45,134 nucleotides of DNA from Actinomycetota bacterium. GTDB lineage: Bacteria > Actinomycetota > Actinomycetes > Nanopelagicales > Nanopelagicaceae. Positions 1 through 45,134 of this stretch are shown in pieces; position 1 is the stretch's first letter; each line of letters starts with the position of its first letter. Made by a program: the position numbers and the translations under genes. Location: assembly GCA_947372965.1 (NCBI GenBank), contig CANBVR010000008.1, positions 1 through 45,134 on the forward strand, written 5' to 3'. The notes beneath the pieces were generated by a model. It was not told the origin of the DNA. It saw only the letters and a program-made list of their open reading frames with translations, and did no database searches.

Positions 1-510
1 ACTTGGTTAAATTCTGGTGGTCTTGGAACTATGGGCTACGCCGTTCCGGCTGCAATGGGTGCCAAGGTTGGTGCGCCAGATAAAGTTGTTTGGGCGATCG
101 ATGGCGATGGTTGCTTCCAAATGACCAATCAAGAATTAGTAACTTGCGCTCTAAATAACATTCCAATCAAGGTTGCTGTTATTAACAATGAGAGCCTAGG
201 CATGGTTCGTCAATGGCAGACTTTGTTCTATAACGAGCGGTATTCAAATACCCAACTCCACTCAAAGCGCATTCCAGATTTCGCAAAGTTAGCCGATGCG
301 ATGGGTTGTGTTGGTTTGGCTTGTGAAACAACGCAAGATGTAAATAAAACAATCGAGAAGGCGATGTCTATAAATGATCGTCCAGTAGTTGTTGATTTTA
401 GTGTTTTCAAAGATGCCATGGTTTGGCCGATGGTTGCTGCTGGTACTTCAAATGATGAGATTGTTAATGCCAGATCATTGGCACCAATCTGGGATTCACA
501 GGAGCTATAA
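1..510 (+). CDS. ilvB: Acetolactate synthase large subunit, C-terminal part (5' truncated by window)
   Basis: Frame open from base 1 ([22 protein letters not shown]...), TPP-binding [12 protein letters not shown] motif, followed directly by ilvN and ilvC. Confidence 0.95.
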
Positions 511-512
511 AA

Positions 513-1067
513 ATGACTCAATCACATCCAGATTCACCTTCATCAAGCCAATCAATCCGAAAGAATCACACACTTTCGGTTTTGGTAGAAAATAGCCCTG
601 GCGTATTGGCTCGAATCTCCTCACTCTTTTCAAGACGTGGTTACAACATTGATTCTCTTGCCGTTGGGCCAACCGAGGATCCCGATTTCTCACGTATGAC
701 AATCGTTATCAATGTTGAAGATCACGCCCTCGAACAAGTTATTGCACAACTCGACAAGTTGATCAACGTCATAACAATTACTGAATTAGATTCTGTTGGT
801 TCAGTACAACGCGAACTCCTCTTGGTAAAAGTTTCTACGGACGACAAGACTCGCTCACAAGTTCTAGAGACAGTCCAGCTATTTCGCGCAAAGGTTGTAG
901 ATGTGGCGCAAGATGCAGTGACGATCGAAGCCACAGGAAATGCCGAGAAGATTCAGGCCCTACTTCGGGTCCTAGAGCCTTATGGGATCAAAGAATTGGT
1001 CCAATCAGGCTTAGTTGCGATGTCTCGAGGCTTAAAACCCGGCTCGATTTCAGAAGATAAGCGATAA
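513..1067 (+). CDS. ilvN: Acetolactate synthase small (regulatory) subunit, ACT domain
   Basis: HTLSVLVENSPGVLARISSLFSRRGYNIDSLAVGPTED is characteristic of IlvN; between ilvB and ilvC; SD-like aggag upstream. Confidence 0.96.
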   Translation: MTQSHPDSPSSSQSIRKNHTLSVLVENSPGVLARISSLFSRRGYNIDSLAVGPTEDPDFSRMTIVINVEDHALEQVIAQLDKLINVITITELDSVGSVQRELLLVKVSTDDKTRSQVLETVQLFRAKVVDVAQDAVTIEATGNAEKIQALLRVLEPYGIKELVQSGLVAMSRGLKPGSISEDKR

Positions 1068-1106
1068 AAAATAGAATTACCCCAAGATTTCCAAGCTTTT
1101 AGATAA

Positions 1107-3753
<2,647 letters not shown>

Positions 3754-3756
3754 TAA

Positions 3757-4797
3757 ATGTCTAAGAATTTTAATCTGGCAGTAATCGGTGGCGATGGAAT
3801 TGGTCCTGAGGTAGTAGCCGAAGGTCTAAAAGTTCTAGACGTCGTTAGCGCAAAGTATGGGGTTAGCTTCAATAAGACTGATTATGAACTTGGCGCTAAG
3901 TACTGGCATAAGACTGGCGAAACCCTTCCAGATTCTGTCATCGCCGAATTGGCAAAGGCCGATGTAATTCTCCTTGGCGCTGTTGGCGACCCAACAGTTC
4001 CAAGCGGTGTTCTAGAACGCGGATTACTTCTAAAACTTCGCTTTGCCTTTGATCACTTCATCAACCTCCGTCCAGCAAAATTACACACAGGTGTTAAGTC
4101 ACCACTCGTAAACTCCGATTCAATTGATTTTATTGTTGTTCGTGAAGGTACCGAGGGTCCATATGTTGGGGCCGGCGGCGTTCTTGCTTATGGAACCGAG
4201 AATGAGATTGCTACGGAAGAGAGTTTAAATACTCGTCGTGGCGCCGAAAGAGTAATTCGTGATGCATTTGCTCGCGCTCAAATGCGCCCGCGCAAAAAGC
4301 TGACTTTGGTTCATAAGAACAATGTTCTTACTCGCGCTGGTGGACTCTGGACTCGCACCTTTAACGAAGTTGCTAAAGACTTCCCAGATATAACCACTGA
4401 TTATCTACACGTCGATGCGGCATCAATGTTCTTCGTAACTAATCCAGAGCGCTTTGACGTTGTGGTAACCGATAATCTTTTTGGTGATATTTTGACCGAT
4501 ATTGCTGCTGCCATCTGTGGTGGAATTGGCTTGGCTGCATCTGGAAATATAAACCCAACCGGCGCTTTCCCATCAATGTTTGAACCAGTTCATGGATCTG
4601 CGCCAGACATTGCAGGAAAAGGTCTAGCTGATCCAACAGCAACGGTTATGTCTGTTGCGATGATGCTTTCCCATTTAGGTTTGAACGAGGCAGCTGCTGA
4701 TGTTGAAAAAGCAGTCGCGGCCGACCTTCTTACCCGAGGTGATTCAAAACGCAGCACATCACAAATTGGAGATGCGCTAGCCGCAGGTGTGAAATGA
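3757..4797 (+). CDS. leuB: 3-isopropylmalate dehydrogenase
   Basis: [52 protein letters not shown]. Confidence 0.95.
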
Positions 4798-5879
4798 AAA
4801 TTAAGTTAAATCCAAATCCCAACCCAGCATCTGACGCTGAACGCAGCGCCAAAATTGCTGAGGGCGGATTTGGTAAGTACTACACCGACAATATGTTGAT
4901 AGCCGAGTGGAGCGAGAACACTGGCTGGTCTGATGCCGAAATAAAGGCTTACGGCCCACTTTCATTGGACCCAGCAACTTCTGTTCTTCACTATGGCCAG
5001 GAAATATTTGAAGGGCTAAAGGCATACTCCCAACCCGATGGTGGAATTAGTTTGTTTCGTGCCGATGCAAATGGCGAAAGATTTGCGCGCAGCGCTGCTC
5101 GAATGGCGCTTCCGGAATTATCAGTTGCTGATTTTGTTGCGACTGTTACAGAGTTAGTTCGCAGTGAAGCTAAGTGGGTACCAAAAAATGTCGGAGAATC
5201 GCTTTATATCCGCCCATTTATGATCGCTACTGAAGTTGGCCTTGGCGTACGCCCATCGAATCGTGCAACATATTTAATAATCACAACTCCAGCATCTGCT
5301 TACTTCAATCCAAATAAGGCTGTAACGGTTTGGATCTCAACTGAGTTTGTTCGCGCTGCACAAGGCGGAACTGGCGCCGCAAAAACTGGTGGCAATTACG
5401 CTGGCTCACTTCTTGCACAAAAGCAGGCTGCTGCGCAAGGTTGCGATCAAGTTGTCTGGCTTGATGCACAAGAGCGTAAATGGGTTGAAGAGATGGGTGG
5501 GATGAACCTCTACTTCATTAAGGGTTCTGGTAAAGAGGCAACGGTATTCACACCAAAGTTAACTGGCACTCTTCTTCCGGGAGTTACGCGCGATTCAATC
5601 CTTACTGTCGCAAAAGACTTAGGTTATAAAGTTGAAGAAGGAATGCTTTCAATTGATCAATGGCGCGATGGCGTTGCATCTGGCGAGATCACCGAAATAT
5701 TTGCTTGCGGAACCGCTGCGGTAGTTTCACCTATCGGCGCTGCAAAAAGTGCCCAAGGAACCTGGACCACTGGAAATGGTGAGCCAGGACCAATTACATC
5801 CGAAATCCGTAATCACTTACTTGGCATCCAGCATGGAACTATTGAAGATAAGCATGGTTGGAATGTGAAGGTTCTTTAA
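4794..5879 (+). CDS. ilvE: Branched-chain amino acid aminotransferase
   Basis: [35 protein letters not shown] overlaps leuB stop. Confidence 0.95.
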
Positions 5880-7462
5880 TGAATGACAACTTTCATATTT
5901 ACGACACCACACTTAGAGATGGCGCCCAGCAAGAAGGGCTAAATCTCTCGATTCATGACAAGTTGGCAATTGCTCGCCACCTAGATGATCTTGGTGTTGG
6001 TTTCATCGAAGGCGGCTGGCCCGGGGCAAATCCAAAAGATACTGAATTCTTTAAACGTGCGCAGACCGAATTAAAATTAAAGAACGCAACCTTTATGGCC
6101 TTTGGAGCTACTCGCCGGCCAAACGTTAAAGCCGCTGATGATGTTTTGTTGCGAGCGTTGCAAGATTCAGGCGCGGCTGGCGTAACACTCGTTGCAAAGA
6201 GCCATGATCGCCATGTTGATCTAGCTCTTAAAACTAACCTTGATGAAAACCTAGCGATGATTAAGGATTCAATTGAATTCTTGCGCAAAGGTGGGCAACG
6301 CGTATTCCTAGATGCCGAGCATTTCTTTGATGGCTATAAATCAAATCGTGCATACGCACTTGAAGTTGTACGTGTTGCAGCAGAAGCCGGCGCTGATGTT
6401 GTTGCGCTCTGCGATACAAATGGCGGAATGCTTCCTGACGAACTTTCCCAAGTAGTACACGATGTTTTGGGCGCCTCAAGTGCACGACTTGGAATCCATT
6501 GCCATAATGACACTGGATGCGCAGTTGCCAATTCTCTTGCAGCAGTCGCTGCCGGAGTAACGCATGTCCAAGGGACTTTAAATGGTTACGGTGAGCGGAC
6601 TGGAAATGCCGACCTCGTAAGCATCATCGCAAATCTTGAATTGAAAAAGCATCAGAAAGTTCTGCCAGATAACGCTCTTCGCGAAGCATTTCGCATTTCA
6701 CACGCAGTTGCCGAAGTTACAAATGTTTCTTCATCAGCTCGCCAGCCGTATGTCGGCGTCTCAGCCTTTGCCCACAAAGCGGGACTTCATGCAAGTGCAA
6801 TAAAGGTCGATCCATTTATGTACCAACACGAAGATCCAGCATCAGTTGGAAACGATATGCGAATGTTGGTTTCAGATATGGCCGGGCGAGCATCAATTGA
6901 ATTAAAGTCCAAGGAACTCGGAATTGCCCTTGGTGAAGATAAAGAAGTTGTTACGCGCGTAGTTGCAAAGGTTAAAGATTTAGAGTCAAAGGGATACACC
7001 TTTGAGGCTGCAGATGCATCATTTGAACTTCTGCTTCGAGCTGAGATTGCTGGGAAAGCGGCAAACTTTTTCCGCGTTGAGAATTGGGATACGACAGTAA
7101 GTCGAGATGCCAATGAAGTAGTTACTTCAAAAGCCTTTCTAACAATTTCAGCACAAGGTAAGACAATTGAATCTGAAGGAAGTGGAAACGGTCCAGTTAA
7201 CGCTATCGATACCGCACTTCGTTCTGGCTTAGAGAAAATTTATCCGGAATTAGCCAAACTTGAGTTAACAGATTACAAAGTGCGTATTTTGGAAGGACGT
7301 CTTGGTACTGGGGCTATCACCCGCGTACTTGTCGAAACCAGCGATGGTACAACCGAGTGGAGCACGATTGGCGTTCACGAAAATGTTATCGCTGCTTCCG
7401 TTATGGCACTTGAAGATGCCGTTACCTATGGCTTAATCCGACAGGGACGCAAACCCGAATAA
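5879..7462 (+). CDS. cimA: (R)-citramalate synthase (HMGL-like, DRE-TIM family)
   Basis: IYDTTLRDGAQQEGLNLS, IHCHNDTGCAVANSLAAV, GTLNGYGERTGNADL, HKAGLHASA; C-terminal LeuA dimer-type allosteric domain. ATG at 5879 preferred; ORF track starts earlier. Confidence 0.88.
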   Translation: MNDNFHIYDTTLRDGAQQEGLNLSIHDKLAIARHLDDLGVGFIEGGWPGANPKDTEFFKRAQTELKLKNATFMAFGATRRPNVKAADDVLLRALQDSGAAGVTLVAKSHDRHVDLALKTNLDENLAMIKDSIEFLRKGGQRVFLDAEHFFDGYKSNRAYALEVVRVAAEAGADVVALCDTNGGMLPDELSQVVHDVLGASSARLGIHCHNDTGCAVANSLAAVAAGVTHVQGTLNGYGERTGNADLVSIIANLELKKHQKVLPDNALREAFRISHAVAEVTNVSSSARQPYVGVSAFAHKAGLHASAIKVDPFMYQHEDPASVGNDMRMLVSDMAGRASIELKSKELGIALGEDKEVVTRVVAKVKDLESKGYTFEAADASFELLLRAEIAGKAANFFRVENWDTTVSRDANEVVTSKAFLTISAQGKTIESEGSGNGPVNAIDTALRSGLEKIYPELAKLELTDYKVRILEGRLGTGAITRVLVETSDGTTEWSTIGVHENVIAASVMALEDAVTYGLIRQGRKPE

Positions 7463-7477
7463 TTTGCTTAACCCGAG

Positions 7478-7489
7478 TAACCTTCTTGC
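7478..7489 (+). promoter_or_regulatory. Putative leaderless promoter: -10 TAACCT then 6 nt to xerC ATG
   Basis: gagTAACCTtcttgcATGAGC; no SD before ATG; near-identical to the dapA start. Confidence 0.55.
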
Positions 7490-8389
7490 ATGAGCGCGGA
7501 GTTGATTGCCAAGTATGAAGAGCATCTCGCGCTGGTTCGAAATCTTGCCGATAACTCGATTCGAGCATATGTCTCAGATTTACAATCCTTTTTAAATCAT
7601 ATTGAAAAGCTTGGCATCGCCGAATTCTCACAGCTTGAACTAACTCACCTGCGTTCGTGGCTGGCTAATATCCAATCAACAGGCGCCTCTCGAGCAACTA
7701 TGGCTAGGCGAATTGTTTCGATAAGGGCATTTACATATTGGGCGGCAAGTGAGGGTTGGATTCTTGCCGATATCGGCGCTAATTTGGCAATCCCAAAACC
7801 GCATAAGACTCTTCCTGAAGTCTTAAGCCATAATGAAGCCGATTTAGTTTTGCAGGCGATTCAAAGCAAGCGCGATGAGCAACCAACCCCATTAAATATT
7901 CGAGATCTTGCAATGATCGAAGTTCTTTATGCTTCAGGTATCCGAGTTTCAGAACTCTGCGGATTAGATCTTGGTGACTTCGACCAAAGTAGAAATACTT
8001 TGCAAGTATTGGGCAAAGGTAATAAGGAACGTGTAGTTCCACTTGGAATCCCAGCAGTTAAAGCGCTGCAAAATTGGTTAAGTGAGGCAAGACCACAATT
8101 AATTAATGAAAGTTCAGCAAGTGCAATTTTCTTGGGTTCACGTGGAAAGCGAATTGACCAACGAACCGTTAGAGAAGTTGTTTATGATGCAATGTCAGCA
8201 ATTGGTTCACACATGAGCCCGCATGGACTTCGACATACAGCAGCTACGCACCTGTTAGAGGGCGGCGCTGATTTGCGCACGGTGCAGGAAATTTTGGGCC
8301 ATTCTTCATTAGCGACAACTCAGATTTACACCCACGTCTCACCGCAGCGTTTGCAACAGGCATATCAGCAGGCACATCCCCGGGCTTAA
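7490..8389 (+). CDS. xerC: Tyrosine recombinase XerC/XerD-type
   Basis: Catalytic-region motifs LYASGIRVSELCGLDLGD, HGLRHTAATHLLEGGADLRTVQEILGHSSLATTQIYTHV; position upstream of rpsB is typical of Actinobacteria. Confidence 0.92.
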   Translation: MSAELIAKYEEHLALVRNLADNSIRAYVSDLQSFLNHIEKLGIAEFSQLELTHLRSWLANIQSTGASRATMARRIVSIRAFTYWAASEGWILADIGANLAIPKPHKTLPEVLSHNEADLVLQAIQSKRDEQPTPLNIRDLAMIEVLYASGIRVSELCGLDLGDFDQSRNTLQVLGKGNKERVVPLGIPAVKALQNWLSEARPQLINESSASAIFLGSRGKRIDQRTVREVVYDAMSAIGSHMSPHGLRHTAATHLLEGGADLRTVQEILGHSSLATTQIYTHVSPQRLQQAYQQAHPRA

Positions 8390-8489
8390 GGCTGAGGCCA
8401 AAATTTGGCGCCAGTTCTGGAAGTGCAACTCCAGTTACGATGCCAAAAGCAAGTAAGGCAACTCCCGTCAAAATCCGGATTGATTTCAT
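8244..8489 (-). CDS. Possible small membrane/secreted protein; C-terminal half antisense to xerC
   Basis: MKSIRILTGVALLAFGIVTGVALPELAPNFG... has a signal-peptide-like hydrophobic N-terminus in the only sizeable gap between xerC and rpsB; no family recognised. Confidence 0.22.
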   Translation of the reverse strand: MKSIRILTGVALLAFGIVTGVALPELAPNFGLSLKPGDVPADMPVANAAVRRGCKSELSLMKNGPKFPAPCANQRRPLTGA

Positions 8490-8568
8490 GTGCCGATAGT
8501 GCCTTCGCCCACACCAATCCCGCATAGATCCGAGGAGATCGGTGGAAATTGCACCCCTGTGGATGGCT

Positions 8569-8574
8569 TAGGAT
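8569..8574 (+). promoter_or_regulatory. Candidate -10 (TAGGAT) for the rpsB leader transcript
   Basis: TANNNT match about 8 nt before the first leader hairpin; the same hexamer occurs upstream of potD (15216). Confidence 0.35.
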
Positions 8575-8582
8575 TACACCAG

Positions 8583-8764
8583 CACAGAACGAAAGTCCTG
8601 TGACTTCACGTGTCTAAATCAAGTCGCTATATCGGTCTGGATTTTCTTCCGTTAAAAAGAAGATAAACCAGTACAGCAACTAGACACTAGGGACTTAACA
8701 AATTGTTGAGTCGTCAACCGAGTGCAATTCGCGAGAGCGCTTTGCAATAAAGGAGTGTGCCGCC
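8583..8764 (+). promoter_or_regulatory. Structured 5' leader of rpsB
   Basis: CACAG/CTGTG (8583-8602); GTGTCTA 8610-8616 pairs TAGACAC 8681-8687; interior CTGGattTTCTTC.../...GAAGAtaaaCCAG; GACTTAAC-aaatt-GTTGAGTC (8692-8712); TGCAA..CGCgagaGCG..TTGCA (8723-8746); then SD aaggag (8750-8755). Confidence 0.55.
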
Positions 8765-9553
8765 ATGGCGGTTGTAACAATGCGAGAGCTCCTCGACAGC
8801 GGAGTCCACTTCGGACACCAAACTCGTCGATGGAATCCAAAGATGAAGCGCTTTATTTTTGCTGAGCGCAACGGTATTTACATTATCGATATCCAACAAT
8901 CACTTGCACTTATTGATAGCGCATATGAATTTATTAAGGACACTGTCGCCAAGGGCGGACATATCCTTTTCGTTGGAACAAAGAAGCAAGCACACGAGCC
9001 AATCAAGCAACAATCAGCTCGCGTTCAGATGCCATACGTAACCGAGCGCTGGCTCGGCGGAATGCTCACAAACTTTCCAACCGTATACAAGCGAATTCAA
9101 CGCTTGAAGGAGTTGGAACAACTTGAGAGCCAGAACGACCAACTTTTAACAAAGAAGGAACTCCTAGTTCTTCGCCGCGAACGTGAGAAGCTAACTAAGA
9201 ACCTTGAAGGTATTCGCAACATGACCAAGTTGCCAAGCGCAATCTGGGTTGTCGACACCAAGAAGGAACACCTAGCTGTTCAAGAAGCACACAAGCTCGG
9301 TATTCCAGTTGTAGCAATTTTGGATACAAACTGCGATCCAGATGAAGTTGATTACAAGATTCCTGGTAACGATGATGCAATTCGCTCAATCGCACTATTG
9401 ACCCGTGTAATTGCAGATGCTGCAGTTGCAGGTCTAGCAGCTCGTTCGCAACAAGCGGCCGCAGTTGCTGATAAGGCAGTTGCAGAAGCTGCTAGCACTG
9501 CAACAGAAGCAACTGATCTTGAAAAAGATCTACTTGCCAAGACAGGAGAATAA
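8765..9553 (+). CDS. rpsB: 30S ribosomal protein S2
   Basis: [41 protein letters not shown]; followed by tsf. Confidence 0.98.
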
Positions 9554-9558
9554 TTAAA

Positions 9559-10386
9559 TTGGCTTACACAGCAGAAGATGTAAAGAAGCTTCGCGAAGCA
9601 ACAGCTGCGGGAATGCTTGATTGCAAGAAGGCACTTGATGAAGCAGATGGCGATTTTCAAAAAGCCATTGAGATCATCCGCGTTAAGGGCTTAAAGGGCG
9701 TAACTAAGCGCGAAGGTCGCACCACCTCAAATGGTTTGGTTCTTGCTAAGACTGAGGGCAACCTCGGAGTTATGCTCGAACTAAATTGCGAAACTGACTT
9801 CGTTGCAAAGGGTGATCGTTTCCAAGAGCTTGCAAATGAACTTCTAGCGCACCTACTTTCAAGCAAGATTGGCGATCAAGCTGCCTTTGCTGCTTCAAAG
9901 ATGGCAAACGGTAAGACCGTTCAAGAGACTATCGATGAAGGCAATGCAACACTTGGCGAGAAGATTGAACTTCGCCGCATTGCAGTACTTGAAGGTTCCC
10001 CTGTAGCGCTTTACATGCACCGCACCAACCCAGACTTGCCACCACAAATTGGTGTTCTAGTTCAATTGGCTACCGATGCACTTGAAGCTGGTAAAGATGT
10101 TGCGCAGCACATTGCAGCATTCGCACCACAATTTGTTCGCCGCGAAGATATTCCGGAGGATCAGATTGCTAATGAGCGTCGTATCGCTGAGGAGACTGCC
10201 CGCGAAGAGGGTAAGCCTGAAGCATCTCTATCTAAGGTAGTTGAGGGTCGCATCACTGGCTTCGTAAAGGAAGTTAGCTTGCTAGAGCAATCTTTCGCAA
10301 AGGATGCCAAGAAGACCGTTCAGCAGATCTTGGATGAAGCAAAGACAGCCGTGTCGGCATTTCACCGATTCAAGGTTGGACAGTAA
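9559..10386 (+). CDS. tsf: Elongation factor Ts
   Basis: YTAEDVKKLREATAAGMLDCKKALDEADGD, ELNCETDFVAKGDRF; TTG start. Confidence 0.98.
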   Translation: MAYTAEDVKKLREATAAGMLDCKKALDEADGDFQKAIEIIRVKGLKGVTKREGRTTSNGLVLAKTEGNLGVMLELNCETDFVAKGDRFQELANELLAHLLSSKIGDQAAFAASKMANGKTVQETIDEGNATLGEKIELRRIAVLEGSPVALYMHRTNPDLPPQIGVLVQLATDALEAGKDVAQHIAAFAPQFVRREDIPEDQIANERRIAEETAREEGKPEASLSKVVEGRITGFVKEVSLLEQSFAKDAKKTVQQILDEAKTAVSAFHRFKVGQ

Positions 10387-10406
10387 CCTCTGTACTTATA
10401 AGTAAA

Positions 10407-10423
10407 GCAATTCAAGAAATTGC
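10407..10423 (+). repeat. Perfect inverted repeat GCAATT-caaga-AATTGC in the tsf-pyrH gap
   Basis: 6-bp arms, 5-nt loop, read directly; no U-tract follows. Confidence 0.5.
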
Positions 10424-10447
10424 CTAAGGATTAAGGAGCACCTCACG

Positions 10448-11164
10448 ATGGCCCGCAAAGGTTATAAGAGAGTGCTCCTTAAACTTTCCGGTGAAGTTTT
10501 TGGCGGAAGTGGCGGCATCGGTGTAGATCCTGATGTAGTCCATGATTTCGCATCACAAATCGCCGAAGTTGTTCGCAAGGGAACTCAAGTCGGGATTGTT
10601 GTTGGTGGAGGTAACTACTTCCGTGGCGCCGAACTACAACAGCGCGGAATGGATCGCGCTCGCGCTGACTACATGGGAATGCTTGGAACGGTAATGAACT
10701 GTTTGGCACTTCAAGATTTCTTGGAAAAAGAAGGTATTGATACTCGAGTTCAAACTGCGATTGCAATGGGCCAAGTTGCCGAGCCATACATTCCGCGTCG
10801 CGCAATTCGCCACTTAGAAAAAGGTCGCGTCGTTATTTTTGGCGCAGGAGCAGGAATGCCATTCTTTACAACTGACACTGTTGCCGCCCAGCGGGCGCTA
10901 GAAGTCGGAGCTGAGGCACTTCTTCTTGCAAAGAGTGGGGTAGATGGCGTTTATTCGGCTGATCCACGTAAAGATTCAACTGCTACAAAGTATGAGAATG
11001 TTTCTTATGATGAAGTGCTTTCTAAATCACTTGCAGTTGCCGATGCTGCAGCATTTAGTCTCTGCCGCGAAAATAAACTTCCAATCGTTGTCTTTGATTT
11101 AAAGAATCATGGAAACATTGGACGGGCAGTACGTGGTGAAAGTGTCGGAACTTTAGTCTCCTAA
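10448..11164 (+). CDS. pyrH: UMP kinase
   Basis: [40 protein letters not shown] aaggag. Confidence 0.97.
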
Positions 11165-11206
11165 TTTTTAAGCTATCCAAGTTCAATAACCGAAAGAAGA
11201 GAAAAG

Positions 11207-11770
11207 ATGTCAGATATCGCAACCTCGCTTAGTGAAGCCACTGCAAAGATGGAGAAGGCGGTAGAAGTAGCCAAGGAAGATTTCGGGTCCATTCGCACCG
11301 GTCGCGCGCACCCTTCAATGTTTGCAAAGATCGTGGTCGATTACTACGGGACCTTTACACCTCTTGCCCAGCTCGCTTCTTTCCAAGTGCCAGAACCTCG
11401 AATGGCGATCGTTTCACCTTTCGATAAAGGCGCAATGGCATCGATTGAAAAGGCAATTCGCGAATCAGATTTGGGCGTGAACCCACAGACTGACGGCGCA
11501 GTTATTCGCGTAAATTTCCCACAACTCACTGAAGAGCGCCGCAAGGATTACATAAAATTGGCTCGTACCAAAGCCGAAGATTCAAAGATCTCAATGCGCA
11601 ACATCCGACGTACCGCAAAAGAAGCGATGGAAAAGTTGGAGAAAGATGGTCTTGCTGGCAAGGATGATGTTGCTCGCGGTGAAAAAGATCTAGAAAAGAT
11701 TACATCTGACCACGTGGCCAAAATTGATGAATTATTAAAACATAAGGAAGTCGAACTTCTCGAAGTTTAA
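11207..11770 (+). CDS. frr: Ribosome recycling factor
   Basis: AKMEKAVEVAKEDFGSIRTGRAHPSMFAKIVVDYYGT, LTEERRKDYIKLARTKAEDSKISMRNIRR. Confidence 0.98.
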   Translation: MSDIATSLSEATAKMEKAVEVAKEDFGSIRTGRAHPSMFAKIVVDYYGTFTPLAQLASFQVPEPRMAIVSPFDKGAMASIEKAIRESDLGVNPQTDGAVIRVNFPQLTEERRKDYIKLARTKAEDSKISMRNIRRTAKEAMEKLEKDGLAGKDDVARGEKDLEKITSDHVAKIDELLKHKEVELLEV

Positions 11771-11775
11771 ATTCC

Positions 11776-12624
11776 ATGGATGACTTACATGCAATAAATG
11801 CGGCAATTAATGCCAAGGCTGGGCGAAAGCTTGGCTCATCTATTGTTGTCTCAATTGGCATCCTGATTCTTGTTTTTGGTTCGCTCTATTTAAATTCTGC
11901 AATCTTTGGCGTATTGGTCTGGCTTGCTTTGATGGTTGCATCTCGTGAACTTACGCATGCTTACAAAGGTGGCGGGATTGATATTCCAGAAAATGTAATT
12001 CAAATTGCCGCCTCAGGCTTATTGGCAGCAGCTTGGTTTGGCCGAGTATCTGGCCTTGCAGTTGCAACTGCGATAGTAATTCCAAATATTCTGGTTTATA
12101 TCTTGGTCAAGAGCCCCAAAGATTTCGTCAAGAAATCAACGGCTGCCACTTTCGCAATTTTCTATCCAGGCTTTCTCGGTGGCTTTGTTTTGTTGCTTGC
12201 ACATAGCGATAAAGGTCTAGAGCGAATTCTAACTTTGGTCGTATTAGTAAGTTGTAACGATACTTTTGCATATTTATCTGGCGTTCTATTTGGTCGCCAC
12301 CCTTTAGCACCACATGTGAGTCCCAAGAAAACTTGGGAGGGTCTAATTGGCGCCATGCTGGCCACAACTATTGGTTCAGCGCTGGTGTTCCATTTTGCCT
12401 TGGATAAATCTTTCTGGCTTGGTGCTGGTTTTGGAATAGTTGCAGTGATCACCGCAACTTGCGGAGATTTGATTGAATCTGCCGTAAAGCGCGACCTAGC
12501 AATTAAAGATATGGGAAATATTCTCCCGGGCCATGGCGGGATTCTTGATCGTATTGATTCAGTTCTTTTCACCGGGCCAGCTGTTTGGTTCGTACTGGAA
12601 TTGATCAAGAGGTTTAGCTTGTGA
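11776..12624 (+). CDS. cdsA: Phosphatidate cytidylyltransferase
   Basis: Multi-TM protein with CDP-DAG synthase signature [20 protein letters not shown]...[33 protein letters not shown]. Confidence 0.95.
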
Positions 12625-12631
12625 GAAAACT

Positions 12632-13750
12632 ATGAGCGAAGAGTTGAAATTAGTCTTTGACGAACCAGTTCAAAGAGTTAAACCACCGAAGCATTTTGCT
12701 GATCTAGCTCCCGAAGATCGTAAGGCGCTGGCGGTGGAGCTTGGAATTCCTGCCTTTCGTGCCAATCAAATGGGCGTCCACTTTTTTACACATTTCAACG
12801 ATGATCCCGAAACCTGGAGTGATATTCCCAAGGATCTTAGAGATACCTTGGCAAAGGAATTTGTTCCAAAGTTAATTACCTTGGTGCGTACTGTTACCGC
12901 TGATGGTGGTAAAACTCGTAAAGATCTTTGGAAGTTGCATGATGGAGTATTGGTCGAGAGCGTTTTGATGCGCTATACCGACCGCACAACAGTTTGTATC
13001 TCTTCGCAAGCTGGATGCGGCATGAACTGTCCATTCTGCGCAACTGGTCAGGCTGGACTAACTCGAAACTTAACTGCTGGTGAGATCACTGCTCAAGTAG
13101 TAGCTGCGGCAAGAATTTGTGCAAGTGGTGAATTGCCTGGGGGAGAGACCAGACTTTCTAACGTTGTCTTTATGGGCATGGGTGAACCAATGGCGAACTA
13201 CAACGCAGTAATACGTTCGGTTCGAAATATAACTACGCCCCAACCTGAAGGACTCGGTATAAGTGCGCGTTCAGTAACAGTCTCCACTGTTGGATTAGTT
13301 AACGGAATTGAGAAGTTAACTGGGGAAGGAATTCCTGTAACTCTGGCAGTTTCACTTCACACCCCGGATGATGAATTGCGCGATACCTTGGTACCAATTA
13401 ACTCACGTTTCAAAGTTAAAGAAGTTTTGGATGCTGCTGATAAATACGAAGCAAAGACTGGTCGTCGCTATTCAATCGAGTATGCCTTGATTAGAGATAT
13501 AAATGATCAAGCTTGGCGAGCGGATTTACTAGGAAGATTGCTCAAAAATCGAAATGCCCATGTAAATCTAATCCCATTAAATCCAACCCCTGGATCTAAG
13601 TGGACTGCCTCACGGCCAAAAGATGAGGCTGAATTTGTCAGAGTTCTTGAAGGTTATGGGGTTCCAGTCACCGTCCGTGATACTCGTGGAAGAGAAATTG
13701 ATGGAGCATGTGGCCAATTGGCCGCCGCCGAAGTAATCTCTGAGGTATGA
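12632..13750 (+). CDS. rlmN: Dual-specificity 23S rRNA/tRNA adenine-C2 methyltransferase (radical SAM)
   Basis: [58 protein letters not shown]. Confidence 0.96.
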
Positions 13751-15174
13751 AAACTCTTCTCAACTTTATAAACGGTAAGAGCCAACCTGCGAGCTCTGGC
13801 GCCACTAGCGAAATAATCAATCCCGCTAATGGAACGGTTTACGCAACTGCTCCTGTCTGCGGTACTGCCGATGTTGATGCTGCAATGTCTGCGGCAAGCA
13901 AGGCTTTTGTTGATTGGCGAGATTCAACTCCATCAGAGCGCCAACGGGCCCTTTTGAAAATTGCTGACGCAATTGAATCTAGAGCTGAAGAGATAATTGC
14001 AATTGAGAGTGAAAATACCGGAAAGCCTCTTTCCCTTACCGCCTCTGAAGAAGTTCCGCCAATGGTCGACCAAATTCGCTTCTTTGCAGGCGCTGCGCGA
14101 AATTTAGAGGGCAAGTCTGCTGGCGAATATATGCGCGGAATGACTTCCTTTGTGCGACGTGAACCGATTGGTGTTTGCGCACAAGTAACTCCTTGGAATT
14201 ATCCGATGATGATGGCAGTTTGGAAGTGGGCGCCAGCAATTGCTGCCGGAAATACAGTGGTTCTAAAGCCAAGTGATACCACGCCAGCCTCTACTGTTTT
14301 TATGGCCGAACTAATGTCTGAGTTTTTACCAAATGGCGTATTCAATGTTATTTGCGGTGATCGAGATAGCGGTCGCGCACTTGTCGAGCATGCAACTCCT
14401 TCAATGGTTTCAATTACCGGATCGGTTCGCGCTGGAATTGAAGTTGCCAAATCAGCGGCAAATGATGTCAAACGTGTTCACCTAGAACTTGGGGGCAAGG
14501 CACCAGTTGTCGTCTTCGCGGACGCTGACTTGGCTGGCGCTGCCGAAGCAATTGCAATCGCTGGTTACTTTAACGCTGGACAAGATTGCACTGCTGCGAC
14601 ACGTGTAATGGTTCAAGAGGCTGCTTATGATGAGTTTGTTGAGTTACTAGCAGCTCAAGCTAAAAATAATATTGCCACTGGTGGACCAACTGAAGATGTT
14701 CTTTATGGACCAGTTAATAACGCAAGCCAGCTCGAACGCGTTTCTGGATTTATAGCAAGAACCCCAGACCACGCAAAAATCGTTGCTGGTGGTACAAAGG
14801 TTGATCGCCCCGGATATTTCTTCAACCCAACAGTTGTTGCAGGACTTCGCCAAGATGATGAAATGATTCAAAATGAAATCTTTGGGCCTGTGATCACAGT
14901 CCAGAAATTCACAGATGAAGCGCAGGCTGTTGCCTATGCAAATGGCGTGGCTTACGGCCTGGCTTCAAGCGTCTGGACCTCCAACCATGGTCGCGCGATG
15001 CGCATGGCCAAAGCTTTTGACTTCGGTTGCGTCTGGATCAATACCCATATTCCACTTGTCGCGGAGATGCCACATGGTGGCTACAAGCGCTCGGGATATG
15101 GCAAAGACCTCTCCTCATATGGCTTTGAGGATTACACCCGCATCAAGCACGTCATGACTAACCTAAACGCCTAA
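13747..15174 (+). CDS. Aldehyde dehydrogenase, probably gamma-aminobutyraldehyde dehydrogenase
   Basis: ALDH motifs [62 protein letters not shown]; directly upstream of a polyamine ABC transporter. Confidence 0.85.
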
Positions 15175-15215
15175 AATTCACAGCGTCAACGGTCATTTTC
15201 CCAATAATTAGGCTC

Positions 15216-15243
15216 TAGGATTTCCGCTAGTAAGTCGATCGAC
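15216..15243 (+). promoter_or_regulatory. Putative promoter/operator upstream of potD: TAGGAT (15216-15221) and palindrome GTCGATCGAC (15234-15243)
   Basis: Read directly; only gap >90 bp in the ALDH-pot block. Confidence 0.3.
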
Positions 15244-15279
15244 AACCACTCGAGCATGGATAACAGAAAGAGGTAAGTG

Positions 15280-16506
15280 ATGGTCAAGAAGATGGATCAA
15301 TCAATTCCGCCAGATGCAGATGCAATTGTTTCTGCGCAAATCTCTCGCCGTTCACTCTTGGCTGGAGCAGGTGGAATCGGAGCAGCATCACTCCTTGCAA
15401 CAACTGGTGCCTCTTTAGTTTCAGGTTTAGCAAGTGAAAGTGCAAGTGCTGCAACACCCACAGTTCGCTTTGGTAACTGGTCTCTCTACTTAGATTATGA
15501 CAATAAGACCAAGAAGTACCCAACTCTCGTTGACTTCACAAAGAAGACCGGTATTCAGGTCAAGTACATGGAAGCAATCGATGATAACGATTCATTCACC
15601 GCAAAGGTAACGCCACAATTAAAATTGAAAAAAGATATTGGATATGACGTTGTTGCCCCAACAGAGTGGATGGCAGAACGTTGGATCAAATCTGGTTTTG
15701 CGCAAAAGTTTGACGAAGCACAGATTCCAAATAAAAAGAATGTTCTTCCATTCTTGCTTAATCGACCACTAGATCCAGGTCGCCACTACACATTGCCTTG
15801 GGCTGGAATTATCGCTGGCCTTGCTTGGAATAAAAAAATTATTCCAGGTGGATTAACTTCTATAGAAGATAAAGTTCATCCAGAGCGTGGACTTTTCTCG
15901 AACCCAAAGTTAAAGGGAAAGATTGAAGTTCTCTCTGAAATGCGAGATACCGTTGGTTTGATCATGATGTGGCAAGGCGTGGATATCACAAAGCCATTTA
16001 CTCAAGCGCAATGGGATAACGCTCTTGCATACCTACAAAAGAAGATTAAGGATGGCTGGATCCGCCAGATCAAAGGCCAGAGCTATGCCGAAGATCTAAT
16101 CAGTGGTGACGCAGTTGCGGTTATTGGTTGGTCAGGCGATATCAATCAGTTAAACCTGCAAAACAACAATCAATTCGGTTTTGGCCTTCCAGAATCTGGT
16201 GGCACATTCTCAACCGACAATATGCTGATTCCATCAACTTCACCGAATAAGGCTGGGGCGCAAGCGCTAATTAACTATTACTACGACCCAGTAGTTGCGG
16301 CTCGAGTATCTAATTACATTGCTTATGTCTGTCCGGTTTCTGGCGCTCAAGATGCCATGGCGAAATTAAATCCAGCACAAGCAAAGAACCCATTGATCTT
16401 CCCGGATGATGCAATGTGGAAGAAGCTATTTGTATTCCGCGGACTTACTCCAGCAGAGCAGATTAAATTCTCTACTGGTTTCCAGAAGATCGCTGGCAAC
16501 GCATAG
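15280..16506 (+). CDS. potD: Polyamine (spermidine/putrescine) ABC transporter substrate-binding protein, Tat-type signal
   Basis: Twin-arginine SRRSLLAGAGGIGAASLL; VRFGNWSLYLDYDN..., AVIGWSGDINQL; linked to potABC. ATG 15280 preferred from SD aaagagg. Confidence 0.87.
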   Translation: MVKKMDQSIPPDADAIVSAQISRRSLLAGAGGIGAASLLATTGASLVSGLASESASAATPTVRFGNWSLYLDYDNKTKKYPTLVDFTKKTGIQVKYMEAIDDNDSFTAKVTPQLKLKKDIGYDVVAPTEWMAERWIKSGFAQKFDEAQIPNKKNVLPFLLNRPLDPGRHYTLPWAGIIAGLAWNKKIIPGGLTSIEDKVHPERGLFSNPKLKGKIEVLSEMRDTVGLIMMWQGVDITKPFTQAQWDNALAYLQKKIKDGWIRQIKGQSYAEDLISGDAVAVIGWSGDINQLNLQNNNQFGFGLPESGGTFSTDNMLIPSTSPNKAGAQALINYYYDPVVAARVSNYIAYVCPVSGAQDAMAKLNPAQAKNPLIFPDDAMWKKLFVFRGLTPAEQIKFSTGFQKIAGNA

Positions 16507-17645
16507 TGGCTGATGCTTCAACATCAGCAAAGGGTGATTTAAAACTTTCAAATCTCGTAAAGGCCTATGGTGAATTTGTAGCGGTAGATGATCTATCGCT
16601 ACTAATTCCAGAAGGTTCTTTCTTTGCCCTTTTAGGTCCTTCAGGTTGCGGAAAAACAACAACGCTTCGCATGATTGCTGGACTTGATGAGCCAACTTCT
16701 GGATCGATCCATATTGGAAATACTGATATCACTTATCAAAAACCTTATGACCGCCCAGTTAATACCGTTTTTCAAAACTATGCCCTCTTTCCACACCTAA
16801 CAATCTTTGAAAACATTGCTTTCGGCCTACGTCGACGCGGTATTAAAGATGTAAAAGGGCAGGTAGATAAGGTTCTCAATCTTGTTGAATTGCCACATCT
16901 TGCCGAGCGCAAGCCAACACAACTTTCTGGTGGCCAGCAACAACGTATTGCCCTTGCGCGCGCGATCGTCAATCGCCCAGCGCTCTTGCTTCTAGATGAG
17001 CCACTTGGTGCGCTCGACCTTAAATTACGCCGCCAGATGCAGATTGAGTTGAAGTGGATTCAAACTGAAGTTGGTCTTACCTTCGTCCACGTTACACACG
17101 ATCAAGAAGAAGCCATGACTATGGCAGACACAATCGCAGTAATGAATGAAGGAAAGATTGAGCAAATGGGTACGCCAGCTGATCTTTATGACAGCCCCCG
17201 CACGGCATTTGTTGCAAACTTCCTTGGACAATCAAACTTAATTCAAGGTCGAATTGTTGATAATGATGGCGATGCTCATGTAGTTGAGATCCATGGGCAA
17301 AAAGTAAAGGTTCTAAAGAATCGCTCAGTTGCAAAGGACTCCTCAATCCTTTTCGGAATTCGTCCCGAAAAGATTCGCATTCAACCAGGCGCACATCAAC
17401 TTTCAGGATGTGTTTTAGAAGGTGGGAAAATCTCAGATGTTTCTTACATCGGCGTATCAACCCAGTACCAAGTTGAGATGCCTTGGGGTCAAGAACTTAT
17501 GGTCTTCGAGCAGAACGATGATGGGATCCCACCACTTGCAAAGGGTGATCCAGTAAAGCTTTCATGGGAGACAGTCTTCTCATTTGGTTTAGATGGACAT
17601 GAAGATGCATCAGCTGGATCTGAAGTAAATCCGGATGAAGAATAA
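16506..17645 (+). CDS. potA: Polyamine ABC transporter ATP-binding protein
   Basis: Walker A GPSGCGKTT, LSGGQQQRIALARAIVNRPALLLLDEPLGALD, C-terminal TOBE region; GTG start overlaps potD stop. Confidence 0.93.
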   Translation: MADASTSAKGDLKLSNLVKAYGEFVAVDDLSLLIPEGSFFALLGPSGCGKTTTLRMIAGLDEPTSGSIHIGNTDITYQKPYDRPVNTVFQNYALFPHLTIFENIAFGLRRRGIKDVKGQVDKVLNLVELPHLAERKPTQLSGGQQQRIALARAIVNRPALLLLDEPLGALDLKLRRQMQIELKWIQTEVGLTFVHVTHDQEEAMTMADTIAVMNEGKIEQMGTPADLYDSPRTAFVANFLGQSNLIQGRIVDNDGDAHVVEIHGQKVKVLKNRSVAKDSSILFGIRPEKIRIQPGAHQLSGCVLEGGKISDVSYIGVSTQYQVEMPWGQELMVFEQNDDGIPPLAKGDPVKLSWETVFSFGLDGHEDASAGSEVNPDEE

Positions 17646-17657
17646 AGTTAGAAAAAA

Positions 17658-18518
17658 TTGAGCCAAGTCGTATCTAGAAGGAAGAAATTCTGGCCGTACA
17701 TTCTGCTGGCACCAGGAATGGTTTGGCTCGCAATTTTCTTTCTTGCTCCAATCGTTAAGTTGGTAAGTACCTCAACACAGACGCAGGGCGTAAATATTGG
17801 TGAGTATGTGCAGAGTTATCGCTTTGCCAATTTCCTAGATGCTTTTACTTCCGCAGCCCCACAATTCTTCAGATCATTCGTATATGCCGGTCTTGCAACT
17901 TTATTTGCCTTGATCATTGCCTATCCACTCGCGTACGCAATTGCATTTAAATCAGGAAAATGGAAGAACACCCTTCTTGTTTTGGTGGTTGCGCCATTCT
18001 TTACTTCTTTTCTACTTAGAACAATCGCTTGGGAGCAGATACTTGGTGAACAAGGTTTGGTCATAAAGACCTTGCGCTTACTTCACATCTTGGGGCCAAC
18101 CGGCCATTTAACGGCGACACCTTTTGCTGTTGTTGCTGGTCTGACTTATAACTTCTTACCCTTTATGACTTTGCCGCTGTATGCCAGCTTAGATCGAATT
18201 GATCCAAGAACCCTTGAGGCATCAGGCGACCTTTATGCAAATGGTTTTACTACCTTTCGTAAAGTAACCTTTCCGCTCTCTCTTCCTGGAGTTGTTGCTG
18301 GAACGCTTCTTACCTTTATTCCCGCAGCAGGAGATTATGTAAATGCTGAATTGCTTGGCAATCCACGGACAAGAATGATCGGAAATGTTATCGAGGCCCG
18401 CTATCTTCGAATTGTTGATTATCCAGGGGCTGCTGCGCTCTCATTTATTTTGATGGCAACTATTTTGATTTTGGTCTTGGTCTACATTCGTAAAATGGGA
18501 ACGGATGAGGTCGTATGA
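17658..18518 (+). CDS. potB: Polyamine ABC transporter permease
   Basis: Binding-protein-dependent permease with EAA loop (LEASGDLYANGFTTFRKVTFPLSLPGVVAG); TTG start. Confidence 0.88.
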   Translation: MSQVVSRRKKFWPYILLAPGMVWLAIFFLAPIVKLVSTSTQTQGVNIGEYVQSYRFANFLDAFTSAAPQFFRSFVYAGLATLFALIIAYPLAYAIAFKSGKWKNTLLVLVVAPFFTSFLLRTIAWEQILGEQGLVIKTLRLLHILGPTGHLTATPFAVVAGLTYNFLPFMTLPLYASLDRIDPRTLEASGDLYANGFTTFRKVTFPLSLPGVVAGTLLTFIPAAGDYVNAELLGNPRTRMIGNVIEARYLRIVDYPGAAALSFILMATILILVLVYIRKMGTDEVV

Positions 18519-19312
18519 CAAAAGCTTCTCGCTGGTTGTCCAAGAATTTAATTCGCATTTATGCAGTTCTTGGATTCACGTATCTTTTTATTCCCGTTAT
18601 TTATACGATAGTTTTCTCATTTAATGACTCAGGAAAGTCAAACCTAGTTTGGCGCGGTTTTACTTTTAAGAATTGGACCAACCCCTGCGGCGCTGCTGAT
18701 GTTTGCAATGCCCTAGGCAATTCCCTAAAGATCGGCTTTCTATCAACGCTTATTGCAACGATTTTGGGGACTTTGATCGCCTTTGCTATCGGCCGTTATG
18801 CCTTCAAAGGCCATGGCTTAGTTAACTCACTCATATTTCTACCTATGGCAACTCCAGAAATTGTTATGGGTTCCTCACTTCTTACTATGTTTGTGAGTTT
18901 TGGAATCAACCCAGGGTTCTGGACAATTGTGATCGCTCACATCATGTTCTGTATTTCATTTATCGTAGTTGCAGTAAAAGCTAGAATTGCAAGTTTGGAT
19001 CCCCGCTTGGAGCAAGCGGCGATGGATTTATATGCTGACGAACGCGAAACCTTCCGCAAGATAACCTTCCCACTTGTGGCACCTGGAATTGCTGGAGCAG
19101 CGCTTCTAGCTTTTAGCCTTTCATTTGATGATTTCATCATCACCAACTTCAACTCGGGAAGTGTTAATACCTTCCCAAAGTTTGTCTATATCTCAGCTCA
19201 GCGCGGGCTTCCAGCTCAGGCAAATGTCATTGGTGCAACAATGTTTATTGTGGCAATTGCTCTTGTATTGACTGCGCAATTCGTGGGAAATCGCCGAAAA
19301 ACAACTGCATAG
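18515..19312 (+). CDS. potC: Polyamine ABC transporter permease
   Basis: EAA loop (LEQAAMDLYADERETFRKITFPLVAPGIAGAALLAFSLSFDDFIITNF), 4-bp overlap with potB. Confidence 0.88.
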   Translation: MTKASRWLSKNLIRIYAVLGFTYLFIPVIYTIVFSFNDSGKSNLVWRGFTFKNWTNPCGAADVCNALGNSLKIGFLSTLIATILGTLIAFAIGRYAFKGHGLVNSLIFLPMATPEIVMGSSLLTMFVSFGINPGFWTIVIAHIMFCISFIVVAVKARIASLDPRLEQAAMDLYADERETFRKITFPLVAPGIAGAALLAFSLSFDDFIITNFNSGSVNTFPKFVYISAQRGLPAQANVIGATMFIVAIALVLTAQFVGNRRKTTA

Positions 19313-19358
19313 TTCGGCACTAGCACGTCTTAATTAAGTAATAAGGCAACTGATTCAA

Positions 19359-19371
19359 TAGAATATCCACC
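19359..19371 (+). promoter_or_regulatory. Putative leaderless promoter: TAGAAT + 7 nt to dxr ATG
   Basis: TAGAATatccaccATGCGC; no SD. Confidence 0.55.
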
Positions 19372-20511
19372 ATGCGCGAGATAGTAATTCTGGGCTCCAC
19401 TGGCTCGATAGGAGTTCAAGCGCTAGAAATTGTCGCTGCAAATCCGGATAAATTCCGAGTAATAGCTCTAGCTTCTGGTTCAAATAATTTGCCATTACTA
19501 GTTGAGCAAGCGAAGAAATTTGGCGTTGGAGTTATTGGAACGAGCGCGGATGGCGCGCTTGCACGAGATCTAGCTGGGCAGATCCAAGTAATCGATGGGC
19601 CAAATGCCGCAACAGAGATTGCAACTATTACTTGTGACATCGTTTTAAATGGAATCACTGGCTCAATTGGACTTGGGCCAACTCTTGCGGCACTTGGCGT
19701 TGGAAATAAGGTTGCCCTAGCAAATAAGGAGTCGCTCGTTGCTGGCGGCGATTTGGTTATGGCCTTTGGTCGAGATCGAATCATCCCTGTCGACTCAGAA
19801 CACTCAGCGCTTTATCAATGTTTTGCAAGTGGCAAAGAAAATGAAGTTAAGCAGGTTATTTTGACTGCAAGTGGTGGCCCATTTAGGGATCGGGCCGATC
19901 TATCTGATGTAACTCTTGAACAGGCGCTAGCTCACCCAACTTGGTCAATGGGACCTGTAGTTACCATAAATTCTGCAACGCTTATGAATAAAGGCCTAGA
20001 AATTATTGAGGCGCATTATTTATTTGATCTTCCATATTCAAAAATCTCTGCAGTAATTCATCCGCAATCTGTTGTGCACTCAATGGTGGAATTCATAGAT
20101 GGCTCAACAATTGCCCAGGCAAGCCCACCAAATATGAAGGGGCCAATTGCATACGCCCTAGGAGATGGCGCCAGAGTTTCAAAGGCGACTGCTCCAGTGG
20201 ATTGGAGTAAGAGCCACACTTGGGATTTTGTACCAATTGATTCAAATCGATTCCCAGCTATTGATTTGGCAAGGCGCTGCGGTGAATTGGGTGGTGGCTT
20301 ACCTGCCATATTTAATGCAGCCAATGAAGTTGCAGTCGAAGCATTTGTGAAAGGCAAAATTTCGTTTGTACAGATCGTTGATATTGTCGAAGCCACTGTG
20401 CAGGCACTTGGCGGGGGATCTCCGATCACGATCCGAGATCTCAAAGATGTCAGTGCGATCGAGAATGATGCGCGAATCAGAGCTGCACAAATTATTGGAG
20501 AGCGTAAATGA
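19372..20511 (+). CDS. dxr: 1-deoxy-D-xylulose-5-phosphate reductoisomerase
   Basis: REIVILGSTGSIGVQALEI, NKESLVAGGDLV, PVDSEHSALYQC, TASGGPFRD. Confidence 0.97.
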   Translation: MREIVILGSTGSIGVQALEIVAANPDKFRVIALASGSNNLPLLVEQAKKFGVGVIGTSADGALARDLAGQIQVIDGPNAATEIATITCDIVLNGITGSIGLGPTLAALGVGNKVALANKESLVAGGDLVMAFGRDRIIPVDSEHSALYQCFASGKENEVKQVILTASGGPFRDRADLSDVTLEQALAHPTWSMGPVVTINSATLMNKGLEIIEAHYLFDLPYSKISAVIHPQSVVHSMVEFIDGSTIAQASPPNMKGPIAYALGDGARVSKATAPVDWSKSHTWDFVPIDSNRFPAIDLARRCGELGGGLPAIFNAANEVAVEAFVKGKISFVQIVDIVEATVQALGGGSPITIRDLKDVSAIENDARIRAAQIIGERK

Positions 20512-21671
20512 GTTTCCTCGGAATTATTGCCTTTGTAATTGCATTGCTTTTTTCTGTGATGGTTCATGAGTTTGGCCATTACCTAACCGCCAAAAAGTTC
20601 CATATGAAAGTGACTGAATTTTTCTTAGGTTTTGGTAAGAGAATCTGGTCTTTTCAAAAGGGCGAGACGGAGTTTGGCCTAAAGGCGATCCCAGCCGGTG
20701 GGTATTGTCGAATCGTTGGCATGTCCGTTACTGAAGAGTTGAGTGATGACGATAAGCCACGTGCCTTTTACCGAGCATCAGCAACTAAACGATTAATAGT
20801 CCTAGGTGCTGGATCTTTTCTACATTTTGTCTTGGGTTTCTTAATCCTTGCAATTTTGCTCGGGGGAGTTGGCGTTACTGCCGTAACTAACAAAATTGGC
20901 GACGTGGTTGCAAAATCACCCGCAGCAACTGCTGGGCTTTTAAAGGGCGATGAGATCACAAGTATTAATGGAAATAAAGTTACGGAATGGAGCCAAGCAG
21001 TAAAAGCAATTCGAACTTCTGGCGGAAAGGAAATAACACTGACTATTTTACGTAATGGAAATAGTCAAGATATTTTGGTTACACCGGAGGTAAAAGTAGC
21101 GAAGGATTCTGTAACAAATAAAGATATTAAAATCGGTGTTATTGGGGTAATGAATACTCTCGGAACCAAGCGACTAGGTCCGATAGCCACAATTAAAAAT
21201 AGTGGAACTCTGACTTGGTCCTTGATGAAAAATAGCGTTACCTCCCTTATCTCACTTCCTACAAAGATTCCGGCTTTAGTTCGGCAAACTTTTGGTAAAG
21301 AAAAGCGAGACTCAACTGGCCTAGTTGGAGTAGTAGGAGTCGCTCGCGTTAGCGCTCAAAATGCTAGTGATCCACATTTGAAGACTCGCGAGAAGTTTTC
21401 CACCTTCCTAATAATCATTGCGAGCTTAAATATATTTGTCGGAATTTTTAATTTGCTCCCACTTCTCCCACTCGATGGTGGTCATATGCTCATCGCCGTA
21501 ATCGATGGTTTTCGTAGATGGAAGGCGCGACGTAAAGGCGCAGCGGCCCCAGCCGAATTTGATTTAGAGAGACTCATGCCACTTACCATCACAGTTTTTG
21601 CCATTTTGGCAGCCTTATCTCTGCTTTTGCTCGCTGCCGATATCTTCCATCCAATAAATCTGAGCCAGTAA
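20508..21671 (+). CDS. rseP: RIP/site-2 zinc metalloprotease with PDZ domain
   Basis: HEFGHYLTAKKFHMKVTEFFLGFG (HExxH), PDZ-like region, NLLPLLPLDGGHM. Confidence 0.93.
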   Translation: MSFLGIIAFVIALLFSVMVHEFGHYLTAKKFHMKVTEFFLGFGKRIWSFQKGETEFGLKAIPAGGYCRIVGMSVTEELSDDDKPRAFYRASATKRLIVLGAGSFLHFVLGFLILAILLGGVGVTAVTNKIGDVVAKSPAATAGLLKGDEITSINGNKVTEWSQAVKAIRTSGGKEITLTILRNGNSQDILVTPEVKVAKDSVTNKDIKIGVIGVMNTLGTKRLGPIATIKNSGTLTWSLMKNSVTSLISLPTKIPALVRQTFGKEKRDSTGLVGVVGVARVSAQNASDPHLKTREKFSTFLIIIASLNIFVGIFNLLPLLPLDGGHMLIAVIDGFRRWKARRKGAAAPAEFDLERLMPLTITVFAILAALSLLLLAADIFHPINLSQ

Positions 21672-21673
21672 TC

Positions 21674-21685
21674 TAGAATGCAACC
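21674..21685 (+). promoter_or_regulatory. Putative leaderless promoter: TAGAAT + 6 nt to ispG ATG
   Basis: TAGAATgcaaccATGGTA; no SD. Confidence 0.55.
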
Positions 21686-22837
21686 ATGGTAAATCTTGGA
21701 ATGCCCGGAGCCCCATTGCCAACGCTCGCGCCAAGGCGCAAGAGCAGGCAGCTCAAAGTAGGTTCCGTACTAGTCGGTGGCGATGCACCAGTTAGCGTGC
21801 AATCAATGTGCACAACGCTAACTTCCGATGTCAATGCAACCCTTCAACAAATTGCAGAACTTACCGCTTCGGGATGTCAGATTGTTCGCGTGGCAGTTCC
21901 AAGTCAAGATGATGCAGATGCATTGGCGCAGATTGCTAAGAAGTCACAGATTCCGGTTATTGCAGATATTCACTTCCAACCAAAATATATATTTGCCGCA
22001 ATTGATGCTGGTTGCGCCGCAGTTCGCGTAAACCCAGGAAATATCAAACAATTTGATGACAAGGTTAAAGAAGTTGCAAAGGCTGCCGGAGATGCCGGAA
22101 TTCCAATTCGTATTGGCGTTAATGCCGGTTCACTAGATCCACGCCTCCTTGCTAAATACGGCAAGGCAACACCAGAAGCGCTTGCAGAATCTGCACTTTG
22201 GGAGGCTTCACTATTTGAAGAGCATGGTTTTTCAGATATAAAAATTTCCGTTAAGCACCACGATCCCGTAACAATGGTTCAGGCTTACCGCTTACTTGCA
22301 GCTAAATGTGACTACCCGTTGCACCTTGGTGTCACCGAAGCTGGCCCAATTTTCCAAGGCACGATCAAGTCAGCTACTGCATTTGGAATTCTTCTCTCAG
22401 AAGGAATCGGTGACACGATTCGTGTTTCACTTTCCGCGCCACCAGTGGAAGAGGTAAAAGTTGGTATTTCTATTCTTGAATCTCTAAATCTTCGCCAACG
22501 TAAACTTGAAATCGTTTCATGCCCATCATGTGGTCGCGCACAAGTCGATGTTTATACCTTGGCCGAGAAAGTTCAGGCTGGTCTTCAAGGAATGACTGTG
22601 CCACTTCGAGTTGCGGTTATGGGTTGTGTAGTAAATGGGCCAGGTGAAGCTCGCGAGGCAGATCTTGGAGTTGCCTCAGGAAATGGCAAAGGTCAGATCT
22701 TTGTTAAAGGTGAAGTAATTAAGACTGTTCCCGAGAGCCAAATTGTCGAAACTCTAATTGAAGAAGCGATGCGATTGGCCGAAGAGATGGAGGCCGCTGG
22801 CGTTGAAAGTGGCACTCCTTCGGTTACCACCAAATAA
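21686..22837 (+). CDS. ispG: 4-hydroxy-3-methylbut-2-en-1-yl diphosphate synthase
   Basis: [70 protein letters not shown]. Confidence 0.97.
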
Positions 22838-22842
22838 TTAGA

Positions 22843-22854
22843 TAAGGTTCGTAC
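22843..22854 (+). promoter_or_regulatory. Putative leaderless promoter: TAAGGT + 6 nt to proS ATG
   Basis: TAAGGTtcgtacATGTTA; no SD. Confidence 0.5.
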
Positions 22855-24585
22855 ATGTTAAAGATGTCTACCCTGTTGCTGCGCACACTTCGTGACGATC
22901 CAGCAGATGCAGAGGTAGCAAGCCACCGTCTCTTAGTTAGAGCTGGTTATGTAAGGCGAATTGCCGCTGGTATTTATTCTTGGCTACCACTTGGTTACAT
23001 CACCTACCGAAATATTGAAAAAATTGTTCGCGAAGAGATGGACGCCGCCGGATTCCAAGAAGTTCATTTTCCAGCAATGTTGCCTAAAGAACCTTATGAA
23101 AAAACAAATCGCTGGGATGAATATGGCGATGACCTTTTTAGGTTACAAGATCGTCGAAAGAATGATTATCTCTTAGGACCAACGCACGAAGAGATGTTCA
23201 CCTTAATGGTAAAGGGCGAATATTCTTCTTATAAGGATTTGCCATTATCGATCTACCAAATTCAAACAAAATTCCGTGATGAGACTAGACCGCGCTCTGG
23301 AATTATTCGTGGCCGGGAATTTGTGATGAAGGATTCTTACTCATTTGATTTAGATGATGAGGGCTTAGCTATCTCTTACGAGAAGCATCGTGCGGCATAC
23401 ATAAAGACCTTTACTCGACTTGGCCTAAAGTTCAATATCGTTTCAGCAGTTTCGGGTGCCATGGGAGGTTCACGTTCCGAAGAATTTTTAGCGCCTTGCA
23501 GTACTGGTGAAGATACTTATGTTCTTTGCGAGAAATGTGGCTACGCTGCAAATGTTGAGGCCATGGTTACAAAGGTTGCACCATATTCAGGTTCTACGCC
23601 AAGTGCGCCCGAGGTATTTGATTCACCAAACACCCCAACTATCGATACTTTAGTTGAATTACTTAATACAAAATTTGGGCCGGGTCATAAGGGTTCTGAC
23701 ACCTTGAAAAATGTAATGCTGATGGCAGATAAGAAAGCCATTTCAGTTCTAGTTCCTGGTGATCGCGAAGTTGATCTAAAGCGCCTGCAAGCAAATATGC
23801 CCGGCGTAAAAGAAATACGTGTTTTTGAAGATGCAGACTTTGCAAAATTCCCGGGCCTTGTTAAGGGTTATATCGGTCCTCAAGATGCGAAGAAAAATGG
23901 AATTGAAGTTTTAGCTGATCCAAGAATTGTTGTTGGTTCACACTGGATTACTGGTGCAAATGTTAAAGATCAGCATGTTCGCTTCTTAACAAACGGCCGT
24001 GACTTTGCAGTAGATCGCTATATCGAAGCGGCAGAAGTACGCGCTGGTGACACTTGCCCAGAGTGCGCAACTCCTGTAATCATCGATCGCGCAATTGAAA
24101 TTGGACATATCTTTCAACTCGGACGTAAATATGCCCAAGCTCTTGATCTGACTGTTTTAGATAAAGATGGAAAATCTCGCGTTGTAACTATGGGCTCCTA
24201 TGGAATTGGAGTTTCTCGCGCAGTGGCAGCGATTGCAGAGCAAACACATGATGAAATTGGATTGTCCTGGCCAAGAGAGGTTGCACCTGCTGATGTTCAC
24301 ATCATTGCAACAGGCAAAGAGGACGAAGTATTTAAAACTGCGCAGACTTTGGCAGAAGATCTGGAAGAGAAAGGCCTTCGGATCATGTTTGACGATCGCC
24401 GGGATCCAAGTGCGGGAGTTAAATTTAAGGATTCTGAGTTGATAGGAATTCCATTTATCGTTGTTGTTGGAAAGGCACTTGCAGAAGGAAAAGTTGAATT
24501 TCGAATCCGCAAGAGTGGCGAGAAGCAGGAGATTGAGTTACTTAAAGCAGTCTCTGCAATTTACGCAGCAGTAACTGCAAGTTAA
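22855..24585 (+). CDS. proS: Prolyl-tRNA synthetase (bacterial type with insertion domain)
   Basis: [58 protein letters not shown]. Confidence 0.97.
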
Positions 24586-24589
24586 TTAA

Positions 24590-25357
24590 ATGAGCTTGGC
24601 AACCTGGCTCTTTCTTGCTCTTGGTGCAGGATTTGCTGGATTCGTTGATGCCGTTGCAGGAGGCGGTGGACTTGTTCAACTTCCAACTCTCTTAATTGGA
24701 ATCTCCGATAAGCCAATTCCACTAATTTTGGGCACAAATAAAGTTCCCTCAATATTTGGAACGAGTTCAGCAGCAATCTCTTACTTTAAGAAAGTTAAAC
24801 CAGATTTACGCCTAACCTCTTATATGGCGATCCCAGCCTTTATTGGTTCGGCATCTGGCGCCAGACTTGCTGCTTCTTTTCCCAAAGAGTTTTTTCGCCC
24901 ACTTATAGTTTTCTTGCTAGTTTGTGTGGCGCTCTATATTTGGAAGAAGCCCGAACTTGGCCTCTATGAAAAGTTGCGTTTCACCTCAAAAAAGCGCCAC
25001 TTAATCGTGAGCGCCCTCGGCCTGACAATTGGCTTTTATGACGGAATTTTTGGTCCCGGCACTGGAACATTTTTAGTCTTCTTATTAGTTGGTTTAGTCG
25101 GGTATGCCTTTTTGAAGGCATCAGCGACTGCCAAATTGGTAAATATCGCTACAAATCTTGGAGCGATTATTTCATTTCAAATTACTGGCCATATCTGGTG
25201 GCGCTTAGGTTTGGTGCTGGCAATAGCAAATGTGACGGGGGCAATTATTGGATCCCGACTTGCAATAAGAGGTGGTTCTCCTTTGGTTCGAAAAGTTTTC
25301 TTGCTGGTAACGACAATTCTGATTGCGAAAGTGGGTTATGATTGGCTTGTTAGTTAA
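24590..25357 (+). CDS. TauE/SafE (DUF81) family sulfite-exporter-like permease
   Basis: GAGFAGFVDAVAGGGGLVQLPTLL and GFYDGIFGPGTGTFLVFLLV are the duplicated family signatures; about 8 TM. Confidence 0.88.
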   Translation: MSLATWLFLALGAGFAGFVDAVAGGGGLVQLPTLLIGISDKPIPLILGTNKVPSIFGTSSAAISYFKKVKPDLRLTSYMAIPAFIGSASGARLAASFPKEFFRPLIVFLLVCVALYIWKKPELGLYEKLRFTSKKRHLIVSALGLTIGFYDGIFGPGTGTFLVFLLVGLVGYAFLKASATAKLVNIATNLGAIISFQITGHIWWRLGLVLAIANVTGAIIGSRLAIRGGSPLVRKVFLLVTTILIAKVGYDWLVS

Positions 25358-25381
25358 GAACTTAATATAGAAAGGCCGAAA

Positions 25382-25825
25382 ATGCCGATGGAGAAAGTTA
25401 AAGCCGAGATCATGGCCGTTATTGAGCCGATTATTCGTGCAACTGGAAATTATTTAGAAGATCTAACCATTCAAAGCGCAGGAAAGCGCAGAATGATCAC
25501 AATTATTGTCGATGGTGATTCTCACCTAAATCTCGATCAAGTGACTGTAATAACCAAAGAGATCTCTGAAGTTATTGAAAATTTGCAGACACTTGGAGAT
25601 ATTCCTTTTACTCTCGAAGTAACCTCCCCTGGAATAGATCGTCCGCTAACTTTGCCCCGCCACTGGCGTAAAAACTTAGGCCACCTTGTTTCAATTTCTC
25701 TTCTAGATGGTTCTGAAGTTAAAGGGCGCATCGGAGAAGCCACCGAAGTAGATGCCATTATCGATGAATCCAAAATTTCTTATTCAGATATTAAGAAAGC
25801 TGTTCTGGAAGTTGAGTTCAAATGA
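25382..25825 (+). CDS. rimP: Ribosome maturation factor RimP
   Basis: ITIIVDGDSHLNLDQVTVITKEISEVIE...FTLEVTSPGIDRPLTLPRHWRKNLG; precedes nusA. Confidence 0.95.
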   Translation: MPMEKVKAEIMAVIEPIIRATGNYLEDLTIQSAGKRRMITIIVDGDSHLNLDQVTVITKEISEVIENLQTLGDIPFTLEVTSPGIDRPLTLPRHWRKNLGHLVSISLLDGSEVKGRIGEATEVDAIIDESKISYSDIKKAVLEVEFK

Positions 25826-26874
25826 GCGTAGATGTTCAAGCGCTAATTGATCTAACGATTGTTCGTCAGATTCCACTTGAGAAAATGATTAGTTTTATCG
25901 AGAATGCTGTCACTGAAAGTTATCGCGAACTTCCAGATGCAAAGCCGCAAGGACGTGCGGTCTTAAATCGAGATACCGGCGAGATCGCAATTCATGTTCC
26001 ACTATTCGATGAGGCGGGAATTTATACCGAGACCGTAGTCGATGAACCCGAGGATTTTGATCGCACCATTAAATCAATTGTACGTAAAGAGATAAAGCAG
26101 CGGATGCGTGCGCAAAATGATGCCGGAATTGTCGAAGAATTTTCTGGGAATGTTGGAGATGTAATCTCCGGAATTATCCAGCAAGGTCGTGATGCAACAA
26201 TGGTTTACGTTGACTTAGGTAAAGTTGAAGGAATTATTCCGCCTACAGAACAAGTTATCGGCGAGAAATATCTTCACGGCCAACGGATTAAAGCATTTGT
26301 GGTTGAAGTAAAGCAAGGCCTAAAAGGTCCAGAAGTTCTTCTATCTAGAACTCATCCACTCTTGGTAAAACAGTTATTTACATTAGAAGTGCCAGAACTA
26401 AAAGATGGAATTGTTGAAATTGTTGGAGTCTCTCGCGAGGCTGGGGCTCGAAGCAAAGTCTCTGTTAGATCTCACCGCGCTGGCGTTAGTCCAAAGGGCG
26501 CGCTAATTGGTCCGGTTGGTGCGAGAGCTAAAGCTGTTATGGATGAGCTAAATGGCGAGAAGATTGACATCGTTGATTATTCAGAAAACCCTGCGGTTTA
26601 CGTTGCTAATGCATTGGCACCTGCGAGAGTTACGAGTTGTGAAGTTGTAGATCTGGAAAGTAAATCTGCAAAAGTTATCGTTCCTGATTACCAACTTTCA
26701 CTGGCTATTGGAAAAGATGGACAAAATGCCAGATTGGCAGCGCGCCTAACAGGTTGGCGTATTGATATTCACCCAGACAATCCGGTGGAACGAATTGCCA
26801 AACCTAAGCCGATTTTGCCTGAGGATATGCTCTCCGATGAGTCCGAATTAGAGCCCTCAGAGGAGATGGAGTAG
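25822..26874 (+). CDS. nusA: Transcription termination/antitermination factor NusA
   Basis: S1 and KH domains (GPVGARAKAVMDELNGEKIDIVDYSENPAVYVANALAPA; LAIGKDGQNARLAARLTGWRIDI). Confidence 0.97.
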   Translation: MSVDVQALIDLTIVRQIPLEKMISFIENAVTESYRELPDAKPQGRAVLNRDTGEIAIHVPLFDEAGIYTETVVDEPEDFDRTIKSIVRKEIKQRMRAQNDAGIVEEFSGNVGDVISGIIQQGRDATMVYVDLGKVEGIIPPTEQVIGEKYLHGQRIKAFVVEVKQGLKGPEVLLSRTHPLLVKQLFTLEVPELKDGIVEIVGVSREAGARSKVSVRSHRAGVSPKGALIGPVGARAKAVMDELNGEKIDIVDYSENPAVYVANALAPARVTSCEVVDLESKSAKVIVPDYQLSLAIGKDGQNARLAARLTGWRIDIHPDNPVERIAKPKPILPEDMLSDESELEPSEEME

Positions 26875-26880
26875 TCTTAC

Positions 26881-26910
26881 CCCCATCAGTTCCCATCAGT
26901 TCTCATCAGT
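26881..26910 (+). repeat. Three head-to-tail 10-bp units between nusA and ylxR
   Basis: ccccatcagt / tcccatcagt / tctcatcagt; exact 10-bp period, CATCAGT invariant. Confidence 0.85.
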
Positions 26911-26931
26911 GTGTAGGCGGGGGATATGTAA

Positions 26932-27180
26932 ATGCCGATTCCGATTCGGAGCTGCATCGCATGTCGCAAGTCAACAAATTGGTGCGAACTACTTCGAGTA
27001 GTAGCGATAGAAGGTCAGGTAACCCCAGACCCCAATCGTCGCAAAGGTGGTCGAGGAGCTTGGTTGCATCGAGAGTGTCTCGAAACAGCAAAGCATCGCA
27101 GATCATTTCAGCGGGCCTTTAGAACAGATGAAAATCTTTCTACGCAACTGCTGGAGAAGTACCTCAAGGAATTGCACTAA
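26932..27180 (+). CDS. ylxR: YlxR family (DUF448) nucleic-acid-binding protein
   Basis: RSCIACRKSTNWCELLRVV...GRGAWLHRECLETA...FQRAFR; between nusA and infB. Confidence 0.93.
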   Translation: MPIPIRSCIACRKSTNWCELLRVVAIEGQVTPDPNRRKGGRGAWLHRECLETAKHRRSFQRAFRTDENLSTQLLEKYLKELH

Positions 27181-27200
27181 TTAAGCACCGTGCTTAATTA
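27178..27200. repeat. Perfect palindrome taattaagcac-c-gtgcttaatta overlapping the ylxR stop
   Basis: 11-bp arms, 1-nt centre, read directly. Confidence 0.85.
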
Positions 27201-27225
27201 TTTAGAAGGAGCGAAAGCTAAATCT

Positions 27226-27344
27226 ATGAACTCTAAAAAGGTTACAAAGTAATCATGAGCGCCCAACGCTCATGAGTAAGTCATCTATTTAGGCTCCAAC
27301 TACTAAACGTGGGGGCCTCCCAAGAGCAAGACAGGAAGGCAACT
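27226..27344 (+). promoter_or_regulatory. infB 5' leader with mini-ORFs and hairpin
   Basis: Mini-ORFs MNSKKVTK (27226-27252), MSAQRS (27255-27275), MSKSSI (27272-27292); hairpin TCATGAGCG-cccaa-CGCTCATGA (27253-27275). Confidence 0.4.
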
Positions 27345-30086
27345 GTGGCAAAGGTCCGCGTTTACGAATTAGCAAAAGAGATCGGTTTAGAGAGCAAAGA
27401 GCTCCTCGCAAAGTTACAAGAAGTAGGCGAGTTCGTCCGATCAGCATCATCAACGGTAGAAGCACCTGTTGTGCGAAAGTTGATGGAGAAATTTCCAGAG
27501 TTAGAAGCAGCCAAGGCTGCTGCTGCGCAACCAAAACCAGCAAAGAAAACTGCTGCTAAGAAAACTACCGCCAAGAAGAGCGCCGTACCAAGCGCCGAAG
27601 AAATTGAAGCCGCCCTTGCACAACTTCCAGAGGGAACACGTGAGCAATTAGCAAAGGCGCAAGAAACAAAGGAAGCGATTGCTGCATCTGAAGTACCAGT
27701 TGCACCTGCTGCTCCGATATCACCAGATTCAACATCAAGTGATTTACCAAAAGCTGCCGCACCTAAACCAGCTGGAAATAATCCTTTTTCAAGTGGTACC
27801 TCAGCAATTCCAAATTTACCGAGACCACCACGTCCTGCGGGTAACAATCCATTTGGTGGAACCAGTGGTGCAATTCCACGTCCACCTGCACAACGCCCAC
27901 TTCGTCCAGGTGAACGACCACCAATGTCTGGCGCACGTCCAGGTTCTGTACGTCCAGGTTTTGCAGCGCGTCCACAAACAGGTCGTCCAGGTGGCGCACC
28001 AGGTTCTTCAACTCGTCCAGGCGGTGCGGGTGGACCAGGTGGAGCAACCGGCGCACCAGGAAGTTCGCCTTATCGCACACCAGCACCTGGTGGTGCACCA
28101 GCAAACACAGGTGGAAATAGTTTTGGCGGCAAAGGTGGTGGACGTCATCAACGTGGCGGCGCTGCTGGAGCATTCGGTAAGCAAGGTGGAAAATCTCGCA
28201 AAGCGCACAAGAGCAAGAAAGCGCTGCGTGAAGAGTTCGACAATATGGCGGCACCATCACTTGGTGGCGCAGTTATTCCACACGGTGATGGCAAGACAAC
28301 AATTAGATTGCGCCGCGGCGCGACCCTTATGGACTTCGCCGAAAAGATTGGTGGCGATCCAGCAGCGCTAGTTTCAGCGCTTTTCCACTTAGGTGAAATG
28401 GTTACCGCAACTCAATCAGTTGATGAAGATACATTCACGCTTTTAGGTGGCGAACTTGGTTACCAAATTCAAGTAGTTAGCCCAGAAGATGAAGATCGTG
28501 AACTTCTTCAGGAGTTCGATATCAACCTTGATCAAGAACTAGAAGATATTGACGAGGCAGATCTAGTTGTGCGCTCGCCAATTGTTACCGTAATGGGCCA
28601 CGTTGACCACGGTAAAACAAGTCTCTTGGATGCCATTCGTAAGACCGAAGCCGCACGTGGCGAGGCTGGTGGAATCACGCAGCACATTGGTGCTTACCAA
28701 ATTCACCATGATCACAACGGCGAAAATCGAGCGATCACCTTTATTGATACACCGGGTCATGAAGCGTTCACCGCTATGCGTGCTCGCGGTGCGAAGGTAA
28801 CTGATATCGCGGTCCTAGTTGTTGCAGCTGATGATGGAGTAATGCCTCAGACAATTGAGGCGCTAAATCACGCGCAAGCAGCTGATGTTCCAATCGTTGT
28901 GGCAGTAAACAAGATTGATAAAGAAGGCGCTAATCCAGACAAGATTCGTCAGCAATTGACTGAATACAATTTGATTGCCGAAGAATATGGTGGGGACACT
29001 ATGTTCATTAATGTATCTGCAAAGTCAGGAAATGGAATCGATGAATTAATCGATGCAATTCTCCTGGTTGCAGATGCGGCTATTGATCTTCGTGCAATTG
29101 CCGATGATGTTGCTCGTGGAGTCGCAATCGAAGCAAATCTCGATAAGGGCCGTGGCCCAGTTGCCACAGTTCTCGTACAACGTGGAACTCTTCGCGTTGG
29201 CGATGCAATTGTTGCCGGCGGTGCATTTGGTCGCGTCCGTGCGATGCTGGATGAAAATGGAAATACGGTTGAAGAAGCCGGTCCATCACGTCCGGTGCAA
29301 GTTCTTGGATTTACCTCCGTTCCCGGAGCTGGCGATACCTTTATGGTTGCCGAAGATGACCGAACTGCAAGACAAATTGCGGAAAAGCGTCAGTTGGCAA
29401 TGCGTAACGCTCTGCTTGCAAAGGCGCGTAAGAAGGTCTCACTTGAAGACTTCATGGAGCAATCAAAGATCTCAACTCTTAACCTCATTATTAAGGGCGA
29501 CGTTTCTGGTTCTGTTGAAGCTTTGGAAGATGCACTTATGCAACTCGACGTTGGAACCGAAGTTGATCTTCGAGTTATCCACCGTGGCGTTGGTGCCATC
29601 ACAAAGGGCGATGTAACTCTTGCTTCGGCGTCGACGGCGGTAATCATCGGCTTTAACGTTAAGCCTGAACCCCAAACCGCAATCTTTGCTGATGCCGAAG
29701 GCGTTGAAATCCGTTTCTACACCGTTATCTACAACGCAATTGAAGAGATCGAAGCTTCACTCAAGGGCTTGCTCAAGCCAGAGTTTGAAGAAGTCACTCT
29801 TGGAAGCGCAGAAGTTCGAGATATTTTCCGTTCAAGCAAGTTTGGAAATATTTCAGGCTGCCTAGTTCAAGATGGAATGATCCGACGAAATGCACTTGCG
29901 CGCACACTTCGCGGTGGCGTTGTTGTTGGAGAAAATCTCAAGGTTGAATCACTTCGTCGATTCAAGGATGATGCAACTGAAGTTAAGGATGGTTTCGAGT
30001 GCGGTATTGGTCTCGGTTCCTTCAAAGACATTCAAGTTGGCGACATTATTCAGACTTATGAGATGCGTGAGAAGAAGCGCGCATAA
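27345..30086 (+). CDS. infB: Translation initiation factor IF-2
   Basis: [25 protein letters not shown]-domain, Pro/Gly/Arg-rich linker, GTPase motifs [27 protein letters not shown] 27345 preferred (SD aggaagg). Confidence 0.97.
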
Positions 30087-30089
30087 CTT

Positions 30090-30512
30090 ATGGCCTCAAA
30101 TAGAGCACTCAAAGTCGCCGATCGGATCAAAGAGATAATTGCCGATGCCTTAGAGTCGCGGGTGAAAGATCCGCGACTTGGCTTCGTAACGATTACAGAT
30201 GTGCGAGTAACTGGTGACCTCCAGCAAGCTTCCATTTTCTACACCGTTTTAGGTGATGAAGCTGAACGCACTGCAACTTCGATCGCACTTAATTCAGCCA
30301 AGGGAATGTTGCGTTCTGAAGTTGGACGCACACTTGGGCTTCGCATAACCCCAACTTTGGAATTCTTTGCTGATGGCTTACAAGAAAGCGCGGCAGCTAT
30401 GAATGATTTGATGTTTGAAGTTGCCCGTAAAGATGCTGAATTGGCCAAGGCTCGCGAAGGTGCAAAACCTGCCGGTGAAGCTGACCCCTATAAACACCAT
30501 GGCGAAGAATAA
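30090..30512 (+). CDS. rbfA: 30S ribosome-binding factor RbfA
   Basis: RALKVADRIKEIIADALESRVKDPRLGFVTITDVRVTGDLQQASIFYTV. Confidence 0.96.
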   Translation: MASNRALKVADRIKEIIADALESRVKDPRLGFVTITDVRVTGDLQQASIFYTVLGDEAERTATSIALNSAKGMLRSEVGRTLGLRITPTLEFFADGLQESAAAMNDLMFEVARKDAELAKAREGAKPAGEADPYKHHGEE

Positions 30513-30527
30513 GAAAACATCGATTTA

Positions 30528-31394
30528 ATGAATGGCTTTTTGCTAGTAGATAAAGCTGGTGGCATGACAAGTCATGATGTGGTTGCAAAAGCTCGTAAAA
30601 AACTTGGCACTAAAAAAGTAGGACATGCTGGAACTTTGGATCCCATGGCTACGGGCGTTTTAGTTCTTGGCGTTGGTAGCGCTACAAAATTACTCCAGTA
30701 TGTGGTTGATGGAACAAAATGCTATGAGGCAACGATAAGGCTTGGCCAAAGTACCCACACTGATGATCGTGAAGGGGAAATAATTGAAACCATTGATTCC
30801 TCTGAAGTATCGTACGAATTGATTCAAAGCGAGCTTGAAAAGTTTGTTGGAGAGATTTCCCAGCGCCCAAGTTCAGTCTCTGCAATCAAGATAGATGGAA
30901 AAAGCGCTCACCAACGTGTTAGAGATGGGGAAGAAGTAATTCTTCCATCCAGGTTAGTAACGATAAGTGAAATTCAACTCCTCGGGATTGAAACGATCGG
31001 TAAATTTAAAGATGTGAATGTGATTGTTACCTGCTCGGCCGGAACATATATTCGCGCAGTTGCTCGCGACTTGGGTGAAGTACTTAAGGTTGGGGGACAT
31101 CTCACCGAACTTCGTCGAACCCTTGTCTCTCCTTTTGGAATATCTGAATGTACAGATTTAGAAGAAGCAGAGTTAATATCGGTAGCAGATGGGATTTCAC
31201 GAATACTCCCGACCAGAACTTTAGATTTTTCTGAGCTGAACGAGATTTCATTTGGAAGAACAGTCTCTGCAAACGAGAGCGAGATTGAAACTGCTGGCCT
31301 AGATCAAAGTGGAAATTTTGCTTGCTTGCTCCTGAATAAAGAAGTTGCTGGCAAAAAGTTAGCTACCCCGATCCTTGTAAGCATGAAAGAATAG
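30528..31394 (+). CDS. truB: tRNA pseudouridine-55 synthase
   Basis: MNGFLLVDKAGGMTSHDVVAKARKKLGTKKVGHAGTLDPMATGVL. Confidence 0.97.
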   Translation: MNGFLLVDKAGGMTSHDVVAKARKKLGTKKVGHAGTLDPMATGVLVLGVGSATKLLQYVVDGTKCYEATIRLGQSTHTDDREGEIIETIDSSEVSYELIQSELEKFVGEISQRPSSVSAIKIDGKSAHQRVRDGEEVILPSRLVTISEIQLLGIETIGKFKDVNVIVTCSAGTYIRAVARDLGEVLKVGGHLTELRRTLVSPFGISECTDLEEAELISVADGISRILPTRTLDFSELNEISFGRTVSANESEIETAGLDQSGNFACLLLNKEVAGKKLATPILVSMKE

Positions 31395-31398
31395 GAAT

Positions 31399-32268
31399 AT
31401 GGGTAACGCAGTACTTATCGGAATCTTTGATGGCGTGCACCAAGGTCATCAAGAGTTACTTCGTACGGCAAAACTCCATGGAAAAGTAACTGCACTTACT
31501 TTCTACCCACACCCGACTTCAATCTTCGCTCCAGAGCGAACCCCAATGCAGTTACTTCCTTTGGCAGATCGTGTTGCACTTCTACGTGAAAATGGGGCAG
31601 ATCACGTTGAGGTAATTGATTTCACCCCAGAATTTGCCGCACTTTCTCCTGATGAATTTATTCGGCAGATATTGATCGAGAAATTAAAAGCAGATCAGGT
31701 CATTGTTGGAGAGAATTTTACCTTCGGTCATAAAGCTGCTGGAACTGCGCGGTATCTTCAACAAGTAAGCCATGGCTTTAAAACAACAATTCTTAAGTTG
31801 GAAGAGAATCGCGGAACCCCAGTTTCATCAACTCGCATTAGAAATCTAATTATTGACGGAGATGTCGAGCGCGCAAATGAATTGCTTACCCGCCCACATT
31901 ATTTGGTTGGTCCAGTCGTGCATGGTGAAAAGCGTGGTCGCGAAATTGGATATCCAACAGCAAACCTCGGATTAGATTCTCTTGCCTGCATCCCAGCAGA
32001 TGGTGTCTACGCCGGATGGTTGAGCGTTGGAGGAGATAGATGGCAAGCTGCAATTTCAATTGGAACAAATCCAACTTTTCCAGGTGTGCGCGGTCGACAA
32101 GTTGAGGCGTATGCAATTGATCAAACGGGTCTTGATTTATATGATCAAAGCGCAAAATTAGAATTTGGTTTTCGTTTGAGAGATACATTGAAATTTGATT
32201 CTCTTGAATCTCTCTTGGTCCAGATGAAATCTGACTGTATTCAGGCATCAGAATTAACTAAGAATTAG
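31399..32268 (+). CDS. ribF: Bifunctional riboflavin kinase/FAD synthetase
   Basis: IGIFDGVHQGHQELL, GENFTFGHKAAG, HGEKRGREIGYPTANL, SIGTNPTFPG. Confidence 0.96.
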   Translation: MGNAVLIGIFDGVHQGHQELLRTAKLHGKVTALTFYPHPTSIFAPERTPMQLLPLADRVALLRENGADHVEVIDFTPEFAALSPDEFIRQILIEKLKADQVIVGENFTFGHKAAGTARYLQQVSHGFKTTILKLEENRGTPVSSTRIRNLIIDGDVERANELLTRPHYLVGPVVHGEKRGREIGYPTANLGLDSLACIPADGVYAGWLSVGGDRWQAAISIGTNPTFPGVRGRQVEAYAIDQTGLDLYDQSAKLEFGFRLRDTLKFDSLESLLVQMKSDCIQASELTKN

Positions 32269-32332
32269 GGGCAATTCGCGCCTAATTTGGGCCGGATTTC
32301 TCCTCTCAATTCTGCGCTGGTAGCCTTAGGAC

Positions 32333-32401
32333 ACAACAAGCGAGCAAGCGAGCCTTCGTGAGTCACACCGAGGCCCTCGTGACAGTAAAGGGAGTACCAA
32401 A
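32333..32401 (+). promoter_or_regulatory. rpsO leader with structured element
   Basis: GTCAC-acc-GAG-gcc-CTC-GTGAC (32362-32383) and alternative CCT..GTGAgTCAC..AGG; candidate -10 TAGCCT at 32321-32326. Confidence 0.45.
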
Positions 32402-32671
32402 ATGGCACTACAACCAGCAGAGAAAAAAGAAATCATTGCAAAGTACGGCGCTTCCGCAACTGACACAGGAAGTCCTGAAGCTCAGGTCGCGCTGCTATCA
32501 AAGCGAATTGAAGAATTAACAGAACACCTAAAGGTAAATAAGAATGATCACCACAACCGTCGTGGTCTAATCCTTATGGTTGGTAAGCGTCGTCGCATCC
32601 TGCAATATCTTGCAAAGACAGATGTGACCCGTTACAGAGCGATTATCGAAAAGCTCGGTATTCGTCGTTAA
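32402..32671 (+). CDS. rpsO: 30S ribosomal protein S15
   Basis: [45 protein letters not shown]. Confidence 0.98.
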
Positions 32672-32687
32672 TAATAAATAAATAAAC

Positions 32688-32773
32688 ACTTCCATCAGTT
32701 AAACGCATCCTCGGTAGTGGTTTTCGGTTTTTAACCGCGAACTTCGATCGAAGATTCGCTTGCTGATGGAAGT
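32688..32773 (+). promoter_or_regulatory. rpsO-pnp intergenic stem-loop (putative processing/autoregulatory element)
   Basis: ACTTCCATCAG (32688-32698) pairs CTGATGGAAGT (32763-32773), enclosing CGGTTtttAACCG (32725-32737) and GCGAA-CTTCGATCGAAG-a-TTCGC (32737-32759). Confidence 0.65.
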
Positions 32774-32794
32774 ATTGAAGAAATGGAGCGACCT

Positions 32795-35011
32795 ATGGAA
32801 GGTCAAGATGTGAAAGTAGCCGTTGCAAAAATTGATAACGGAAAATATGGAAAGCGTGAAATTCGCTTCGAAACCGGGCGCCTAGCCCGTCAAGCTGCAG
32901 GAACTGCACTTGTTTATCTAGATGATGATTCAATGTTGCTATCAGCAACAACTGCTTCAAAGCAGCCAAAGGATCAATTCGACTTCTTCCCACTCACCGT
33001 GGATGTTGAAGAGCGCATGTATGCGGCAGGAAAGATTCCAGGATCATTCTTCCGCCGTGAGGGCCGACCTTCAGAAGATGCAATTCTTACCTGTCGTCTA
33101 ATCGACCGCCCACTTCGCCCAGCATTCGTAAAGGGTCTGCGCAATGAAGTTCAGGTTGTCGTAACAGTTATGGCACTAAACCCAGATCACATGTACGACG
33201 TACTTGCGATCAACGCGGCATCAATGTCAACACAACTAGCTGGTCTACCTTTCTCTGGCCCAATTGGCGGCGTTCGCGTTGCTCTTATTGAAGGTCAATG
33301 GGTTGCTTTCCCAAATCACTCAGATTTGGAGAAGGCTGTATTCGATATGGTCGTTGCCGGTTCAATCACTCCAGATGGCAAAGATATTGCAGTCATCATG
33401 GTTGAAGCCGAAGCAACAACTCAAACAATCAATTTGATTAAGGGCGGCGCGCAAGCTCCTACCGAAGAGATCGTTGGCCAAGGACTTGAAGCTGCAAAGC
33501 CATTTATCCGTGCGCTTTGCGATGCTCAAAACGAATTAGCAAAGGTTGCTGCAAAGCCAACTGGCGAATTCCCGGTTTACTTGGATTATCAAGATGATGC
33601 TTATGCTGCTGTTGAAAAGGCTGCAAAGGATGATCTTGCAAAGGCGCTAACAATTGCTGGAAAGCAAGAGCGCGAAACCAAGCTAGATGAGATCAATGCA
33701 GCTGTAAAGCTTGAACTTGCAGCTCAATTTGAAGGCCGCGAAAAGGAAGTTTCTGCAGCGCTTCGTTCTGTAACAAAGAACCTAGTTCGCCAACGTGTAC
33801 TTCGTGACAAGATTCGTATTGATGGTCGCGGTGTTCGCGATATTCGTGCGATTACTTGTGAGGTTGAGGTTATGCCTCGCGTTCACGGTTCATCAATCTT
33901 TGAACGTGGCGAGACTCAAATTCTTGGTGTTACAACTTTGAATATGCTCAAGATGGAGCAGATGCTAGATACGCTAAATCCAGAAACAACAAAGCGTTAC
34001 ATGCACAACTACAACTTCCCACCATATTCTGTTGGCGAAACTGGTCGCGTTGGTTCTCCAAAGCGCCGCGAAATTGGTCACGGTGCTCTTGCAGAGCGCG
34101 CGTTACTTCCAGTTCTTCCAACACGTGAAGAATTCCCATATGCAATTCGTCAGGTTTCTGAAGCACTTGGCTCAAACGGTTCAACCTCAATGGGTTCTGT
34201 TTGCGCATCAACAATGTCGCTCATGAATGCTGGCGTTCCTCTAAAGGCTCCGGTTGCAGGTATTGCAATGGGTCTCATCTCCGACCTAGTCGATGGCAAA
34301 ACAGAATATGTTGCGCTAACAGACATCCTCGGAGCAGAAGATGCATTCGGAGATATGGACTTCAAGGTTGCTGGAACAAAGGATTTTGTTACCGCACTTC
34401 AGCTAGATACAAAGCTTGATGGTATTCCTGCATCAGTTTTGGCATCTGCTTTGCTTCAAGCAAAGGAAGCCCGTCTATTTATTCTTGATCTAATGAACCA
34501 AGCAATTGATGCACCAGATGAGATGAGCCTTCTAGCTCCTCGCATCATTTCAATTAAGGTCCCAACAGATCTAATCGGTGCCATTATCGGACCTAAGGGC
34601 AAGATGATCAACCAAATTCAAGATGATACTGGCGCAGATATCACCATCGAAGATGATGGAACTATCTACATCGGAGCTCTAGAAGGATCACAAGCTGAAG
34701 CTGCGAAGGCAATGATTAATGCAATCGCAAATCCAGTTGTCCCAAAGGTTGGAGAGCGCTTTAACGGAAGCATCGTAAAGCTTGCTACCTTCGGTGCCTT
34801 TATCTCACTCGTTCCAGGTAAAGATGGTTTGCTACACATCTCACAGATTCGCAAGCTACATGGTGGCAAGCGCATTGAAAACCTTGAAGAAGTTATGAAG
34901 GTTGGCGACAAGATTGAAGTTGAAATCGCAGAGATTGATCCAAAGGGCAAGTTCTCTTTGGTTCCAGTTCTTGCTGATGGAACTGTTCCTACTGACGCTA
35001 AATCTGAATAA
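32795..35011 (+). CDS. pnp: Polyribonucleotide nucleotidyltransferase (PNPase)
   Basis: RPASE domains, KH ([32 protein letters not shown]) and S1; [16 protein letters not shown] start at 32795 preferred (ORF track 32783). Confidence 0.97.
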
Positions 35012-35020
35012 ATCTGAATA
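35001..35020 (+). repeat. 10-bp tandem duplication aatctgaata x2 across the pnp stop codon
   Basis: Read directly. Confidence 0.9.
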
Positions 35021-35025
35021 AGTAA

Positions 35026-37046
<2,021 letters not shown>

Positions 37047-37053
37047 GGAGAAA

Positions 37054-37311
37054 ATGATGACTGCAAAAGTAACTATGTATGGTGCGGAGTGGTGTGGGGA
37101 TTGCCGCCGTTCAAAGAAGTTTATGGAAGGTAATGGCGTTGAATTTAATTACATCAACGTCGAAGAGGACTTGAGCGCAGCTGAAAAGGTAAAAGAGATC
37201 AACAATGGGATGCAATCTATTCCCGTAATTGTCTTTGAAGATGGAACTCACTTAACTGAGCCATCAGATATGGATCTCAAGGCAAAACTTGAGAGTTTAA
37301 ATATTCTTTAA
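37054..37311 (+). CDS. Glutaredoxin/mycoredoxin-like small thiol oxidoreductase
   Basis: VTMYGAEWCGDCRRSKKFMEGNGVEFNYINVEED; CGDC active site, TxP-type SIPVIVFEDGTHL. Confidence 0.87.
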   Translation: MMTAKVTMYGAEWCGDCRRSKKFMEGNGVEFNYINVEEDLSAAEKVKEINNGMQSIPVIVFEDGTHLTEPSDMDLKAKLESLNIL

Positions 37312-37616
37312 AAAATCCGATAAAGAGTTGCAGATGTAATAGCAGCGCCTACCACCACTATTGGGAAGGGCGCTTTTGCTATAAGTAAGGCGACTGCGGC
37401 GGCGATACCAGCGGTACGGTTATCAATAATTAATTTACTCTTCTCGGCCAGGGAATTGACGGCAACTAGGGCGCTTAGAAGTGCGATCGGAATTAAATTA
37501 TTTATTCGTTGAACCCGTGGGTGACTTAGCCAACTTTCAGGCACTGATGCACCAAAGAGTTTGGTGGCAAAGGCCAAAAAGCTTGATCCAATAACTGAAA
37601 TCCAAAATATTGTCAT
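37308..37616 (-). CDS. azlD: AzlD-family branched-chain amino acid export subunit
   Basis: Small about 3-4 TM protein, ATGA overlap with azlC; RVQRINNLIPIALLSALVAVNSL resembles AzlD. Confidence 0.8.
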   Translation of the reverse strand: MTIFWISVIGSSFLAFATKLFGASVPESWLSHPRVQRINNLIPIALLSALVAVNSLAEKSKLIIDNRTAGIAAAVALLIAKAPFPIVVVGAAITSATLYRIF

Positions 37617-38254
37617 TTGCACCAGCCAAAGAAAATTGCCAAAAGAGCACAACTAATTATTGGGACACCTGCGGGCAGAAATGGCGTCAACGCCAGGGAG
37701 AGGGCTGTGGCAGCTATTGCAATTGCACGAGTTTTGAAATTAGTTAGACGCGGCCAAAGCAATCCTAGAAATGCAGCAGGAACGGCGGCATCCAACCCCC
37801 ACGCAGATGGATTTCCCATCGCCTTGGCACCTAGCGCGCCCATCAGGGTGAAGAAATTCCAAAAGATATATACACCAATACCGGTATACCAAAAGCCTTT
37901 AATTTGATCTGATTCATTATTTTGCGAGAGAGCAACTCCAGTTGATTCATCAATTGTTATTTGTGCCCCGGCGATTTTCTTCAGCCCTTTTAACTTAAGA
38001 AGTGGCGCAAGCCGAAGGCCATAGAGAGCATTTCGCGTACCTAGCAGCGAGGAGGTAGCAATCGCACTTAAAGCACTTCCACCGGCACCAATAACTCCAA
38101 CTACAGCAAATTGCGATGCGCCAGAAAATAAAAGGAGCGAAAGTAGACAAGTTTGAAGGACCGAAAAGTGTGAAGCGATCCCAGCGGCGCCAAAGGCGCT
38201 GCCATAAAGCCCAACGGTAAATGAGACGCTAAAGGAATCTCGTTTCACTGACAC
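37613..38254 (-). CDS. azlC: AzlC-family branched-chain amino acid permease
   Basis: LYGSAFGAAGIASHFSVLQTCLLSLLLFSGASQFAVVGVIGAGGSALSAIATSSLLGTRNALYGLRLAP; GTG start. Confidence 0.88.
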   Translation of the reverse strand: MSVKRDSFSVSFTVGLYGSAFGAAGIASHFSVLQTCLLSLLLFSGASQFAVVGVIGAGGSALSAIATSSLLGTRNALYGLRLAPLLKLKGLKKIAGAQITIDESTGVALSQNNESDQIKGFWYTGIGVYIFWNFFTLMGALGAKAMGNPSAWGLDAAVPAAFLGLLWPRLTNFKTRAIAIAATALSLALTPFLPAGVPIISCALLAIFFGWCK

Positions 38255-38266
38255 GCCGATATTCTG
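38255..38266 (-). promoter_or_regulatory. Putative leaderless promoter of azlC: CAGAAT + 6 nt to GTG (minus strand)
   Basis: CAGAATatcggcGTGTCA on minus strand. Confidence 0.4.
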
Positions 38267-38297
38267 CCCTATCCATCAATTATTGGGCCACTTTCTA

Positions 38298-38309
38298 TAA
38301 GGTCACCAT
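38298..38309 (+). promoter_or_regulatory. Putative leaderless promoter: TAAGGT + 6 nt to thyX ATG
   Basis: TATAAGGTcaccatATGAAT; no SD. Confidence 0.5.
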
Positions 38310-39062
38310 ATGAATGCCGAGAGCACTGATAACACCGAAATCGCCCTACCACCAATTCAATTCCGCGAGGATATGACTGTTGAACTGGTTAAAGCTAGCG
38401 CGAGTGATGCTGATGTTATTTGGGCCGCGCGAGTCTCGACCGCTGGTGAGCAATCTTTGGAATCAGTTGGAAATTCAAGTGATCGCGATGCTGGGCTAAT
38501 TAATTACCTGGCCCGTGAACGACATGGAAGCCCTTTCGAACACACCTCAATGACTTTCTTTGTCTCAGCACCAATCTTTGTATTCCGTGAATTTATGCGC
38601 CACCGAATCGCTTCATATAACGAAGAGAGTGGGCGGTATCGCGAATTGCGCCCAGTATTTTATGTTCCAAGTAAAGAACGCAACTTGGTTCAAGTTGGAA
38701 AGACTGGTGCATATACATTCGTTGCAGGCACCCAAGAACAATATGAAATCACCACGACTGCGATTAAAGAAAGTTGCACTATCGCCTACGAGAACTACAA
38801 GAAAATTCTTGCATCAGGCGTAGCACGTGAAGTTGCTCGCGCAGTACTTCCGGTAACGCTTTATTCATCGATGTATGTGACTATGAATGCACGTGCGCTT
38901 ATGAATTTTCTTTCACTTCGCACATCACGCGAGGGTTCACATTTTCCAAGCTATCCACAACGGGAAATTGAGATGGTGGCAGAGCTAATGGAGCAGCATT
39001 TCGCGCGCTTAATGCCGATGACCTATGCCGCCTTTGAAAAGTCTGGTCGCATCGCTCCATAA
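38310..39062 (+). CDS. thyX: FAD-dependent thymidylate synthase
   Basis: ThyX motif RHRIASYNEESGRYR. Confidence 0.97.
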   Translation: MNAESTDNTEIALPPIQFREDMTVELVKASASDADVIWAARVSTAGEQSLESVGNSSDRDAGLINYLARERHGSPFEHTSMTFFVSAPIFVFREFMRHRIASYNEESGRYRELRPVFYVPSKERNLVQVGKTGAYTFVAGTQEQYEITTTAIKESCTIAYENYKKILASGVAREVARAVLPVTLYSSMYVTMNARALMNFLSLRTSREGSHFPSYPQREIEMVAELMEQHFARLMPMTYAAFEKSGRIAP

Positions 39063-39067
39063 CGCGG

Positions 39068-39079
39068 TAACCTTCACTC
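39068..39079 (+). promoter_or_regulatory. Putative leaderless promoter: TAACCT + 6 nt to dapA ATG
   Basis: cggTAACCTtcactcATGACA; matches xerC arrangement. Confidence 0.55.
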
Positions 39080-39970
39080 ATGACAATCCAGCCGCCTTTT
39101 GGCCGAATGCTCACCGCAATGGTGACTCCTTTCAATAAGGATGGCTCTGTTGACTGGCCTGGCGTTGAAACTCTTGCCAAGCATTTAGTAGCTAATGGTC
39201 ATGATGGAATTGCAGTAAATGGCACTACCGGTGAAGCCCCAACAACAAAGCCAGAAGAGAAAGATGAAATCATTCGAGTCGTCAAGGCGACGGTAGGTTC
39301 ATCTATTCAAGTTCTAGCTGGTGCAGGCGATAATGAAACATCATTCTCGGTCGATCAAGCAAAGCGTGCGCAAAAAGCTGGTGCTGATGGTTTGCTTATC
39401 GTTACTCCTTATTACAACAAGCCGCCACAAGCGGGAATAGTTGCGCACTTTAACGCTGTTGCGAATGCGACAAGTTTGCCAGTAATGATTTATGACATAC
39501 CTGGTCGAACTGGCGTTGAAATTGAATCCGATACGATTGTTAAATTATTTGAGCACCCACAAATTGTGGCTTTAAAAGATGCCAAGGGAAATGTTGCGGG
39601 CACCTCTTGGGTTATAAAGCGTTGTGGAATTCCAGTTTATTCTGGCGATGACATTCTAAACTTGCCTCTTCTATCTGTAGGAGCTGTTGGTTTCGTTTCA
39701 GTATGTGGACATACTGTCGGCAAGGATTTAAAAGAGATGCTCAATGTTTGGTTCGCTGGAAATGCGGCGCGAGCACTTGAGATTCACCAAAAATTATTAC
39801 CGGTATACACCGGAACCTTCCGCACTCAAGGTGCGATATTGACTAAGGCCGCTCTAAATATGATGGGCCTACCTGGCGGAGTTACGAGATTGCCACTTGT
39901 CGATGCAACCGAGGCGCAGATCGCGCAATTGCGGGAGGATCTACAAGCGGGCGGAGTAACACTTAAGTAA
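39080..39970 (+). CDS. dapA: 4-hydroxy-tetrahydrodipicolinate synthase
   Basis: AMVTPFNKDGSVDW, GIAVNGTTGEAPT, PYYNKPPQAGIVAHF, YDIPGRTGVEIE. Confidence 0.97.
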   Translation: MTIQPPFGRMLTAMVTPFNKDGSVDWPGVETLAKHLVANGHDGIAVNGTTGEAPTTKPEEKDEIIRVVKATVGSSIQVLAGAGDNETSFSVDQAKRAQKAGADGLLIVTPYYNKPPQAGIVAHFNAVANATSLPVMIYDIPGRTGVEIESDTIVKLFEHPQIVALKDAKGNVAGTSWVIKRCGIPVYSGDDILNLPLLSVGAVGFVSVCGHTVGKDLKEMLNVWFAGNAARALEIHQKLLPVYTGTFRTQGAILTKAALNMMGLPGGVTRLPLVDATEAQIAQLREDLQAGGVTLK

Positions 39971-41652
39971 TGAATCATCCCCATCCAGATTTACCATACC
40001 CTGCAAAACTTGAGGCAAAGACTCTTCGAATAGTTGCCCTTGGAGGTATTGGAGAGATCGGTCGCAATATGACCGTCTTTGAATATGAAGGCAAACTTCT
40101 AATTGTTGACTGTGGCGTTCTCTTTCCAGAAGAGAGTCAACCTGGAATTGATTTAATCCTTCCGGACTTCTCATATATTCGCGAGCGACTAGATGATGTT
40201 GAAGCAATCTTTTTAACGCACGGTCACGAGGATCACATTGGAGCAGTGCCATATTTACTTCGCGAACGAGTTGATATTCCAATCATTGGCTCAAAATTAA
40301 CCTTGGCATTTATCGAAGGAAAACTTAAAGAGCGTCGAATTACTGCCCCAATGGTTGAAGTCAAAGAGGGAATGCGCCAAAAATTTGGCTCATTTGATTT
40401 GGAATTTGTTGCAGTAAATCACTCAATTCCCGACAGTCTTGCAGTCGCTATTCGAACTCCTGCTGGAATGGTTCTAGCTACGGGTGATTTTAAGATGGAT
40501 CAGCTTCCACTTGATGGTCGCGTAACCGATCTAGCAACCTTTGCTCGATTAGGCCAAGAGGGTGTCGACCTTTTCATGGTCGATTCCACAAATGCCGATG
40601 TTCCTGGATTTACTGTTTCTGAGCGAGACATTAGCCCGGTATTAGATCGTGTTATTCGCCAAACCGAACGCAGAGTAATTGTTACTTCCTTTGCTTCGCA
40701 TGTTCACCGTATTCAACAGATTATCGATGTTGCACATTTGCATGGCCGGAAAGTTGCCTATGTGGGCCGGAGCATGGTTCGTAATATGAAACTTGCCGAA
40801 GATCTTGGCTATTTGAAAGTTCCAAATAATCTAATAGTAGATTCCAAAGATTTAAAGAATTTTGGTGACAAAGTTGTAATTATTTGTACTGGATCTCAAG
40901 GTGAACCACTAGCGGCTCTTGCTCGCATGGCTAATGGAGATCATGAAATTCAAGTTGGCAAGGGCGACACCGTAATTTTTGCATCATCACTTATTCCTGG
41001 AAATGAAAATTCCGTATATCGCATGATTAATGAGCTAACGAGGTTTGGCGCAAATATTGTCCATAAGGGAAATGCGATGATTCACGTTTCTGGTCACGCA
41101 TCAGCTGGCGAGTTGCTCTATTGCTACAACATTGTTAAACCAAAAAATGTTATGCCAATTCACGGCGAATGGCGCCATCTTCGAGCAAATGCCGAACTTG
41201 CCATTAAAACAGGCGTTCCGCGCACCAAGGCGTTAGTCGTTGAAAATGGAATCGTTATTGATATGAATGATGGCTATGTTGATATCGCTGGAGCAATTCC
41301 AGTTGGATATGTTTACGTCGATGGTCAGAGCATTGGTGAAATTACCGAAAGTTCACTGAAGGATCGTCGCGTATTGGGAGAAGAAGGATTTATCTCAATC
41401 GTAGTTGTTATTGAATCACAAACTGGAAAGATTATTGCTGGCCCAGATATTCATGCCCGTGGCTTTACCGAGGATGAAGCACTCTTCAATGAAGTTAAGG
41501 GGATGATTGAAAAGGCACTTGCGCACGCAGTGACTGGTGGAATAAATGGAACTCATCAATTGCAACAAGTTGTACGTAGAACTGTTGGAAGTTGGGTTGG
41601 CGATAAGCACCGCCGAAAGCCAATGATTGTTCCGGTAGTCATAGAGGTCTAA
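39970..41652 (+). CDS. rnj: Ribonuclease J
   Basis: ALGGIGEIGRNMTVFEYEGKLLIVDCGVLFPEE, LTHGHEDHIGAVPYLL, SGHASAGEL, MPIHGEWRHL. Confidence 0.96.
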   Translation: MNHPHPDLPYPAKLEAKTLRIVALGGIGEIGRNMTVFEYEGKLLIVDCGVLFPEESQPGIDLILPDFSYIRERLDDVEAIFLTHGHEDHIGAVPYLLRERVDIPIIGSKLTLAFIEGKLKERRITAPMVEVKEGMRQKFGSFDLEFVAVNHSIPDSLAVAIRTPAGMVLATGDFKMDQLPLDGRVTDLATFARLGQEGVDLFMVDSTNADVPGFTVSERDISPVLDRVIRQTERRVIVTSFASHVHRIQQIIDVAHLHGRKVAYVGRSMVRNMKLAEDLGYLKVPNNLIVDSKDLKNFGDKVVIICTGSQGEPLAALARMANGDHEIQVGKGDTVIFASSLIPGNENSVYRMINELTRFGANIVHKGNAMIHVSGHASAGELLYCYNIVKPKNVMPIHGEWRHLRANAELAIKTGVPRTKALVVENGIVIDMNDGYVDIAGAIPVGYVYVDGQSIGEITESSLKDRRVLGEEGFISIVVVIESQTGKIIAGPDIHARGFTEDEALFNEVKGMIEKALAHAVTGGINGTHQLQQVVRRTVGSWVGDKHRRKPMIVPVVIEV

Positions 41653-41702
41653 GTAACCCGTTCACAACGGCGCGCCTGCTCAAACACCCTGAAGTAATTC
41701 TT

Positions 41703-41716
41703 TAAGGTTATCCATC
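41703..41716 (+). promoter_or_regulatory. Putative leaderless promoter: TAAGGT + 8 nt to ftsK ATG
   Basis: TAAGGTtatccatcATGGCC; no SD. Confidence 0.45.
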
Positions 41717-44080
41717 ATGGCCGCTAGAAAAACTCGAAAAACTTCGAGCAAGAAATCAGGTTCCCCGCTCGCCGGGTTGATCCGCGCCCTTGTCGCGCTT
41801 TGGCGAATATTTGCAAAGTCCGTTGGCTCTTCCATTCGCTTTGTCTTTCGTGGGGCACAGGATTTAGATCCAGTTCATCAACGCGATGGAATTGCCTTCT
41901 TGATTTTTATTTTGGGTCTCATCTCTGCTGCTGGAGTCTGGTTTAGCTTAAATAATTTTGTTGGCCGTGCTGTTTATGCCGCGCTTTATGGAGCTGCTGG
42001 GCGACTTGGATTTGTCGCGCCAATTATCTTTATCTACTTTGCATTTAGATTATTTCGAACCCCTGAAGAGGCAAGAGCAACTGGTCGAATTACGGTCGGA
42101 ACGATTGTTCTCCTGTTGAGCATCACCGGTCTTCTTCACATCCTTGGAAGCACGGGTGGACATTCCTTAACGCCAATTAGGCATGGCGGTGGTTGGATCG
42201 GATATGCAGTTTCAGCCCCGCTAGTTGCACTCGTCACCAACATTCTGGCAATTCCAATTCTGCTTATCTTTTTATTCTTTGGCTTATTAGTTGTAACAGC
42301 CACGCCGGTATCGCAAGTGGCGGCAAGGTTAAAGGGGATTTTCCACTGGGGGAGCGGGAAAGTATCTGATGCCCGCGCTGCTAGAGCCGAAGCGGAAGAA
42401 TTTGAAATCTCAGAAACCCCGCCATTTGAATCTCCGCTGGTTCAAGGGTTTAGCCATGATGAAGATGAAGAAGAGTTGGATGAAGAGAGTTTTGATGATG
42501 AGTTCACCGTTGAAATTGCGCGCGACCCAACTCCAGTAACCACAACTCCAGTCCTCACAACTCCACCAAAACCAGAAGCGCCAAAGCGTGCACAACAGAT
42601 GCTCCTAACGGGCGATAACACATATGTCTTGCCTTCGATGGATTTACTTCGCGCTGGCCCAGCAAGTAAAGCAAAGTCAAAAGCAAATGACACTGTGGTG
42701 GCTGCGCTAATGCAGGTATTCGACCAATTTGATGTTGATGCCAGAGTTACTGGCTTTATGCGTGGCCCAACTGTTACTCGTTACGAAGTCGAACTTGGAA
42801 GTGCAGTAAAAGTTGAAGCAATTACCGCTTTAACAAAGAATATTTCCTATGCGGTAGCAAGCGGTGATGTACGAATTCTCTCGCCAATTCCAGGTAAATC
42901 TGCGGTAGGAATTGAAATTCCTAATACCGATCGAGAGATCGTAACTGTGGGCGATGTACTTCGCTCTTCAGTTGCGGGCAATGATCCGCATCCGATGGTA
43001 ATTGCCTTAGGCAAAGATGTAGAAGGTAATTTTATCTGCGCTAACTTGGCCAAGATGCCACATATCCTGGTTGCTGGTGCAACCGGAGCCGGTAAGTCTT
43101 CGATGATTAATTCACTTGTCGTTTCAATCTTGATGCGCGCAACTCCGGATGAAGTTCGTTTGGTAATGATTGACCCAAAGCGCGTTGAGCTAACGAGTTA
43201 TGAAGGCATCCCACACTTAATTTCCCCAATCATCACAAATCCAAAGAAAGCGGCAGATGTTCTAGCCTGGGTTGTCCGCGAAATGGATATGCGTTACGAC
43301 GATTTATCCGCCTTTGGTTTTAGGCATATCGATGATTTCAATAAAGCGGTGAAAGCTGGGAAAGTGGCACTTCCTGCGGGAAGCGATCGCCAACTCGAAC
43401 CATATCCATATCTCTTAGTAATTATTGATGAACTTGCAGATTTAATGATGGTCTCAGCAAAGGAAGTTGAAGAGAGCATTGTTCGTATTACTCAACTTGC
43501 CAGAGCTGCTGGTATTCACTTAGTCATCGCAACTCAACGTCCAAGTGTGGATATTGTTACAGGATTGATTAAGGCGAACGTTCCTTCCCGACTTTCTTTT
43601 GCTACTTCAAGCTTGGCTGATTCAAGAGTTATTCTGGATACTCCAGGAGCCGAAAAACTTGTTGGGCAAGGCGATGGACTCTTTTTGCCAATGGGTGCAA
43701 GTAAAGCCATTCGTATTCAAGGTGCCTATGTATCCGAACGCGAAACCGAAGCAGTTGTTAAGCACGTTAAAGGACAACTGCAACCGGTTTATCGTTCAGA
43801 TATAACTGCGCCACCAAAGCCAACTCTGATTGAAAATGAGATTGGCGATGATTTAGATTTGCTTTTGCAAGCAGTGCAACTTGTTGTACAGACACAATTT
43901 GGTTCAACTTCCATGTTGCAACGTAAATTAAGAGTTGGCTTTGCAAAAGCGGGAAGACTTATGGATCTAATGGAGAGCCGTGGAATTGTTGGACTATCTG
44001 AAGGATCAAAGGCTCGAACGGTTCTAATCACCGCAGAACAGCTTCCGGATGTACTAGACCAACTTCAGGGGATGAATTAG
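41717..44080 (+). CDS. ftsK: FtsK/SpoIIIE DNA translocase
   Basis: N-terminal TM segments, acidic/proline linker, Walker A GATGAGKSS, IDELADLMM, C-terminal winged-helix gamma domain. Confidence 0.96.
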   Translation: MAARKTRKTSSKKSGSPLAGLIRALVALWRIFAKSVGSSIRFVFRGAQDLDPVHQRDGIAFLIFILGLISAAGVWFSLNNFVGRAVYAALYGAAGRLGFVAPIIFIYFAFRLFRTPEEARATGRITVGTIVLLLSITGLLHILGSTGGHSLTPIRHGGGWIGYAVSAPLVALVTNILAIPILLIFLFFGLLVVTATPVSQVAARLKGIFHWGSGKVSDARAARAEAEEFEISETPPFESPLVQGFSHDEDEEELDEESFDDEFTVEIARDPTPVTTTPVLTTPPKPEAPKRAQQMLLTGDNTYVLPSMDLLRAGPASKAKSKANDTVVAALMQVFDQFDVDARVTGFMRGPTVTRYEVELGSAVKVEAITALTKNISYAVASGDVRILSPIPGKSAVGIEIPNTDREIVTVGDVLRSSVAGNDPHPMVIALGKDVEGNFICANLAKMPHILVAGATGAGKSSMINSLVVSILMRATPDEVRLVMIDPKRVELTSYEGIPHLISPIITNPKKAADVLAWVVREMDMRYDDLSAFGFRHIDDFNKAVKAGKVALPAGSDRQLEPYPYLLVIIDELADLMMVSAKEVEESIVRITQLARAAGIHLVIATQRPSVDIVTGLIKANVPSRLSFATSSLADSRVILDTPGAEKLVGQGDGLFLPMGASKAIRIQGAYVSERETEAVVKHVKGQLQPVYRSDITAPPKPTLIENEIGDDLDLLLQAVQLVVQTQFGSTSMLQRKLRVGFAKAGRLMDLMESRGIVGLSEGSKARTVLITAEQLPDVLDQLQGMN

Positions 44081-44103
44081 TTGTTAGAAAGTTGTAATTC
44101 AGC

Positions 44104-44133
44104 GTGGCCCCGCCTTTTAGGGGTCAGGGCCAC
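44104..44133 (+). terminator. Possible hairpin terminator after ftsK
   Basis: GTGGCCC...GGGCCAC 7-bp stem with 16-nt loop holding an alternative CCCC/GGGG pairing; no good U-tract. Confidence 0.4.
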
Positions 44134-44193
44134 GGGTTATTCCTAGGTGAAAATTGGTGTTTATTAACCCTCCGTTTTAGAATTTGACCCTCG

Positions 44194-44212
44194 AGTTCCC
44201 CTCTCGGGAATT
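44194..44212 (+). repeat. Hairpin AGTTCCC-ctctc-GGGAATT upstream of the RodZ-like gene
   Basis: 7-bp stem with one G-U, 5-nt loop, ends about 9 nt before the RBS. Confidence 0.5.
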
Positions 44213-44230
44213 AATGTCAAAGAGGTGAAA

Positions 44231-44971
44231 ATGAGTTTAGAAAATCTAACTCTCGGCACAGAACTTCGCGATGCGCGCAAGTCTGCCGGTCTTTCTATCG
44301 CGCAAATTGCTGAGATTACTCGCATACGCGCCGGAATCATTTCGGATCTCGAATCAGATAATTTTGAAAGCTGTGGCGGCCATGCATATGCTCGCTTAAA
44401 CATTCGTGCAATTGCAAAGGCTATGAATCTTAATTCAGATTTACTAATCACAAAATTCGAAGACGTCACGGGTGAATTTGATCGCCCAATGATTGATCTC
44501 TTAACTGAAAACAATGTGACTATTGCAAAGCCAGAACGTAAGAAGATTTCTTCTAAGACGTTGGCCTCCGTTGCAGCCGGTGTCATTGCGCTAATGGTTG
44601 CAGTGCCAACTATTGGTGGCATGTTCTCTTCAAAGTCACCAGCAAAGCCAGCAACTCAAAATGCATCAGCCTCAGCTCCGTCAGAGGTAACTGCCGTTGC
44701 TACCAAAACTTCAGATGTAGTTGTAATTGTTACCGGCACTGCTGGTAAGTCATGGGTCGGTGTTCAGGATAGTTCAGGTGCTCAAGTATTTAGTGGTGCG
44801 ATCCGCGTGGGCGAGGCCAAGACATTTACTGATTCACAAAATCTTTCTGTAACGGTAGGAAATGCTGGCGCAGTCAATTTAAATGTGAATGGCAAAGATT
44901 TAGGAACTCCTGGTCAGGTTGGTGAAGTGGTTCACCTAACTTTTGATCAAAACAGTTCATCTCAGGGCTAA
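44231..44971 (+). CDS. RodZ-like protein: Xre/HTH_25 domain, one TM helix, DUF4115-like C-terminus
   Basis: LGTELRDARKSAGLSIAQIAEITRIRAGIISDLESDNFESCGGHAYARLNIRAIAKAM; TM LASVAAGVIALMVAVPTIGG; C-terminal WVGVQDSSGAQVFSG. ATG 44231 preferred from SD agagg. Confidence 0.87.
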   Translation: MSLENLTLGTELRDARKSAGLSIAQIAEITRIRAGIISDLESDNFESCGGHAYARLNIRAIAKAMNLNSDLLITKFEDVTGEFDRPMIDLLTENNVTIAKPERKKISSKTLASVAAGVIALMVAVPTIGGMFSSKSPAKPATQNASASAPSEVTAVATKTSDVVVIVTGTAGKSWVGVQDSSGAQVFSGAIRVGEAKTFTDSQNLSVTVGNAGAVNLNVNGKDLGTPGQVGEVVHLTFDQNSSSQG

Positions 44972-45001
44972 TTTAACTTCAACGCGCCTAACCCCAACTA
45001 G

Positions 45002-45015
45002 TAGAGTGTCTCCCC
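45002..45015 (+). promoter_or_regulatory. Putative leaderless promoter: TAGAGT + 8 nt to rimO ATG
   Basis: TAGAGTgtctccccATGGGC; no SD. Confidence 0.45.
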
Positions 45016-45134
45016 ATGGGCGCTATAACTGATGATAAGAAATCCAGAACTGTTGCTCTGGTCACTCTTGGCTGTGCCCGAAATGATGTTGACTCTGAAG
45101 AATTAGCCGGTCGCCTAGCGGCCGATGGTTGGAC
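45016..45134 (+). CDS. rimO: Ribosomal protein S12 methylthiotransferase, N-terminus (3' truncated by window)
   Basis: [39 protein letters not shown]; LGCARNxVDSE is the RimO/MiaB UPF0004 signature; follows ftsK and HTH_25 protein as in other Actinobacteria. Confidence 0.88.

Follow-up and report, generated by a model that had tools for sequence, protein, structure and literature searches.

The spacer between rpsO and pnp in the window (the whole stretch of 45,134 nucleotides analysed here) carries a member of Actino-pnp (RF01688), a known cis-regulatory family, since its core scores above that family's curated cut-off. Judged from folding and from the sequences of relatives, the element is predicted to be one long imperfect helix, composed of an outer arm of free sequence, a near-invariant mismatched core and a variable apical hairpin. 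By analogy with Streptomyces, it is likely that this rod is cut by RNase III at its conserved internal loop and that PNPase limits its own mRNA. The features of the locus are as follows:

32402-32671, + strand: rpsO, ribosomal protein S15 (TIGR00952, 121 bits).
32688-32698, + strand: left arm of the outer stem, ACTTCCATCAG, exact complement of the right arm and outside the Rfam model.
32703-32759, + strand: Actino-pnp core, full RF01688 model (1-63), 51.3 bits (cut-off 47.7).
32708-32720, + strand: conserved 5' strand TCCTCGGTAGTGG, near-invariant in 132 distinct loci, with the internal-loop AGU at 32716-32718.
32721-32741, + strand: apical hairpin, variable in sequence and length and covarying in alignment A1.
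32742-32754, + strand: conserved 3' strand CTTCGATCGAAGA, with the internal-loop UCG at 32744-32746; pairs with 32708-32720 in the MFE fold and in the Rfam consensus.
32763-32773, + strand: right arm of the outer stem, CTGATGGAAGT, exact complement of the left arm.
32785-32788, + strand: GGAG, likely ribosome-binding site of pnp, invariant in A1.
32790-32804, + strand: hairpin GACCU-AUGGA-AGGUC, whose loop contains the pnp start codon (from folding, covariation and tree counts).
32795-35011, + strand: pnp, PNPase (TIGR02696, 1333 bits), its start placed by conservation in relatives.

The RF01688 match has an E-value of 1.9e-8 over the whole window and is the sole match above any curated cut-off in an Rfam scan of the window. 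The alignment covers every position of the model, and the MFE fold agrees with its consensus long hairpin. Beside a score above the gathering cut-off, the conserved strands UCCUCGGUAGUGG and CUUCGAUCGAAGA and a position directly 5' of pnp in an actinobacterium identify the element as a family member. Its score is low within the family, relatives reaching up to 71 bits, and the window differs from the model by two non-pairs in the basal helix and by a short AU-rich apical loop. The 63-position model, moreover, ends inside the outer arm, and the start-codon hairpin likewise lies outside it. At a low threshold the scan also returned OrzO-P, PK-PYVV and AdoCbl-II, which fall far under their own cut-offs and were set aside as chance. 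The initial annotation, which did not recognise the family, had proposed a functional analogue of known pnp leaders; control by RNase III and PNPase in the rpsO-pnp spacer is still the best reading and agrees with the Streptomyces work, but the element is not merely an analogue.

Actino-pnp was described in 2010 by Weinberg et al. as a cis-regulatory motif of Actinomycetales (PMC2864571), and RNA-seq studies of Streptomyces lividans and S. avermitilis have reported it 5' of pnp (PMC8079986, PMC8780764). We found it in 133 of the 151 genomes of the window's own family, Nanopelagicaceae; of the 83 with completeness of at least 90% and contamination of at most 5%, 79 carry it. Elsewhere in the phylum most occurrences are in certain families of the same class, including Streptomyces-type genomes, and the nearest named loci are from Actinomycetota, Candidatus Planktophila among them. 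No RF01688 match was obtained in 14 control genomes, one of which was E. coli.

The perfect 11-bp stem reported by the initial annotation between rpsO and pnp is present, its arms lying at 32688-32698 and 32763-32773. The two genes stand in tandem, and the fold of 32660-32800 across their spacer reaches -43 kcal/mol against -28.4 ± 3.5 in shuffles (z = -4.15), with none of 200 dinucleotide shuffles as stable as the native sequence. Only one of 1,500 dinucleotide shuffles gave an 11-bp Watson-Crick helix between the two 60-nt flanks. The arms of relatives differ in sequence and nevertheless pair: locus L012 has GCCTCGCATCA/TGATGCGAGGC, L064 has CAACTCTCTCATTAG opposite CTAATGTGAGAGAGTTG, and Streptomyces-type loci have GGAGAAGCGC/GCGCTTCTCC. 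Left and right flanks were also exchanged between species, separately for three GC classes; in each class the native combinations paired better than the swapped ones (z of -8.4, -8.3 and -7.6), and none of 20,000 permutations per class matched the native pairing. In A1, an alignment of 21 sequences used for covariation, 7 of the 11 outer-stem pairs have changes on both sides, and the covariation score of the whole structure (39 counted pairs) is 0.210, compared with 0.114 when shuffled and 0.02-0.08 when the partners are slid. The initial annotation had named a lack of covariation between the arms as counting against its reading, and they do covary by flank swaps as well as by alignment score. 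By these comparisons, pairing of the outer stem has been kept from the Nanopelagicaceae lineage to Streptomyces while its sequence stayed free.

The minimum-energy fold of 32688-32773, outer arm included, has no branches: it is a rod of -37.4 kcal/mol, in which 32708-32720 pairs with 32742-32754 as in the Rfam consensus. The apical hairpin (helix 4) shows changes on both sides in 5 of its 11 pairs, its columns taking in two core pairs. Three positions of the core are almost never paired in the 132 distinct loci. By model numbering, 8.56 is non-standard in 129 (C.A, U.U, C.C, C.U or U.C), 14.50 in 131 (A.G, G.G, U.C, A.C or A.A), and 16.48 is U.U in all 132. That these mismatches stay mismatched through substitution suggests that they are themselves recognised. 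In one same-genus group (L061, L067-L070, L141, L142, L144, L145, L147 and L149) the core reads GGUUGUGG/CUUCCAUC, with A14.G50 replaced by U14.C50, so that both sides are altered and the mismatch is kept.

In Streptomyces, RNase III cleaves the rpsO-pnp hairpin at an internal loop and affects the pnp mRNA; in an rnc null mutant, PNPase activity rises 2-4-fold and pnp transcripts live longer, and cleavage is described in the same review as yielding PNPase-digestible ends (PMC10126417). Staggered cuts have also been reported in the pnp leader of Propionibacterium acnes (PMC3848588). The Streptomyces-type loci that we folded also form this rod, and their core has the same AGU/UCG loop; we infer that the published [4/4] loop of the Streptomyces hairpin corresponds to the Actino-pnp core. 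By this analogy, the conserved mismatched core with its AGU/UCG loop is the probable RNase III site, and cleavage and feedback of this kind may be expected in the lineage of the window; a literature search on RNA decay in Nanopelagicales returned nothing on point. RNase III would bind the rod and cut the conserved internal loop at about 32716-32719 and 32743-32746, parting the rpsO mRNA from the pnp mRNA. The cut would leave an end open to attack by PNPase, and an excess of the enzyme would therefore shorten the lifetime of its own mRNA.

The core is, however, conserved across 132 distinct loci far more strictly than is usually assumed necessary for an RNase III site. One may therefore ask whether a protein, for instance PNPase through its KH/S1 domains or ribosomal protein S15, uses the core as an operator to block translation of pnp, RNase III cleavage then being secondary or not taking place at all. 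A conserved hairpin holding the start codon just 3' of the rod would suit such an operator. We nevertheless consider it an unlikely reading, for the rod stops 11 nt short of the probable ribosome site and the Streptomyces results indicate cleavage and mRNA stability (PMC10126417).

Cleavage by RNase III with feedback by PNPase also accounts better for the locus than a role in rpsO expression. Since the hairpin begins 17 nt past the rpsO stop codon, it might be merely a 3'-end stabiliser or terminator of rpsO. This is very improbable: no T-run follows the hairpin, no terminator was called on the + strand, conservation reaches into the core and as far as the pnp start, and the family is by definition a pnp leader.

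The initial annotation had further drawn two independent hairpins inside the outer stem, one of them CUUC-GAUC-GAAG, meeting in a three-way junction, to which we give almost no credence. The palindrome CTTCGATCGAAG on which it rested is literally present, and the 4-bp CUUC/GAAG hairpin can form in 110 of the 132 distinct loci, but in the other 22 one or more of its pairs are broken, and forcing it gives -30.9 rather than -37.4 kcal/mol, 6.5 kcal/mol worse, with a pair probability near 0. Since 32742-32754 pairs with 32708-32720, the palindrome belongs to the 3' strand of the rod, where the Rfam consensus likewise pairs it with UCCUCGGUAGUGG.

The start of pnp calls for a small revision. A purine run GGAAG does lie in the right arm (32768-32772), where the initial annotation had remarked on its closeness to pnp, but the likely ribosome site is the conserved GGAG at 32785-32788, 6 nt 5' of the ATG at 32795. 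The right arm is thus unlikely to sequester the ribosome site, because this GGAG lies outside the stem. Overlapping it, the sequence AAATGGAG is conserved in relatives, and in most of them its ATG (window position 32783) does not share the frame of pnp, so the likely start is ATG 32795. The longest-ORF start at 32783 is therefore probably wrong, and the later ATG with its GGAG fits the relatives.

The start codon at 32795 lies in the loop of a 5-bp hairpin. A hairpin of this kind with at least 5 bp occurs in 122 of 154 loci; the loci are not all distinct, and a few of the 122 owe it to a chance helix at a different start codon. The last pair of the stem reads C-G in 59 of 69 rows and U-A in the other 10, and no row is mismatched. 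On a PNPase tree, built quickly without the first 30 residues and with many weakly supported forks, each side of this pair changed four times and the pair also four times, so that the two sides change together. The U-A form requires two changes together, GAG to GAA in codon 2, which is synonymous, and C to U at -1, which is non-coding; this speaks for selection on RNA pairing. Targeted searches of the open literature turned up no published account of such a hairpin at the pnp start in actinobacteria, which speaks weakly for novelty.

In three loci (L126, L127 and L136) the GTG start of pnp lies in a shifted inverted repeat, which reads ACCCA-ATACG-TGGGT in L127 and L136 and is possibly a re-registered start-codon hairpin.

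Taking rod and hairpin together, we tentatively propose, with somewhat less than even confidence, that the pnp leader of this lineage is a two-part device, in which the Actino-pnp rod with its covarying outer arm is joined by a separately selected start-codon hairpin that would add control of translation initiation to the RNase III/PNPase loop.

The pnp leader of E. coli offers a comparison from outside the family: it is a double-stranded leader acted on by RNase III in a PNPase feedback. The element described here would work alike, but has no detectable homology with it. The cut sites themselves differ between the E. coli and Streptomyces leaders (PMC10126417). Closer to the window is the rpsO-pnp hairpin of S. 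coelicolor (PMC10126417, PMC5872136), which occupies the same spacer; Streptomyces-type loci share the rod, outer arm and internal loop with the window. Cutting by RNase III is established for the S. coelicolor hairpin, whereas for the window, known here from sequence, it is expected by analogy. S. coelicolor also terminates rpsO separately and has promoters between the two genes (PMC5872136), whereas in the window promoter-like matches are weak and no + strand terminator was called. The pnp genes examined in Streptomyces-type genomes start with GTG and lack the start-codon hairpin, in contrast to the ATG held in a hairpin loop in the window.

A search of the draft genome that contains the window (G000) yielded no RNase III, which is present in 22 of 24 other genomes of the same genus. 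The syntenic rnc locus falls between two contig ends of G000 (C60:1 and C7:48246). As synteny stops exactly there, an assembly gap is the simplest reason for the absent rnc and is preferred to a true loss of the gene.

The Actino-pnp family was already known, and our additions to it are modest: the conserved pairing of the outer arm, the mismatches preserved in the core, the core as the likely site of RNase III cleavage, and the hairpin at the start codon, which is conserved at pnp and apparently undescribed. The first of these suggests extending the RF01688 model by the outer arm. The work links two records that the consulted passages of the cited papers do not combine, namely the bioinformatic Actino-pnp motif and the RNase III-cut hairpin of Streptomyces. 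If the core is indeed the RNase III site, this would give an exact and testable cut-site prediction across actinobacteria.
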